In this document: in pieces, positions 1-64,000 of the stretch
Layout of the letters: every line of letters begins with the position of its first letter
Position numbering within the stretch: position 1 is the stretch's first letter
Assembly (NCBI RefSeq): GCF_025127995.1
Contig: NZ_JAHLYP010000029.1
Span: 1 to 64,000, forward strand
Reading direction: 5' to 3'
DNA from: Synechococcus sp. CS-1332
GTDB taxonomy: Bacteria; Cyanobacteriota; Cyanobacteriia; PCC-6307; Cyanobiaceae
DNA: 64,000 nt
The notes under the pieces: generated by a model
Seen by the model: only the letters and a program-made list of their open reading frames with translations
Told to the model about the DNA's origin: nothing
The model's database searches: none
Translations under genes and position numbers: made by a program

Positions 1-710
1 AGGGCCTGCAGCACCAGGCCCTGCAGCCAGTCGGGCGGGGTGCTCCAGCCCAGGGCGGCGCAGGTCTGGCGATCCAGCAGGCCCAGCAGCCCCTGCCGCA
101 GGGCAGGGCGCAGGGGGGCGGGCCAGTCGGCCAGGAGCATGGCCAGGGTCGCCTCGGCGATGCGCCGGTTGGTGGCCGCCGGGGCGAACGCCTCCCGCTC
201 CACCCGTTCGTTCAGGGTCAGCAGCGCTTCGAGGCTGGCCGGCAGGTCTGCGATCCCCATCCGTTCGCCCACCCCGCACCAGAAGCGGAACAGGTGCTCC
301 TGCTCCAGGGGCTTCAGCGGCCGCCAGCCGTAGCGGGCCAGCCAGCGGATCGGCTCGGCGACGAAGGTGGAGAGGACGTAAAGGAAATCGTCGTTGCTGA
401 TCGCGTAGTGGCCGTGGATGCGGTTCATGCGATCAATCACCGCAGCCCCAGCCGGGCTGTCTGGGCCATGGCGCAGCAGTTCGGCCACCATCAGGCCTGT
501 GTCGTCGTAGCGCTTGCGGGGCCGGCGCTCGAATTCTCCGGTGCGGGCCAGCAGCCCGGAGATGGAGGGCACGCAGAAGGTCTTGAGCAGGGCCAGTTCC
601 AGGGCCCGGGTGAAGTCCCAGGAGAACAGTTCTCCCGCCAGCCGATGGGCCGTGGCTTCGGCGGCCTGGAGTGTCGCGGCGGCGCCTGAGGGGTCGGAGG
701 GGGAGTGCAT
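1..710 (-). CDS. MpaB/DUF2236-family oxygenase-like protein (partial, cut by left edge)
   Basis: Reading back from the ATG at 710 gives an uninterrupted protein of more than 230 residues that runs off the window, so the C-terminus is missing. The middle carries the family-typical run HYAISNDDFLYVLSTF followed by EPIRWLARYGWRP and FRFWCGVGERMGI. This matches the catalytic domain of the MpaB/MpaB'/rubber-oxygenase (DUF2236) family, which holds a b-type haem and oxidises varied organic substrates; the substrate cannot be deduced here. It is the last gene of a minus-strand trio, only 10 bases after the DUF924 gene. Family call fairly sure, function open. Confidence 0.75.
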   Translation of the reverse strand, partial: MHSPSDPSGAAATLQAAEATAHRLAGELFSWDFTRALELALLKTFCVPSISGLLARTGEFERRPRKRYDDTGLMVAELLRHGPDSPAGAAVIDRMNRIHGHYAISNDDFLYVLSTFVAEPIRWLARYGWRPLKPLEQEHLFRFWCGVGERMGIADLPASLEALLTLNERVEREAFAPAATNRRIAEATLAMLLADWPAPLRPALRQGLLGLLDRQTCAALGWSTPPDWLQGLVLQA

Positions 711-720
711 CGGGCGGGGG

Positions 721-1266
721 TCAGAAGCGGGAGCCGGGCTGCAGCAGGAAGACCAGTTCCTCGTCGCTGCTGGCCCGCCCGAGGACCCGGTTGCGATGGG
801 GGAAGCGGCCGAAGCGGGCGATGACCGCATGGTGGCGCCTGGCGAAGTCGGCCGTGCGCGGGTCGGTGAGGCGCTCGAACAGGGGCAGGCCCAGCTCCTG
901 CAGGGCCTGATCCTCGCTGTGCATCAGGGGCATCAGCCAGAACGGCCGCCGTTCCGGGACCGGCTCCGCCGCGACCCAGCCGGCCTCAAGGGCCCGCAGG
1001 GTGAGGGCCTGGGCCTGGCCATCGCCGGCAAAGGCGTGGGCCTGGTCGCGCCAGATCTGACGGGGGAACTGGTCGAGCACCAGCAGCAGGGCAAGGGCGT
1101 CCGGTTCGGTCTCGCCCCAGGGGGCCAGGCCGCCGGCCATGGCCAGTTCGGTGAGCTCTCCGAAGCGGTCCTGTACGGCCCGGTCGCCCGCGGCACCGGG
1201 TCTGAACCAGGCGGAGGGCGGAATCTCCTCGAACCAGAAACGCAGCACCTCCTCCGGGATCGACAT
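721..1266 (-). CDS. DUF924 family protein
   Basis: A 181-residue protein beginning MSIPEEVLRFWFEEIP. The opening VLRFWF, the central LALLLVLDQFPRQIWR and the later FLMPLMHSEDQ-type block (here WLMPLMHSEDQAL) are the hallmarks of DUF924, an all-helical TPR-like family found widely in bacteria and with no settled biochemical role. Full length for the family. It lies 3 bases downstream of a small membrane protein and 10 bases upstream of the MpaB-like gene, so the three are probably co-transcribed. Confidence 0.85.
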   Translation of the reverse strand: MSIPEEVLRFWFEEIPPSAWFRPGAAGDRAVQDRFGELTELAMAGGLAPWGETEPDALALLLVLDQFPRQIWRDQAHAFAGDGQAQALTLRALEAGWVAAEPVPERRPFWLMPLMHSEDQALQELGLPLFERLTDPRTADFARRHHAVIARFGRFPHRNRVLGRASSDEELVFLLQPGSRF

Positions 1267-1269
1267 GGA

Positions 1270-1491
1270 TCAGCGCAGATAACGGGTAAGAACAAAGGGA
1301 AGCGCCATCAGCACAAGAGCCATGGCGACCAGGGCGGAAAGGTTGCTGACTCCGAAGGGGATCACCATCAGCAGCACCCCACAGCCCAGGCTCACCGCAT
1401 GGGACTGCTTCTTGCCATAGAGCATGTAGCCCAGTCCGACCGATCCGATCAACAGCGCCATGAGTTGGACGATGCTGGGATCGCTGCGCAT
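1270..1491 (-). CDS. small two- or three-helix membrane protein, unknown function
   Basis: A 73-residue protein starting at the ATG at 1491. Hydrophobic stretches lie at about residues 8-23, 33-47 and 51-68, separated by a short basic loop (YGKKQSH), so it should span the inner membrane two or three times. Similar tiny proteins of the form GLGYxxYGKKQ are known in many bacteria but have no assigned role. It ends 3 bases before the DUF924 start and is probably the first gene of that minus-strand unit. Confidence 0.7.
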   Translation of the reverse strand: MRSDPSIVQLMALLIGSVGLGYMLYGKKQSHAVSLGCGVLLMVIPFGVSNLSALVAMALVLMALPFVLTRYLR

Positions 1492-1554
1492 GGATCCTGG
1501 CCTGGAACGGCGGACGACTCCATGCTGGGGCTCCCATTGCTGTCCTGCCCACCC

Positions 1555-2313
1555 ATGACCCACCTGGTGGTGCTGCAACACCTGGAGCGGGAAGGCCCGG
1601 CCCGCTTCGCCGAGGAGGCCCGACGCCGGGGCTGGGTGGTGACGGTGTGCCGGCCCGACCGGGGGGAGCCCCTGCCCCGGCTCGGCCCCGACCAGGCCCT
1701 GCTGGTGCTCGGCGGACCCATGGGCGTCGCTGACATCGGCTCGCAGGCCTTCCCCTGGCTGAAGGGGGAGGTGGCCCTGCTGCGGGAGTGCCTGGAGTGC
1801 GAGCGGCCCGTGATCGGGCTGTGCCTGGGGGCCCAGTTGCTGGCCCATGCCGCCGGGGGCCAGGTGGTGCCGCTGATGGCGGGGGAGCCGCCCGTGCGGG
1901 CCTACGAGGTGGGCTGGGGTCCGGTGGCCTGGACCCGGCCGGAGGAGCAGGAACCGGTGCTCGCCGGGCTCGGCGCCGCCATGCCTGTGCTGCACTGGCA
2001 TGGGGACCGGATCCAGCTGCCGGCCGCGGCCACCCTGCTGGGGTCCACATCTCTCTGCGCCGAGCAGCTGTTCCGGATCGGCCACCACGCCCACGGACTC
2101 CAGTTCCACGTGGAGGTGACGGACGCGGCCCTGCAGTCATGGCTCGACGAAGACGGTGACTACGTGCGGATGGCCCTCGGGCCGGACGGGGTCGACCAGG
2201 TGCGGGCCGGCCAGGCCCGCTGGGGGGAGGAGGGGGAGCGCCAGGGGCGCCGGCTCATCAACAACCTGCTGGATCGGGTCGCTGCCCTGCTGGGGGGGTA
2301 TCCCCTGCTGTGA
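1555..2313 (+). CDS. type 1 (class I) glutamine amidotransferase, stand-alone
   Basis: A 252-residue protein from the ATG at 1555 (an in-frame ATG at 1522 would add 11 residues; the shorter start begins MTHLVVLQH, as usual for the family). The class I GATase features are all visible: GGPMG at about residue 50, the nucleophile motif GLCLGAQLLA with the active Cys, HWHGD, and the catalytic pair in LQFHVE. It is a free-standing domain of the GuaA/YfeJ-like kind, which splits ammonia from glutamine or related gamma-glutamyl substrates. There is no synthase partner nearby, so the acceptor is unknown. Confidence 0.85.
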   Translation: MTHLVVLQHLEREGPARFAEEARRRGWVVTVCRPDRGEPLPRLGPDQALLVLGGPMGVADIGSQAFPWLKGEVALLRECLECERPVIGLCLGAQLLAHAAGGQVVPLMAGEPPVRAYEVGWGPVAWTRPEEQEPVLAGLGAAMPVLHWHGDRIQLPAAATLLGSTSLCAEQLFRIGHHAHGLQFHVEVTDAALQSWLDEDGDYVRMALGPDGVDQVRAGQARWGEEGERQGRRLINNLLDRVAALLGGYPLL

Positions 2314-2416
2314 GGGCCAGGCCGGCCAGCTCCCGGGGCTCCGGGCGCCGCAGGCGATGGGCGATCAGAAAGGCAGCGGCTTCGACATACGCGGCAGCCT
2401 CCGTAGGGTGAGCGTC

Positions 2417-3049
2417 ATGGCTCGGATCCTCGCAAGCCCCCTTCTGCTGGTGGTGCATGGCCGTGCCGGTGGCGTGATCCCCGCCGAACTGCTGGACCTG
2501 GCGCACGAGCTGGAGGTGGAACGCGGGGCGCCCGTGCGGCTGGAGGCCCTCACCGCAGCGGAACCCCCGGCCTTGCCGGCCGGCAGCGCCTTGGCCCCCC
2601 TGCTGCTGGTGCCCCTGTTTCTTCTGCCCGGCAGCCATGTGCGCCGGGACGTGCCGCAGATCGCCGCGCGATGCCGTCGTCGCGGGCCGCTGCGGCGCCT
2701 GCCCTTCCTGGGCTCCTGGCCCTCCTGGCAGGGCGCCTTGGCCGACGAGCTGGCGTCCCTGAAGGCCCAGGGGGGTGGGCCGTGGCTGCTGCATCACCCC
2801 CTGGAGGGGCCCCTGGGGGCGGCATTCCTGGCCCACCTGGAGGCCGTCACCGGTGGCCGTTGCCGCGCCACTCCATACAGTGCCCCCAATGCCGAGGACG
2901 CTCCGCTGCCCCTGCCTGGCCCCGCCCTGCCCCTGGCCCTGGCGGCCAACCGGCTCACCGACGCCCTGCCGTCGCCGCTGGGGGTACCCCTGCTGCAGCG
3001 GCCCCGGTTCCGGGCCGTGCTGCTGGAGGCGCTGATGGCGTTGCCATGA
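2417..3049 (+). CDS. CbiX/SirB-type sirohydrochlorin chelatase-like protein
   Basis: A 210-residue protein. The N-terminal LLLVVHGRAGG and the later VPLFLLPGSHVRRDVP each carry a His in the position of the two metal-handling histidines of the CbiX/SirB class II chelatases, which insert Fe or Co into sirohydrochlorin. The stop overlaps the cobA start (ATGA at 3046-3049), and CobA makes the precursor of that substrate, so the context supports siroheme synthesis for sulfite and nitrite reductases. The C-terminal half is divergent and the chelated metal is not certain. In-frame starts also exist upstream (GTG 2408). Confidence 0.75.
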   Translation: MARILASPLLLVVHGRAGGVIPAELLDLAHELEVERGAPVRLEALTAAEPPALPAGSALAPLLLVPLFLLPGSHVRRDVPQIAARCRRRGPLRRLPFLGSWPSWQGALADELASLKAQGGGPWLLHHPLEGPLGAAFLAHLEAVTGGRCRATPYSAPNAEDAPLPLPGPALPLALAANRLTDALPSPLGVPLLQRPRFRAVLLEALMALP

Positions 3050-3855
3050 CGGACGGCACCCTGCCCCTCTCCGCCAACGACGGCCCCGGGACGGTGTATC
3101 TGGTGGGGGCCGGCCCCGGGGATCCCGACCTGCTCACCCTGCGGGCCCACCGCTTGCTGCAGCAGTGCGACGCCCTCGTCTACGACTCCCTGGTGCCCAC
3201 GGCCCTGCTGGACCTGGTGCCCCAGGATTGCGAGCGGCACTTCGTGGGCAAGCGCCGCGGCCACCATTCGGTGCCCCAGCCCAGCACCAATGCCGTGTTG
3301 CGTGAGCTGGCCGGCCGCCGGCGCCTGATCGTGCGCCTCAAGGGCGGCGATCCGTTCCTGTTCGGCCGCGGCGGGGAGGAGGCGGCGCACCTGGCCGCCC
3401 ACGGTATTCCGGTGCAGGTGGTGCCCGGGGTCACCGCCGGCATCGCCGCCCCCGCCTACGCCGGCATTCCCGTCACCCACCGGCGGGCGGGTTCGAGCGT
3501 CACCTTCGTGACCGGCCACGAAGAGATCGACAAGCGTCGCCCCGGCGTCGACTGGCGCGGCCTGGCCCGCAGCAGCGATGGCCTGGTGATCTACATGGGC
3601 CTGCACAACCTGCGCCACATCGTCGCGGAGCTGATCGAGGGGGGCCTGGCCCCCAGCACGCCCGCCGCCGTGATCCAGCAGGGCACCGTGCGGGGCCAGC
3701 GGCAGCTGGTGGCCACCCTGGAGGTGCTGGCCGACCGGGTGGAGGCAGAGGCGTTCGCCTCGCCGTCGATCGTGGTGGTGGGCGCCGTGGTGGAGGAGCG
3801 GGTGCCGTCCTGTGCGCCGTCGCCCGCCGATGTGGCGATGCCGATCCCCTTCTGA
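3046..3855 (+). CDS. cobA: uroporphyrinogen-III C-methyltransferase
   Basis: A 269-residue enzyme that methylates uroporphyrinogen III at C2 and C7 with SAM to give precorrin-2, the branch point to siroheme and cobalamin. Visible family motifs in order: [58 protein letters not shown] and VIYMG. This is the single-domain CobA type, without the CysG dehydrogenase/chelatase half. That job is presumably done by the overlapping upstream CbiX-like gene and other genes. The start is fixed by the ATGA overlap at 3046. Confidence 0.95.
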
Positions 3856-3914
3856 GCCCCGCCCGCCGGCAGGGGCGCCATGCTGGGCCCCAGCCCGATC
3901 CCGTCAGCTCCGGC

Positions 3915-4430
3915 ATGAGCCAGCCCGGCCTTTCCCACCTCAACGCCGCCGGCCAGGTGCACATGGTGGAGGTGGGCGACCGGCCCGCCAGCGACCGCCG
4001 CGCCGTGGCCGAGGGCCATATCACGATGGCGCCCGAGGTGCTGGCCCTGGTGCTGGAGGGTCGGGCGGCCAAGGGTGACGTGCTGGCGGTGGCCCGGGTG
4101 GCGGCGATCCAGGGCGCCAAGCGCACCTGGGAGCTGATCCCCCTGTGCCACCCGATCGCCCTGACGGGCCTGGAGGTGCTGATCGAGCCCAGCGCCGACG
4201 GCAGCGGCCTGCGGCTGCAGGCCAGCGCCCGCACCAACGGCGCCACCGGGGTGGAGATGGAGGCGCTGACGGCGGTGCAGGTGGGCCTGCTCACCCTCTA
4301 CGACATGGTCAAGTCGGCCGATCCGGCCATGACCATCGGCCCGGTGCGGCTGCTGCGCAAGGAAGGGGGCCGCCGCGGCCCCTGGGTGCATCCCGCTGTC
4401 CAGGCCCTGGCTGGGGAGTCCGATGGCTGA
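3915..4430 (+). CDS. moaC: cyclic pyranopterin monophosphate synthase
   Basis: A 171-residue enzyme of molybdenum cofactor synthesis that converts the MoaA product (3',8-cyclo-7,8-dihydro-GTP) to cyclic pyranopterin monophosphate. Diagnostic motifs are the substrate-binding LCHPIALTG and the active-site helix [22 protein letters not shown] with its Asp and Lys. The length is normal. It overlaps moeA by 8 bases, so the two are translationally coupled. The partner moaA is not in the window. Confidence 0.96.
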
Positions 4431-5679
4431 ACCGTTCCCCCGCGAAGGCCTGCCCCTGGAGGAGGCGCGCCGCCGGGTGCTGGCGGCGATCACCCCGCTG
4501 GAGGGCTCCGAGCGGCTGCCGCTGGGGCAGTGCCTGGGCCGGGTGAGTGCCGAGCCGGTGCTGGCCCTTGAAGCTGTGCCGGGCTTCCGGGCCTCGATCA
4601 TGGATGGCTATGCCATCGCCGAAGCCGACGCTCCCAGCCCCGGCCGCCGCTGGCGATTGGTGGGCCGTTCCGCCCCCGGGGCCCCCTACGGAACGGTGCT
4701 GGTGGAGGGGGAAGCGATCCGGATCCTCACCGGCGCGCCCCTGCCCGAGGGGGCGCAGCGGGTGCTGCCCCAGGAGCTGGTGAGCCCGGAGTCCGTTCGG
4801 GAGGCCGCCGCCGCCGACGGCCTGGTGCTCACCGGGAAGGCGGGGCCCAACCCCTGGATCCGCGCCCCCGAGGAGGAGGCCGCCACAGGCGACGAATTGC
4901 TGCCGGGCGGCGTGCGCCTGGGGCCAGCCGCCCTGGGTCGGCTGGCCAGCTGCGGTGTGGCGACGCTGCTGGTGAGCGCCCGCCCACGGGTGGGGTTGCT
5001 GATCAGCGGTGACGAGCTGGTGGCCGCCGGCGCGGCGCGGGGGCCGGGTCAGATCTGGGAGAGCAACGGCACCCTGCTGCGGGCCCTGCTGGAGCGGCTG
5101 GGCTACGGGGTGAGCGAGCAGCGGGTGGTGGCCGACGATCCGGCCGCCCTGCGCCGAGCGTTGCAGGAGCTGGCCGCCGGCTGCGACGTGGTGGTGAGCA
5201 CCGGCGGCGTCTCGGCCGGGGACAGCGACTGGATCCGGCCCCTGCTGGCCGAACTGGGGACGGTGGGCTTCTGGAAGCTGTTCCTCAAGCCCGGCCGGCC
5301 CTTCGCCTTCGGCCGGCTGGGGACGCGGCCCTTCTTCGGCCTGCCTGGCAATCCAGTGGCCGCGGCGATCACGGCCCTGCAGCTGCTCTGGCCCGCCCTG
5401 CAACGGCTGGAGGGGGGCGAGGTGGTGCTGCTGCCGCGGCTGAAGGTGCGCCTGGCATCGGCGCTGAAACGGGGCGCTGGGCGGCCCGAACTGGCCCGGG
5501 CCCGGTTGCAGGTGGATGGCGACGGCACCCTGCTGGCCCTGGTGGAGGGCAGCCAGGCCTCCTCCCGCATCGGCTCGCTCCAGGGGGCCGACCTGCTGCT
5601 GGAGATCCCTGCCGAGACGGGCGCCCTGGAGGCCGGCGAGGACCTGTGGGCCCAGCTGCTGCGGCTGCCCCTGCTCTGA
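4423..5679 (+). CDS. moeA: molybdopterin molybdenumtransferase
   Basis: A 418-residue enzyme that inserts molybdate into adenylylated molybdopterin. Motifs in order: [12 protein letters not shown] near the start, the domain I/II region with [12 protein letters not shown], the MoCF_biosynth fold with LLISGDELV and [13 protein letters not shown], then [10 protein letters not shown], and the C-terminal domain IV. The length is typical of bacterial MoeA. It overlaps moaC. The neighbouring moaD-moaE genes lie on the other strand just downstream. Confidence 0.95.
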
Positions 5680-5680
5680 G

Positions 5681-6262
5681 TCAGTCGTTGGTGGCGTCCG
5701 CCGGCCTGGGGGCGGGGATCGGGGCTGGGAGACCGTCGATGCTGCGGCGGTTCTTGCGCTGCCAGTAGCGCTCCAGGCCCTCGCTCCCCTTGCGGCGGGC
5801 CCAGCTGTCGAGCGCGGTGCGATCCCCCCCGTAGGCGTACGTGGGCACCGCCATGCCGCAGGAGGTCTGGACCTTGTCGATGGTCAGATCGAAGATCTGG
5901 CGGGCGCCGGCCAGGGGCTCGAACAGGCCGTAAAGCTCGTCCCAGCCCTCCTCGCCGCACTCTTCGCCGTACTGGATGGTGCGGGCGGTGCCGTAGAGCC
6001 GCAGGATCTGGGGTGGGCCCTCAAAGGCGCAGAACATCAGGGTCATGCGCGGGCACAGCTGCACGTGGGCGGCGGTTTCGTTGCCACTGCCGGTGAGGTT
6101 GAGCCAGATCACGCGGCGCTCGTCGAGCACCCGCAGGGCATCCCGTCCCTTGGGGGACACGTTCACCGTGCTGTCCGCCGTGGCGGTGCCGACGAAGAAC
6201 AGCTTCTGGGCGGCGATGAAGGCGATGTGGTCGGCGCTGAGGGCGCCGCAGGACTGGCCCAT
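5681..6262 (-). CDS. pyridoxamine 5'-phosphate oxidase-fold (PPOX) family protein
   Basis: A 193-residue protein of the split-barrel flavin-binding fold. The N-terminal block FVGTATADSTVNVSPKGRD, then VIWLNLTGSGNETAAH and LRLYGTAR are characteristic of the PPOX-type family common in cyanobacteria and actinobacteria. Members bind FMN or F420 and usually reduce or oxidise small substrates; none can be assigned here. It runs tail-to-tail with moeA with a one-base gap. It follows moaE on the same strand by about 18 bases, so it could be read with moaD-moaE. Confidence 0.85.
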   Translation of the reverse strand: MGQSCGALSADHIAFIAAQKLFFVGTATADSTVNVSPKGRDALRVLDERRVIWLNLTGSGNETAAHVQLCPRMTLMFCAFEGPPQILRLYGTARTIQYGEECGEEGWDELYGLFEPLAGARQIFDLTIDKVQTSCGMAVPTYAYGGDRTALDSWARRKGSEGLERYWQRKNRRSIDGLPAPIPAPRPADATND

Positions 6263-6280
6263 GGGAGGGGGGTGATGGAT

Positions 6281-6742
6281 TCAGAGGGGGGTGTTGCCGG
6301 TCACCCAGGTGCCGCTGCCGCCGCTCCACTCCTGTTTCCAGAAGGGAGCGTGGTGCTTGAGATCCTCCAGCAGCTCCTGGACGCAGCGCTGTGCCGGGCC
6401 GCGGCGGTCCGCCTGGACGGCCACCAGCACGATCGCCTCCCCCGGCCCGATCCGCCCCACCCGGTGCGCCACCAGCACCGCCCCAACGCCGTGGCGCGCT
6501 GCGCAGGCCTCGGCGATGGCCCGCAGCTGGGCCTCGCTCATGCCTGGGTAGTGCTCAAGTTCAAGGGCCTCCAGAGGCTCTCCTGAGGCGGTGGTGGGGC
6601 GCACGCGGCCAATGAAGTGGCTCTCGGCGGCCGGGGCGGCTGGGCCCAGGTTCCCCTGCCAGGCGGCCAGCAGCTCCAGCGGCTGGAAGGGTGCCTCCAG
6701 CAGCTGCACCACGATCGGCTGTCCTGGGTTGGGGGTCGGCAT
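6281..6742 (-). CDS. moaE: molybdopterin synthase catalytic subunit
   Basis: A 153-residue large subunit of molybdopterin synthase, which puts two dithiolene sulfurs on cyclic pyranopterin monophosphate using MoaD thiocarboxylate as donor. Visible are HFIGRVRPTTASGEPLEALELEHYPGM, the HRVGRIGPGEAIVLVAV strand and the C-terminal active-site KHHAPFWKQEW with its catalytic Lys. It starts 3 bases after the moaD stop, the usual moaD-moaE order. Confidence 0.95.
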   Translation of the reverse strand: MPTPNPGQPIVVQLLEAPFQPLELLAAWQGNLGPAAPAAESHFIGRVRPTTASGEPLEALELEHYPGMSEAQLRAIAEACAARHGVGAVLVAHRVGRIGPGEAIVLVAVQADRRGPAQRCVQELLEDLKHHAPFWKQEWSGGSGTWVTGNTPL

Positions 6743-6745
6743 GGG

Positions 6746-7000
6746 TCAGCCTCCGCTGATCGGGGGCAGGAAGGCCACCTCGTCGCCGGGGCGCAGGGGG
6801 GTGTCGGGGGCGGCGAAAGCCTGGTTGATGGCCACGCGGATGCTGGGCGGCAGCTCCCCGACGCCTGCCGCAGGGCTGTCGTCGAGGGCTAACTGGCGCC
6901 AGAGATCGGCGGCGTTGGTGAGGCTGGCCCCGAGGGGGATCAGGCGCTCACCCCAGCCGGCCCGCTCCCGCAGGGCAGCGAACAGGCGAACGCGCACCAC
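6746..7000 (-). CDS. moaD: molybdopterin synthase sulfur carrier subunit
   Basis: A small ubiquitin-fold protein ending in PPISGG. The C-terminal Gly-Gly is the site that MoeB adenylates and turns into a thiocarboxylate. The core VRVRLFAALRERAGW and the AINQAF and LRPGDEVAFLPP blocks are typical of MoaD. No ATG fits: I chose the GTG at 7000, which gives about 84 residues, close to the usual 81; a TTG at 7045 would add 15 residues. It is directly upstream of moaE. Confidence 0.9.
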   Translation of the reverse strand: MVRVRLFAALRERAGWGERLIPLGASLTNAADLWRQLALDDSPAAGVGELPPSIRVAINQAFAAPDTPLRPGDEVAFLPPISGG

Positions 7001-7078
7001 GGCGGCGAGGTCTGGAGTGGGGGCGACCAAGGGACGGCGGCGCAACGATCACTGGGGTGACTCTGGGCCACGGGGGCC

Positions 7079-7918
7079 TCAGGCCTGGTCTGGCCGGAGC
7101 AACCGCACCGGATCGCCCACGGCCACCGGGCCGGGGGTCACCACGCTGAGCCGGAGGCCCGCCACCACGCCGTTGTGGCGGGCGGTGGCCCGCAGGATCT
7201 CCAGGTCTTCGCCGAGGGGGCCCTGGGCCAGGGTGGTGACCACGCAGCGGGGGCAGCCGCCGTCGACCCGGAGCACCAACTGCTCGCCGATCTGCAGACA
7301 GGCGCCGTCCCAGGCTCCCTCCACGAAGCCTTCGGCCCCCTCCGGCGTGCGGATCAGCAGGTTGGGGCGGAACCGTTCCACGGCGAAATCGAGCTGGGGC
7401 TCGAGCTGCCGCAGCCGCTCCAGGGTGGCGGTGGTGATGGCGTGGATGGGGCAGGCATCGAAGAAGGTGCCCGCAGGCAATTCCAGGGCGTTGGTTTCGT
7501 CCTGGAAGGCGCGGCCCTCCACCGGCGGCCAGTACTGGTCAAGGCTGGCGCCGTCGGGAGGGGTGTCCAGCAGGCTCACCCGGCGCCCGAACAACTCGCT
7601 GAAGAAGGCGCCGACATCGTTGTCACTGCTGCAGAGCTCGGCGGCCCCACCCCCCTGGCGCGGGCCGATCAGCACCGGTGGCAGGGGCGCGGACGGCGCC
7701 GGCTCCTCCCGGAAGCGGGCGCGGTAGCCGAGCAGGTCCTGCCAGAGGCGTGGGTTCTTGGCGCTGGCCACCCGGCCGCTGGCGTGGTCCCACAGGGCGT
7801 AGGCCCGATCGCCCCGGATGCCGCGGGGCTCCACATCCAGCCTCTGGGGTGAGTCCCCGAGCATCGATTTCACCGGGTAACGCCAGAGCGTCTGCACCGT
7901 CCCCACCAGCTCCCGCAC
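7079..7918 (-). CDS. MOSC domain-containing protein
   Basis: About 279 residues from a GTG at 7918; a TTG at 8014 would lengthen it to 311, and the start is unsure. The N-terminal beta-barrel begins VQTLWRYPVKSMLGDSPQ and is followed by GDRAYALWD, as in MOSC_N. The C-terminal MOSC part has DGGCPRCVVTT with the conserved Cys thought to bind sulfurated Mo cofactor or a sulfur, and then PGPVAVGDPVRLL. MOSC proteins include mARC-like Mo enzymes and sulfur carriers. Its place beside moaD-moaE and moeA fits a Mo-linked role. It is divergent from the 8026 gene. Confidence 0.82.
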   Translation of the reverse strand: MRELVGTVQTLWRYPVKSMLGDSPQRLDVEPRGIRGDRAYALWDHASGRVASAKNPRLWQDLLGYRARFREEPAPSAPLPPVLIGPRQGGGAAELCSSDNDVGAFFSELFGRRVSLLDTPPDGASLDQYWPPVEGRAFQDETNALELPAGTFFDACPIHAITTATLERLRQLEPQLDFAVERFRPNLLIRTPEGAEGFVEGAWDGACLQIGEQLVLRVDGGCPRCVVTTLAQGPLGEDLEILRATARHNGVVAGLRLSVVTPGPVAVGDPVRLLRPDQA

Positions 7919-8025
7919 ACCCTTGACCCGTTGTTGCCGGCCTACTCTGCGGGCCTGGGCGGGACAGCTCCGGTAACAGGACCTACCGTCCGCCCAGGGT
8001 TCGCCTGGATCCAACGGCCGGGACC

Positions 8026-8439
8026 ATGAAGGAATTCATCCACCTGAGGTCGGCCCAATTCCCCCAGCTGCCCGGCGAGGCCGAGGAGATGGTGAATGAG
8101 GGCCTGGTGGGCAAAGCCCTGGCCCTCTACCTCCAGGAGAAGCTCCAGCGCCTGGGCCGGGAGGTGCCCTTCGTCTGCTGCGAAGACTGGGGCTGGTGGG
8201 TGGAGCTGGCCGGACCCCCCTTCCGCTTCGGGGTCTGCATCTACAGCCTTCCCAGCGACGGGGAGGTGGCCGAGTTCTGCTGCACCGACGGGGCCGGCGC
8301 CGAGCGGATCTGGAACTGGCGGACGTTCGGCTGGATCGATACGGCCCCCTGGGCGGAGGCCCTGCACGGGGAGCTGCTGGCCATCGTCCGGGACGATCCG
8401 GAGCTGGAGCTGCTGGGCAGCGGCCCCACGTTTCCCTGA
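8026..8439 (+). CDS. conserved hypothetical protein
   Basis: A 137-residue soluble protein beginning MKEFIHLRSAQFPQLPGEA. It is rich in Trp and Cys through its middle (CCEDWGWWVEL, EFCCTDG, IWNWRTFGWID), has no signal peptide or membrane segment, and no motif I can assign. The composition and codon use match the neighbours and the start has a clear ATG, so it is a real gene, but I do not recognise its family beyond a general resemblance to small proteins of unknown function. It is divergent from the MOSC gene. Confidence 0.6.
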   Translation: MKEFIHLRSAQFPQLPGEAEEMVNEGLVGKALALYLQEKLQRLGREVPFVCCEDWGWWVELAGPPFRFGVCIYSLPSDGEVAEFCCTDGAGAERIWNWRTFGWIDTAPWAEALHGELLAIVRDDPELELLGSGPTFP

Positions 8440-8441
8440 GC

Positions 8442-8615
8442 TCAGGGGCTCCCGAAGAAGCCCCGGGAATTCAGCCAGAGGCTCAGCACCACCAGCGGCA
8501 ACAGGAACCCCGCCAGGATCTGCAGGCGAGGGCGCAGGCCGCCTGACTCCTCGGCAGCGTTGGCCGGCATGGTCTTGGGGGGGCCTGGCGTCTTGCGGCG
8601 CGATCGCGACGGCAT
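8442..8615 (-). CDS. 57-residue single-span membrane protein
   Basis: A short open frame from the ATG at 8615 to the TGA at 8442. It starts MPSRSRRKTPGPPKTMPAN, a very basic tail, followed by one hydrophobic segment (about residues 31-48, LQILAGFLLPLVVLSLWL) and the end NSRGFFGSP. Basic cytoplasmic tail plus one helix predicts an N-in topology. It fills the gap between two genes exactly and ends 3 bases beyond the stop of the opposing gene. Function unknown. Confidence 0.55.
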   Translation of the reverse strand: MPSRSRRKTPGPPKTMPANAAEESGGLRPRLQILAGFLLPLVVLSLWLNSRGFFGSP

Positions 8616-8619
8616 GGCC

Positions 8620-9639
8620 TCAGTTCCTCACCAGCGCCTGCTCGAGCGACAGACGATCCCGGAGCTCACCGGGAAGGTGGGTCCAGTGGCGGGCGATCAG
8701 GTCGGCCAACTGCTGGCCATTGACCAGGCTGATCCTGGCGAAGCCTTCCTCCCGGGCCGCCGCCATCGCCGCCGGCTGGAAATCAGCGGTGGTGATGTAG
8801 ACGCCGTGGCCGCCGAAGGGAATGAACTGCCGCAGTTCCCGCACCGCGTCGGCGCCGATCCGCGCTCCGAGGTTGCCGCGGTGAAAACGGGCATGGATGC
8901 GGATGCGGGCCGGCAGCGACAGGCTGATGTCACCGCAGGCATCAAAGAAGTCGCGCATGGCCCCGTGGTGCTCGGCCCGCTCCCAGTCTTCGAAGCCCAG
9001 GGCATCCAGCAGATGAACCACAAGCCGCTCAAACTCGGGCGGCGTCAGTTGCATCATCTGTTCGAGCACGATGCGGTGACCCTCCTGTCTGGTGGCCGGC
9101 TGGGCAGAGGCCATCACCTCGGGGCGGCCGATGGCCCGGATGAATTCGGCCTTGTGCTCCACCATGAACACCGTCAGCAGTGACCGCATCCGGGTGTGGG
9201 CCGGTACGTCCAGGAGGGTGCGGATGGAATCCCGGAAAGGAGCGGTGAAGTCGTTCAGCTTGATCGGTTCGGTCGCCCAGGTGACGGGGCGCCTGTGCCT
9301 CAGGGGGCAACCGTCGTCTCCGCTGGGGTCGTAGTAGGGCGTGCCTTCATCCACGACGCCATAGCTGAGCAGGTCGGCATCCGGCGAAGGGATGATCACA
9401 TGGTCGTTGGGCTGGATCTCAAGCAGAAAGCGATGAATCTCATTGACGTAATTGGAGAGCAGGATCGCGCTCTGAAGATCGGGGAAATAGTGCCGGACCA
9501 CCGAATAAAGCTGTTCTCGTGTCTTGACAAGGCCGAGATCTTCACTGATTTCACGCCAGCCGATGCCTACGAAGCCGCCACTGAGGAAATTCTCCGCATA
9601 GATCCCGCCGCCCGCCCGCACGCACCAGACGTTGGTCAT
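8620..9639 (-). CDS. Mrr-type restriction endonuclease-like protein with altered active site
   Basis: A 339-residue protein with two parts. Residues 1-120 form the PUA/EVE-like N-terminal module seen in some Mrr-family proteins (WCVRAGGG, FVGIGW, NDHVIIPSPD, RRPVTW). Residues about 205-325 form the Mrr catalytic domain (LTPPEFERLVVHLLDALGF, then GVYITTADF). In active Mrr enzymes the core is D...(D/E)...QxK; here the usual Q-x-K is read as HAR in IRIHARFHRG, and the DGGID-like loop is RDFFDACGD. It may be inactive, DNA-binding only or differently tuned. No methyltransferase is adjacent. Confidence 0.72.
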   Translation of the reverse strand: MTNVWCVRAGGGIYAENFLSGGFVGIGWREISEDLGLVKTREQLYSVVRHYFPDLQSAILLSNYVNEIHRFLLEIQPNDHVIIPSPDADLLSYGVVDEGTPYYDPSGDDGCPLRHRRPVTWATEPIKLNDFTAPFRDSIRTLLDVPAHTRMRSLLTVFMVEHKAEFIRAIGRPEVMASAQPATRQEGHRIVLEQMMQLTPPEFERLVVHLLDALGFEDWERAEHHGAMRDFFDACGDISLSLPARIRIHARFHRGNLGARIGADAVRELRQFIPFGGHGVYITTADFQPAAMAAAREEGFARISLVNGQQLADLIARHWTHLPGELRDRLSLEQALVRN

Positions 9640-9861
9640 CGCTTCACCCCGGGGGGGCCCTTCAAAGCGCGGCTCATGTCAGACAATCGGGTCGGGACGG
9701 CAGGCCTGCGGGCGCAATGGTGGGGGTGGCTGCAGATACAGCCTCTGACCGGAAGCCTGCGGCAATTGTCGCGAATCTTGCCGGGAAGCGCATCCTCATC
9801 AACCATGAGACGCAGGGAAATGGTCTGATACCTCGGATCTTAAGGCATCACTCACTCTTTC
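9640..9861. other. intergenic stretch without a recognised gene
   Basis: This 222-base gap separates the starts/ends of the Mrr-like and NUDIX genes, both on the minus strand. It is lower in GC at its left-centre and right ends than the genes around it. I see no tRNA, hairpin-plus-T-run terminator or convincing -35/-10 pair. It must hold the promoter of the Mrr-like gene if that gene is transcribed alone. Confidence 0.4.
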
Positions 9862-10281
9862 TTAGTTCTTTGGCCCGAGGCGCTGCACGGCCCGCTCCAG
9901 GGAAGGGGCCAGGCTGCGCCACTCCCGCCGTCTGGGACTCCAGACCTGGCCGCTCCGCAGCTCATCGAGGCTGGCCAGCACCATGTCCTGTCCCTCGTTC
10001 AGCTGCAGCGCCGCCAGGGGCACTGAGAGTGGGCCACGGAAGTAGAAGGCGCTGAGCTGGGCATCGTGGTGCTCGAACCAGAGCGGCAGTGGTGGCGCCC
10101 CCCAGTCGATCTCCTCCTGCAGCTCCCGCAGGATCGCCTGGTCCGGCCGCTCCCCCGGATCGAGGTGGCCGCCGAACAGGCCCCAGCAGCCCGGATGGAC
10201 GATGCCCTCGATGTCGTCCCGCAGCTGCAGCAGCCAGCGGCCCTCCCGCTCCAGCATGGCCAGGGCCACCGCGAAGCTCAT
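9862..10281 (-). CDS. NUDIX hydrolase
   Basis: A 139-residue protein from the ATG at 10281, beginning MSFAVALAML. The Nudix box reads GGHLDPGERPDQAILRELQEE, with the REUxEE helix intact; the usual Gly after EE is Asp here. It hydrolyses a nucleoside diphosphate linked to some moiety X with Mg. The substrate is not evident. Upstream in-frame codons would add 36 Pro-rich residues without domain character, so I prefer the shorter form. Confidence 0.88.
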   Translation of the reverse strand: MSFAVALAMLEREGRWLLQLRDDIEGIVHPGCWGLFGGHLDPGERPDQAILRELQEEIDWGAPPLPLWFEHHDAQLSAFYFRGPLSVPLAALQLNEGQDMVLASLDELRSGQVWSPRRREWRSLAPSLERAVQRLGPKN

Positions 10282-10456
10282 GGGTGGAGGGGCGCCATGG
10301 GGGCGAGTGGGGCGGTCGTTGGGGAGATTCTGGCCAGGCATGGGGGTCCATGCAGGCTGGGAGATCGCCGCCCATGGCGCCTCGTCCATCCGCCCCTAAC
10401 TTCATGGGCAACACCCCTGGAGCGTCGGCGCCCCCGGTGACTGAGATCCTGACCCT

Positions 10457-11281
10457 GTGACCGCCGCCGATCAGGCCTTCCTGGTGCTGCGCGGCGCGAC
10501 GGCGCTGCTCTGTGCTCTTGCCGCGCGGGGCGCGCTGCAACGTGCCGGCCTGAGCGGACAGCCACGGCAGCGGCGCTGGCGGGCGCGGCTGGCAGCGGGG
10601 GTGATGCTGGCTCTCGGGGTGTTTGCCCTCGAGGACGGGGTGGGCGAGGCCCTGGGTCGGCCGGGGGAGCCGCTGCGCTGGCGCAGCTGGGTGTGGGTGC
10701 TGCTTGATCTCTCCATCCCCGCCCAGGTGCTTGCCGCGCTGGCCACCCTGCGCCAGCGCGACAAGCTGGAGGCCGAGCTGGTCGCCGCGGCGCGGCACGA
10801 TCCGCTGACTGGCCTGCCCAACCGCACGGGCTTCACCGAGGCCGCCACCGCGGCGCTTGCCGCTGTCACCCGCGACGGCCGGCCGGTGGCTGGGGCCATG
10901 CTCGACATCGACCATTTCAAGGCCATCAACGACGGCTGGGGCCACGCGGCAGGCGATGCGGTGCTGCGTGAGGTGGCCACGGCCATGCGCGGCGTGCTGC
11001 GCCCGGGCGACGTGCTGGCGCGCGTCGGTGGTGAGGAGTTCGCGCTGCTGCTGCTCGGCGTGGACGCGGAGGGCGCCAGGCCCCTGATCGAGCGGCTGCG
11101 GGCGGCGGCGGCGATGGTGCCCCACCCCGGAGCGCCCGAGTGGCGCGTCACCCTCTCGGGCGGTCTTGCGCCGGTGCAAGGGCTGGGCCTGGCCGCGCTG
11201 GAGAGCGGCCTGCGAAGCGCCGACGCTGCCCTCTACGCCGCCAAGGCCGCTGGGCGGAACCGGGTGATGGTGGCGGACTGA
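10457..11281 (+). CDS. membrane-anchored GGDEF diguanylate cyclase
   Basis: A 274-residue protein starting with GTG at 10457. Residues 1-100 contain about three hydrophobic segments, forming a small membrane anchor. Residues about 110-270 are a GGDEF domain: HDPLTGLPNR, MLDIDHFKAINDGWGHAAGD, the catalytic GGEEF (as RVGGEEFALL), and a C-terminal SADAALYAAKAAGRNRV. An RxxD inhibitory site (RPGD) sits five residues before the signature. It should make cyclic di-GMP and be product-inhibited. GC is about 75%, like the surrounding chromosome. Confidence 0.92.
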   Translation: MTAADQAFLVLRGATALLCALAARGALQRAGLSGQPRQRRWRARLAAGVMLALGVFALEDGVGEALGRPGEPLRWRSWVWVLLDLSIPAQVLAALATLRQRDKLEAELVAAARHDPLTGLPNRTGFTEAATAALAAVTRDGRPVAGAMLDIDHFKAINDGWGHAAGDAVLREVATAMRGVLRPGDVLARVGGEEFALLLLGVDAEGARPLIERLRAAAAMVPHPGAPEWRVTLSGGLAPVQGLGLAALESGLRSADAALYAAKAAGRNRVMVAD

Positions 11282-11504
11282 CGGGCGCCAGGCGCGGCTG
11301 ATCGATGGTGTGGTGGTGGATCCAATCAGATCGGGGCCTTGGGCGATCGGCATCGGCACCATGGCGCCGTCAAGATGACCCTCTCCATCCATCAGGACCT
11401 GCACTGAGGCGTCGGCGCTGCGGCGCTGCACCAGCCACGCGGTACGGCACATCCCATGCGCTCTTCCCCTGTAGACGTTTAAGAAAGCGGTTGAAGCTAA
11501 GAGG
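11282..11504. other. intergenic gap between two GGDEF genes, possible gene remnant
   Basis: A 223-base gap. The minus strand from about 11462 to 11300 reads without a stop as a peptide of normal-looking composition (CRTAWLVQRRSADASVQVL and onward), but it then runs into the antisense of the upstream gene and has no clear start or end. It may be a decayed gene or chance. The last 50 bases before 11505 become AT-richer and probably hold the promoter of the second GGDEF gene. Confidence 0.3.
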
Positions 11505-12440
11505 ATGACTTCCGAAAAGCCCCTCAGGCAGCCATCGACCAAGGAATCTTTGCTTGGCAACCTGCTGAATAAGAATCAGAAGTTCAACGGAGATGTCGCA
11601 GAAGCTGGTGCTGAGTTCACAGCGGTCAGCGAAGTTCTCAGGCAAGACGAAGTTCCTATTGAGGACATTCGGAATGCTCACTCTCAGAATGAAGCCACGG
11701 AGCATAACGTTGCGACTGCCGCTGTCGAGATCACGCTGGTCAATGAAGGCCTTTCTGATGAAGTCCTACAGCGGACAACTCTTGAATCTGACCTTGCTGA
11801 GACGAAGGCCGAACGGGATGACCTGCGCGACGATTTAGCGGACGCTCGTCTTGAGACAGAAGAAGCCAGGCAGATTGCCCTCAAGGACGCCCTCACTGGC
11901 TTGCCCAATCGATTGGCCTTTGACCAGCGTCTTGAGTACGGCCTGTCCCAGGCCGCGCGGCATCAGTGGGGGCTTGCCGTCTTCTTCATTGATGTTGATC
12001 AATTCAAGAGCATCAATGACGCCTATGGCCATGACTGGGGTGACCAGGTATTGCAGATGGTGGCAACGCGTCTAACGTCCTTCTTGCGTGAGACCGACAT
12101 GGTCAGTCGCTGGGGTGGAGATGAATTCGTGTGCCTGTTGCCGGAAGTGAAAAATCATGTCGATATCCTGCATCTCGCGGAGCATATGGTGGCTCGTATT
12201 GCCGAACCCTGCGTCCTTGATGGGGAAGTTCTCAGGGTGCGTGTCAGTATTGGCATTGCCATCTTTCCTGCCCATGGATCTACCGCCGAGACCCTTCTCA
12301 GGCATGCCGATGTAGCAATGTACGAAGCGAAAGCAGCAGAGAAGCGGGTTGTCCTCTTCCAATGTCCTGATGCGGAAGGAGCGCCCCAGCAAGGCGTGCT
12401 CCCTCCGTCGCGATCTGTCGTTCGGCTCCCACCGGCCTGA
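11505..12440 (+). CDS. soluble GGDEF diguanylate cyclase with coiled-coil N-terminus
   Basis: A 311-residue protein with no membrane segment. Residues about 90-125 (DLAETKAERDDLRDDLADAR and onward) are strongly coiled-coil. The GGDEF domain follows: KDALTGLPNRLAFDQ, FFIDVDQFKSINDAYGHDWGD, RWGGDEFVCLLPE, SIGIAIFPAHG and HADVAMYEAKA. The I-site RETD lies five residues before the signature. The base composition is clearly lower than that of its neighbours (about 53% GC in 11581-11640 against about 75% in the GGDEF gene just upstream), which suggests more recent acquisition. Confidence 0.9.
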   Translation: MTSEKPLRQPSTKESLLGNLLNKNQKFNGDVAEAGAEFTAVSEVLRQDEVPIEDIRNAHSQNEATEHNVATAAVEITLVNEGLSDEVLQRTTLESDLAETKAERDDLRDDLADARLETEEARQIALKDALTGLPNRLAFDQRLEYGLSQAARHQWGLAVFFIDVDQFKSINDAYGHDWGDQVLQMVATRLTSFLRETDMVSRWGGDEFVCLLPEVKNHVDILHLAEHMVARIAEPCVLDGEVLRVRVSIGIAIFPAHGSTAETLLRHADVAMYEAKAAEKRVVLFQCPDAEGAPQQGVLPPSRSVVRLPPA

Positions 12441-12645
12441 AGGACGGTCGCGGCCGGATCCCTCGCAGACCGGATGTGCAGAGCTTCAGGGCCGCCACGG
12501 TGCTGGACACCTCCTCGACAACATCAAAGGGAACCCCGGGAGCCTCCTCCAGCTCGAACATCAGCAGATCCGACAGAGACGCTTGGGTCCCCTCGATTAA
12601 CAAGCCTGCCGATCCCCCTGGTCCTGGCCATCCGCCAGACGCGCG
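12441..12645 (-). other. gap with a possible gene remnant on the minus strand
   Basis: From about 12600 back to 12455 the minus strand reads as SDLLMFELEEAPGVPFDVV then EEVSSTVAALKLCTSGLRGI, with codon use and composition like real protein. It then continues into antisense of the GGDEF gene, and the only upstream start is a TTG at 12603. I do not recognise the family. It looks like the 5' piece of a gene truncated when the lower-GC GGDEF gene arrived, but chance is not excluded. Confidence 0.25.
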
Positions 12646-13074
12646 TCAGTCAACCCCGATCAACTGGGCGTCGAGCCCCAGTTGCTGGGCTGCCATCACA
12701 AACGGCGCATCCAGGCTGCAGAGGGTGGCGCCCCGTCCGGCGGCTATCGCCAGGTGCAGCGCATCGGCCGCCCGCAGGGCCGTGGTCCAGCCGCGCAGAC
12801 AGGCCTGGGCATTGCGGAAGTCCTGGGGTTCCACCTCCAGCATCAGAAAACCTGGGGCCAGACTGCGTTCAAAGCCCTGCAGCACCGCCTCGGCCTGCGA
12901 CGGGTTCAGGGCCTTGCTGCGCACCTTGAGCCCGAGAGCGGAATGGAGCTCGGTGGCACTCCAGGGGCTGATCGCCAGTGGCGCTGTGGCCTGCTCGAGA
13001 AAGGCCGCGGCGGTGTCGGAGTGGGCTTCCGGTGTGAGAGCCGCCAGCAGCACGCAGGTGTCGACATAAAGCAT
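12646..13074 (-). CDS. PIN-domain (VapC-like) toxin
   Basis: A 142-residue PIN nuclease starting MLYVDTCVLLAAL. The acidic metal-binding residues are in place: Asp5, Glu in WSATELHSAL, Asp in RAADALHLAIA and Asp in CSLDAPF. VapC-type toxins cleave tRNA or rRNA when freed from their antitoxin. The start codon overlaps the stop of the upstream antitoxin gene (ATGA at 13071-13074 read on the minus strand), the classic coupled antitoxin-toxin order. The RNA target is unknown. Confidence 0.88.
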   Translation of the reverse strand: MLYVDTCVLLAALTPEAHSDTAAAFLEQATAPLAISPWSATELHSALGLKVRSKALNPSQAEAVLQGFERSLAPGFLMLEVEPQDFRNAQACLRGWTTALRAADALHLAIAAGRGATLCSLDAPFVMAAQQLGLDAQLIGVD

Positions 13075-13322
13075 CAGGAGTCGTCTTCATCCCGCAGCGC
13101 GCGCAGGGTCTCCACGCCGCTGGTGGCTTGATGGGGCAGGGAATCCCGCAGAGCCTGGAGCTGGGGCAGGAGATCGCGCACGGCAGGCCTGGGCACCAGC
13201 TGTGCGATGGCCTTGCCGCGTCGGGTGATCACCACCGGCTGGCCGCTCTCCACCGTGTCGAGGAGGCTCGAGAGCTGGGCTTTGGCCTCCGCCACCGTGA
13301 CGTGTCTCATGCTGTTGGTCAT
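13074..13322 (-). CDS. Phd/YefM-type antitoxin
   Basis: An 82-residue protein from the ATG at 13322 (another ATG at 13310 gives MRHVTVAEAKAQLSSLLD, equally plausible). The N-terminus VTVAEAKAQLSSLLDTVESG and PVVITRRGKAIAQLVP form the Phd/YefM DNA-binding fold. The acidic C-terminus LRALRDEDDS would wrap the toxin. It overlaps the PIN toxin gene by the ATGA junction. Such antitoxins usually repress their own promoter, which would lie at 13323-13372 beside the tRNA gene. Confidence 0.88.
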   Translation of the reverse strand: MTNSMRHVTVAEAKAQLSSLLDTVESGQPVVITRRGKAIAQLVPRPAVRDLLPQLQALRDSLPHQATSGVETLRALRDEDDS

Positions 13323-13372
13323 CTCGATGACCAACCCTAGGCCCGATGGTGGGGCATGGCCTCCTCTCCCGA

Positions 13373-13444
<72 letters not shown>

Positions 13445-13519
13445 GGTGTGGCCATTCTGGCGGAAGGGGCGCCGGTGACCTGCGGCCGGTACCTTGCCGG
13501 CAGCGTCCGGACCCCGGCC

Positions 13520-14059
13520 ATGGCCAGCGGCCGCCACCACGATCGCGCCACCCGACGGCTGGCCCTGCCCTTCGGGCTGCTCTGGTGGCCGGCCCTGGGG
13601 CCGGCGGGGGTGGCTGTCGCCACCGGCGCCTTCCTGCTCGGCGGCCTCTGGCTCTCCCCCGACCTCGACACCCGCTCCAACGCCACCCGCCGCTGGGGCC
13701 CCCTGCGGCTGCTGTGGTGGCCCTACCGGCGGCTGCTCAGCCACCGCTCCCTGCTCTCCCACAGCCCCCTGCTCGGCACCAGCCTGCGGCTGCTCTGGCT
13801 GGCGTTGCTGGTGCTCGTCGCCTGCGCCGCCCTTGGGCCCCTGGGCACCCCGGCGCCGGCGGAGCTGCTGCGGCGGGGCCAGGCGCTCTGGGGCAGCCAG
13901 CGGCCCCTGCTGCTGGCGGCCTTCGTGGGCCTGGAGGCCAGCAGCTGGCTGCATCTGCTCCAGGACGGCGATCCGATTCCGCGGCTGCCACGCCCCCTAC
14001 GGGCCCTGGGGCGTCGGCTCAGCAGCAGGAGCCGCCGCTGGCGGGGACAGCGGCGCTAG
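13520..14059 (+). CDS. DUF2227-family putative metal-binding membrane protein
   Basis: A 179-residue protein from the ATG at 13520, beginning MASGRHHDRATRRLALPFG. The His/Asp-rich opening, the WLSPDLDTRS motif and the later HRSLLSHSP and SSWLHLLQDGDP blocks are the pattern of DUF2227, a cyanobacterial and proteobacterial membrane family that recalls metal-dependent YdjM/phosphatase-like proteins. Three hydrophobic segments are visible. Its last 41 bases overlap the end of the convergent arsM gene. Confidence 0.78.
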   Translation: MASGRHHDRATRRLALPFGLLWWPALGPAGVAVATGAFLLGGLWLSPDLDTRSNATRRWGPLRLLWWPYRRLLSHRSLLSHSPLLGTSLRLLWLALLVLVACAALGPLGTPAPAELLRRGQALWGSQRPLLLAAFVGLEASSWLHLLQDGDPIPRLPRPLRALGRRLSSRSRRWRGQRR

Positions 14060-15107
14060 GTGCGGGGGCAGCGGCGATAGGCGTGGCGTCGAAGGGAATG
14101 GTGTTGCCGCAGCCCTCGAACAGGCCGTAGTGGCGGCTGAAATCACCAATGAAGCTGAAGTGGGGCGCCAGGCGGCTTTCGGCCAGCATGCGGAAGGTGT
14201 TGCCGCACACCGGAAACACCCGGCCCGCTTCGATGTGGTGGTGCTTGTCGAAAGGCAGGGCGTAGGGGTGGCCGGCGATGCTGCCGCGGTAGATCACCGC
14301 CTGGCCGTGGTCCTCGCAGGCGTCCTCCAGCGCCTCGATGTGAAACAGCCGGTAGGTGGCGGAGAAGAAGCGGATCGCCCCGGTGCGCCCGGCCAGCTCC
14401 GGGTCGGTGATCTCCAGGGGGCGGTCGTCCACCAGGCGGGCATCGGCGAAGCCGGCACGGCGCGCCAGCCGCAGGAAGTCGTTCCAGTAGAGGGCGCCGC
14501 TGAGGCATTCTCCGTGCAGCACCGGGTCGTGGCGCAGGGCTTCGGGCACGCGCCGGTCGGCGTAGACGTCGGCGAAGAAGAACTCGCCGCCGGGTTTGAG
14601 CAACCGCCGCACCCCGTTCAGCACCGCCAGCTTGTCGGCCGAGAGGTTGACCACGCAGTTGGAGATCACCAGATCGAAGCTGCCGGGCTCCAGCGGCAGC
14701 GCCTCCAGCTGCTCGATGCGGCCCTCCAGGAAACGCACATTGGCGTACCCGAACGCTTCGGCGTGGTGGTCCGTGTGGCGCCTGGCCACCGCCAGCTGCT
14801 CCGGTGTCATGTCGACGCCCACCACCTCGCCGCCGGCCCCCACCAGCTGGGCGAGCAGGCACACATCCCGGCCGCTGCCGCAGCCCAGATCAAGCACCCG
14901 CAGACCCTCCAGCAGCGGCGGCACCACCAGGCCGCAGCCGTAGTAGCGGCTGAGCACCTCCGGGTGGAGGCGGGCCAGCAGGCGGCGCAGGGGCGCGGGC
15001 ACGCTGCTGGCATCGCAGCAGGCACTGGTGCGCAGGTCGGCGCTGCTGCTCAGGGTGGAGCCGTAGTACTCCTGAACGTTGCGGTGGAGGTCGGTGGCGC
15101 TGGTCAT
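14019..15107 (-). CDS. arsM: arsenite S-adenosylmethionine methyltransferase
   Basis: A 362-residue enzyme that methylates As(III) stepwise to mono-, di- and trimethyl forms. The SAM site is VLDLGCGSGRDVCLLAQLVG. Arsenic-binding cysteines are visible at residues 30-31 (TSACCDAS), in VISNCVVNLSADK and in VCGNTFRML, matching the ArsM pattern. The protein ends in GGSCC, an extra vicinal Cys pair often seen in ArsM tails. It is convergent with and overlaps the DUF2227 gene. ArsC and ArsS lie 5-7 kb away on the same strand, which supports an arsenic-biotransformation role. Confidence 0.93.
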   Translation of the reverse strand: MTSATDLHRNVQEYYGSTLSSSADLRTSACCDASSVPAPLRRLLARLHPEVLSRYYGCGLVVPPLLEGLRVLDLGCGSGRDVCLLAQLVGAGGEVVGVDMTPEQLAVARRHTDHHAEAFGYANVRFLEGRIEQLEALPLEPGSFDLVISNCVVNLSADKLAVLNGVRRLLKPGGEFFFADVYADRRVPEALRHDPVLHGECLSGALYWNDFLRLARRAGFADARLVDDRPLEITDPELAGRTGAIRFFSATYRLFHIEALEDACEDHGQAVIYRGSIAGHPYALPFDKHHHIEAGRVFPVCGNTFRMLAESRLAPHFSFIGDFSRHYGLFEGCGNTIPFDATPIAAAPAPSAAVPASGGSCC

Positions 15108-15169
15108 GGGGAGGGGTCTAAGGGCGGGGGCGGTGTGCGGGTTGCGTGCGGTGGGCTGTGGGGTAGGGC

Positions 15170-17359
15170 TCAGCCTTGGCGCCGCCAGGCGTGGTAACGG
15201 CGCAGCCAGGGCAACAGGTGCTCGGGCACCCGCTGCTTCTTCCAGACACCGGCGGCGTACTTGTTGGCCTCGGTCAGGGTGGGATAGGCGTGGATCGTCC
15301 CGAAGATCTTGCCCAGTCCCAGGCCCCATTTCATGGCCAGCACGATCTCGGCCAGCAAGTCGCCGGCGTGCTCGCCCACGATCGTGGCGCCGAGGATCCG
15401 GTCGCTGCCGGGTGATGTGAGCACTTTCACGAACCCCTGCTCGGCGCTCTCGACGATGGCGCGATCGAGTTCGTGCAGGGGGAAGCGCGTCACCTCCACC
15501 GCCACCCCCTGTGCCGCCGCGTCGGCTTCGGTCAGCCCCACCGTGGCCACCTCCGGGTCGGTGAAGGTGGTGCGCGGGATCACCCGGTAGTCCACCTTGA
15601 AGGAGCGCAGCTGGCCGAACAGGGCGTTCACCGCGGCGTACCAGGCCTGGTGGGCGGCGGTGTGGGTGAACTGGAACGGCCCGGCCACATCGCCGGCGGC
15701 ATAGATGTTCGGGTAGATCGTCTGCAGGAAGGCGTTGGTGGTGATCGTGGCGCTGGTGGGAATCCCCAGCTCCTCGAGGCCGTAGCCCTGCAGCCGGGCG
15801 CGCCGGCCCAGGGCGCAGAGCACGGCGTCGCAGGCGATCCGCGCCTGCCGCTCCCCCTGCCGCACCAGCACCGTCACCGCCCCGCCGGGGACGGAATCCC
15901 GCTCGAAGCCGAGCACCTCGGTGTTCAGGTGCAGGGTCACGCCGTCCTCCTCCAGGGCCCGCCGCACCTCCGCCGCCACATCGGCGTCCTCCTTGCGCAG
16001 CAAGCGGTCGCTGCGCTGGATCTGGGTGATCGGCAGGCCCAGCTGGGCCAGGGCCTGGGCCAGTTCGCAGGCGATCGGCCCGCCCCCCAGCACCGCCAGC
16101 CGTGGCCGCTCCAGCGGGCAGCGGGCCAGCCAGCCCCACACGGTTTCACTGGTCAGCAGGGGCACCGCCTCGCTCCCCGGCCAGTCGGGCCGCACCGGCT
16201 CGGCACCGGTGGCCAGGACGATCGCCCGGGCCGTCAGCCGCTGCTCGGCGCCACCGTGATCCCGGATCGCCACGGTCCAGGGATCAAGCAGACGGGCCTG
16301 GCCGTGCAGCACCTCCACCCCCAGGCCCTCGTAGCGCTCGACGCTGTCGTGGGGGGCCACGGCCGCCACCTTGGCGGCCACCCGCTCCAGCACCTGACGC
16401 ACGCTCAGCCGCGGTTCCATCGGCTCGAGTCCATAGCGGTCGGCCCGTCGCAGGCGTGCCGCCAGCCGGGCTGAGCTGATCAGCGCCTTGCTGGGCACGC
16501 AGCCGGTGTTGAGACAGTCGCCGCCCATGGCGCCGCGTTCCACCAGCGTCACCCGCGCCTTCACCGTGGCGGCGATGTAGGAGGTCACCAGCCCCGCCGC
16601 GCCGGCGCCGATCACGATCAGGTTGCGATCGAAGCGGCGTGGCCGCTGCCAGGGGCTGTAGAGCCGCCAGGTCTGCCAGCGGCCGATGGCCGCCTTGGCC
16701 AGCCAGGGGAACAGGGCCAGCAGCAGCAGGGACCCCAGCAGCGGCGGGCTGAGGATGCCGCCGATCCCGCGCAGCTGGGCCAGCTGGGTGCCGGCGTTCA
16801 CGTACACGAAGGTGCCCGGCAGCATGCCGATCTGGCTGGTGAGGTAGAAGCTGGCCGCCCGGATCGGCGTCAGCGCCATTAGCAGGTTCACCAGGAAGAA
16901 GGGGAACACCGGCGCCAGCCGCAGGCTGAGCAGGTAGAGCACCCCATCGCGGGCCACCCCCGCCTCGATCGGCGCCAGCTGGCGGGCGAAGCGGCGCCGC
17001 ACCGGATCCCGCAGCAGGGTGCGGGCCACCAGGAAGGCCAGCAGGGCGCCGATGCTGGAGGCGAACGACACCAGCAGGGTGCCGAGCCCGACGCCGAAGA
17101 TGGCCCCGCCGGCCAGGGTGAGCACCGCGGCCCCCGGCAGCGAGAGGGCCGCCACCAGCACGTAGATCAGCAGGTAGGCGCCCCCCACCAGCAGGGGCGC
17201 CTGCGCCCGCCGCTCCAGCAGGACGCCATGGGCCCGCTGCAGCCCCTCCAGGGTGAGCTGGCGGTGCAGGCCCAGTCCGAAGAACAGGACCACCACCAGG
17301 GCGATGGCGGCGATCAGCAGCAGCTGGCGCCAGCGGGAAGGCGAGGGAGGTGGGGACAT
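15170..17359 (-). CDS. VTT-domain / mercuric-reductase-like FAD disulfide oxidoreductase fusion
   Basis: A 729-residue two-part protein from the ATG at 17359. Residues about 12-240 are a membrane module with the VTT/DedA-type SNARE-associated fold (LVAALSLPGAAVLTLAGGAI and FPFFLVNLLMALTPI). Residues about 245-729 are a class I flavin disulfide oxidoreductase: IVIGAGAAGLV, the redox-active GGDCLNTGCVPSKAL, a second NAD(P) Rossmann LAVLGGGPIACELAQAL, AGDV, and the C-terminal HAYPTLTEANKYAAG. There is no N-terminal HMA domain and no C-terminal Cys pair of true MerA, so mercury reduction is not implied. The gene ends about 60 bases before arsM. Confidence 0.88.
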   Translation of the reverse strand: MSPPPSPSRWRQLLLIAAIALVVVLFFGLGLHRQLTLEGLQRAHGVLLERRAQAPLLVGGAYLLIYVLVAALSLPGAAVLTLAGGAIFGVGLGTLLVSFASSIGALLAFLVARTLLRDPVRRRFARQLAPIEAGVARDGVLYLLSLRLAPVFPFFLVNLLMALTPIRAASFYLTSQIGMLPGTFVYVNAGTQLAQLRGIGGILSPPLLGSLLLLALFPWLAKAAIGRWQTWRLYSPWQRPRRFDRNLIVIGAGAAGLVTSYIAATVKARVTLVERGAMGGDCLNTGCVPSKALISSARLAARLRRADRYGLEPMEPRLSVRQVLERVAAKVAAVAPHDSVERYEGLGVEVLHGQARLLDPWTVAIRDHGGAEQRLTARAIVLATGAEPVRPDWPGSEAVPLLTSETVWGWLARCPLERPRLAVLGGGPIACELAQALAQLGLPITQIQRSDRLLRKEDADVAAEVRRALEEDGVTLHLNTEVLGFERDSVPGGAVTVLVRQGERQARIACDAVLCALGRRARLQGYGLEELGIPTSATITTNAFLQTIYPNIYAAGDVAGPFQFTHTAAHQAWYAAVNALFGQLRSFKVDYRVIPRTTFTDPEVATVGLTEADAAAQGVAVEVTRFPLHELDRAIVESAEQGFVKVLTSPGSDRILGATIVGEHAGDLLAEIVLAMKWGLGLGKIFGTIHAYPTLTEANKYAAGVWKKQRVPEHLLPWLRRYHAWRRQG

Positions 17360-17473
17360 GGGGGGGCCGTTCCCCCGTCGTACCGGCGAGCCGGAATTGC
17401 GGATTGCCCCGCCCCGGCCGGGAGGCCATCCAGCCGACCGGTTGGCCGGTACTTTCATCACCAAGGGACATCC

Positions 17474-18226
17474 ATGCGCAACCCGGGATCGGCCATGGCC
17501 CTGGATTCACCCCTACCCCCGTACGTCTGCAGACGGCTGGAGGCCATTCAGGTGGTGATCCCGGTGCGCGATGAGGAGAGCACCCTGGCCCATGTGATCG
17601 GCCAGCTGCAGGCCCAGGGGCTGCGTCGCATCCGGGTTGTCGACAACGGCAGCAGTGATCGCAGTGCGGCCATTGCCCGGCAGCTGGGAGCGGAGGTGCT
17701 CAGCGAACCCCGTCCCGGCTACGGCCGGGCCTGCTGGGCCGGCTGCCTGCACCTCGACCCCGCCGTGCGGTGGCTGATGTTCTGCGATGGCGACGGCGGC
17801 GATCCGATCGAGGAGCTGCCCCGCTTCCTGGAGCTTCTGGACGACCACGACCTGCTGCTCGGCGACCGGACCGCCACCGCCGTGGGGCGCGCTTCACTCA
17901 CGCCCCTGCAGCGTGGCGGCAACCGGCTGGCCACGACGCTGATCGCCCTGGGCTGGGGCTTCCGCTACCGCGACATGGGGCCGCTGCGGCTGGTGCGGCG
18001 CGAGGCCTTCGATGCCATGGCCATGGCCGACCGCGGCTACGGCTGGACCCTGGAGATGCAGGTGCGGGCCGTCGAACTGGGCCTGCGCATCCGCGAGGTT
18101 CCCATCGCCCACCGCCCGCGCCTGGCTGGCGATTCGAAGATTTCCGGGCGCTGGGGAGCCAGCCTCCGGGCCGGGAGTGTGATCCTCACCACCCTGGGCC
18201 GGCTGTGGCTGCGGCGATGGAGCTGA
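17474..18226 (+). CDS. family 2 glycosyltransferase (DPM1-like)
   Basis: A 250-residue GT-A fold enzyme. VVIPVRDEESTLAHVIGQL and VVDNGSSDRSAAIARQLGA are the nucleotide-sugar half; MFCDGDGGDP supplies the DxD metal site; MGPLRLVRREAF and YGWTLEMQVRA complete the family 2 pattern. There are no membrane spans. The start at 17474 is one choice; ATG 17495 is also good. It overlaps the next gene, a membrane GT-C type transferase, by 10 bases, so the two probably work together: a cytosolic polyprenyl-sugar maker and a lipid-sugar user. It is divergent from the VTT fusion gene. Confidence 0.85.
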   Translation: MRNPGSAMALDSPLPPYVCRRLEAIQVVIPVRDEESTLAHVIGQLQAQGLRRIRVVDNGSSDRSAAIARQLGAEVLSEPRPGYGRACWAGCLHLDPAVRWLMFCDGDGGDPIEELPRFLELLDDHDLLLGDRTATAVGRASLTPLQRGGNRLATTLIALGWGFRYRDMGPLRLVRREAFDAMAMADRGYGWTLEMQVRAVELGLRIREVPIAHRPRLAGDSKISGRWGASLRAGSVILTTLGRLWLRRWS

Positions 18227-19509
18227 CGTCCCCGCTGCAGCGCCTGCAACTGCTGCTCAGTGCCCTGCTGCTGATCGCCGGGGCGCTGCTGCTGTGGCCC
18301 CATGGCGACCTATTCGACGCCGCCCAGCTGCTGCCGTTCTGGCTGGCGGCCGCCGTAATGGGGCTGGGTTTCGCCCTGTCCTGGTCGCTGCCCACCATCC
18401 CCCGTGCCCTGTTCTGGGCCGTGGCGGTGCTGACGCGGCTGGCTCTGCTGGCCATGGAGCCCGGCGATGACATCTGGCGGTACCTCTGGGAGGGAGGGAT
18501 CCAGCTGCACGGGTTCAATCCCTACCGGCTGCCACCGGATGCTGCGGTGCTGGAGGGGTTGCGCACGCCCTGGTGGTCGCTGATCAACCACCCCGACACC
18601 ACCGCCATCTACCCGCCCCTGACGCAGCTCCTGTTCCAGCTGCATGCCGCCGTGGCCCAGCAGGTGCTGCTGTTCAAGCTCTCGTTCACGGCCGCCGACC
18701 TGGCGATCTGCGCGCTGTTGGCGGCCCGGTTCGGCGCGGCACCCGCGGCGCTCTACGCCTGGAATCCGCTGGTGATCTACGGCATCAGCGGCGGCGGGCA
18801 TTACGACAGCTGGTTCCTGTTGCCGCTGGTGGCCGCCTGGCTGCTGGCCGAGCGGGATCCCCCGCCCCAGGGTCAACGCCCCCAGGCCTGGGTCGACCTG
18901 TTGCTGGGGCTGAGCGTGGCCCTGAAATGGATCACCTTGCCGCTGCTGCTGCAGCGGGCCTGGAGCCGCTGGCGCCAGTTCCGGCGCCCCGCACCGGTGC
19001 TCAGCACGTTGCTGCTGGGGTTGGCACCGCTGCTGCTGGGGGCCTCCCTGTTCTGCGGCCTGCGCAGTTGCCCGCTGCTGCCCACCGGCTCCACCTTCAT
19101 CCGCCACGGCCGCAGCGCCGAGTGGCTGCCGCATTGGATCGCCCAGCTCTGGCCCTGGACCCTGCAGACCAATGCCGTGCACGGGCTGCTGCTGCTCCTG
19201 GCGCTGGTGCTGCTGCTCGCCACCAGTGCCAGGCTGGGGGTCTTCGCCTGGCGCTACCTGGTGCTGGTGCTGCTGCTTTCCCCGGTGGTGCACGCCTGGT
19301 ACTTCATCTGGCTGATGCCCTTCGCCGTGCCCAGTCAGAACTGGGGGGCACGGCTGGTGAGCCTCTCCGCGTTTGTGTATTTCGTGCTGCCCTCGCGGTT
19401 GCCGGACTGGCAACTCACCACCCCCGAGCGGCTGCTGCTGTGGCTGCCCCTGCTGCTGGGGCTGCTGCTCAGCGCTCGGGGCCGAACCGAATCGCCCCTT
19501 CGCGGGTAA
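18217..19509 (+). CDS. polytopic GT-C type glycosyltransferase-like membrane protein
   Basis: A 430-residue integral membrane protein with about ten hydrophobic spans. After the second span is PGDDIWRYLWEGGIQLHG followed by FNPYRLPP, the acidic loop plus aromatic stretch of GT-C mannosyltransferase-like (GT87/ALG-type) proteins that take sugar from a polyprenyl phosphate donor. It overlaps the family 2 transferase by 10 bases. It could act on surface polysaccharide, glycolipid or, given the neighbours, an arsenic-containing glycolipid. The donor and acceptor cannot be read from sequence. Confidence 0.72.
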   Translation: MELTSPLQRLQLLLSALLLIAGALLLWPHGDLFDAAQLLPFWLAAAVMGLGFALSWSLPTIPRALFWAVAVLTRLALLAMEPGDDIWRYLWEGGIQLHGFNPYRLPPDAAVLEGLRTPWWSLINHPDTTAIYPPLTQLLFQLHAAVAQQVLLFKLSFTAADLAICALLAARFGAAPAALYAWNPLVIYGISGGGHYDSWFLLPLVAAWLLAERDPPPQGQRPQAWVDLLLGLSVALKWITLPLLLQRAWSRWRQFRRPAPVLSTLLLGLAPLLLGASLFCGLRSCPLLPTGSTFIRHGRSAEWLPHWIAQLWPWTLQTNAVHGLLLLLALVLLLATSARLGVFAWRYLVLVLLLSPVVHAWYFIWLMPFAVPSQNWGARLVSLSAFVYFVLPSRLPDWQLTTPERLLLWLPLLLGLLLSARGRTESPLRG

Positions 19510-19534
19510 AGCTCTGGTGCACCCCCGCCCTGCC

Positions 19535-20401
19535 ATGGTTCCCGTCCGTTCCCGCACCCCGTTACTCCTGGTCTGCGGCCTGGTGCTGATCGCCGCCACG
19601 GGCTGCGGCGGCGGGTCGGCCGCGCTGATGGGTCGCGAAGGCAGCCGCCCTTCGCTGGCGGCCGTGGCCCCCCAGGCTTCCCTCGATCCAGCCCCTTTCA
19701 ACGCGGTGCTGCAGAACGTGGTGGATGGGCGGGGCCTGGTGGATTACGCCGCCCTGCAACGGGATCCGGCCCAGCTTGATCGCTACATCAAGGCGCTGGG
19801 CGCTCTGGCCCCTGAGCGCTTTGCCTCCTGGTCGGAAGTCGAGCAGATCGCCCTGTTGATCAATGCCTACAACGCCTTCACCCTGCGCTCGATCATCGAC
19901 CACGACCCGATCCGGCCCAGCATCAAGGCGATCCCCGGCGTATGGAAATTCCGGCGCCACCAGCTGATGGGCCGCAGCCTCACCCTCGACGCGATCGAGC
20001 ACGAGATCCTGCGCAAGGACTACAACGAACCCCGCATCCACGCGGCCCTGGTGTGTGCCGCCATCAGCTGCCCGCCGCTGCGGCGCGAGGCCTTCACGGG
20101 CCCGGCCCTCGACCGGCAGCTGGAGGATCAGACGACCCGCTGGCTGGCCAGCCCCGTGGGCCTGACGATCGACCGGGCCGCAGGAACGGTGCGGATTTCC
20201 TCGATCTTTCAGTGGTTTGCTGAGGACTGGCAGCGCGCCGATCCCACCGCCGCCGCCGTGCCGGGCCACCAAAAGCAGAGTGCCGTGCTGCGCTTCATCG
20301 CCCGCCACCGCCCCGCCGAAGAGCGTGCGCTGATCCTGGGCGGCGACTACCGCTTCTCCTATCTCCCCTACAACTGGGACCTGAATCGCCAGAGCCCCTG
20401 A
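19535..20401 (+). CDS. DUF547 lipoprotein
   Basis: A 288-residue exported protein. The N-terminus is a lipoprotein signal peptide ending in the lipobox LIAATGC, with acylated Cys at about residue 24. The DUF547 body has GLVDYAALQRDPAQLDRYI, EQIALLINAYNAFTLRSIID, IHAALVCAAISCPPLRREAF and FSYLPYNWDLN, all classic. DUF547 resembles papain-like or transglutaminase-like folds without a proven activity. It follows the two glycosyltransferases with a 25-base gap, so it is likely part of the same transcript. Confidence 0.88.
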   Translation: MVPVRSRTPLLLVCGLVLIAATGCGGGSAALMGREGSRPSLAAVAPQASLDPAPFNAVLQNVVDGRGLVDYAALQRDPAQLDRYIKALGALAPERFASWSEVEQIALLINAYNAFTLRSIIDHDPIRPSIKAIPGVWKFRRHQLMGRSLTLDAIEHEILRKDYNEPRIHAALVCAAISCPPLRREAFTGPALDRQLEDQTTRWLASPVGLTIDRAAGTVRISSIFQWFAEDWQRADPTAAAVPGHQKQSAVLRFIARHRPAEERALILGGDYRFSYLPYNWDLNRQSP

Positions 20402-20432
20402 GGCGTCGCCATGGTCACGGTCCTGCGGTTGG

Positions 20433-20900
20433 TCAGGCCATCGGCTCGTTCAGCAGGCCACTGATGCGCTCGGCCAGCTCATCGAAGCAGGCGGAGAAGG
20501 CACTCCGGGCCTCCTGGGTTTCCAGGTGAGCGGCTGGATCGGGCAGGCCCCAATGCAACCTGGCGGGGTCGCCCGGGAGCGTGCCGCAGGTCGAGGCGGC
20601 GTGGTCACACACCGTGACGACCAGATCGAACGGTGCCGCCGCCGCTTCCAGGACCGCCGTCAGGCTCTTGCTGCCGTACTGGGCCGGGTCCACGGGAAGG
20701 CGGCTGATCTGCTCCAGGGCCAGCGGATGAACCCGCCCCGTCGGGGCACTGCCCGCGCTGACGACATCAATCGCCCCCTGGCCCAGGGTCTGGAAGAGCG
20801 CTTCAGCCATGATGCTGCGCGCGGAGTTGCCTGTGCAGACCACCAGCACCCGCCGTCTGGCGGCCCCGGTGGCGTTGTTGGTCGTTGTCTGGTTGTTCAT
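20433..20900 (-). CDS. arsC: arsenate reductase, low-molecular-weight phosphatase type
   Basis: A 155-residue protein with the phosphate-loop VVCTGNSARSIMAEA (CX5R) and the later VVTVCDHAASTCGTLPG, which supplies the two further redox cysteines of thioredoxin- or glutaredoxin-linked ArsC. HWGLPDPAAH is the DP-loop. It reduces As(V) to As(III), the substrate of ArsM. It lies 67 bases downstream of the arsS stop, on the same strand. An ordinary tyrosine phosphatase is unlikely because of the extra Cys pair. Confidence 0.88.
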   Translation of the reverse strand: MNNQTTTNNATGAARRRVLVVCTGNSARSIMAEALFQTLGQGAIDVVSAGSAPTGRVHPLALEQISRLPVDPAQYGSKSLTAVLEAAAAPFDLVVTVCDHAASTCGTLPGDPARLHWGLPDPAAHLETQEARSAFSACFDELAERISGLLNEPMA

Positions 20901-20967
20901 GATCAGAAGTGGCTGTTCCAGTCCGATAGCCCGATCGAGGGGGAGTGCCTGAGCGGTCCAGTGGGCT

Positions 20968-21942
20968 TCAGCTCAATGCCCCCCCACAGCTGGAGCCGGC
21001 GCCGGCGCTGCATCCAAAGCAGTGATCCGCCACGGCAATCGGCTCACCGGCGGGGTCCTGCTCCAGCAGCTGCCGCAGGTGGGCCCGGGGGCTGGCCTGG
21101 CCGATGGGCAGGGCAAGCATCTGGTTGAAGTCGCAGTCGTAGAGGAAGCCCTGCCAGTCGACGCTGAGCGTGGAGCGGCACATCACCTGGGCCAGGTTGG
21201 CCGGGTTGTGGTGCTGGCGCAGCAGCGTCATGTAGCCCTCCAGCTGCCCCTGCTGGCGCAGCACCGCCGCAAAGCGCTGGATGGGCATGTTGGTGATCGT
21301 GAACAGGCGGTTGAAGCGGAGGCCGAAGCGATCGGCCAGCTCGCGCCGGTAGTCGGCTTCAAGGGCGGCCTGGGGCGGCGGCAAGTGGGCCCCCTGGGGG
21401 TTGTACACCAGATCCAGCTCAAGGCCGGAGTGTTCGTCGCCGTAGCCGAGGGCGTTGAGTTCCCGCAGGCCCGAGAGGCTGCGCTCGAACACACCGTCGC
21501 CGCGCTGCCGGTCGACGTTTTCTGCGATGTAGCAGGGCAGGGAGGCCACCACCTTCACCCCCTGATGGGCCAGGAATGCGGCCAGGTCCTCCTGGCCGGG
21601 CTCACTGAGGATGGTGAGGTTGCAGCGGTCGATCACCGCCACCCCCAGCCTTCGCGCCTGGCGCACCAGGTCGCGGAAGCCGGGATGCAGCTCCGGGGCG
21701 CCGCCTGTGAGATCGAGGCAGGCAATGGCCCGGGCTTTCAGCACCGCCAGCACCAGGTCGATGGTGTCGGCCGCCATCATCTCGGTGCGGCTGGGGCCGG
21801 CGTTGACATGGCAGTGGCTGCAGCTCTGGTTGCAGCGGTAGCCCAGGTTCACCTGCAGGGTCTCGAGCCGACCGCGGCGCAGGGCCGGGAACGGGGGCGC
21901 CAGGTTGATGGTGGTGGAGCCGTTCAGATCGGCGACGCCCAT
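20968..21942 (-). CDS. arsS: arsenosugar biosynthesis radical SAM protein
   Basis: A 324-residue radical SAM enzyme. The cluster motif is NLGYRCNQSCSHCHVNAGP (CxxxCxxC), followed by LDLTGGAPELHPGF. The C-terminal part has MCRSTLSVDWQGFLYDCDFNQML and ends HCFGCSAGAGSSCGG, the Cys-rich tail of the family (TIGR04167-type, also called radical SAM/Cys-rich). In the known pathway ArsS transfers an adenosyl group to dimethylarsenic made by ArsM, on the way to arsenosugars. Its position beside arsC and near arsM fits. Confidence 0.93.
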   Translation of the reverse strand: MGVADLNGSTTINLAPPFPALRRGRLETLQVNLGYRCNQSCSHCHVNAGPSRTEMMAADTIDLVLAVLKARAIACLDLTGGAPELHPGFRDLVRQARRLGVAVIDRCNLTILSEPGQEDLAAFLAHQGVKVVASLPCYIAENVDRQRGDGVFERSLSGLRELNALGYGDEHSGLELDLVYNPQGAHLPPPQAALEADYRRELADRFGLRFNRLFTITNMPIQRFAAVLRQQGQLEGYMTLLRQHHNPANLAQVMCRSTLSVDWQGFLYDCDFNQMLALPIGQASPRAHLRQLLEQDPAGEPIAVADHCFGCSAGAGSSCGGALS

Positions 21943-22011
21943 GGATGGAGAGGATTCACACCGGGGGTACCGGCAGGGCGGCGAAACGGATGGGCAGGGA
22001 AGGCGTACCGC

Positions 22012-23352
22012 TCAGGTGGTCTGAGCCACGGCTTCCGTCTGACCACCGATCACGAGCCGCAGCAGAACCGGGGCCAGGAAGGTGGTGCCGATCACCATCA
22101 ACAGGATGGCGGCTTCGAGGGCCGGGGTGAGGATGCCGGCCTGGGTGCCCAGACCCAGGAAGATCAGACCCACTTCGCCGCGGGGCATCATCCCAAGACC
22201 CACCACCAGCCGGTTGGTGGGGTCCTTGGTGGTGTAAGTCCAGCCCGCCGCCAGCTTGCCCACCACGGCGACCACCAGCAGGAACAGGGCCACCACCAGG
22301 CCCTCCCGGTTGGCGGGATCGAAGGGGTTGAGCACCGAGAGGTCCATGCCGGTGCCGATCAGCACGAAGAACACCGTGGCGAACAGGGCCACCAGGGGTT
22401 TGACCGTGGTTTCGATGGCGTGGGTGTGCTTGGAGGCGCTCAGGATCAGGCCGGCGGCGAAGGCCCCCAGGGCGGCCTCGAGGCCGATCGCCTGGGCGGA
22501 GAAGCAGCAGAGGGTGAGCACCACGAAGCTGGCCACCGCCACATCCCCGGGAGCCTTGAGACGGTCCACCACCCAGTCGAAGGCGGGGGCGGCGAAGCGG
22601 CTGAGCACAAGGGCGACGGCCACGAAGATCACCGCCGCGGCGCACAGCTTCAGGACCGGTCCGAGGGTGAAGGAACCGCCACCGGCCAGGGAGACCACCA
22701 CCGCCAGGATCACGATGCCCAGGATGTCGTCGAGCACGGCGGCACCGATGACGATCTGGCCCTCCTTGCGCTTCAACCACTGCAGCTCACCGAACACGCT
22801 CGCCGTGATGCCGATCGAGGTGGCCGTCATGGCGGCGCCGGCGAAGACGGCCGGGATGAACGGCACGTGGAAGAGGTAGTAGAGGCCGGCCGTACCGGCG
22901 GCGAAGGGGAGCACCACACCGGTGAAGGCCACGGTGCCGGCCTGAACCCCCACGGCCATGAGTTCATCGAGCTCGCTTTCCAGACCCGTCAGGAACAGCA
23001 ACGAGAACAGGCCAATCTCGGCGACCGCCTGCAGGCTCGAAAACGTCTCTCCGTAGATCGAAGCGACGCTTTCAGGGGTGACCCCGCCCAGCGAGCTCAG
23101 CAGCCCGAGGAGCGCGCCGCTGAGATGGGCCTGCGTTTCGGGGGGGACGACCAGATGCAGACCGGAGGCACCGATCACCACCCCGGCAACCAGCTCGCCC
23201 AGGATGGTGGGCAGCTGCAGGCGCACCATCAGCTCCGCCATGACGCGGGCCGCCACGAAAATCACGAGAAAACGACCAACCCCGATCAGGGTTTCCGTCA
23301 CTTCAAGCTGGTGGCTTCCGACGTCCATCAGCAGCGTGGGCAGCAGATCCAT
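22012..23352 (-). CDS. NapA-type Na+/H+ antiporter (CPA2)
   Basis: A 446-residue membrane protein with about 12-13 spans from the ATG at 23352, starting MDLLPTLLMDVGSHQLEVTE. RVMAELMVRLQLPTILGELVAGVVIG and TATSIGITASVFGELQ are typical of CPA2 antiporters, and GAAVLDDILGIVILAVV carries the paired Asp residues of the ion-binding site. It resembles cyanobacterial NhaS3/NapA, thylakoid or plasma membrane antiporters for Na+ and pH homeostasis. It is divergent from mazG; no regulatory RCK domain is present. Confidence 0.9.
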   Translation of the reverse strand: MDLLPTLLMDVGSHQLEVTETLIGVGRFLVIFVAARVMAELMVRLQLPTILGELVAGVVIGASGLHLVVPPETQAHLSGALLGLLSSLGGVTPESVASIYGETFSSLQAVAEIGLFSLLFLTGLESELDELMAVGVQAGTVAFTGVVLPFAAGTAGLYYLFHVPFIPAVFAGAAMTATSIGITASVFGELQWLKRKEGQIVIGAAVLDDILGIVILAVVVSLAGGGSFTLGPVLKLCAAAVIFVAVALVLSRFAAPAFDWVVDRLKAPGDVAVASFVVLTLCCFSAQAIGLEAALGAFAAGLILSASKHTHAIETTVKPLVALFATVFFVLIGTGMDLSVLNPFDPANREGLVVALFLLVVAVVGKLAAGWTYTTKDPTNRLVVGLGMMPRGEVGLIFLGLGTQAGILTPALEAAILLMVIGTTFLAPVLLRLVIGGQTEAVAQTT

Positions 23353-23526
23353 CAGGCGGGGTAGGGGGAGCAGCAGTTTTAGAAGCAAGGGGCGCTGCGC
23401 TGTTGCCAGATAGGAGGCAGAAATCACGAATGGGCTGGATCCATCCGGTCTGTGGAGGCGATTGAGGTTTCGAGCCAGCCTGAACCCCATCACCAAGGAT
23501 GGTCTCCGTGGTTCCACTTGCTTGCG

Positions 23527-24420
23527 ATGCCCACTTCCCGGCCGATCCCCGCCTCGGCAGCCGATGGGGCCAGTCTTGAGGGCCTGGCTGAGCTGGTGGC
23601 GATCGTGGCGCGGCTGCGGGATCCGCAGGCAGGCTGCCCCTGGGACCTGACCCAGACCCACAGCACCCTGATCCCCTACGTGCTGGAGGAGGCCCATGAG
23701 GTGGCTGATGCGATCCGCCAGGGGGATGACGCCCATCTGGCGGAGGAACTGGGCGACCTGCTGCTGCAGGTGGTCCTGCACGCCCGGATCGCCAGCGAAG
23801 CGGGACGCTTCGATCTGGCCGCCGTCGCCGCTGCCATCACGAACAAGCTGGTGCGCCGTCACCCCCATGTGTTCGATCCAGCGGCGGCGCGGGCCGACGA
23901 CCCCGAGGCCGTGCGCCGTAGCTGGGAGGCGATCAAGGCCGCCGAACGCCAGGAGCCAGCTACGGCCAGCCCCCTCAGTGACCGGCTGGCCCAGAAGGTC
24001 CGCGGACAGCCGGCCCTGGCCGGCGCCATGACCATCTCGCGCAAGGCCGCCGCCGCCGGCTTCGAGTGGGATGCCATCGAGGGCGTGTGGGCCAAGGTGC
24101 AGGAGGAGATGGACGAACTGCGGGAGGCCGTGGCCAACGGCGACCAGGCCCACGCCCAGGAGGAACTGGGCGACGTGCTGTTCACCCTGGTGAACGTGGC
24201 CCGCTGGTGCGGTCTCGACCCGGAAGAGGGCCTGGCCGGCACCAACCGCCGCTTCCTCGATCGCTTTTCCCGGGTGGAGGCCGCCCTGGGCGGCGACCTC
24301 GGCGGCCGCGGTCTTGCGGAACTGGAGGGCCATTGGCAGGCGGCCAAGGCCCAGATCCGCGCTGAGGGGGGGGGCGGCCCTACCCGTCCTCCGGTGGACC
24401 CTGCCGCCGGTGGTTCTTGA
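23527..24420 (+). CDS. mazG: nucleoside triphosphate pyrophosphohydrolase
   Basis: A 297-residue house-cleaning enzyme that hydrolyses NTPs and dNTPs to monophosphates. Two MazG halves are visible: residues about 30-125 (CPWDLTQTHSTLIPYVLEEAHEV, EELGDLLLQVVLHA) and about 190-265 (KVQEEMDELREAV, EELGDVLFTLVNVARW). Each has the metal-binding EExxE...EExxD pattern. The order and length equal the usual double-domain MazG. Its last 41 bases overlap the end of the convergent arfB gene. Confidence 0.94.
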   Translation: MPTSRPIPASAADGASLEGLAELVAIVARLRDPQAGCPWDLTQTHSTLIPYVLEEAHEVADAIRQGDDAHLAEELGDLLLQVVLHARIASEAGRFDLAAVAAAITNKLVRRHPHVFDPAAARADDPEAVRRSWEAIKAAERQEPATASPLSDRLAQKVRGQPALAGAMTISRKAAAAGFEWDAIEGVWAKVQEEMDELREAVANGDQAHAQEELGDVLFTLVNVARWCGLDPEEGLAGTNRRFLDRFSRVEAALGGDLGGRGLAELEGHWQAAKAQIRAEGGGGPTRPPVDPAAGGS

Positions 24421-24814
24421 TCGATCCCCGCTGACGCTTGGCCTTCAGCCGGCGCTCCACCGAGCCGCGGCTGGGCTTGGTCGGGCGGCGGGGCGGTGGC
24501 GGTGGCGCGATCGCCGCCTGCAGCAGCTCCACCAGGCGCTTCTGCGCCGCCTGGCGGTTCTGCCATTGGGAGCGCTGCTCCGCCGCCACAATCACCAGAC
24601 CCACCGGGGTGAGCCGGGCGGCCAGCCGCCGCAGGGCCCGCTCCCGCAGGGGCGGCGGCAGGGCGCCGCTGGCGGCCAGGTCGTACACCAGCTCCACCCG
24701 GGAGTCGGTGGTGTTCACCCCCTGGCCCCCGGGGCCGGAGGCGCGCGAGAAGCGCCAGCCCAGCTCGGCCGCAGGGATCACCAGGCCATTCCCCAGGGGC
24801 AGATCGCCGCTCAC
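24380..24814 (-). CDS. arfB: ArfB-type peptidyl-tRNA hydrolase (ribosome rescue)
   Basis: A 144-residue release-factor-like protein starting with GTG at 24814, which overlaps the stop of the upstream carbonic anhydrase (GTGA). The catalytic GGQ is in RASGPGGQGVNTTDSRVEL. The tail PPPPPRRPTKPSRGSVERRL and onward is the basic extension that enters the empty mRNA channel of stalled ribosomes. ArfB frees ribosomes lacking a stop codon. Convergent overlap with mazG. Confidence 0.9.
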   Translation of the reverse strand: MSGDLPLGNGLVIPAAELGWRFSRASGPGGQGVNTTDSRVELVYDLAASGALPPPLRERALRRLAARLTPVGLVIVAAEQRSQWQNRQAAQKRLVELLQAAIAPPPPPRRPTKPSRGSVERRLKAKRQRGSIKNHRRQGPPEDG

Positions 24815-25548
24815 ACCAGGCTCACTTCGCCGCTGCCGATGTCGAAGTAGGCGGCCTGGATGCGCAGGCGCCCGTCCGCCACGGCCTCGCGCAGCAGGGC
24901 ACTGCGTTTCGGCAGCGCGCTGGCGGCGGCCGCCGCGTTGGCGCGCACCGACTGGGCCAGGTCCGCCCCCGGCTTCAGGCTGGCCCGGATCGGCGCCACC
25001 AGGTCCTCCAGCAAGGGCGTGAGCGGGTTGCTGGCCATGGCGGCGGTCACCGCACCGCAGCCGCTGTGGCCCATCACCAGGATCAGGGGCATCGCCAGCT
25101 CCGCCACAGCGTACTCCAGCGAGGCGACACCCTCGTCGAAGGCCGTGTTGCCGGCGCTGCGCACCTCGAACAGTTCCCCGGCGCCGCAGGCGAAGATCCA
25201 CTCCGGTGCCACCCGCGAATCGGCGCAGCAGAGCACCGAGGCCCAGGGCCGCTGGCCGGCGGCCAGGGCATCGGGCCGCACCTGGCAGCGCAGCGGCCAG
25301 GTTTCATGCAGCAGGGTGGCCCGCTCCCGGGGATCGTCGCTGCGCTCGGCGGCCTGCCAGGTGCGGGAGAAGTCGCGGTTGCGGCGCAGCAGTTCCTGCA
25401 GCGGGTCGCCCTCGGGACGGCACACCGACAGCCGTTCCTTCAGGGTGCCGTCCGCGGCCGCCGCGGCCGCCGGCCGCAGGGTGTCCAGGGCCAGCCCGGC
25501 GCCTGCCAGGCCCAGGAGCTGCAACAGGTGGCGTCTGGAATGTGCCAT
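24811..25548 (-). CDS. beta-carbonic anhydrase with predicted export signal
   Basis: A 245-residue protein. The N-terminus SRRHLLQLLGLAGAGLAL, then an Ala-rich cleavage region, looks like a twin-arginine (Tat) signal, so the enzyme probably works in the periplasm. The zinc site is complete: SVLCCADSRVAPEWIF (Cys and Asp-Arg) and MGHSGCGAVTAA (His and Cys). It interconverts CO2 and bicarbonate. It is not the carboxysomal type. The Tat reading is by eye and the charge pattern is not perfect. Confidence 0.88.
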   Translation of the reverse strand: MAHSRRHLLQLLGLAGAGLALDTLRPAAAAAADGTLKERLSVCRPEGDPLQELLRRNRDFSRTWQAAERSDDPRERATLLHETWPLRCQVRPDALAAGQRPWASVLCCADSRVAPEWIFACGAGELFEVRSAGNTAFDEGVASLEYAVAELAMPLILVMGHSGCGAVTAAMASNPLTPLLEDLVAPIRASLKPGADLAQSVRANAAAAASALPKRSALLREAVADGRLRIQAAYFDIGSGEVSLV

Positions 25549-25606
25549 GGCGCCGTGACAAGAGGTCCTGCCGAAGGTTTAGCTGGAAAAGCCACGAGCC
25601 AACCAC

Positions 25607-26482
25607 ATGGGACCGCAACAGCCACCGGGCGCCTGGGTGGACGAGGAGCTGGGCGGGGTGCGCTACGGCCTGGCCGCCACCGTGGTCGAGGAGCACACCA
25701 GCCCCTACCAGCGCATCACGATCATTGACAGCCAGACCTATGGCAAGGGCCTGCTGCTCGACGGCTGCTGGATGACGGCGGAGCGGCAGGAGCGGCACTA
25801 CCACGAACCGCTGGTGCATCCGGCCCTCTGCTCCGCCGCCTCGATCGAGCGGGTTCTGGTGATCGGTGGCGGTGATGGCGGCACCGCCCGCGAGTGCCTG
25901 CGCCACCCCGGCGTCGCCCACCTCGACATGGTGGAGATTGACGGGCTGGTGGTGGAGCTGTCCCAGAAGCACCTGCCCAGCCTCGGTGGCGACGCCTGGC
26001 GCGACCCCCGCTTCCACCTCACCGTCGGCGACGGCATCGCCTGGGCGGCCGCCGCCCCTGACGCCAGCTACGACGTGGTGCTGGTGGATGGCTCTGATCC
26101 GGCCGGACCAGCCGAGGGCCTGTTCAACCGCAGCTTCTTCCAGCACTGCCGCCGCCTGCTGCGCCCCGGTGGTGTGTTCGCCACCCAGAGCGAGTCCCCC
26201 GAAGCCTTCCGTCAGGTCCACATCGACACCGTGCGACTGCTGCGCGAGGTGTTCGGCCATGCCGACCCGCTCTACGGCTGGGTGCCGATGTACCCCAGCG
26301 GCTGGTGGAGCTGGACCTTCGCCTGCCCCGATGGCCCCCGCTACCGGGAGCCGCTGGCGGAACGCGCCGCGGTGGTGGCGCCGGGTTGCGCCATCTGGTC
26401 ACCCCGCTGGCAGCGGGGCGCCTTCGAGGCGGTGCCCGCCTTCGTGGAGCGCCAGCTGGCCGACGCCGCGGTCCAGCCATGA
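25607..26482 (+). CDS. speE: spermidine synthase (polyamine aminopropyltransferase)
   Basis: A 291-residue enzyme that transfers aminopropyl from decarboxylated SAM to putrescine. Motifs in order: [51 protein letters not shown] (SAM-binding loop), [17 protein letters not shown] and [19 protein letters not shown] with the catalytic Asp. Typical length. The stop overlaps the start of speB (ATGA at 26479-26482), which makes putrescine from agmatine, so the pair forms a polyamine unit. Confidence 0.94.
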
Positions 26483-27339
26483 GCCCGGAGTTGTTCGACA
26501 CCGAAGGGGCGATCTACATGGGTGCCCGCCGCGAGCCCCAGGGTTGCACCGTCGGGCTGTTCGGCGTTCCCTACGACGGCACCACCTCCTTTCGCCCCGG
26601 CGCCCGCTTCGGCCCGGCGGCGATCCGGGAGGTGAGCAGCGGCCTGGAGAGCTACGACCCCCAGCTCGACCTGGATCTCGAAGACCTGGCCTTCGCCGAC
26701 CTGGGGGCCGTGGCCATCCCCTTCGGCGCCCCCGAGCCTGTGGTGGCAGCGGTGCGCCGGGCCACCGCGGCGGTGCTGGATCTGGGCCTGGCGCCCCTGA
26801 TGCTGGGCGGTGAGCACTCGATCAGCAGTGGGGCGGTGGCGGCGGTGGCGCAGCACCACCCGGAGTTGGTGCTGGTGCAGCTCGATGCCCATGCCGACCT
26901 GCGCCAGAGCTGGCTCGGGGCCCGGCACAGCCATGCCTGCGCCATGCGCCGCTGCCTGGAGGTGCTGCCCAGCGGCGAGCTGCGCCAGATCGCCATCCGC
27001 AGCGGCACCCGCGAGGAGTTCCAGGAGCTGCGCACCAGTGGTCGGTTGGTGCCGATCGCTGCGATGGCCGCGGCGCTGGCGCCCCTGCGGGGCCGGCCCC
27101 TCTATCTCACCGTCGACCTCGACTGGTTCGACCCCGCCGTGCTGCCGGGCACGGGCACCCCGGAGCCCGGCGGCTTCCACTGGCCCCAGTTCGCCGAGCT
27201 GGTTGAGGAGCTGCGCCACCACCGGCTGGTGGCCGCCGACGTGGTGGAGCTGGCTCCCCAGCTCGACCCCAGCGGTGTCAGCGCGGTGCTGGCCGCCAAG
27301 GTGACCCGGAGCCTGCTGCTGCTGCTCGGCACTCAGTAG
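26479..27339 (+). CDS. speB: agmatinase-like ureohydrolase
   Basis: A 286-residue binuclear manganese enzyme. Metal ligands are visible in [22 protein letters not shown] and [23 protein letters not shown]. The N-terminal [23 protein letters not shown] is the family start. It hydrolyses agmatine to putrescine and urea in the arginine decarboxylase route; urea could feed the urease island. The overlap with speE favours agmatinase over arginase or guanidine hydrolase, but substrate choice in this family cannot be settled by eye. Confidence 0.88.
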
Positions 27340-27692
27340 CAGCAGGTGCCGCTGGCGCGCTGCTCCCGAAGGCGGGTGTGCTGCTGCCCGATCAGCTGCA
27401 CGGCCAGGGTGGGGTGGTTGTGCAGCAGGTTGAGGAAGCGAAGCCGATCTAGCCGCAGCACTTCCACCGGCGTTCGGGCGAAGGCGTCGCTGCGGTGGTT
27501 CAGTTCGCGCCAGGTGATGTCCTGGTAGCTGAACAGTTCACCGGGGCGGAAGCAGGTTTTCTCGCCCTGCTCGCCCACCAGTTCAACGATGCCGCGACGG
27601 ACGGCGTAGATGGCGTTGGCGCTGGCGCCGCGGGAGAAGACGTGGGCACCCGTGGGGAGGGTGAAAGTTTCACAATCCACATGAACAGCCAT
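27333..27692 (-). CDS. single-domain cyclic-nucleotide-binding-like regulator
   Basis: About 119 residues from the ATG at 27692 (a TTG at 27731 would add 13). The sequence TLPTGAHVFSRGASANAIYAV and RRGIVELVGEQGEKTCFRPGELFSYQD is the beta-roll of CAP/Crp cNMP-binding domains. No helix-turn-helix follows: the protein stops about 25 residues after the last beta strand, ending GTCCY. It may sense a ligand and act through another protein. The expected RxA phosphate-binding motif is not clear, so the ligand may not be a cyclic nucleotide. It overlaps the end of speB by 7 bases. Confidence 0.78.
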   Translation of the reverse strand: MAVHVDCETFTLPTGAHVFSRGASANAIYAVRRGIVELVGEQGEKTCFRPGELFSYQDITWRELNHRSDAFARTPVEVLRLDRLRFLNLLHNHPTLAVQLIGQQHTRLREQRASGTCCY

Positions 27693-27875
27693 CAGATCGA
27701 TGGGTGATGGGGATGTGGTGGTTCTGCTCAATTCAGGGGACCTCCGTGGTGTGGGTGGACAGGGTCCAGTAGTCCTAGGGCCAAAGGGGGCGTTTCGCTA
27801 GGAGCAGGAGCGGTGAAACGGCGGAAGAAAGCCATAACGGCATCAACCGTCACACATTTGACCGTTCCGGCAGCG

Positions 27876-28127
27876 TCAGGTGAGCCCGGTGGCCAGGCTG
27901 AGCTGCTGGCTGCCCACCGGAAGGCGCGCCGGCTTCGGCAGGCCGTCGGGGGACACCACCGGCAGCCGGGGCGGCCGTGCCGTCCAGTGATGGCACCAGA
28001 GGTCGGCCACCAGCTCGGGATGGATGGCCAGCTGGCGCAGTTGGCACCATCCCATCTCCGCCCCGGCTGGAGGGGTGCAGTGGCGGCAGCTACGACAGTT
28101 GGGACGGTTGCCCATCCTCTTGACCAT
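27876..28127 (-). CDS. small Cys-rich protein, probable zinc or cluster binder
   Basis: An 83-residue protein starting MVKRMGNRPNCRSCRHCTPP (the ATG at 28115 is an alternative). The Cys pattern CxxCxxC, then GWCQLRQLAIHPELVADLWC with HHWTARPP, suggests a small metal-binding knuckle. I recall similar short proteins ending in CHHWTxRPP in other picocyanobacteria, but no function is known to me. It precedes the cNMP-like gene on the same strand by about 180 bases and is divergent from gcvT. Confidence 0.62.
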   Translation of the reverse strand: MVKRMGNRPNCRSCRHCTPPAGAEMGWCQLRQLAIHPELVADLWCHHWTARPPRLPVVSPDGLPKPARLPVGSQQLSLATGLT

Positions 28128-28297
28128 GTGGGGGTTTCAACGTACGCAGTTCCACGCTGGTGTGATAGGGGTGGAAGCCGAATCACAGGCTTTCTTCGGT
28201 ATTGGAGGCGACAGCGCCGTCCCGGGCCCCTGCCTGCCTCCTCCATAGGATCGCGCCACCGGGCACCGGCTTCCCCTTGGCCGGCCGGCTGTGTTCC

Positions 28298-29413
28298 ATG
28301 GATCCCATCCCCCTGCGCCGAACCCCCCTGGATGCCGCGGCCGTCGCCGCGGGAGCCCGCATGGTGCCCTTTGCCGGCTGGCAGATGGCGATCCAGTTCG
28401 CCGGTCTGGTGCAGGAGCACAACGCCGTGCGGCAGCACTGCGGCGTCTTTGACATCTCCCATATGGGGGTGCTCACCCTGCGGGGGCAAGGCACCAAGGA
28501 TGCCCTGCAGCGGCTGGTGCCCACCGACCTGTTCCGCATCGGCCCCGGTGAGGCCTGCTACACCGTGCTGCTCAACGAAGCCGGCGGCATCCGCGACGAC
28601 CTGATCGTCTACGACCGGGGCCGGGTGGCCGGCCCCGAGGGGGAGCGGGATGAACTGGTGCTGGTGATCAACGCCGCCTGCGCCGAGGCCGACACCGCCT
28701 GGATCGCCAGCCAGCTGGAACCCGAGGGTGTCCTCATCAGCGACCGCAAGGGCGATGGTGTGCTGCTGGCCCTGCAAGGCCCGGACGCGCCCGCCCGCCT
28801 CGAGGCCCTCACGGGCACCAGCCTGGCGGGGCTGCCCCGCTTCGGCCACCGGGAGCTGGCCATCGACGGGGCGCCGCTGTTCGTGGGCCGCACGGGCTAC
28901 ACCGGCGAGGACGGCTTCGAGCTGCTGCTGGGCCGCGCGGCCGGCCTGGCGCTCTGGCAGCGCCTGCTGGCCGACGGCGTCACCCCCTGCGGCCTCGGCG
29001 CCCGCGACACCCTGCGGCTGGAGGCGGCGATGCACCTCTACGGCAGCGAGATGGACGCGGCCACCACCCCCCTGGAGGCGGGTCTGGGCTGGCTGGTGCA
29101 CCTGGAGATGCCCGCCGACTTCATCGGCCGCGCCGCCCTGGAGCGCCAGACGGCCGAGGGGGTGGGCCGGAAGCTGGTGGGGCTGAAGCTGCAGGGCCGT
29201 GCGATCGCCCGCCATGGCTATCCGGTGCTGCAGGACGGCCTGCCGGTGGGTGAAGTCACCAGCGGCACCTGGTCCCCCACCCTGGGGGAGGCGGTGGCCC
29301 TGGCCTACGTGCCGGCGGCGGCGGCCAAGCCCGGCACCGAATTGGCGGTGGAGATCCGCGGCCGGGCCGAGCCGGCGCTGGTGGTGCGGCGGCCCTTCTA
29401 CCGGCGCGGCTGA
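28298..29413 (+). CDS. gcvT: glycine cleavage system aminomethyltransferase (T-protein)
   Basis: A 371-residue folate-dependent enzyme that takes the aminomethyl group from the H-protein, releasing ammonia and forming methylenetetrahydrofolate. FAGWQMAIQFAGLVQEH, GVFDISHMGVLTLRG and GRTGYTGEDGFELLLG are GcvT signatures, with LGARDTLRLEAAMHLYGSEM and SGTWSPTLGEAVALAYVP toward the end. In cyanobacteria it supports photorespiration. The leader between the Cys-rich gene and the ATG shows no recognisable glycine riboswitch. Confidence 0.94.
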   Translation: MDPIPLRRTPLDAAAVAAGARMVPFAGWQMAIQFAGLVQEHNAVRQHCGVFDISHMGVLTLRGQGTKDALQRLVPTDLFRIGPGEACYTVLLNEAGGIRDDLIVYDRGRVAGPEGERDELVLVINAACAEADTAWIASQLEPEGVLISDRKGDGVLLALQGPDAPARLEALTGTSLAGLPRFGHRELAIDGAPLFVGRTGYTGEDGFELLLGRAAGLALWQRLLADGVTPCGLGARDTLRLEAAMHLYGSEMDAATTPLEAGLGWLVHLEMPADFIGRAALERQTAEGVGRKLVGLKLQGRAIARHGYPVLQDGLPVGEVTSGTWSPTLGEAVALAYVPAAAAKPGTELAVEIRGRAEPALVVRRPFYRRG

Positions 29414-29491
29414 GGACTGAGCACTGGGTCCTGAGGAAGCCGGGGCGGCGGGCGCCCTGTGGGAAACTCGCGGATTGATGTGTTCTTTTCC

Positions 29492-31315
29492 ATGCGCAGC
29501 CACGGGTGCGGCGACCTGCGCAACGACGCCATCGGCCAGCAGGTCCAGCTGTGCGGCTGGGTCGACCGGTGTCGTGACCACGGCGGGGTGATCTTCATCG
29601 ACCTGCGTGACCGCACGGGCACCGTTCAGATCACGGTGGATCCCGACCTGGCTCCCGCCGCCTTCGCCGTGGCAGAGCGGCTGCGCAACGAGACCGTGCT
29701 GCGGGTGGAGGGCAAGGTGCGGGCCCGGCCGGCCGCGTCCCTCAACGAACGCCTGGCCACCGGAGCGATCGAGGTGCTGGCGAGCGGCCTCACGGTGCTC
29801 AACGAGGTGCGCGGCAACCTGCCCTTCCCGGTGTCGGTGCACGACGAAGAGAACACCCGCGAGGAGCTGCGCCTGCGCCACCGCTACCTGGACCTGCGCC
29901 GCGAGCGCATGGCCCGCAACCTGCGGCTGCGCCACGCCACGGTGAAGGCCGCCCGCGGCTTCCTGGAGGGGGAAGGCTTCATCGAGGTGGAAACCCCGGT
30001 GCTCACCCGCTCCACCCCCGAGGGCGCCCGCGACTACCTGGTGCCCAGCCGGGTCTGCGGTGGGGAATGGTTCGCCCTGCCCCAATCGCCCCAGCTGTTC
30101 AAGCAGCTGCTGATGGTGGGGGGCCTGGAGCGCTACTACCAGCTGGCCCGCTGCTTCCGCGACGAGGACCTGCGGGCCGACCGCCAGCCGGAGTTCACCC
30201 AGCTGGACATGGAGATGAGCTTCATGGACCAGGAGCAGATCCTGGCGCTCAACGAGGGCCTGATCGCCGCCATCTGGAAGGCCGTCAAGGGGATTGAGCT
30301 GCCCCGCCCCTTCCCCCGCCTCACCTGGCACGAGGCGATGGCCCGTTACGGCACCGACCGGCCCGACACCCGTTACGGCATGGAGCTCACCGATTTGAGC
30401 GACCTGGTGGCCACCATGGGCTTCAAGGTGTTCTCCGGGGCGGTGGCCGCCGGTGGATCGGTGAAATGCATCGCCGTGGCCGGTGGCAATGAGGCCGTCA
30501 GCAACGTGCGCATCAAGCCGGGTGGCGATGTGTTCAGCGAGGCCCAGAAGGCTGGAGCCGGTGGTCTGGCCTTCATCCGGGTGCGGGCCGACGGAGAGAT
30601 CGACAGCATCGGTGCCATCAAGGACAACCTCGACGCCGATAAGAAGGCGGAACTGCTGGAACGCACCGGCGCCGGGGAAGGCACGCTGCTGCTGTTCGGC
30701 GCCGGTGACACCGCCACGGTGAACAAGGCCCTCGACCGGGTGCGCCAGTACCTGGCCCGCGAACTCGGCCTGGTGCCGGCCGAGCGGGACAACGACCAGT
30801 GGAACTTCCTCTGGGTGGTGGATTTCCCGATGTTCGAGTTCAACGCCGGCGAGAACCGGCTCGAAGCCCTGCACCACCCCTTCTGTGCCCCCAACGCCGG
30901 GGATCTGGGCGACGACCCCGCTGCCTGGCCCGAGACACTCCCCACGGCCCGCGCCCAGGCCTACGACCTGGTGCTCAACGGCCTGGAGCTGGGCGGCGGT
31001 TCCCTGCGCATCCACGATTCCGCCCTGCAGCGCCAGGTGCTGCAGACCATCGGCCTGCCCCTGGCGGAGGCCGAGCGCCAGTTCGGCTTCCTGATGGAGG
31101 CCCTCGACATGGGCGCCCCGCCCCACGGCGGCATCGCCTTCGGCATGGACCGGCTGGTGATGCTGCTCGCCGGCGAGGAGTCGATCCGCGACACGATCGC
31201 CTTCCCCAAGACCCAGCAGGCCCGCTGCCTGATGACCCAGGCCCCGGCCGACGTGGCGCCGAAGCAGTTGGAGGAACTGCACGTGGCCAGCACCTGGGTG
31301 GACGAGGAGGCCTAG
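29492..31315 (+). CDS. aspS: aspartyl-tRNA synthetase
   Basis: A 607-residue class II synthetase of bacterial type. Residues 1-110 are the OB-fold anticodon domain ([24 protein letters not shown]). The catalytic core starts with [10 protein letters not shown]-like [15 protein letters not shown] and [20 protein letters not shown] (motif 2), the bacterial GAD insertion spans about residues 300-420, and motif 3 is [15 protein letters not shown]. The ATG at 29492 gives [10 protein letters not shown], the normal start; a GTG at 29459 would add 11 residues. Confidence 0.96.
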
Positions 31316-31415
31316 GCGCCGCCGGCCTGGGCCAAGGCGATCACGGCAAGGCGAAACGAACGCATGAAACCTCAGTAGCTTCGCTGTAACACCTCCTCCA
31401 TCCCGCAACCCCGCC

Positions 31416-31901
31416 ATGGCCGTCACCGCCCCTGCCATCAACATCGGCCTTTCGCTGAAGCATCGCGAGGAGATCGCCGCGGGCCTCGGGCGCGTGCTGG
31501 CCGACAGCACCGTGCTCTATGCCAAGACCCACGGCTTCCACTGGAACGTCACCGGGCCGATGTTCAACGCGCTGCACCTGATGTTCATGGAGCAGTACAC
31601 CGAGCTCTGGACCGCCCTCGATCTGATCGCCGAGCGGATCCGGGCCCTTGGGTTGCCGGCCCCTTACGGCGCCTCGATCTATGCCGGTCTCTCTTCGATC
31701 CCGGAGGCCAAAGGGTTTCCCGACGCTCTTTCCATGGTGCGCGAGCTGGTGGAGGGCCATGAGGCCGTGGCCCGCACCATCCGCTCGGTGTTCACCCTGG
31801 CCGATGAGGCCAACGACCAGCCCACCGCCGACCTGCTCACCCAGAGACTCCAGCTGCACGAGAAGAACGCCTGGATGCTGCGGAGCGTCCTGGAGGGGTG
31901 A
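31416..31901 (+). CDS. dps: Dps-family DNA-binding ferritin-like protein
   Basis: A 161-residue four-helix protein. The inter-subunit ferroxidase site is visible: KTHGFHWNVTGPMFNALHLM, then QYTELWTALDLIAERIRALG with Asp and Glu. Dps dodecamers oxidise Fe2+ with H2O2, store iron and protect DNA. The N-terminal arm is short and not strongly basic, so DNA binding may be weak. It lies between aspS and pyrG and is likely its own transcription unit. Confidence 0.9.
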   Translation: MAVTAPAINIGLSLKHREEIAAGLGRVLADSTVLYAKTHGFHWNVTGPMFNALHLMFMEQYTELWTALDLIAERIRALGLPAPYGASIYAGLSSIPEAKGFPDALSMVRELVEGHEAVARTIRSVFTLADEANDQPTADLLTQRLQLHEKNAWMLRSVLEG

Positions 31902-31948
31902 GCTCTGCGCCGGCCCACGCTCGCTGGCGGACTGGAAGGGGTCGGTAG

Positions 31949-33640
<1,692 letters not shown>

Positions 33641-33748
33641 GGCCCCTGAGGGCGAACCGCAGGGCGATGCGGGCCCCAGGCCGCCCGCCCTGTTGCCCTG
33701 GAGCTTCAGCCAGGTCCTGGCCTGGGAGTTTCCGCTGCACCTTTGCCG

Positions 33749-34393
33749 ATGGCCGTCACTGAAGCGGCCCTGCCCGTGGTGGAAACCTTCCATTCGCTCC
33801 AGGGCGAGGGACTCCACTGGGGCCGCAGCGCCTTCTTCATCCGCCTGGCCGGCTGCCGTGTGGGCTGCTCCTGGTGCGACACGAAGCAGTCGTGGCCTGA
33901 GGCCGCCCATCCACTCCTCCCCCCGGCGACCCTGGCGCTGGAGGCGCAGCAGGCGGCGGTGGCAGGGGCCGGCTTCGTGGTGATCACCGGAGGGGAACCC
34001 CTGCACCACGATCTAAGCGAGCTCACGGAGGCGCTGCGCCAGCACACGCTGTTGCCGTTGCACCTGGAAACCAGCGGCGTGGACCGCCTGAGCGGCAGTT
34101 TCGACTGGATCACCCTCTCCCCGAAACGTCATCGCCCCCCTGAGGAGGGCCTGCTGCGCCATTGCAACGAACTCAAGATCATCGTGCACGAGCTGGCTGA
34201 CCTGGTCTTCGCGGAGGCCATGGCCGGGGAGGCCCGCCTGCTGCGGGAGGGCACAGGTTCTGAGGCGCCGGTCCTGCTGCTTCAGCCTGGCTGGCAGAGC
34301 ACCGGGGGCCAGGCCCTGGCCCTGGACTACGTGCGCTCCCATCCAGGCTGGCGGCTCAGCATGCAGCTGCACAAGGAACTGGGGGTGCGTTGA
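33749..34393 (+). CDS. queE: 7-carboxy-7-deazaguanine synthase
   Basis: A 214-residue radical SAM enzyme of queuosine/7-deazaguanine synthesis, turning 6-carboxytetrahydropterin into 7-carboxy-7-deazaguanine. VVETFHSLQGEGLHWG and FFIRLAGCRVGCSWCDTKQSW show the cluster motif CxxxCxxC. FVVITGGEPLHHD and HLETSG follow, then ITLSPKRHRPP and ELKIIV. The ATG at 33749 is preferred over TTG 33743. The stop shares one base with the next gene (TGATG). queC is 2.3 kb downstream. Confidence 0.94.
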   Translation: MAVTEAALPVVETFHSLQGEGLHWGRSAFFIRLAGCRVGCSWCDTKQSWPEAAHPLLPPATLALEAQQAAVAGAGFVVITGGEPLHHDLSELTEALRQHTLLPLHLETSGVDRLSGSFDWITLSPKRHRPPEEGLLRHCNELKIIVHELADLVFAEAMAGEARLLREGTGSEAPVLLLQPGWQSTGGQALALDYVRSHPGWRLSMQLHKELGVR

Positions 34394-36024
34394 TGGCACG
34401 CTCCCTTCGCTTTCTGGCCTTCAACATTGTCACGGCCCTGGGGTTCATCGCCCTGGGGATAGGGACGCATGTCGTCATCAGCAATCGTCTGCAGGAGAAG
34501 GCACGCGCCAACCTCCGTTCGAGCACCACGGCCTTGACACTGGACATCAGTCAGTCGGTCAGCAAGTCTGTTCGCTCCATGCATGGGCTCACGGCACGGC
34601 TCAGTGTCGATCCCTCGATCTCCTACGAGACTTTCCGGGAGCTCGCCCACCAGAGCGTCGACCCACTGACGGGATTGATTTTTGTGGAGTGGCAGCCTCT
34701 GGTGACGAAACAGAATCGAGAGGCCTTCGAGCGTTCGGTGCGCAGACAGGGTGGCCTGTTCAGCGATTTCCAGCTGTGGGAACCCGTCAATGGCAAGGAC
34801 GGCTCCATACCCGCTCGGGAGCGCGACTTTCATGTCCCGGTGCTCTATGTCTACGACGTCATGAACAAGGCCAGCACGACGCTGGGGCTGGATCTGGCCT
34901 TCTCCCCTGAACGGATGGAGTCGAAATGGCGTGCCAGAGATGCAGGAGATCCCGTGGCCTCGGGCCTGTTCCGGGTCATCCGCTATCCGGGTGATTCGGT
35001 TCAGCCCATGGGCTTCGCCGTTACCGTTCCCGTGTACCGTGGTGGAATCATTCCTGGAACATTTAGTCAACGAAATGAACAGATCGAAGGCTTCGTGGCA
35101 CTGGTCTACGACCTCAAGATCCTGCTGCAAAACGAACTCAAGGATCTCAGGGAGCAGGGCCTCAATCTGACCATCTCCCAGGAAGGGATGCCCGAATCCA
35201 GACTTGCGGTTCCCGCTGGTCCCGCCACTGGGCTGAGCGCAGAGAAACGCACACTCATCTACGGAACAACCTGGATCATCCGCCTGGATGCCTCCAAGCA
35301 ATTTATCGCTGTGCAAAAGTCTGCCCAGGATGACCTCCTGCCCTGGCTGGTCACCCTGATGGGCATGATCATTTTTGTCTTTCTGTTCGTCCTGCAGCGC
35401 AACGTGAACAAGCTGCAATTGGCCCGCAAGGAACTGATTGCCAGCAACGCCCTGCTGCATCGTTCGCAGGAACAACTCAAGGAACTGGTCGTCCACGATC
35501 CCCTCACCAACCTGTTCAACCGACGTGGTTTCCAGGAGCGAGCGATCCCGGAGCTGGCACGGAGCCGGCGCTATCACCTGCCACTGGCGCTGCTGATGTT
35601 GGACCTGGATAACTTCAAGCAGGTTAATGACCTTTGGGGACACCACATCGGCGATGTCGTGCTGCAACGGCTTGGCCATCAGCTGCAGAACAGCCTGCGG
35701 GCAACGGATGTGGTGGCGCGTCTGGGCGGAGAGGAATTCGCGATCCTGCTCAGCCATACCCGATTGGAGGACGCACTGGCGATCGCTGAGCGGCTCAGGC
35801 AGGAAGTCGCAGACGTTGTCCACCATTCAGAAGGCCCTGACATCGAGGGCCGTGTGGGCATGCCGGACTTCCAGATCACCTTGAGCATCGGTTGCGCCAT
35901 GGCAGAACCCGGCTTGGACCTCGACGGGCTGCTCGCGCTGGCCGACTCCGCGCTCTATGCCTCCAAGGCCGGAGGGCGCAACCGGGTCACGGCAGTCAAC
36001 GCTCCAGCGGCCCCCTCGTCATGA
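34393..36024 (+). CDS. CHASE-domain sensory diguanylate cyclase
   Basis: A 543-residue membrane sensor. The first span is about residues 5-27 and the second about 315-335 (WLVTLMGMIIFVFLFVLQ). Between them is a periplasmic CHASE domain, with DPLTGLIFVEWQPLVTKQNR, FSDFQLWEPVNGKDGS and GFAVTVPVYRGG. The C-terminal GGDEF has HDPLTNLFNRRGFQE, LDLDNFKQVNDLWGHHIGD, RLGGEEFAILLSHTR and an RATD inhibitory site. CHASE domains bind small extracellular ligands, here unknown. The middle is low in GC (about 45% in 35041-35100), unlike its neighbours. Confidence 0.9.
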   Translation: MARSLRFLAFNIVTALGFIALGIGTHVVISNRLQEKARANLRSSTTALTLDISQSVSKSVRSMHGLTARLSVDPSISYETFRELAHQSVDPLTGLIFVEWQPLVTKQNREAFERSVRRQGGLFSDFQLWEPVNGKDGSIPARERDFHVPVLYVYDVMNKASTTLGLDLAFSPERMESKWRARDAGDPVASGLFRVIRYPGDSVQPMGFAVTVPVYRGGIIPGTFSQRNEQIEGFVALVYDLKILLQNELKDLREQGLNLTISQEGMPESRLAVPAGPATGLSAEKRTLIYGTTWIIRLDASKQFIAVQKSAQDDLLPWLVTLMGMIIFVFLFVLQRNVNKLQLARKELIASNALLHRSQEQLKELVVHDPLTNLFNRRGFQERAIPELARSRRYHLPLALLMLDLDNFKQVNDLWGHHIGDVVLQRLGHQLQNSLRATDVVARLGGEEFAILLSHTRLEDALAIAERLRQEVADVVHHSEGPDIEGRVGMPDFQITLSIGCAMAEPGLDLDGLLALADSALYASKAGGRNRVTAVNAPAAPSS

Positions 36025-36084
36025 CTGGAGCGCTTGCCGCGCCCCCGGCCCTGCCCATGCGCCCTCTTGCTGCGTACCCCAGGC

Positions 36085-36633
36085 TCAGAGGGCCTGGGCC
36101 GGCTGCTGCACCTTCTCCGCCTTCCAGAGCCGCCAGCGCAGCTGCAGATCCTTGGGGGTGTACACAACGATCGGCCGGCTGGCGTCGTAGGGCACCACGA
36201 AGGGCTTGCTGCCCATGGGCACGAACACCTTGCGTTTGGCCTGGCCGGGGGGGCAGGCCATGCGGGTCGATACCGTCGGCCCCACATCGCTCACGGTGTA
36301 GACGCTGACACCCAGGCCCTTCAGCTTGCTGGCACGGAAGCGGCCGCGGAAGGCCTGCTGGTTGCAGTCGGCCTCCACCTGGCGGCCGGGGATCAGCTGC
36401 ACCCGCCAGTCGCTCGGGTGGGGGGAGAGGCGCGGATCGGTGCCGGGGGGCAGCACACCGGGCAGCTGGATGACCCAGCGGGTCTGGCCGGCGGCGGCGG
36501 CGGGGTAGGGCTTGAGATCCAGCTGGGGAATGGCCAGGGCCGGAGCCCCCAATCCTGCGAACAGGGACGGCAGGGTGACGATGACGCTGGCGGTGGCCGC
36601 CGTCAGGCTGGCGCGGCGCAGGGCGTGGGCCAT
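36085..36633 (-). CDS. eco: ecotin-family periplasmic serine protease inhibitor
   Basis: A 182-residue exported protein. The ATG at 36633 has a GAGG six bases upstream; ATG 36645 is an alternative. Residues 1-34 form a signal peptide ending GAPALA. The mature part follows ecotin closely: [68 protein letters not shown]. Cys90 and Cys127 correspond to the single ecotin disulfide. The reactive-site residue P1 is Arg124, where E. coli ecotin has Met84. It would block trypsin-like proteases, its own or those of grazers and bacteria. It is divergent from queC. Confidence 0.85.
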
Positions 36634-36716
36634 GGGGATCCTCATCCGATCACGATGGCATCCTCGGGCTTCTGCGGCCGCTTCCACAATGGGGGCACCT
36701 TGCTGCTGCCGGCCCC

Positions 36717-37442
36717 ATCACGCCCCCCCCTGCCACGCCACTCGCCATCGCCCTGCTCTCCGGCGGGCTGGATTCGGCCACCGCCGCCGCCCTGGCGATC
36801 GAGGCGGGCCACCGGGTGATCGGTCTCTCCTTCGATTACGGCCAGCGCCACCGGCGTGAGCTGGCCGCCGCCGCCACGGTGGCCGCCGCCCTGGCACTGG
36901 AGGAGCACCATGTGATCGCCGTGAACCTGGCGGCCTGGGGCGGCTCGGCCCTCACCGATCCGGCCATCCCCGTGCCTGATTCCGGGGTGCGCGAGGGGGT
37001 GATCCCCACCACTTACGTGCCCGGACGCAACACGGTGTTCATCGCCCTTGGGCTGAGCCTGGCCGAAGCCCGCGGCGCCGGCAGCCTGGTGCTCGGGGTC
37101 AACGCGGTGGATTATTCCGGCTATCCCGATTGCCGACCCGACTACCTGGCCGCCTTCCAGAGCCTGGCCGACCTGGCCAGCAAGGCGGGGCGCCAGGGCC
37201 AGGGGGCCCGCCTCTGGGCGCCGCTGGTGGCCTGGGACAAGACCACCATCGTGCGTGAAGCCCTGCGGCTGGGGGTGCCGATCGCGGCCACCTGGAGCTG
37301 CTACAGCGGCGAGGATCTCCCCTGCGGCCGCTGCGACAGCTGCCGCATCCGTGATGCCGCCCTGGTCGCTGCCGGCCGGGCCGACCTGGCCAGCGCCGCC
37401 ATCCGCGCCGGTGCCGCCATCAGCGCCGGAGCCGACCGTTGA
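36717..37442 (+). CDS. queC: 7-cyano-7-deazaguanine synthase (start codon abnormal)
   Basis: An ATP-dependent enzyme converting 7-carboxy-7-deazaguanine to preQ0. Essential motifs are the PP-loop [64 protein letters not shown] and the zinc-binding [21 protein letters not shown]. No ATG, GTG or TTG lies in frame between the upstream stop at 36582 and 36816, and 36816 is past the ATP loop. The best match to family N-termini begins at ATC 36717 (then [16 protein letters not shown]). Either a rare start codon or an indel/substitution in this C-rich stretch (eight C at 36723-36730) explains it. It overlaps pabB by 4 bases. Confidence 0.85.
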
Positions 37443-38767
37443 AGAGCGAGCCGCTCCCCTGGCTGGAGCCCAGGGCCCTGGCCCGGGTCCTGGCGGCGCG
37501 TTTCGGCCAGGACGGGCTGGTGCTGCTCGACGGCGACGGCAGCACCCTCGGCCGCCGTGGCGTCCTCGGGGTGGATCCGGTGGCCACGGTGGACTGCCGG
37601 GGTCTGCCGGGGACCCCAGGCGCCGGCGATCCCTTCGCTGTCCTGGCGGACCTGGTGCGCCAGGGGGGGCCGTGGCTGGGCTGGCTCGGTTATGAGGCCG
37701 GGGCCTGGGTGGAGCCCGCCGATCACTGGCAGGTCTCCGACTTGGCCAGCCTGTGGGCGGTCCGCCACGACCCCCTGATCCACTTCGATCGGGGCGAGCA
37801 ACGGCTCTGGCTCGAGGGCGACGACCTCGGCCGGTTGGCGGCCATGGTCCAGCTGCTGCAGGATCCAGCCACGGTGACGGACGTGGCCGCTGAGGTGGCC
37901 GCGACTGGGGAGCGCCCGGCCGATGGGGCTGGCATCGCGCGGGGCGACTGGCACTGGCACACCTCCCCGGAGGACTACGCCGGGCAGGTGCGGATCCTGC
38001 GCGAGTGGATCGCCGCCGGTGATCTGTTTCAGGCCAACCTCACCGCCTGCTGCGAGAGCGTGCGGCCGCAGCGGCCCGATCCGCTGACGCTCTATCGCCG
38101 CCTGGTTCAGCACGGGCCGGCCCCGTTCGCGGGCCTGGCGATCGCCGGTGAGGAGGCGGTGATCTCGGCCTCCCCCGAGCGCTTCCTGCGCCTGCACCCC
38201 GATGGGCGGGTGGAGACGCGGCCGATCAAGGGCACCCGGCCGCGTCACGGCGACCCCGATGCCGATGCCGCCAGCGCCGCCGCCCTGATCTGCGATCCCA
38301 AGGACCGGGCCGAGAACGTGATGATCGTCGACCTGCTGCGCAACGACCTGGGCCGGGTCTGCGTGCCGGGCTCGGTGCATGTCCCGCAGCTGCTGGGGCT
38401 GGAGAGCTACGCCCATGTGCACCACCTCACGTCGGTGGTGATGGGCCAGCTCGCCGACGGCTGCGGCCTGGTGGACCTGCTGCGGGCCTGCTGGCCGGGG
38501 GGCTCGATCACGGGTGCGCCCAAGGTGCGCGCCTGCCGGCGCCTCAACCAGCTGGAGCCGGTGCCGCGGGGGCCCTACTGCGGCTCCCTGTTCCACCTCG
38601 GGGCCGACGGCGGTTTCGACAGCAGCATCCTCATTCGCACCCTGCTGCAGAAGGGCCGCCGCCTGCGGCTGCACGCCGGTGGCGGCATCGTCGCTGACTC
38701 CGACCCGGTGGGGGAGGCCCGGGAGATGGGCTGGAAAATCGAACCCCTGTTGGAGGCCCTGGCATGA
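37439..38767 (+). CDS. pabB: aminodeoxychorismate synthase component I / anthranilate synthase I family
   Basis: A 442-residue chorismate-utilising enzyme. [55 protein letters not shown] and [23 protein letters not shown] are the conserved C-terminal blocks. It is directly followed by a class IV aminotransferase (pabC), so folate p-aminobenzoate synthesis is preferred over tryptophan. The start is TTG at 37439 inside the queC stop; no ATG lies nearby. The glutaminase partner pabA is not adjacent. The stop overlaps pabC (ATGA). Confidence 0.9.
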
Positions 38768-39636
38768 GCGGCGGCGGCGCTACCGCCCCGGGGCCCAAAG
38801 CGATCGCCTGGATCGACACGCCAGCGCCGCAAGGAACCTGGGGCGACCCGGACCAGCTCAGCCTGCCCCTGAACGACCGGGGCCTGCTGCTGGCCGATGG
38901 CTTGTTCGAGACGGTGCTGGTTCAGGCGGGGCGCCCCCGGCTGCTGGAGGAGCACCTGGCGCGCTGGCAGGCCTCGGCCGCCAGCCTCGGCATGGCCCCA
39001 CCCCCCGGCGCCGATCGGGTGCTGCCGCTGCTAACGGACGCCGTGGCGCTCAGCGGCCTCAGCGGCGATGGCGCCCTGCGGCTCAACTGGAGCCGGGGCA
39101 GTGGCAGCGGGCGGGGCCTTGGCCTGCCGGGGCCGGGCGAACCCCAGGGGCGACCGCGCTTCTGGTTGCAACTGAGCCCCTGGACGCGCCCCTGCACGCC
39201 GGTGGCGGTGATCGTCAGCGGCCTGGAGCGCCGCAACCCCGACAGCCTGGTCAGCCGCTGCAAGACCTTCGCCTACGCCGGCGCCATCCAGGCCCTGCGG
39301 GAGGCCCGGGCCGCCGGAGCCGATGACGCCCTGCTGCTGGGAGGCGGCAGCGACCTCTGCTGTGGCACCAGCGCCAACCTGCTCGTGCGGCTCAAGGGCG
39401 AGTGGCTCACACCCCCCCTGGCCAGCGGTTGCCTGCCGGGGGTGATGCGGGGCCGTGGGCTGGCCCTGGGGCTGGTGCGGGAGGGCGGCCTCGGCGTCGC
39501 CGACCTGCTCGCCAGCGAGGGGGCCCTGCTGATCAACAGCCTGGGCCACCGGCCGATCCGCCGCTGCGAGGGCCGTGATCTGCCCCTGCCTAGCGGAGCC
39601 GAGGGCCTGTGGGAGCGGCTGCTGGCGTCGTCATAG
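38764..39636 (+). CDS. pabC: aminodeoxychorismate lyase (class IV aminotransferase family)
   Basis: A 290-residue PLP enzyme of fold type IV. SLPLNDRGLLLADGLFETVLV is the start of the domain, LVSRCKTFAYAGAIQALREA holds the PLP-binding Lys, and GTSANLLVRLKGEWLTPPLASGCLPGVMRG is the family C-terminal signature. It releases pyruvate from 4-amino-4-deoxychorismate to give p-aminobenzoate. The overlap with pabB supports this rather than a branched-chain or D-amino acid aminotransferase. Confidence 0.88.
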   Translation: MSGGGATAPGPKAIAWIDTPAPQGTWGDPDQLSLPLNDRGLLLADGLFETVLVQAGRPRLLEEHLARWQASAASLGMAPPPGADRVLPLLTDAVALSGLSGDGALRLNWSRGSGSGRGLGLPGPGEPQGRPRFWLQLSPWTRPCTPVAVIVSGLERRNPDSLVSRCKTFAYAGAIQALREARAAGADDALLLGGGSDLCCGTSANLLVRLKGEWLTPPLASGCLPGVMRGRGLALGLVREGGLGVADLLASEGALLINSLGHRPIRRCEGRDLPLPSGAEGLWERLLASS

Positions 39637-39685
39637 GTTGACCCAGAGCCGATCGATCACCTTGTCCGACGCTGTGGGGGGCCTG

Positions 39686-40159
39686 GTGTCCAGGAAGCAC
39701 TTGGCAGGACTGCTGGCCTGTCTGGGCGTCGCCTTGGGCGGTTGCGGTGCCACCTCCAAGGAGGTGGCCGTCCAGAACGCCAAGCCGGGCGACCTGCTGG
39801 TGGAGGCCGACGGCAGCCGGGTGGAACTCGTCAGAGCTTTCACTCCAGGTATCGCCAATGGGCTGCACAAGGGTGTCGTGAAGATCACCTCAGATGCCCA
39901 AGATGCCAAGAAGCAGATGTATGAAGTCACGGCGATCTGCAGCGTCAAGGGAGAGCCGGGCTGGCAAGCCTATGACAATATCTATGGAGATCCGATCAGC
40001 GATCTCAATGCCAAGAGAACATTCCCAGTCAAGGGCCGCTGGCAGTTCTTGTTCCATTATGACGGCCGGACAGAAAAGACCGGAAGCCTTGAGTCCAGTG
40101 CCTGGGTCTCACGACTGAAGGACAATCTGTGCCGGAAGGGCGATTTCGACGACACCTGA
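39686..40159 (+). CDS. lipoprotein of unknown function
   Basis: About 157 residues from the GTG at 39686 (TTG 39662 and GTG 39674 are also in frame). The N-terminus SRKHLAGLLACLGVALGGCGA is a lipoprotein signal with lipobox LGGC. The mature part has no family I know: it contains GDLLVEADGSRVELVRAF, KGVVKITSDAQDAKK, YEVTAICSVKGEPGWQAYD and WQFLFHYDGRTEKTGS, suggesting a beta-rich fold with two further Cys. From about 39900 on the GC falls to near 50%, unlike pabC just upstream. Confidence 0.68.
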   Translation: MSRKHLAGLLACLGVALGGCGATSKEVAVQNAKPGDLLVEADGSRVELVRAFTPGIANGLHKGVVKITSDAQDAKKQMYEVTAICSVKGEPGWQAYDNIYGDPISDLNAKRTFPVKGRWQFLFHYDGRTEKTGSLESSAWVSRLKDNLCRKGDFDDT

Positions 40160-40325
40160 TTCCCCTGTTAGCCCAAGCGCAGGGTGGTTTGACGTTGTCT
40201 TGATAATGATTCCTGTTCCGGTCTGATGGGGCTGGCGCCAGGCCGCCAGCATCCTGTAGCAACAGACACTTTCGAGCCGCAGGTCATCCTTTTGGATGGT
40301 TGGGAAATTGCGCCTCGGTGCCTCG

Positions 40326-41531
40326 ATGCCCAAAACACTCTTTTCCGTCGATCTCACCAAGCCGATGGATCAGCAGGACATGCCCGGTCACAACCGATGG
40401 CATCCCGAAATTCCGGCCGTGGCCTCGGTGAATCCTGGTGATGTGTTCCGGATCGAATGCAAGGACTGGACCGATGGCCAGATCAAAAACAACGACGACC
40501 CCAAGGACATCGAAGACGTCAATCTGGAGGTCGTTCACGTCCTGAGTGGGCCGATCTGGGTCAACGGGGCCCAGCCCGGTGACATCCTGGTGGTCGACAT
40601 TCTTGATGTCGGCGCCCTGCAGGGGGATGAGTGGGGTTTCACCGGCATCTTCGCCAAGGAAAACGGTGGTGGCTTCCTCACCGATCACTACCCCAAGGCC
40701 GCCAAGGCCATCTGGGATCTGGAAGGCATCTACACCTCCTCCCGCCACATTCCCGGCGTGCGCTTCGCTGGCATCACCCACCCGGGCCTGATCGGTTGTG
40801 CCCCTTCCCAGGAACTGCTGAATGAGTGGAACCGTCGCGAGACGGAACTGGTGAACACCGCCCCTGATCGCCGCACCTATGGCGCTGGCCTTTCCGGCAG
40901 CGAGCCGGTGCTGGCGGCTCTGCCCAATCCCAACAGCGCCATCCTCGGCACCCTGCCTTCGAGTGAGTTCGAGCGTGTGGCCAACGAAGCCGCCCGCACC
41001 GTGCCGCCCCGGGAACACGGCGGCAACTGCGATATCAAGAACCTCACCAAGGGCACGCGGATCTACTTCCCCGTCTACGTCGAAGGCGCCAAGCTCTCGA
41101 TGGGTGATATCCACTTTTCCCAGGGAGATGGAGAGATCTCCTTCTGTGGGGCCATCGAGATGTCCGGTTATCTCGATCTCCACGTGGAGATTATCAAGGG
41201 CGGCATGGCGAAGTATGGGATGGTTAATCCCATGTTCAAGACCAGCCCGGTGGAACCCCATTACAGCGACTATCTGGTCTTTGAAGGCATCTCCGTTGAT
41301 GAATTCGAGGGTAAGCAGTACTACATGGACGTGCACATCGCCTACCGGCGTGCCTGCCTCAATGCCATTGAGTACCTGAAGAAGTTTGGCTACACCGGCG
41401 AGCAGGCTTACCTGTTGCTGAGTTGTGCGCCGGTGGAAGGCAGGATCAGCGGCATCGTTGACATCCCCAACGCCTGCTGCACCCTGGCCATTCCCACCTC
41501 GATCTTCGATCAGGACATCCTCCCCTGCTGA
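40326..41531 (+). CDS. fmdA: formamidase / acetamidase family amidohydrolase
   Basis: A 401-residue FmdA/AmdA-family enzyme releasing ammonium and formate from formamide. Motifs include GHNRWHPEIPAVASVNPGD, GPIWVNGAQPGDILVVDILDV, PGVRFAGITHPGLIGCAPS, REHGGNCDIKNLTKGTRIYFPV, LSMGDIHFSQGDGEISFCGAIE, and a Cys-rich end VEGRISGIVDIPNACCTLAIP. The length equals the family (about 400). It lies beside the urea transporter and urease genes and is followed by a clear terminator. The substrate could include other short amides. Confidence 0.92.
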   Translation: MPKTLFSVDLTKPMDQQDMPGHNRWHPEIPAVASVNPGDVFRIECKDWTDGQIKNNDDPKDIEDVNLEVVHVLSGPIWVNGAQPGDILVVDILDVGALQGDEWGFTGIFAKENGGGFLTDHYPKAAKAIWDLEGIYTSSRHIPGVRFAGITHPGLIGCAPSQELLNEWNRRETELVNTAPDRRTYGAGLSGSEPVLAALPNPNSAILGTLPSSEFERVANEAARTVPPREHGGNCDIKNLTKGTRIYFPVYVEGAKLSMGDIHFSQGDGEISFCGAIEMSGYLDLHVEIIKGGMAKYGMVNPMFKTSPVEPHYSDYLVFEGISVDEFEGKQYYMDVHIAYRRACLNAIEYLKKFGYTGEQAYLLLSCAPVEGRISGIVDIPNACCTLAIPTSIFDQDILPC

Positions 41532-41548
41532 TCAGCCAAGGGAAATGG

Positions 41549-41578
41549 GGGGCCTGAGCATCAGGCCCCTTTTCTTTT
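41549..41578 (+). terminator. rho-independent terminator after fmdA
   Basis: A perfect 9-bp GC-rich stem (GGGGCCTGA / TCAGGCCCC) with a 3-base GCA loop is followed by TTTTCTTTT. It lies 18 bases after the fmdA stop and should end the fmdA transcript, so fmdB at 41618 probably has its own promoter or depends on read-through. Confidence 0.88.
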
Positions 41579-41617
41579 CGCCATGCATTCTCCCTCGCTT
41601 CTCCCCACTTTATTGCG

Positions 41618-41890
41618 ATGCCCGTCTACGAATACAGCTGCACCAATGGCTGCGAAAACTATGAAGTCTGGCGCAGCATCGATGAGCGCCAGAAGCAGAC
41701 CAACTGCCCGACCTGTACAGCGGAAGGCCTTCGCGTCTTCACCCCTGTCATGTCGCTCAGCGGTCCCCTCAGGCTGAAGCAGGAGCAGTCCGAACCGCGC
41801 CTGGTGCGCAAGGAAACCAAGGAAGTGGTCGGAAAACAGCGGCTCAAGGAGAGTGGCACCCGTCCCTGGATGCTTAACCGCGGCTGCTGA
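41618..41890 (+). CDS. fmdB: FmdB-family zinc-ribbon protein
   Basis: A 90-residue protein. The start MPVYEYSCTNGCENYEVWR and then CPTCTAEG give the two CxxC-like pairs of the FmdB/CxxC_CxxC_SSSS zinc ribbon. The rest is a charged tail ending in NRGC. FmdB was named as a putative regulator of formamidase; the exact role is unproven. Adjacency to fmdA is the classical arrangement, but a strong terminator separates the two here. Confidence 0.88.
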   Translation: MPVYEYSCTNGCENYEVWRSIDERQKQTNCPTCTAEGLRVFTPVMSLSGPLRLKQEQSEPRLVRKETKEVVGKQRLKESGTRPWMLNRGC

Positions 41891-41924
41891 GATTCTCCTC
41901 TCCGCAAGCGAGGACGGCAGACAC

Positions 41925-41966
41925 AAAAAACCCAGTCCGCACGGCCCGAAGAGGATGCGGACTGGG
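41925..41966 (-). terminator. rho-independent terminator of the urt operon
   Basis: Read on the minus strand, an 11-bp stem CCCAGTCCGCA / TGCGGACTGGG encloses a loop of about 14 bases and is followed directly by TTTTTT. It starts 13 bases after the urtE stop and closes the minus-strand urtABCDE transcript. The plus side lacks a T-run, so it is directional. Confidence 0.9.
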
Positions 41967-41979
41967 AGATCAAAGGGCT

Positions 41980-42705
41980 TCAGACCGTGAGGAATTCCTT
42001 GATCACGTCATCGGAGAGCTGGTCGGTCTGGCCACTGGAAACAATGCCGCCACGCTGCATGGCGTAATAGAAGTCCGACTGGCGGACGAAGTGCAGGTGC
42101 TGCTCCACCAGCAACACGCTGATGCCGGTTTCCTTCATGATCCGCTGCACGGCATGCTCGATGTCGAGGATGATGGAGGGTTGAATTCCTTCCGTAGGTT
42201 CATCCAGGAGCAGCAGCTTGGGCTTACCCAGCAGGGCGCGGGCGATGGCGAGCTGTTGTTGCTGGCCGCCGCTGAGGTCGCCCCCTTTGCGCTTGAGGAA
42301 CTTCTCGAGGATCGGGAACAGATCGAAGATCAGTGGATCGATGTGGCGGTTCTTTTCGAGACCCCCGGGCAGGGCTTCCATGCCGAGCAGCAGATTCTCC
42401 TTGACCGACACCTGTGGAATGATGTCCCTGCCTTGGGAGACGTAGCCGATGCCCGAGCGGGCCCGCTTGTAGGGCGGTTGAGTGGTGAGCTGGCCGTCCT
42501 GATAGTTGATCGTCCCGGATCGCTGCTGCAGCAGGCCGATGATGGTCTTGAGGAAGGTGGTCTTGCCGACGCCATTGCGGCCGATCAGGCAGACCATCTT
42601 GCCTTCGTGGATGGTCAGGTCAACGTTGCGGAGAATGTGGCTTTCTCCGTAATACACATTGAGGTCGGAGACCTGGAGCAGGGGTTGGGCGCTGGTGGGG
42701 GACAT
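41980..42705 (-). CDS. urtE: urea ABC transporter ATP-binding protein UrtE
   Basis: A 241-residue ATPase of the branched-chain/urea (LivF-like) class. Walker A is CLIGRNGVGKTTFLKTI, the signature is GGDLSGGQQQQLAIARAL, Walker B is KLLLLDEPTEGIQPSI with the D-loop, and the switch His follows in LLVEQHLHF. It is the last gene of urtABCDE, with 29 bases between it and urtD. It powers urea uptake at the inner face of the plasma membrane with UrtD. Confidence 0.95.
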   Translation of the reverse strand: MSPTSAQPLLQVSDLNVYYGESHILRNVDLTIHEGKMVCLIGRNGVGKTTFLKTIIGLLQQRSGTINYQDGQLTTQPPYKRARSGIGYVSQGRDIIPQVSVKENLLLGMEALPGGLEKNRHIDPLIFDLFPILEKFLKRKGGDLSGGQQQQLAIARALLGKPKLLLLDEPTEGIQPSIILDIEHAVQRIMKETGISVLLVEQHLHFVRQSDFYYAMQRGGIVSSGQTDQLSDDVIKEFLTV

Positions 42706-42734
42706 GGGGTCTTTGGGTGATGGTCGGGATGCAA

Positions 42735-43487
42735 TTACTGTTCGGGCGGCCCCAGGTAGACCTCGATCACCCGCGGGTCGGACTTGACCTTGTCCAGCGG
42801 TCCCTCGGTGAGCACCTGTCCCTGGTGCAGAACAGTGACGTCAAAACCGAGGTCGCGGATGAACTCCATGTCGTGCTCGATCACCACAACGGTGTGGTCG
42901 CCGGCAAGGGACTTGATCAATTCGGCCGTGCGCAGGGTTTCCTCATCGGTGAGGCCAGCGACGGGCTCATCCAGCAGCAGAACTTCGGGGGCCTGGGCCA
43001 CCAGGGACGCAATCGCCAGCCACTGCTTCTGACCGTGGGAGAGGGAGCCGGCTTTGACGGTCGCAAACGGCGTCAGGCCGACATAGTTCATGATCCGATG
43101 CACCTCATCCTTCGAGGATTGGGGCAGGCCCGAGCCCAGCAGGCTGAAGGCGTTCTTCTCGGGCGAGGCGGAGAGCTCCAGGTTCCTCAGCACCGTGAGA
43201 TTCTCGAACACCCGTGGTGTCTGAAACTTGCGGCCGATGCCATCGCGCGAGATCTGCTGCTCTGAGACGCCAAGCAGGGACTTGCCCTTGAAGGTCACCG
43301 TCCCCTTCGTGGGCCGCACCTTGCCTGTGATCACATCCAGAAAGGTGGTTTTGCCAGCACCGTTGGGTCCGATGATGGACTTCAGCTCACCCTTGTAGAG
43401 CTTCAGGCTGAGGTCCGTGAGGGCATAAAAGCCATCGAAACTCACGCTGACGTCATTGAGCTCGAGTAGAGGTTCTGACATGGACAT
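42735..43487 (-). CDS. urtD: urea ABC transporter ATP-binding protein UrtD
   Basis: A 250-residue ATPase of the LivG-like class. Walker A is SIIGPNGAGKTTFLDVITG, and the family-specific GIGRKFQTPRVFENLTVLRNLELS marks UrtD. The signature is AGSLSHGQKQWLAIASLV and Walker B is VLLLDEPVAGLTDEET. It lies between urtC and urtE in the standard order and forms the second ATPase of the urea permease. Confidence 0.95.
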   Translation of the reverse strand: MSMSEPLLELNDVSVSFDGFYALTDLSLKLYKGELKSIIGPNGAGKTTFLDVITGKVRPTKGTVTFKGKSLLGVSEQQISRDGIGRKFQTPRVFENLTVLRNLELSASPEKNAFSLLGSGLPQSSKDEVHRIMNYVGLTPFATVKAGSLSHGQKQWLAIASLVAQAPEVLLLDEPVAGLTDEETLRTAELIKSLAGDHTVVVIEHDMEFIRDLGFDVTVLHQGQVLTEGPLDKVKSDPRVIEVYLGPPEQ

Positions 43488-43550
43488 CGGAAGGGTGCGA
43501 AATCGAAAAAGCAGTCACAGCAGATAAGCCAGGATGGGTCCCTTGGAGGA

Positions 43551-44657
43551 CTAATCCACCGGAATGGCCTCCTTGTCCAGCTGCGGGTAGGTCTTGGCCT
43601 TCTTGGCGATGCCGAAGGCGGCCAGAAAGGTGCGAAATCCACCTTTGGTGATCCAGCCGTAGATGCCGTCGGGCATCAGGACCACAACGAAGATGAACAG
43701 GGCCCCCTGCACGAACAGCCAGGCCTCAGGCAGCGCTTCGCTCACCAGGCTGCGTAGGTAGTTCACCACGGTGGCTCCGATGATCGGACCGACCAAGGTG
43801 CCCCGACCGCCCACGGCCACCCAGATCACCATTTCGATTGAAAAGGAGATCGACATGTATTGGGGCGACACGATCCCGGACTGGATCGTGTAAAGGGCAC
43901 CGGAGATGCCGCAGAGGGCTCCAGCCACCAGAAAGACGATGGTCTTGAAGGGAACGGGGTTGAAACCGGCGAATCGCAGGCGGCTTTCGTCGTCGCGGAT
44001 GGCGATCAGGGCATCACCGAAGCGACCGCTGGTGAAGTACCGACAGACGAGAAAGGCCAGGGGCAGCAGCAGAACAGTCAGGCGGTAAAACCACACCTGC
44101 ATGTCGGGGGAACCCACCAATTGGCCGAACAGTTCGGTGGTGCTGGTCTTGAGGCCGTTCGTGCCGTCGAACAGCTTCTGCTGGCCGTTGAAGAAGTGGA
44201 AAAAGACCATCAGAGCGGCCTGGGTGATGATCGAGAAATACACCCCCTTGATGCGGTTTCTGAAGATCAGCCAACCCACCAGACCAGCCACCGCCGCAGG
44301 AATGACCCAAATGGCAATCAGCGTGAACACCGGTGACCAGAAGGGTTGCCAGAAAAAGGGGAGCTGGTCGACTCCGTAGTTCTCGAAGAACTTGGGAATT
44401 CCATTGCCACCCGCCAGGCTCTTGGTGTTGAGCATCAGGTTCATGGCTACCGCATAGCCCCCCAATGCAAAGAAGATTCCCTGCCCCAGGCTCAACAGAC
44501 CGGTGAATCCCCAGATCAGGTCAATCGCCAAAGCCGTGATCGACAGCGCGAAATAGCGGCCGAACAGGTTGAGGCGGAAGTCGTCGAGCGCCGCAGGGAG
44601 AATGAACAGGGCGATCGCCAGCAGAATCCAGGGGACGAGTCGTTGGAAAATTTTCAC
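43551..44657 (-). CDS. urtC: urea ABC transporter permease UrtC
   Basis: A 368-residue membrane protein with about 9-10 spans. DLIWGFTGLLSLGQGIFFALGGYA is the LivM/UrtC opening, FLVAGALCGISGALYTIQSGIVSP and WVAVGGRGTLVGPIIGATVVNYLRS are its later conserved blocks, and QGALFIFVVVLMPDGIYGW closes it. It pairs with UrtB to form the urea channel. GC here is clearly lower than in the flanking chromosome. Confidence 0.95.
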   Translation of the reverse strand: MKIFQRLVPWILLAIALFILPAALDDFRLNLFGRYFALSITALAIDLIWGFTGLLSLGQGIFFALGGYAVAMNLMLNTKSLAGGNGIPKFFENYGVDQLPFFWQPFWSPVFTLIAIWVIPAAVAGLVGWLIFRNRIKGVYFSIITQAALMVFFHFFNGQQKLFDGTNGLKTSTTELFGQLVGSPDMQVWFYRLTVLLLPLAFLVCRYFTSGRFGDALIAIRDDESRLRFAGFNPVPFKTIVFLVAGALCGISGALYTIQSGIVSPQYMSISFSIEMVIWVAVGGRGTLVGPIIGATVVNYLRSLVSEALPEAWLFVQGALFIFVVVLMPDGIYGWITKGGFRTFLAAFGIAKKAKTYPQLDKEAIPVD

Positions 44658-44717
44658 AGGTAGGGCCTCCTGGTGGGGAGATGGAACGGGAATCTGCAGA
44701 AGGTTGAGATGATCGGG

Positions 44718-45875
44718 TCAGGCATCGACCGAGCGACCCTTCTGGGGGAACATGCCGTTGGGGCGGAACTGGAGGAAGACGATGATGAAGATGAACACCA
44801 ACACCAGGGACATGCTGGTGGTGGCGAAGAACTCGATCACCCCTTTGGCTGCCAATGGCATGTCCGGGAAAATGGTCAGCAAGGTGCCCGAACCGATCAC
44901 CGACTGGATGATGCCCAGCAGCAACGAGGCCAGCACGGTGCCCAACAGATTGCCCACACCGCCAAGGACAATCACCATGAAGCAGGAGACGATATAGGCG
45001 GCACCGAGGTTCGGACCCACAGACCCCAGCAGGGTGATGGCACAACCGGCCACACCAGCCAGGCCGGATCCGATGCCGAAGGTGATGCTGTCAACGCGAT
45101 CGGTGGGAATGCCGAGGCAGTTACTCATCTGGCGGTTCTGGGTCACGGCACGGATGCGCAGACCCCAGACACTCTTATTGAGGAACCAGAAGGTGGCGAG
45201 CAATAGCAGCGCCGACAGCAAGATGATGAAAATGCGCAGGCCCGGCAACTCGATCGTGCCGATCATCCCCCAACTTCCCTGGAGCCACTTGGGCGCCGTC
45301 ACGTCAATATTTCGGGGACCGAACCAGGCCTTCGACAGCGGGCGGGCCTGATCGAACAGGTTGACGGCCACTAGGCCAATGCCGATAGCGACCGCCCACC
45401 CGAGTCCATTGAGATAGGTGAAGAAAGGCTTCTCGGAAAACTTGGCACCGAGTAGTTTGGATAGAAGAAATCCAACCACGACACCCACAATGATGCCGAG
45501 CATCATCGCGGTAGAAACACTGCGAATCAGCTGGATAAGAATCAGGCTGACCCCCCAGGTGGCCAGCAGCGTTTCAAGTGGCCGCCCGTAGAGCTTCCGG
45601 ATCAAGGTTCTCTCCAGCAGCACTCCGATGAGCCCTGTCACGATGAAGGCGAGAACCAGCGAGACCGGAAAGTATAATTCAAAGATCACACCACCCATCG
45701 GCTTGAAGGCCGATTGCACCACGTAGGTGACATAGGCACCAAGCATCATGAACTCGCCGTGGGCGAGATTGATGACACCCATCAATCCGAAGACGATGGC
45801 CAGGCCCGTGGCTGCCAGCAGCAGCACTGACCCGATGCTGAGACCATCAAGGATCTGAGAAAAGAATAGTTCCAA
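44718..45875 (-). CDS. urtB: urea ABC transporter permease UrtB
   Basis: A 385-residue LivH-like permease. QILDGLSIGSVLLLAATGLAIV, FGLMGVINLAHGEFMMLGAYV and LLERTLIRKLYGRPLETLLATWG are the family opening. VTQNRQMSNCLGIPTDRVDS and VGNLLGTVLASLLLGIIQS follow. It is longer than LivH, as expected for UrtB. A 139-base gap with two strong hairpins separates it from urtA. Confidence 0.95.
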   Translation of the reverse strand: MELFFSQILDGLSIGSVLLLAATGLAIVFGLMGVINLAHGEFMMLGAYVTYVVQSAFKPMGGVIFELYFPVSLVLAFIVTGLIGVLLERTLIRKLYGRPLETLLATWGVSLILIQLIRSVSTAMMLGIIVGVVVGFLLSKLLGAKFSEKPFFTYLNGLGWAVAIGIGLVAVNLFDQARPLSKAWFGPRNIDVTAPKWLQGSWGMIGTIELPGLRIFIILLSALLLLATFWFLNKSVWGLRIRAVTQNRQMSNCLGIPTDRVDSITFGIGSGLAGVAGCAITLLGSVGPNLGAAYIVSCFMVIVLGGVGNLLGTVLASLLLGIIQSVIGSGTLLTIFPDMPLAAKGVIEFFATTSMSLVLVFIFIIVFLQFRPNGMFPQKGRSVDA

Positions 45876-46014
45876 CGGAATGAGTGTTGAACGTTAGATC
45901 CAGCGTTGGATTTCCAGCGCTGGATCGGGTCGAACGTGGTGGTGTGACGAATGGGAAAGAGGTGGTTCCGGAAGGAACCACCCGCCGCTCATCGATTCAC
46001 GGTTGGTGCCGTGA
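45876..46014 (-). promoter_or_regulatory. urtA-urtB intercistronic hairpins
   Basis: Two inverted repeats lie between the urtA stop and the urtB start. The first, 45961-45982, is a perfect 9-bp GGTGGTTCC / GGAACCACC stem with a GGAA loop. The second, 45897-45926, is GATCCAGCG / CGCTGGATC, nearly extendable to 14 bp through TTGGA / TCCAG. Neither is followed by a T-run on the minus strand. Such structures often protect the 3' end of binding-protein mRNA or cut read-through to permease genes. Confidence 0.6.
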
Positions 46015-47310
46015 TCACATCTTGAACTTGCCGGCGTCCGGACGATCCTGGGTCCAGTCGCAGGTGAAGCCCTTGGTCTCAGGAACGAACTGGTTCCAGG
46101 GAATCGGAGGGATGGCCTTGACGCTGTCGGACAGGATCTTGAACTGGCCGTTGGCCTCCGCCTCGCCGATGAGCACCCGCTCGGAGGTGTGGTGGTTGGG
46201 GAACATCTTGATTTCGCCCTGGGGAGCGGCGAAGGTGATCCCGATCATGTCGGTGCGGACCTTGTCGAGATCTTCGAAGGTTCCTGCCTTCTCGACGGCG
46301 TTCTTCCAGAGGTAGACCATGTTGTAGGCGGATTCGGCCGGGTCACCCGTGACCCGATCGGCGCCGTACATGGCCTGGAAGTCGGCAGTGAACTTCTTGG
46401 AGGCCGGGGTGTCCAGGCTCATGAAGAAGTTCCAGGCGGCATAGGTGCCGGTGGTGTACTCAGGACCGATCTGGCGAATCTCCTCTTCCGCGATGGAGAA
46501 GGACATGATCGGGTACTTGGCGGGGTCGATGCCCGAAGCCTTGAACTGCTTGAAGAGGGCGACGTTGGAGTCACCGTTCAGGGTGTTGATGATGATCCCG
46601 CCATCGGGGAAGGCCTTCTTGATCTTGGCGATGATCGGGGCCACCTCGGTGTTGCCGAGGGGGATGTAGTCTTCGCCGACCGTTTCACCACCCAGAGCCT
46701 TCATCTGCTCTTTGATGATCGTGTTGGCGGTACGTGGGTACACGTAGTCCGAGCCAACCAGGTAGACCTTCTTGCCGAGTTTGCCGGAGAACTTGTCCAT
46801 CAGCCACTGGACAGCAGGCTCAGCCTGCTGGTTCGGAACGGCCCCGGTGTAGAAGATGTTCCTGGAGCACTCCTGACCCTCGTATTGAATCGGGTAGAAG
46901 AGCATATGGTTCTTCGACTCGAAGACCGGCAGCATCGCCTTGCGGCTTGCGGAGGTCCAGCCGCCAAAGACCACGGCCACCTTGTCGGAGTCGATCAGCT
47001 TCTGGGCTTTCTCGGCGAAGGTGGGCCAGTCGGAGGCGCCGTCTTCGGCAACAGCGACGATCTTGTAAGACTTGCCGGAAACTTTGACGCCGCCGGCATC
47101 ATTGATTTCCTTGATCGCCATTTCCTCGACTTCTTTCAAAGTCGTTTCGGAAATGGCCATCGTGCCACTGAGGGAATGAAGGATGCCAACCTTCACTTCA
47201 CCATCGAAATTGCCGCCTGATCCTGACTCGCCCCCACAGGAGACGAGGGTGACGCTCACAGCAGTTACGGCGAGAGCAGCTGTCAGTCGCCTTGAAAGAT
47301 GCAGAGACAT
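46015..47310 (-). CDS. urtA: urea ABC transporter substrate-binding lipoprotein UrtA
   Basis: A 431-residue periplasmic binding protein from the ATG at 47310. The signal peptide ends in the lipobox VTLVSC. The mature part shows VKVGILHSLSGTMAISETTLK, then DWPTFAEKAQKLI, VVFGGWTSASRKAMLPVFE, LFYPIQYEGQECSRNIFYTG, YVYPRTANTIIKEQMKALGG and FPNHHTSERVLIGEA, the UrtA/FmdD pattern. It captures urea with high affinity and is typically the most strongly expressed gene of the operon under nitrogen stress. Confidence 0.96.
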   Translation of the reverse strand: MSLHLSRRLTAALAVTAVSVTLVSCGGESGSGGNFDGEVKVGILHSLSGTMAISETTLKEVEEMAIKEINDAGGVKVSGKSYKIVAVAEDGASDWPTFAEKAQKLIDSDKVAVVFGGWTSASRKAMLPVFESKNHMLFYPIQYEGQECSRNIFYTGAVPNQQAEPAVQWLMDKFSGKLGKKVYLVGSDYVYPRTANTIIKEQMKALGGETVGEDYIPLGNTEVAPIIAKIKKAFPDGGIIINTLNGDSNVALFKQFKASGIDPAKYPIMSFSIAEEEIRQIGPEYTTGTYAAWNFFMSLDTPASKKFTADFQAMYGADRVTGDPAESAYNMVYLWKNAVEKAGTFEDLDKVRTDMIGITFAAPQGEIKMFPNHHTSERVLIGEAEANGQFKILSDSVKAIPPIPWNQFVPETKGFTCDWTQDRPDAGKFKM

Positions 47311-47460
47311 TGAAGCCTGTTCAAGATGAATTGTAGTCGCCGTAACCGACGGCAAAAGGAAAGGTAAGGAAGGACGTGGTTACTCCTGGTATCCGATGAG
47401 ACAGAAAGCGACCCAGGGCTTGCTGGGGTGAGGATTTGCACGTCGCCTTCCTGTCGATAT

Positions 47461-47474
47461 GTTGCATTACCTAC
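47461..47474 (-). promoter_or_regulatory. possible NtcA site upstream of urtA
   Basis: On the minus strand the sequence is GTAGGTAATGCAAC, matching GTA-N8-AAC against the NtcA consensus GTA-N8-TAC. It lies about 150 bases upstream of the urtA start in the non-coding gap behind ureG. I do not see a matching TAN3T at the usual 22-base distance. A second, similar match (GTAGTCGCCGTAAC, 47333-47346) is too close to the start codon. Confidence 0.3.
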
Positions 47475-47523
47475 GGTTTTGGTGATGAACGGGTGAGAGG
47501 GGAATATCCGATGGCTTCAGTCT

Positions 47524-48138
47524 TCAGGCGACGGCGCCCTCGGGCAGCTGCCGCAGCAGGAAGCTCTCGACCCGATCCAGCCCCTCACCGCTGCGCAGAT
47601 TCGTGAAGCACCAGGGCCGACCGCCGCGCATGCGTTCGGTGTCTTCCTGCATCACCGTGAGGCTGGCACCCACCATGGGTGCCAGGTCGATCTTGTTGAT
47701 CACCAGCAGATCGGAGCGGGTGATGCCGGGTCCTCCTTTGCGGGGGATCTTGTCGCCGGCGGCCACGTCGATCACGTAGATGCAGAGATCCACCAGTTCC
47801 GGACTGAAGCTGGCCGCCAGGTTGTCGCCGCCGCTTTCCACCAGCACCAGGTCCAGGTCCGGGAAGGCCTCCTCCAGCTCCTGCACCGCGGCCCGGTTGA
47901 TCGAGCAGTCCTCTCGGATGGCGGTGTGGGGGCAGCCTCCGGTCTCGACCCCGCGGATCCGCTCGGGCGCCAGGGACCCCGCTCTGGTCAGGAACTGGGC
48001 ATCCTCCTGGGTGTAGATGTCGTTGGTGACGACCGCCAGCTGCAGCCGTTCCCGCAGCCGGCGGCAGAGGGCATCCACCAGGGCCGTCTTCCCCGAGCCC
48101 ACCGGCCCTGCGACCCCGACCCTCAGTTTGCTGCCCAT
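47524..48138 (-). CDS. ureG: urease accessory GTPase UreG
   Basis: A 204-residue SIMIBI GTPase starting [20 protein letters not shown] with the P-loop. [15 protein letters not shown], the nickel-binding motif [13 protein letters not shown] (Cys-Pro-His), [19 protein letters not shown] and [15 protein letters not shown] follow. It delivers Ni to urease with UreD, UreE and UreF. The ATG at 48138 gives the family length; longer starts would only add Pro/Arg-rich residues. It is 155 bases downstream of ureF on the minus strand. Confidence 0.96.
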
Positions 48139-48293
48139 CGCCCGATTCCAGGATGGATGCCATCCTGACGCCAGCGCCGATGGAGGCGGAAGGCGGTCTG
48201 CCTCAGCTTCATGGCGCGGCAGGTTGGTGGCCATGCCGGCCCGGCGAAACGCTCCAGCGAAGTCACGCCGGCTGATCCTGCCCGCGATGACCA

Positions 48294-48977
48294 TCAGCTG
48301 CGGAACAACCGCGAGTAGAGCTCAGCATGACCCAGCTGGGCCAGGCCGGCCCCCACCCCCCCGTTCCAGAGGGCTTCGGGATCGGCTTCCACCAGCACCG
48401 CAGCCCGCGAGGCGATGGTGGGCGCGAGGGCCAGCTGCAGCCGCTGGGCTTCGGTGGGGCCCAGGGGCACCAGCCGCACGGCGGCGCTGAGCTGGGTGGC
48501 AATCCAGCCATAGAGGTAGGCCTCCACCACCTCCTGGGGGGGGATCTCGAGGGCCAGACCTGCCCAGGCCCAGGCCGCTGGCCACGCCAGCCGCGGCGTG
48601 CGCCCCCCCGGCAGGGGCAGGCCCAGATCCGCCAGCAGCTGCAGCAGGGAGCGGCCCATCTGGCGTTGCTGGGCCCTCATCTCGGCCGCCTCCCGCTGGG
48701 CCAGCAGCCAGCCGTCCAGCTCCAGCACCACCTGCCAGGCAGGCCCGTCCGGTGTCTCACGCCAGGTGGCCAGGGCGTCCATCAGCCGGCCCAGGCTGGC
48801 GGCCTCGATCGTCAGGGCCCCGCGGTCCAGCTCCGCCTCCAGCCAGCGGCGCACGTTGGCGGCGTCCTGCAGTTGGCCCGCCTGCACGAGCACCTCCAGG
48901 CCCTCGGAATAGCTGAAGGCCCCCACCGGCAGGGCGGGGCTGACCAGTTGGAAGAGGCGCAGCCGGGAGATGCTCAT
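48294..48977 (-). CDS. ureF: urease accessory protein UreF
   Basis: A 227-residue all-helical protein. [21 protein letters not shown] is the UreF hallmark near the start, and the later [22 protein letters not shown] block is also conserved. It forms the UreD-UreF-UreG complex that lets GTP hydrolysis drive Ni insertion. The start overlaps the ureE stop as ATGA at 48974-48977. Confidence 0.94.
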
Positions 48978-49495
48978 GGCTGGCCATGGCGGTGGCCATG
49001 GGCGTGGACAGACGGTTCGTAGGCCCCAGGTTCCGGCAGAAAAGGCCCCATGATTCGCTCCACGGCCAGACCCCGTTGCCGCAGCAGATCCTCGAGCACG
49101 TTGTCGATGCCCAGGCGCAGTTCGTCGCTGTGCAGTTCCATGGCCACGTGGCGGTTGCCCAGGTGATAAGCCGCCTGCAGCAGGGCCAGGGGATTGGCGG
49201 CCCGCACCACCATCAGCGGCTCGCTGGCGGCCTCCACCACCACCAGGGGCCCACCGCTCTCCGGTGCCAGCAGGTCGCCGGGCTCGAGGCCCGCTCCCCG
49301 GGGTAACTGCAACAGCAGGTCCCGTCCACAGGCGCTGCGGCGATGGCCCCGCAGGCTGGTGCGCTCGTCGGCCCGGAGCGGTAACCGCAACGGCGGGACC
49401 GGCCCCGAGACCTCCCCGTGGCGCAGGTGCCGCACCAGCACCAGGGGCACGGTGGCATCGGAAACCGTGGCATCGGAAACAGTGGGGGCGGGCAT
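48974..49495 (-). CDS. ureE: urease accessory metallochaperone UreE
   Basis: A 173-residue nickel chaperone. The N-terminal peptide-binding half has LPLRADERTSLRGHRR and LLQLPRGAGLEPGDLLAPE. The metal-binding half has AAYHLGNRHVAMEL, then LEDLLRQRGLAVERIMGPF and the His-rich tail [12 protein letters not shown]. It overlaps ureF. It is divergent from ureD across a 110-base gap. Confidence 0.93.
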   Translation of the reverse strand: MPAPTVSDATVSDATVPLVLVRHLRHGEVSGPVPPLRLPLRADERTSLRGHRRSACGRDLLLQLPRGAGLEPGDLLAPESGGPLVVVEAASEPLMVVRAANPLALLQAAYHLGNRHVAMELHSDELRLGIDNVLEDLLRQRGLAVERIMGPFLPEPGAYEPSVHAHGHRHGQP

Positions 49496-49556
49496 GGACC
49501 AGGCCAGCGGGCGACGGTGGGCCGTCCACCCTGGCCAGCCGCTGGCGGGCGGCCCT

Positions 49557-49570
49557 GTGTTGACCGCTAC
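49557..49570. promoter_or_regulatory. possible NtcA site in the ureE-ureD divergent gap
   Basis: The sequence GTGTTGACCGCTAC fits GTG-N8-TAC, one base off the NtcA consensus. It is 36 bases before ureD and about 60 bases before ureE on the other strand. Neither side shows a clear -10 at the expected spacing, so this is only a candidate. A GGCCCTCAGGGCC inverted repeat lies just to its right. Confidence 0.25.
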
Positions 49571-49605
49571 CGAATCCAGGCCCTCAGGGCCCCAGCATCA
49601 CCGCC

Positions 49606-50520
49606 ATGCAGCTCACTGCTCCTGCTCCCTGGAGAGCCCAGGCCCGGCTTCGTTTCCAGACCAGCGACGGCGCGGACGGTTCCACCCGGCATCAGGGCGG
49701 AGCAACAGCGCCGCTGAAGATCCAGCGGTCCTTCGCCGCCGCCGATGGCCGCTGCGAACTGCCCCTGCTGCACACCGGCGGGGGCCTGGTGGGGGGGGAT
49801 GAACTGGCCATCGACGCCGACCTCGGCGTCGGCAGCCGGGCCCTGATCACCAGCGTGGCGGCCCAGAAGGTCTACGGGACCGTGGGCCGCTCCCGGCGGG
49901 TCCCCGCCGGCAGCTGGACCCATCAGACGCTCGACTTCCGTCTCGCCGCGGCGGCCGATCTGGAATGGCTTCCCCAGGAACTGGTGGTCTTCAGGGACGG
50001 CCTGTTCCAGCAGATCTGCCGGGTGGAGCTGGCCGAAGGGGCCAGCTGGCTGGGGGCGGAGGTGGTGCGGCTGGGGCGTAGCGCCGATGGCGAGACGCTC
50101 GGCTCCGGCCGCTGGCGCTCGTTGCTGGAGATCCGGCGGGAGGGGCAGTGGGAGCTGGTGGACCGGCTTGAGCTGGGCGGTGAGAGCCTGGAGAGCCCCC
50201 ACGGCCTGGGGGGGCAGCCGGTGTTCGCCAGCCTGGTGTGGGCCGCCCCCGGGCCGGTGGGCGAGCCCCTGCTGGAGGCCTGCCGGGCCGAGCGGCACGG
50301 GTTGGAGGGGGAGATGGCCTGCGGCCGGCTGGAGCGGGGGCTCGTGGCCCGCTACCGGGGTCGCTCCACCCAGGCCGCCCGCTTCTGGTTCACGCGGATC
50401 TGGGCCCGGATCCGGGCCGAACGGGGGCTGGCGGCTCCAGTGTTGCCACGGGTGTGGCCGTTCCAGGAACAGCCCCTCGACCAGGAACCGCCGCTGGCGA
50501 CCCCAGCGCGAAGCTGGTGA
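49606..50520 (+). CDS. ureD: urease accessory protein UreD
   Basis: A 304-residue scaffold protein of the urease activation complex (UreH in some species). LRFQTSDGADGSTRHQGGATAPLKIQ is shortened here as GGATAPLKIQRSF; then LLHTGGGLVGGDELAIDADL, ALITSVAAQKVYG and WLPQELVVFRDGLF are typical. It heads the plus-strand urease genes. Its stop is overlapped by a GTG of the following serine hydrolase frame. Confidence 0.94.
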   Translation: MQLTAPAPWRAQARLRFQTSDGADGSTRHQGGATAPLKIQRSFAAADGRCELPLLHTGGGLVGGDELAIDADLGVGSRALITSVAAQKVYGTVGRSRRVPAGSWTHQTLDFRLAAAADLEWLPQELVVFRDGLFQQICRVELAEGASWLGAEVVRLGRSADGETLGSGRWRSLLEIRREGQWELVDRLELGGESLESPHGLGGQPVFASLVWAAPGPVGEPLLEACRAERHGLEGEMACGRLERGLVARYRGRSTQAARFWFTRIWARIRAERGLAAPVLPRVWPFQEQPLDQEPPLATPARSW

Positions 50521-50576
50521 CCCCGAACAGGCGCTGCAGCACCAGGCCTAGCTTTCTCCGAGTTGCCGGCGTTGCC

Positions 50577-52157
50577 GTGGCCCCAAGCGTCCAGCGCCGC
50601 CCTGGGGCGGCCGCCCTGGTTCTGGGCCTGGCCCTGGCGCTCCGGCCCCCGGGTGCCGCACGCAGCGCCGAGGCACCGTCGGGGCCCCCGCCACCGCCGC
50701 GCCAGGTCACGGCGGAGGGCCTGGCCGCGGCCCTGCCCCGACTCGATGCCCTGGCCACGGAGATGCTCGGCCGCACCGGTGTCCCGGGTCTGGCCATCGT
50801 GGTGGTGCACGCCGACCGGTTGGTGTTCCTCAAGGGCTACGGGGTGCGGCGGGTGGGTGAGCCCGGCGCGGTGGATGCCGACACCCTCTTCCAGCTGGCG
50901 TCGCTCTCGAAACCGATCGCCTCCACGCTGGTGGCCGGACTGGTGGGCGACGGGCGCGTGGGCTGGGACGACCCGGTGCTGCGCACCCTTCCCCAGGCCC
51001 GGATCGGTCCGCCGGCCATCGCCGCCGCTGTGACCATCCGCGATCTGCTGGCCCACCGCAGCGGCCTGCCCGACCACGCCGGCGATCACCTCGAGGACCT
51101 GGGCTTCGATCGGGCCACGATCCTGGAGCGGCTGCGGTTGCTGCCCACCGGCAACCGCTTCCGCGCCGACTACGCCTACACCAACTTCGGCTTCACCGCC
51201 GGCGCCGTGGCCGCCGCCAACGCCGTCGGCCTGCCCTGGGAGCAACTATCCAGCGAACGGCTCTACAAGCCCCTGGGCATGACCCGCACCAGCTCCCGCC
51301 ACGCTGATGTCGTGGCCGCCACCAACCACGCGTCCCTGCACGTGCCGGAGGGGGGCCGCTGGGTGGCCCGATACCAGCGGGATGCCGATGCCCAGGCCCC
51401 CGCCGGCGGGGTGAGCTCCAGCGTCCGGGATCTGGGCCAGTGGCTGCGTCTGCAGCTGGCCGGCGGCCGCCTGGATGGCCGTGCGGTGGTGGACACCGCT
51501 GCCCTGGCGGAGACCCACCGGCCCCAGATCGTCAGCCAGCAGCCCCGCGATCCTTCCGCCGACCGGGCCGGCTTCTACGGGCTGGGCTGGAACGTGAGTT
51601 ACACCGACCGGGGCACGGTGCTGCTGGGCCATTCGGGCGCCTTCGACCTCGGCGCCGCCACGGCCGTCTACCTGCTGCCGGCGGAATCCCTCGGCATCGT
51701 CGTGCTCTCCAACAGCCAGCCGCTGGGGGTGCCGGAGGCCCTGAGCCTCAGCTTCCTCGACCTGGCCACCACCGGAGCGGTGAAGCGCGACTACCTCACC
51801 GCCATTCGCCCCCTGTTCCAGGGCATGGAGCAGCAGGACTACCCCATGGTGGTCACCCCGGCCCGGCCCCTGCCGGCCCGCCCCGCCGACGCCTACATCG
51901 GCAGCTACGCCAATGCCTACGTGGGCCCAATTGCGGTGGTGCGTCGCGGGGACGGGCTCGAGCTGCAGCTGGGGCCCCGCCTCACCTCCTTCCCCCTCCT
52001 CCCGGTGAGCGGCGACACCTTCCGCTACCAGCCCCCCGGCGAGAACGCCTACGGCCCCAGCGCCGTCAGCTTCACGGTCGGCCCTGACGGCCGGGCCACG
52101 GCGGTGCGGATCGACAACCTCAACCTCAACGGCCAGGGGGTGCTCCAGCGGCGTTGA
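50577..52157 (+). CDS. secreted beta-lactamase-fold serine hydrolase
   Basis: A 526-residue protein from the GTG at 50577; another GTG at 50517 overlaps the ureD stop. The N-terminus has a signal-like stretch (ALVLGLALALRPPGAARS). The class C beta-lactamase/DD-peptidase motifs are present: SLSK at residues 109-112 (SxxK), YTN at 201-203, and HSG at about 352. An extra C-terminal domain (about 430-526) holds YIGSYANAYVGP, as in D-aminopeptidase-like proteins. It hydrolyses an unknown peptide or ester in the periplasm and is unusual within a urease operon. Confidence 0.85.
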   Translation: MAPSVQRRPGAAALVLGLALALRPPGAARSAEAPSGPPPPPRQVTAEGLAAALPRLDALATEMLGRTGVPGLAIVVVHADRLVFLKGYGVRRVGEPGAVDADTLFQLASLSKPIASTLVAGLVGDGRVGWDDPVLRTLPQARIGPPAIAAAVTIRDLLAHRSGLPDHAGDHLEDLGFDRATILERLRLLPTGNRFRADYAYTNFGFTAGAVAAANAVGLPWEQLSSERLYKPLGMTRTSSRHADVVAATNHASLHVPEGGRWVARYQRDADAQAPAGGVSSSVRDLGQWLRLQLAGGRLDGRAVVDTAALAETHRPQIVSQQPRDPSADRAGFYGLGWNVSYTDRGTVLLGHSGAFDLGAATAVYLLPAESLGIVVLSNSQPLGVPEALSLSFLDLATTGAVKRDYLTAIRPLFQGMEQQDYPMVVTPARPLPARPADAYIGSYANAYVGPIAVVRRGDGLELQLGPRLTSFPLLPVSGDTFRYQPPGENAYGPSAVSFTVGPDGRATAVRIDNLNLNGQGVLQRR

Positions 52158-52235
52158 TCCAGGCACCGAACGTTCCTTGTGAACCTGACCCGGTGCCGGA
52201 CCGCTGCGAGAGTGGCTCCGGCCAGCGCCGCCTGC

Positions 52236-52538
52236 ATGAACCTCACCCCCCAGGAGAAAGACAAGCTGTTGATCGTCACCGCCGCTCTCCTGGCGGAACG
52301 GCGGCTCGGCCGGGGCCTCAAGCTCAACCACCCTGAAGCCGTGGCCTGGCTGAGTTTCCAGGTGATCGAAGGGGCCCGCGATGGCCGCAGCGTGGCGGAG
52401 CTGATGCGGGAGGGCAGCACCTGGCTGCGCCGGGACCAGGTGATGGAGGGGGTGCCCGAGCTGATCCCCGACGTGCAGATCGAGGCGATGTTCCCTGACG
52501 GCACCAAGCTCGTCACCCTTCACGAACCGATCCGCTGA
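52236..52538 (+). CDS. ureA: urease gamma subunit
   Basis: A 100-residue small subunit starting [20 protein letters not shown]; the ATG at 52236 gives the exact usual length. [40 protein letters not shown] and [20 protein letters not shown] are diagnostic. It precedes ureB by 19 bases and belongs to the three-subunit bacterial urease. Confidence 0.97.
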
Positions 52539-52557
52539 CCCCCACCCCACCACAGCC

Positions 52558-52875
52558 ATGGCCCCCCTGATCCCCGGCGAGCTGATCCCTGAACCGGGAA
52601 CCCTCGTGCTCAACGCCGGCCGCCCCGTCACCACCCTCTCGGTGTCCAACAGCGGCGACCGCCCCGTGCAGGTGGGCTCCCACTTCCATTTCCACGAGGC
52701 CAACGACGCCCTCCACTTCGACCGCGAGGCCGCCCGGGGACTGCGGTTGGATATCCCGGCGGGCACCGCCATCCGCTTCGAGCCCGGCGACACCCGCCAG
52801 GTGGATCTGGTGCCCTACGTCGGCGACCGTCGCGTCTTCGGTTTCAACGGTCTGGTGAACGGCCCCCTCGACTAG
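52558..52875 (+). CDS. ureB: urease beta subunit
   Basis: A 105-residue subunit. [63 protein letters not shown] and [16 protein letters not shown] are the classic UreB blocks. It stabilises the active-site flap of UreC. Standard order ureA-ureB-ureC. Confidence 0.97.
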
Positions 52876-52920
52876 GCCCGCCCCCGCCCCCTCCTTCGCC
52901 CCCTCCCCTCACCTCCGGCC

Positions 52921-54645
52921 ATGCCGTACCGCATCGACCGCCGCGCCTACGCCGAGACCTACGGCCCCACCACCGGTGACCGACTGCGGCTGGCGGACAC
53001 GGACCTGATCCTGGAGGTGGAGAGCGACTGCACCACCTACGGCGATGAGGTGAAGTTCGGCGGCGGCAAGGTGATCCGGGACGGCATGGGCCAGGCCCAG
53101 ACCTCCCGGGCTGAGGGGGCCGTGGACACGGTGATCACCAATGCCCTGATCCTCGACTGGTGGGGCATCGTCAAGGCCGATATCGGCCTGCGGGACGGCC
53201 GCATCTGTGCCATCGGCAAGGCGGGCAACCCCGACATCACCGATGGGGTCACGATCGTGGTGGGACCTGGCACCGAGGCCATCGCCGGCGAGGGCCACAT
53301 CATCACCGCCGGGGCGATCGACACCCATATCCACTTCATCTGTCCCCAGCAGATCGAAACCGCCCTGGCCAGCGGCGTCACCACCCTGCTGGGCGGCGGC
53401 ACCGGCCCGGCCACCGGCACCAATGCCACCACCTGCACCCCCGGCGCCTTCCACCTGGCCCGCATGCTCCAGGCCGCCGAGGGGCTGCCGATCAACCTGG
53501 GCTTCTACGGCAAGGGCAACGCCAGCACGCCCGCCGCGCTCGAGGAGCAGATCCGCGCCGGCGCCTGCGGTCTGAAGCTGCACGAGGACTGGGGCACCAC
53601 CCCGGCCGCCATCGACTGCTGCCTGACGGTGGCCGACCGCTTCGATGTGCAGGTCTGCATCCATTCCGACACCCTCAACGAGGCGGGCTTCGTGGAGGAC
53701 ACGATCCGGGCCATCGGCGGCCGCACCATCCACACCTTCCACACCGAGGGGGCCGGCGGCGGCCACGCCCCCGACATCATCCGCATCTGCGGCGAGCCCA
53801 ATGTGCTGCCCAGTTCCACCAACCCCACCAAGCCTTACACCGTCAACACCCTCGAGGAGCACCTCGACATGCTGATGGTGTGCCACCACCTCGATCCCCG
53901 CATCCCGGAGGACGTGGCCTTCGCCGAATCCCGCATCCGCCGCGAGACGATCGCCGCCGAGGACATCCTTCACGACCTGGGCGCCTTCAGCATCATCGCC
54001 AGCGATTCCCAGGCGATGGGCCGGGTGGGCGAGGTGATCACCCGCACCTTCCAGACGGCCCACAAGATGAAGGTGCAGCGTGGTTTCCTCCCCGAGGACG
54101 CCGCCGGTCCCCGCGGCGGCCGCAATGACAACACCCGCCTGAAGCGCTACATCGCCAAGTTCACGATCAATCCCGCCATCGCCCATGGCCTCGACAGCCA
54201 GGTGGGATCGGTGGAGGTGGGCAAGCTGGCCGATCTGGTGCTGTGGAAGCCGGGTTTCTTCGGTGTCAAGCCGGAGCTGGTGATCAAGGGGGGCTCGATC
54301 GTCTGGGCCCAGATGGGCGATGCCAACGCCTCGATCCCCACGCCGGGGCCCGTGCATGGCCGGCCGATGTTCGCCGCCTATGGCGGTTCGCTGGCCGGCA
54401 GCTGCCTCAACTTCGTCAGCCAGGCCGCGCTCGACGCCGATCTGCCCAGCAGCCTCGGCCTGAAGCGGGCCTGCGTGCCGGTGGTCCAGACCCGGGGCAT
54501 CGGCAAGGCCCAGATGCGCAACAACACCGCCCTGCCCAAGGTGGAGGTGGATCCCCAGACCTACGAGGTCTTCGCCGACGGGGAGCTGCTCACATGCGAG
54601 CCGGCGGAGGTGCTGCCCATGGCCCAGCGCTACTTCCTGCTGTAG
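52921..54645 (+). CDS. ureC: urease alpha (catalytic) subunit
   Basis: A 574-residue binuclear nickel amidohydrolase. Nickel ligands are seen in [13 protein letters not shown] (HxH), the carbamylated Lys in [10 protein letters not shown], His in [11 protein letters not shown] and [14 protein letters not shown], and Asp in [11 protein letters not shown]. The flap has MVCHHLD with the mobile Cys and catalytic His. It hydrolyses urea to ammonia and carbamate in the cytosol. Its end overlaps the convergent HpsJ-like gene by 16 bases. Confidence 0.98.
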
Positions 54646-55415
54646 CGGCGCCGGCGGACCGACCTCCAGACCATGAGCAGGCGCGTCAGCAGGGTGCGGC
54701 TGCTGGTTCGGCCCTGGGCGCCGGCGGCGAAGGCCACCGCCATGAGCAGGGCCGAGCCGTTCAGGCGCAGGCCATCGCGCAGGGCCGCCCAGACCAGGGG
54801 AGACAGGGGGGTGGCCTGCTCGATGTTGGCGGGCATGGCCGCCTCGGCCTGGCGCAGGGCGGCCAGCAGGTCCTGGCGCAGCCGGGGCATCGGTTTGGCC
54901 AGATCGGCGGCCGTGAGGGCCGGCCCATTGACCGCCGCCAGTTGCCGCTGCAGGCTGAGGGCATCAGGGGCCGAGCGGATCAGGGCCGCGAAGCCGCTGA
55001 ACTGATCGCTGACCAGGCGCCGCTGCTGGGCCTGCAGGGCGGCGCGGTCGCTGAACTGCCGCACGGTGACGGAGAGCTGCAGCGGGATGAGCAGCAGGTA
55101 CAGAAATGTGATCAGCACCGCCCAGCGCCGCAGCCGCTGGCGCAACTGGAAGAGCTCCAGGCGTTCCGGCTCCACGTGGGTCGCCAGGTGCACGAGAACG
55201 AAACCCACAAGGGGGAATCCGGAATTGCCGATCACCAGTTCGATGAAGCGTTGCTGCCAGTCGCGTTGCAGCACTTGAATGGGAAGAGCGCCGGCGACCA
55301 CAGCCAGCACGAAGAGGCCCACCAGGGCCAGGGCCGCGGCGAGCAGGATCGAAGCCAGCGATGACAGTGGGCCCGACGGCCCCCCGTTCTCAAGCCTGGA
55401 ATCCGTCGCGATCAC
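54630..55415 (-). CDS. HpsJ-like cyanobacterial membrane protein
   Basis: A 261-residue protein with an N-terminal span at about residues 22-45, a second at 65-80, a third at about 98-118 and one near 215-230. [26 protein letters not shown] followed by a run of Arg is reminiscent of HpsJ, described with hormogonium polysaccharide genes and with exosortase-associated loci; this assignment is by resemblance. It sits next to a protein with a PEP-CTERM-like tail, which agrees. Between the second half of the spans is a soluble helical segment rich in Gln, Arg and Ala. Confidence 0.55.
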
Positions 55416-56172
55416 ATGGGGAAGCGGCGGGAGCTGCGTGGCTCAGGCGGGAACGCAGCCGGCGGCTCCAGCCAAAGGCCGCCAGGGCTCCGAGCAGGGG
55501 CAGTGGACCGGGAACGCTGGACGGGGCTGGTGGTTCCGCCAGCGCCCGCACCACCAGCCCATTGAGCAGCGCCTCAGTGGAACTGGTGCCACGGCCGCCG
55601 CCGGTGCCGGTGATCGTGAGGATCTGGTTGGCCTGAACGATGAAAGGGTTGGAGAAGGCGTAGTTGATGTTGATTTGTTTGTCGAACAGGGTTTCAGTGG
55701 ACACCACCGGGCTGTTGGGATCGACCCATGTGAGCAGGGGATTTCCCAGGCCCACCCGCAGGTTGCCGTAGCGATAGCTGAGCAGTTCCACCTGCTGGTC
55801 GAAGAACAGCTCGATGGAATCCTGGTTGGCCACGCCCGTTCCGTTGCCGGGGTTGCGGCGTCCGCAGTTGGTCCGGCCGACGTCGTTGAGGCCTGCCCCA
55901 CCGGCTTTGTAGATGCAGAGGCCGTCGCCGGTCGCACTCACTGGCTTGGCGTTGCCGTTGGGTCGCAGGGCGTTCTGAAAGACCAGGTTCAGGGTCTGGC
56001 CGTCGGCGGTGGCGGTGAAGGTCTTGTTGGGCGAGGCCAGAGGGCCGGCGGGGCTGGCGGTGGCGCTGCCGAGGTTGAAGCTGAAGGTGGTGCCGATGGC
56101 CTGCCCCGGTGCCGGCGCCAGGGCCGCTGCAAAAAAGGAAGCGGCGACGAGGCCTGCCTCGGGTGTCGGCAT
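55390..56172 (-). CDS. secreted protein with PEP-CTERM-like sorting tail
   Basis: A 260-residue protein starting MPTPEAGLVAASFFAAALAP, a signal peptide. The mature region is low-complexity and beta-rich (FSFNLGSATASPAGPL, QDSIELFFDQQVELLSYRYG, ITGTGGGRGTSS). The C-terminus SSVPGPLPLLGALAAFGWSRRLRSRL is the cyanobacterial PEP-CTERM variant: VPGP motif, hydrophobic span, basic tail, recognised by an exosortase. Two Cys lie near the middle. It overlaps the HpsJ-like gene by 26 bases. The exosortase itself is not in the window. Confidence 0.8.
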   Translation of the reverse strand: MPTPEAGLVAASFFAAALAPAPGQAIGTTFSFNLGSATASPAGPLASPNKTFTATADGQTLNLVFQNALRPNGNAKPVSATGDGLCIYKAGGAGLNDVGRTNCGRRNPGNGTGVANQDSIELFFDQQVELLSYRYGNLRVGLGNPLLTWVDPNSPVVSTETLFDKQININYAFSNPFIVQANQILTITGTGGGRGTSSTEALLNGLVVRALAEPPAPSSVPGPLPLLGALAAFGWSRRLRSRLSHAAPAASPCDRDGFQA

Positions 56173-56249
56173 ACGGGCCAAGGGGCTGCACTCTGGATTA
56201 ATGCCCAGAGACTAGTGAACTCCCGCCTGTGCGCCACACCGTTGTCGGC

Positions 56250-56672
56250 TCAAGACAGCGCCAGTTCCCGCTCTTCCGCCAGGGCCCAGTCTTCCTGGTT
56301 GGGATCCCGGCGCAGGTTGCGCCGCTCCAGCGACAGCACCGGCACCTCCTTCAGGGGCGTGGCGAACGCCACACCGAAGGTGAGGGCGAAGTGGGCCCGG
56401 GTGAGCCAGCGCAACTCGGCCTGCAGACGCAGCATCCCGAAGCCGGGATGGGCGCGCAGATCCATCAGCAGCCACTGCCCCATCTCCAGGGACTGCTCCT
56501 CGGAGGCGATCAGGCACATACCGCCCTCTCCCACGTCGACGATGTCGGCGAGGAACCAGCGGCCAAAGGGTTTGCGATCGTCATCAAGGCGCCGCACGGC
56601 GATGCTGCGGCCGCCCTCAAAGCTGTGACGCCCATAGGCGCGTAGATCCCTGCGGCTGCCGTTCCATCCCAT
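56250..56672 (-). CDS. PilZ-domain protein
   Basis: About 140 residues from the ATG at 56672, which has AGGT seven bases upstream; ATG 56741 would add 23 residues. The PilZ pattern is RRLDDDRKPFGRWF then ADIVDVGEGGMCLIAS, with the (D/N)xSxxG-like DVGEGG. PilZ domains bind cyclic di-GMP, and three GGDEF proteins lie elsewhere in the window. The RxxxR half of the motif is blurred, so binding is not certain. Confidence 0.75.
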   Translation of the reverse strand: MGWNGSRRDLRAYGRHSFEGGRSIAVRRLDDDRKPFGRWFLADIVDVGEGGMCLIASEEQSLEMGQWLLMDLRAHPGFGMLRLQAELRWLTRAHFALTFGVAFATPLKEVPVLSLERRNLRRDPNQEDWALAEERELALS

Positions 56673-56974
56673 GTCACGCACCTGGACGACCGATGCGCAC
56701 GGTGCTCTGGTTGGCTTAGGCCCGGTCTTATTGGTCGGCATCGGCGTGGCACTTCCCTATGTGTCCATACTGAACCCTCTGGGTCCCACAGGGAACGGTG
56801 CTTATAAAAACGCTATTCGTATGAAGCGGTAAGTTTCTCTAGACTGGCTCGACAGGCTGCTCTGCGAGGGTTGACGGAAGCCATCCGTCGGCAGCGCCCC
56901 TGGTTTTCGTAACAACGGCAACGGGTGGCCACCCCGGCGGCACTGCAGGATCCAACTGCGTGGAAGGGTCTGGA
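56673..56974. other. promoter region between pilZ-like and ATP-grasp genes
   Basis: A 302-base divergent gap (less if the longer PilZ start is used), AT-richer than the genes. It contains TATAAA at 56803-56808, a possible -10 for the ATP-grasp operon, and just before it a dyad CCCTCTGG-GTC-CCACAGGG at 56775-56793 that could be an operator. There is no convincing -35. No gene or RNA is recognised. Confidence 0.4.
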
Positions 56975-58414
56975 ATGTTCAGTCAGTACAAACCGAACCA
57001 GGGGTACGACGAGTACTTCACCTCCACCGACCAGCCCCGGGCCACCCTGAAGCCGCTGCTGTCGTCCCTCGGCCAGATGGGCCTCGACCAGTTGAACCGC
57101 AACCACGTGGCCGCCGGCATGCTGCTCAAGCGCCTCGGGGCCACCTTCCGGCTCAACGATTCCGACAGCAAGGGGGTCGAGCGGATCCTTCCCTTCGATC
57201 CCCTGCCCCGGCTGATCAGTTCCGGCGAATGGGAGCGTCTGGAGCGGGGCCTGATCCAGCGGCTGGAGGCGATCGACTGCTTCCTGGCCGACGTCTATGG
57301 CGACCAGAAAATCCTGGCCGACGGCGTGGTGCCCAGGGCCGATGTGGAAAGCTCCCAGGGCTGGCGGCCCCAGATGCAGGGTTTCCAGCCGCCCCTCGGG
57401 CGCTGGTGCCACATCTCCGGCCTGGATCTGGTGCGGGACGGCGACGGCACCTGGCGGGTGCTGGAGGACAACCTGCGTTGCCCCTCGGGGGTGGCCTACT
57501 TCCTCGAGAACCGGCGGGTGATGAAGCGCATGTTCCCGAGCCTGTTCGCCGGGCGCACGGTGCAGCCCATCGACGACTACCCCTCCCACCTGCTGCAGAC
57601 CCTGCGGGAACTGGCCCCCTGGACCGACACCCCCAAGGTGGTGCTGCTGACCCCCGGGGTGTTCAACAGCGCCTACTTCGAGCACAGCTATCTCGCCCAG
57701 CAGATGGGGATCCAGCTGGTGGAGGGCCGTGACCTGGTCTGCGAGGGGGATCGGGTGTGGATGCGCAGCACCGCCGGCCTCGAGGCGGTCGATGTGATCT
57801 ACCGCCGCATCGACGACGACTTCCTCGACCCGGCCGTGTTCCGCAGCGATTCCATGCTGGGGGTGAGGGGCCTGATGGGGGCCTACGGGGCGGGGCGGGT
57901 GGCCATCGCCAATGCCCCGGGCACCGGCGTGGCCGACGACAAGCTCATCTATGCCTATGTGGGCGAGATGATCCGCTACTACCTGGATGAGGAGCCGATC
58001 ATCGAGAACGTTCCCACCTACATCTGTTCTCGCCCCGACGACCAGGCCTACGTGCTCGAGCACCTCGGGGAGCTGGTGGTGAAGGCGGTGGCGGAAGCCG
58101 GTGGCTACGGCATGCTGATCGGCCCCCATGCGAGCCAGGCGGAGATTGATGAGTTCGCCATCAAGATCCAGGCGGATCCCCGCAATTACATCGCCCAGCC
58201 CACCCTGGAACTCTCCACCGTGCCTTCCCTGAGCGAAGGGGAGCTCTACCCCTGCCATGTGGACCTGCGACCCTATGTGCTGCGTGGCAAGGGGGCCTGG
58301 GTGAGTCCCGGCGGCCTCACCCGGGTCGCCCTGCGGCGCGGTTCCCTGGTGGTCAATTCCTCCCAGGGGGGTGGCTGCAAGGACACCTGGATCGTGGATG
58401 AAGCCCCATGCTGA
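56975..58414 (+). CDS. circularly permuted type 2 ATP-grasp protein (DUF404/DUF407)
   Basis: A 479-residue protein starting MFSQYKPNQGYDEYF. LPFDPLPRLISSGEWERLERGL, FLADVYGDQKILADGVVP, GLDLVRDGDGTWRVLEDNLRCPSG and VYVIR-like VIYRRIDDDFLDP are the COG2308 ATP-grasp pattern. SSQGGGCKDTWIV ends it. Family knowledge predicts ATP-dependent peptide-bond or amide formation. It overlaps the alpha-E gene by 7 bases and heads the ATP-grasp / alpha-E / transglutaminase operon. Confidence 0.93.
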   Translation: MFSQYKPNQGYDEYFTSTDQPRATLKPLLSSLGQMGLDQLNRNHVAAGMLLKRLGATFRLNDSDSKGVERILPFDPLPRLISSGEWERLERGLIQRLEAIDCFLADVYGDQKILADGVVPRADVESSQGWRPQMQGFQPPLGRWCHISGLDLVRDGDGTWRVLEDNLRCPSGVAYFLENRRVMKRMFPSLFAGRTVQPIDDYPSHLLQTLRELAPWTDTPKVVLLTPGVFNSAYFEHSYLAQQMGIQLVEGRDLVCEGDRVWMRSTAGLEAVDVIYRRIDDDFLDPAVFRSDSMLGVRGLMGAYGAGRVAIANAPGTGVADDKLIYAYVGEMIRYYLDEEPIIENVPTYICSRPDDQAYVLEHLGELVVKAVAEAGGYGMLIGPHASQAEIDEFAIKIQADPRNYIAQPTLELSTVPSLSEGELYPCHVDLRPYVLRGKGAWVSPGGLTRVALRRGSLVVNSSQGGGCKDTWIVDEAPC

Positions 58415-59388
58415 GCCGCGTTGCCGACTCCCTCTACTGGATCAATCGCAACGTCGAACGGGCCGAGAACATTTCCCGTTTCGTGGAGGTGAGCGAGGCC
58501 ATGGCCCTCGACTGCCCCCCCGGCAGCGCCGAACCCTGGCTACCCCTGATCGAGGCCAGCGGCGACCGCAAGCTCTTCGACAAGCTCTGTCCGGTGGTGA
58601 CCCCGGAGGCCGTGATCCATTTCCTGGTGCGGGAGGCCGACAACCCCAGCAGCGTTCTCAACTGCATCGGCAACGCCCGGGAGAACGCCCGGCAGATCCG
58701 TGAAGTGATCACCACGGAGATGTGGGAGCAGATCAACGACATCTACTGGACGCTGCAGGAAGAGCACTTCTGGCTGCAGCCGCCCCAGGAACAGCTGCGG
58801 GAGATCCGCCGGGCCTGCCAGCTGTTCTACGGGATCACCGACGCCACCCTCAGCCGCGACCTTTCCTGGCAGTTCAGTCGCCTCGGTCGCCTGCTCGAGC
58901 GGGCCGACAAGACCACCCGGATCCTGGACGTCAAGTACTTCCTGCTGCTGCCTTCGACCGAGGAGGTGGGTGGGGTTCTCGATGAGTTGCAGTGGATCTC
59001 CCTGCTGCGCTCGGCCGGCGCGTACCAGATGTTCCGTCAGTCGAGCCAGCAGGCCATCGAACCCAAGGCGGTGGCCGCCTTCCTGCTGCTGGATCCGATC
59101 TTTCCCCGTTCGGTCCGCTACTGTCTGGAGCGGATCAGCGACACGCTCAGGATCATCCGGGGCAGCTCGGTGCCCCTGCCAGCGGATGATCTGGAATGCC
59201 TGATCGGGCTCACGTTGGCCCACTGGAGTTTCACCAGGATCGACGAACTCGTCGCCACCGGTCTGCATGAGGCCATCGACAATTTCCAGTCGGATCTGAA
59301 TCGCCTGCATCAGTTGATCGAAGCCCGTTACTTCATTGCCCCCACCAGCAGCAGTTCGAGTCAAGAGGCGGCATGCGAGCCCGCCTGA
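58408..59388 (+). CDS. alpha-E domain protein (DUF403)
   Basis: A 326-residue, all-helical protein beginning MLSRVADSLYWINRNVERAENISRF, the classic alpha-E opening. ENARQIREVITTEMWEQIND, FSRLGRLLERADKTTRILDVKYF and FLLLDPIFPRSVRYCLERI follow. Its function is unknown; it always pairs with COG2308 ATP-grasp proteins and may hold their substrate. It overlaps both neighbours (7 and 16 bases), so translation is tightly coupled. Confidence 0.93.
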   Translation: MLSRVADSLYWINRNVERAENISRFVEVSEAMALDCPPGSAEPWLPLIEASGDRKLFDKLCPVVTPEAVIHFLVREADNPSSVLNCIGNARENARQIREVITTEMWEQINDIYWTLQEEHFWLQPPQEQLREIRRACQLFYGITDATLSRDLSWQFSRLGRLLERADKTTRILDVKYFLLLPSTEEVGGVLDELQWISLLRSAGAYQMFRQSSQQAIEPKAVAAFLLLDPIFPRSVRYCLERISDTLRIIRGSSVPLPADDLECLIGLTLAHWSFTRIDELVATGLHEAIDNFQSDLNRLHQLIEARYFIAPTSSSSSQEAACEPA

Positions 59389-60272
59389 CCCACACCTTCA
59401 ACTACCGCTACAGCGCGCCGGTCTTCCTGGGGTCCCACCGTTTCTGCCTGAAGCCCCGGGGCCATGGCTTCCAGCGGCTGCTCCATTTCCACCTGGCCAT
59501 CAGTCCGGATCCTTCTTTGCTCTATCCACTGGTGGCCGCCAGTGGCGATGAGATCCTGCGGGCCCGCTTCGAGGGCAGCACCGATCACTTCCGGGTGCAG
59601 GCGACCAGCGATGTGGAGACCCAGCCGCTGCCGCCCCTGGCCACCTGCCTGCAGGACCAGGAGCCCCTGCTCCCCTACCCGGTGGGCCATCTCAACGGCG
59701 ATCTGCTGGGCTCCCTGGAGGGGTGGCTCCCCAATGGCCAGCACGACCCCGCCGCAGTGGATCTGGCCCAGGAAGCGCTGATGGGAAGTGACCAGCGTGG
59801 GCTGATGTTCCTTGAGCAGCTGGTGGAGATCATCAAGGACCGGGTCAAGTACACCCAGCGGCACGTGGGGCCGGCCTGGCCGGCGGGCCGCACCCTCAAG
59901 GAACGGGTTGGCTCCTGCCGCGACCTGGCGATGCTGATGATCGAGACCTGCCGCTGCGTCGGTCTGCCGGCCCGGTTCGTGAGCGGCTACCACCTGGTGG
60001 AACCGCCGCCGAAGCAGTACGACCTGCATGCCTGGGCGGAGGTCTACCTGCCCGGTGCGGGTTGGCGGGGCTTCGATCCCAGTGGCAAGGGCAGTATTGA
60101 CGACCGCTACATCACCCTGGCCACCTCCTCCAAGCCCACCCTCACGGCGGCGGTGAACGGCAGCTTCTCGGGCCCTGAGGGGGTGGAAAGCGAACTGGAC
60201 TGGACCATCGAGGCGGAGCTGCTGGAGCCCGCTCCCGTGGGCGCTTCCTGGCACGGGGTGCTGCAGCGCTGA
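59373..60272 (+). CDS. transglutaminase-like cysteine protease family protein
   Basis: A 299-residue protein starting MRARLTHTFNYRYSAPV. The N-terminal domain is the beta-sandwich seen in bacterial transglutaminases. The catalytic triad is visible: Cys in RVGSCRDLAMLMIETCR, His in LHAWAEVYLPGAGW and Asp in GFDPSGKG. These enzymes cut or form amide bonds; in this gene set a peptidase acting on the ATP-grasp product is proposed. No signal peptide. Confidence 0.93.
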   Translation: MRARLTHTFNYRYSAPVFLGSHRFCLKPRGHGFQRLLHFHLAISPDPSLLYPLVAASGDEILRARFEGSTDHFRVQATSDVETQPLPPLATCLQDQEPLLPYPVGHLNGDLLGSLEGWLPNGQHDPAAVDLAQEALMGSDQRGLMFLEQLVEIIKDRVKYTQRHVGPAWPAGRTLKERVGSCRDLAMLMIETCRCVGLPARFVSGYHLVEPPPKQYDLHAWAEVYLPGAGWRGFDPSGKGSIDDRYITLATSSKPTLTAAVNGSFSGPEGVESELDWTIEAELLEPAPVGASWHGVLQR

Positions 60273-60378
60273 AAGAAAGCCACTCTTAAGGAGCGCCCGC
60301 CTGTATCCGATGGTGCAGCGGCTGCGGCACTCCCCAGGCCAGGACAGGTCCCACGTCGCCACCCACGGCATCTCCCCC

Positions 60379-62805
<2,427 letters not shown>

Positions 62806-62835
62806 GCCTTCCGCAACCCGCATGAGCTGGCCCGC

Positions 62836-64000
62836 ATGAGCTGGATGGAACGGGTGGCCGAGGCGGCCGAGTCCCGCCTGCGCGCCGCTGGCATCCAGCT
62901 CACCCTCGGCGGTGAGCCCACCCTGGTCCCCCTCGTACCGGAGGGGCCGGAGTGGAGCGTCACGGCCGACGGCCCCACCAAGCTGGCCATCGCCCGGGCC
63001 ATGGCCCAGGACCTGCAGCAGCGGGTCTGGCGTGGCAGCACGCTGCTCTACTGCCCGGGCAAGAGTTACGACGGCGAGGTCAATCCCCGCTGGGCCCTGC
63101 GCCTGGTCCTGGGCGACGACGGCACGGCGCCGGTCCGCTGGCCCGGCCTCTGCCAGCCCGGTCTGGAGGGTTCACCGCTGAAGTCCAGCGAAGGCCCGGC
63201 CTGGTTGGAGCGCCTGGGTGAGCTCCTGGGCCTCACGCTTCAGCCGGTGCTGCTGCGGGATCCCCTCGATCCCGATCGACGGGCCTGGGCGGCCCCCTTG
63301 AGCGTCGCCCCCGCGGAGACGACTGACGAGGCGGGGGCGGTGGAGTGGAAGGTGGTGCCCTGGCCCCTGGAGGACAGCCTGCGGGAGCTCACCGGTGCCC
63401 CCGGTCCGGCCGGCCTGCGCCTGCCCCTGGAGCACCTGCCCGAGGACGTGCCCCGCCAGGTGCTCACCCTGGAGATTGATCCCGATGGCTGGGAACTGTT
63501 CCTGCCACCCCTCGAGCGCGAACCCCTGCGGGTGTTGCTGCAGGCGGTGGCCGACAGCCTCGGCGACCTGGCGGCGCCCAGGCTCAGCGGCGTGCTGCCC
63601 TTTGATGCCGGCGAGCGCTGGCAGGTGCTGGGCCTGACCGCCGACCCGGGCGTGCTGGAGATCAACCTGCCCGTCTGCCACAGCTGGCTGGAGTACCACC
63701 AGTGGCTGCAGCGGCTGGAGGAGGTCGGCGAGCGCGTCGGGCTGCGCAGCTGGAAGGACCTGGGCGACGGCCGCCAGGAGGGCACCGGTGGCGGCAACCA
63801 CTTGCTCTGGGGCGGCCCCGACCTGGCCCACCATCCCTTCTTCTCCCGGCCGGCCTGGCTCACGGGGATCCTGCGCTACTGGCAACGGCACCCGTCGCTG
63901 GCCTATCTGTTCTGCGGCCCCGGGGTGGGTCCCTCCTCCCAGTCGCCACGGCCCGATGAGGCGATCGGCGATTGCTTCGATCTGGAGCTGGCCTACCGGG
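62836..64000 (+). CDS. DUF2126 protein (partial, cut by right edge)
   Basis: At least 388 residues without a stop, from the ATG at 62836. ITLGGEPT-like IQLTLGGEPTLVPLVP, EWSVTADGPTKLAIARAMAQ, LLYCPGKSYDGEVNPRWAL, LTADPGVLEINLPVCHSWLE and RQEGTGGGNHLLWGGPD are DUF2126 (COG4196) blocks, a GCS/GS-like amidoligase candidate often fused behind a transglutaminase. Here the domain starts within 20 residues of the ATG, so the usual N-terminal transglutaminase is absent; the separate one at 59373 may replace it. The C-terminus is missing. Confidence 0.85.
   Translation, partial: MSWMERVAEAAESRLRAAGIQLTLGGEPTLVPLVPEGPEWSVTADGPTKLAIARAMAQDLQQRVWRGSTLLYCPGKSYDGEVNPRWALRLVLGDDGTAPVRWPGLCQPGLEGSPLKSSEGPAWLERLGELLGLTLQPVLLRDPLDPDRRAWAAPLSVAPAETTDEAGAVEWKVVPWPLEDSLRELTGAPGPAGLRLPLEHLPEDVPRQVLTLEIDPDGWELFLPPLEREPLRVLLQAVADSLGDLAAPRLSGVLPFDAGERWQVLGLTADPGVLEINLPVCHSWLEYHQWLQRLEEVGERVGLRSWKDLGDGRQEGTGGGNHLLWGGPDLAHHPFFSRPAWLTGILRYWQRHPSLAYLFCGPGVGPSSQSPRPDEAIGDCFDLELAYR

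Follow-up and report, generated by a model that had tools for sequence, protein, structure and literature searches.

Ecotins are serine protease inhibitors, classified as MEROPS I11 (PMC9904509), whose role outside mammalian systems is described as poorly known (PMC9904509). The chelating model assigns to the ecotin dimer a second contact with the protease, made by its 60s and 100s loops (PMC9904509; PMC9136129), and a 2022 paper asked why most ecotin orthologues carry Met at the P1 position (PMC9136129). The same paper reports that the M84R variant of Escherichia coli ecotin binds MASP-1, MASP-2 and MASP-3 7000-, 275- and 17-fold more tightly, and that this exchange makes up to a large extent for a weakened secondary site when the lectin pathway is inhibited (PMC9136129). 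Natural ecotins with Arg at P1 are listed by a review for Rhizobium and Tatumella, that of Tatumella citrea keeping its inhibition of trypsin while being 1000-fold weaker on neutrophil elastase (PMC9904509). P1 need not be the sole determinant: in Campylobacter, ecotins whose P1 is Leu or Met and whose secondary site is not conserved are reported to be active against trypsin, factor Xa and neutrophil elastase (PMC7773321). Within the open-licence PMC literature, judged by titles and the openings of abstracts, no paper treating a cyanobacterial ecotin was found, nor was any activity measurement for one, and the main text of the ecotin review (PMC9904509) contains no word beginning with ‘cyanobacter’.

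Here, we describe an ecotin gene in a 64,000-nucleotide stretch of Synechococcus sp. CS-1332 (hereafter the window, i.e. the whole stretch of DNA analysed), for which a first-pass annotation had singled out an Arg at P1.

Sequence sampling

The comparison is based on 125 aligned rows, 100 cyanobacterial and 25 from Pseudomonadota (E. coli included), retained after the removal of identical rows and of one contained row. Several sequences were dropped before tree building, namely four divergent paralogues, all with Leu at P1 (L046, L083, L084 and L086), fragments with stops (L047, L085 and L087, the first and last being the same gene), a sequence with an internal stop (L178), a weak match (L180) and repeats of genes already included (L154–L156). 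The scan of named genomes provided 65 loci: the record titles of 63 were cyanobacterial, and the other two came from Brachymonas. One of these Brachymonas defined the phylum, which we take to be Pseudomonadota, for the non-cyanobacterial survey, in which 25 of 398 genomes had an ecotin match.

A complete ecotin gene on the minus strand

The gene lies at positions 36085–36633 on the minus strand, a detail missing from the first-pass annotation, and runs from an ATG at 36633–36631 to a stop at 36087–36085, thereby encoding a protein of 182 amino acids; the plus-strand translation of the same interval is unrelated. Its assignment to the ecotin family is supported by this frame and its stop, by the predicted fold and by the Pfam profile PF03974, matched over positions 2–122 of 122 with an E-value of 1.6e-37 (128.6 bits for a cut-off of 22.2). 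On the NCBIfam ecotin equivalog model NF002987, the protein scored 113.2 bits, below the curated cut-off of 162; it is not classed there with E. coli ecotin as an equivalog. For the mature protein, an AlphaFold2 model built from a 49-row alignment reached a mean pLDDT of 89.9 and a pTM of 0.83, and a Foldseek search with it returned 29 PDB matches at E ≤ 0.001, every one an ecotin entry, the best being 1id5 (E-value 5.8e-13).

The earlier reading of a full ecotin with both disulfide cysteines holds: by alignment, counterparts of E. coli Cys50 and Cys87 occur in the window protein and in all 100 distinct cyanobacterial rows. Trp130 and the P2 Thr are likewise retained in every one of these rows, and the window protein has what aligns as the C-terminal arm, a dimerization element in ecotins. 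Judged by eye, a hydrophobic N-terminus forms a putative signal peptide (residues 1–34; 36532–36633, minus strand) that ends in APALA, after which cleavage would expose IPQLDL. A possible Shine–Dalgarno sequence, AGGA, stands five bases before the ATG (36639–36642, minus strand). A promoter and terminator scan of positions 35950–36900 found none, and neither of the two RNA families present in the window lies close to the ecotin gene. Elsewhere in the window, the Rfam family RF02514 (5_ureB_sRNA) was detected at 53077–53362 on the minus strand with 142.1 bits.

The codon aligned with E. coli Met84 (36262–36264) reads CGC on the minus strand, so that P1 is indeed Arg. A sequence error at this codon, envisaged at first, is unlikely, as the nearest relative (96% identical; L018, L089) also carries Arg, the residue found at P1 in most of the clade.

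P1 residue across ecotins

The survey of P1 in other cyanobacterial ecotins proposed by the first-pass annotation gave Arg in 74, Leu in 16, Lys in 10 and Met in none of the 100 distinct rows of the family. The idea of Arg as an exceptional or rare state is thus rejected, Arg being the commonest residue at this position. The 25 Pseudomonadota rows displayed Met in 10, Leu in nine, Arg in five and Lys in one. The contrast initially drawn with E. coli is correct in that P1 is Met there, but it was overdrawn, Met being one of several states. The 87 rows retrieved first, which include the window and represent 86 places (one counted twice), comprised 61 with Arg at P1, 18 with Leu, five with Lys and three fragments lacking P1; since four of those with Leu are divergent paralogues, the main ecotins amount to 61 Arg, 14 Leu and five Lys. 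In the window's own genus, Arg was found in 11 and Leu in six. In the sequences compared, Arg at P1 is the usual state in the clade and a known minority state elsewhere. Arg itself is ordinary for the clade; it is rather the recurrent two-way switch of P1 and the changed second site, both described below, that merit attention.

On a tree of the 100 cyanobacterial rows from which the P1 column had been left out, eight changes between a basic residue and Leu are needed on the best tree, at least five of them forced by the starred branches, with 6–8 as the 5–95% range over 200 bootstrap trees; 11 changes are needed when all three states (Arg, Leu and Lys) are distinguished. Some of these changes separate very close sequences: the two closest Arg/Leu pairs are 94–95% identical, with P1 codons CGG versus CTG, and the window differs from its 94% identical relative L019 by CGC versus CTG. 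Cyanobium sp. Cruz-8D1 (Arg) and Cyanobium sp. Aljojuca 7A6 (Leu) likewise form a natural Arg/Leu pair.

The possibility that P1 is an unusually fast column was rejected, as its 11 parsimony steps equal the median of the 149 columns. What is unusual about P1 in this alignment is its small alphabet. Indeed, only eight of the 84 columns with at least nine steps have four or fewer states, P1 among them. Five of these eight are conservative (I/V; P/A/V; V/L with rare I and E; V/L/I; L/V/I with rare M), and the other three are a column of R/Q/K with one E, P1 itself (R/L/K) and P1′ (M/K/R). Elsewhere in the alignment, where the predominant residue is basic, the most frequent replacements are Gln (152), Thr (101), Ser (71) and Glu (71), followed by Leu (69). 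A mixture of Arg and Leu is nevertheless not unique to P1, position 113 of the 100s loop being occupied by Arg in 36 rows, Leu in 26 and Trp in 24, besides others. The P1 pattern would be compatible with an alternation between two classes of inhibitor, and its repeated switching hints at an inhibitor that may follow the changing enzymes of its enemies.

A changed second protease-binding site

At the positions of Trp67, Tyr69, Arg108 and Asn110, which belong to the mechanism of E. coli ecotin and are not needed for membership of the family, the window protein has Leu, Val, Pro and Asp, respectively. The change extends over much of the clade: Trp67 is present in 22 of 100 cyanobacterial versus 25 of 25 Pseudomonadota rows, Tyr69 in 24 versus 24, Arg108 in six versus 17 and Asn110 in 73 versus 22. 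Moreover, the window protein contains a nine-residue insertion, LPPGTDPRL (residues 61–69; 36427–36453, minus strand), the columns of which are filled in at least 90 of the 100 cyanobacterial rows but empty in all 25 Pseudomonadota rows. In raw counts, Trp67 occurs in eight of 16 rows with Leu at P1 versus 14 of 84 with a basic P1; no association between Leu and an intact secondary site could be demonstrated from these, only three independent pairs being available on starred branches.

Because these four residues are replaced, the broad two-site clamp is probably not what the window protein depends on. Disruption of the 60s loop need not abolish binding, as Foldseek also matched PDB 1ezs, by its entry title E. 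coli ecotin M84R/W67A/G68A/Y69A/D70A bound to rat trypsin; trypsin is thus still bound by an Arg-P1 ecotin without an intact 60s loop. Alternatively, the window protein could be a broad-spectrum ecotin as in E. coli, in which other contacts dominate and trypsin, chymotrypsin and elastase are all inhibited. Ecotins with varied P1 residues and poorly conserved secondary sites that still inhibit several classes (PMC7773321) speak for such breadth; however, the residues that confer it in E. coli are altered here, the Arg-P1 inhibitor of T. citrea is 1000-fold weaker on neutrophil elastase (PMC9904509), and the confinement of P1 to Arg, Lys or Leu in 100 rows suggests that this position matters. 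We therefore regard a broad spectrum as unlikely.

Distribution, locus and origin

PF03974 was matched in 83 of the 251 genomes of the window's family (65 of the 168 with at least 90% completeness and at most 5% contamination), leaving no ecotin match in 168 of the 251 and in 103 of the better ones. In a sample of the phylum, 23 of 386 genomes had a match, all 23 in this same family, and on the tree a single branch, with an SH-aLRT value of 99, sets all 100 cyanobacterial rows apart.

The genomic neighbourhood is largely conserved. Among the 63 named cyanobacterial loci, queC was found in the available stretch for 58, on the opposite strand every time, within 600 bases in 54 and at 1,252–1,971 bases in four (L095, L097, L098 and L100); of the remaining five, two had fewer than 200 bases upstream, and L116, L121 and L133 lacked queC despite 3,000 bases upstream. 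In L001–L047, an oppositely oriented queC lay no more than 600 bases away at 43 of 47 loci, the exceptions being L002, L005 and L010, all with Leu at P1, and a divergent paralogue without a match. For L048–L087, whose flanks are short, queC was found in eight of 40, with too little flank in 29 and no match beside three divergent paralogues. The ecotin was matched in 24 of 26 non-cyanobacterial loci, none of them with queC, and the other two gave no tblastn match. From these sequences, the simplest reading would be a single acquisition beside queC in the family, followed by mostly vertical descent and many losses.

As a side observation, five of the six ecotins without queC nearby (L002, L005, L010, L116, L121 and L133) have Leu at P1, L116 having Arg; L116 and L121 are the two ecotins, Arg and Leu respectively, of a single strain, Synechococcus sp. 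GFB01. Some labels may also be wrong: the ecotin of L098, titled Microcystis elabens, clusters with those of the window's genus, and L139 and L146, from a bin titled Prochlorococcus marinus, are two marine-Synechococcus-like ecotins.

In the window, queC is the divergent neighbour of the ecotin gene (36816–37442, plus strand; Pfam QueC, 6.6e-57). As the match begins at model position 29 when the gene is read from its first ATG, GTG or TTG, the true start is probably further upstream (about 36720–36816, plus strand), perhaps with an unusual start codon. On the other side of the queE–ecotin–queC arrangement seen in relatives by tblastn of the neighbours lies a Radical SAM gene (33743–34393, plus strand; Pfam Radical_SAM, 9.5e-9), presumably queE. 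Between it and the ecotin gene stands a CHASE–GGDEF diguanylate cyclase gene (34390–36024, plus strand; Pfam CHASE, 3.6e-30; GGDEF, 1.6e-45), which does not belong to the inhibitor; in many relatives, searches of this interval matched no gene of the kind.

Divergent ecotin-like proteins, with 27.7–42.4 Pfam bits, Leu at P1 and no nine-residue insertion, were observed in four of the 251 family genomes (L046, L083, L084 and L086, from G009, G244, G092 and G222, respectively), one of which, G222, also has a main ecotin. A model built from these four matched 75 of the 251 family genomes and revealed no further close member: the source genomes gave E-values of 2.6e-61 or better and the next best 1.1e-14, and those of the weaker matches that were compared coincide with the places of main ecotins. 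Among 20 candidate viral stretches, none was confirmed as ecotin; a separate search turned up one 1,676-base Salmonella phage record.

A further possibility is that the gene is a weakly selected relic in which P1 drifts. Remnants of ecotin interrupted by in-frame stops were indeed found next to queC in G029 (L047/L087) and G120 (L085), both of one genus that is not the window's, and the many family members without a match and the median rate of the P1 column point the same way. Nevertheless, the reading frame is uninterrupted across the match in all 17 same-genus genomes that have one (the list leaves out 148 genomes without a match), some structural positions do not vary at all, and it is not obvious why drift should limit P1 to three residues, so few of the rapidly changing columns being similarly restricted. 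Decay of this gene is thus hardly credible.

Putative targets

Searches of the strain's own genome with two S1 Pfam families (PF00089 and PF13365) pointed to the same three places, all encoding Deg/HtrA proteases. Their best NCBIfam model was HhoA/HhoB/HtrA, with 380.5, 411.7 and 396.9 bits, under the equivalog cut-off of 450. The inhibitor, probably exported, could then regulate these periplasmic enzymes of the cell itself, one of the roles first suggested for it. To our knowledge, however, Deg proteases are general in cyanobacteria, whereas ecotin was unmatched in two-thirds of the family genomes (168 of 251). Furthermore, ecotins assayed on Campylobacter jejuni HtrA and E. coli DegP inhibited neither (PMC7773321). 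The control of a periplasmic protease is thus not supported and we consider it very improbable. Given that only Deg/HtrA proteases emerged from the two S1 families and that the ecotins tested do not inhibit such enzymes, a target outside the cell is more likely, e.g. in a protist food vacuole, in a predatory bacterium or among the proteases of neighbours.

Our preferred reading, to which we assign a probability of roughly two in three, is that the product of the gene is exported and, relying on its P1 Arg, inhibits trypsin-like proteases of foreign origin. The ecotin, predicted to be periplasmic or released, would insert this Arg into the acidic S1 pocket of its target, which would supply most of the specificity. 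The expectation of the first-pass annotation that Arg favours trypsin-like targets and weakens the inhibition of elastase is supported by analogy with E. coli M84R (PMC9136129) and, for both parts, with the natural T. citrea inhibitor (PMC9904509), which makes a trypsin-like specificity likely. Protection against trypsin-like enzymes of grazers or bacteria, also put forward there, is a conjectural role, and the interpretation offered by that annotation is partly supported overall. The sequences show the gene, its P1 residue and predicted fold, the clade, the locus, the distribution of P1 and the loss of secondary-site residues; export, inhibitory activity, target class and ecological role are inferred.

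In this reading, the gene is mostly inherited vertically and its target class would shift through small changes of the P1 codon, as between the CGG and CTG of the closest pairs. In its boldest form, ecotin would be a switchable anti-digestion protein, in which such changes flip it between a trypsin-type inhibitor (Arg or Lys at P1) and a chymotrypsin/elastase-type one (Leu), tracking whichever digestive protease dominates in the local grazer or predator, and the loss of the second site makes P1 the main switch. This proposal is tentative and we consider it unlikely as it stands. To the question of why most orthologues carry Met, the picocyanobacterial clade nevertheless offers a natural counter-example, devoid of Met at P1 and with a changed second site, and its near-identical natural pairs, which differ in expected inhibitor class, would allow a clean test of the role of P1 and of selection by grazers or predators.

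Comparison with known systems

The closest described system, E. coli ecotin (eco; PF03974), shares with the window protein its predicted fold, the disulfide cysteines, the P2 Thr, the STxMACP loop, Trp130 and an equal length of the C-terminal arm. The two proteins are 34% identical and differ by the P1 residue, by the nine-residue insertion and by the replacement of Trp67, Tyr69, Arg108 and Asn110. The Arg-P1 ecotins of T. citrea and Rhizobium (PMC9904509) also have a basic P1; they belong to Pseudomonadota and are likened here by their description rather than by sequence. Campylobacter ecotins resemble the window protein in their mostly non-Met P1 and unconserved secondary site, but differ in that P1 is Leu (Met in C. 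showae); they were assayed on trypsin, factor Xa and neutrophil elastase (PMC7773321). The mutant of PDB 1ezs, which according to its entry title combines an Arg P1 with a disabled 60s loop, comes close to the natural state of the window protein, although it is a laboratory construct without the nine-residue insertion and the changes of the 100s loop.

Finally, a two-way choice at one position is also described for cyanopeptolins, in which Arg beside Ahp leads mainly to trypsin inhibition and Tyr to chymotrypsin inhibition (PMC6070996). These are small peptides of other cyanobacteria, unrelated to ecotin, and are cited as a parallel and not as evidence; if the switchable ecotin envisaged above were real, it would be the protein counterpart of the cyanopeptolin choice between Arg and Tyr.
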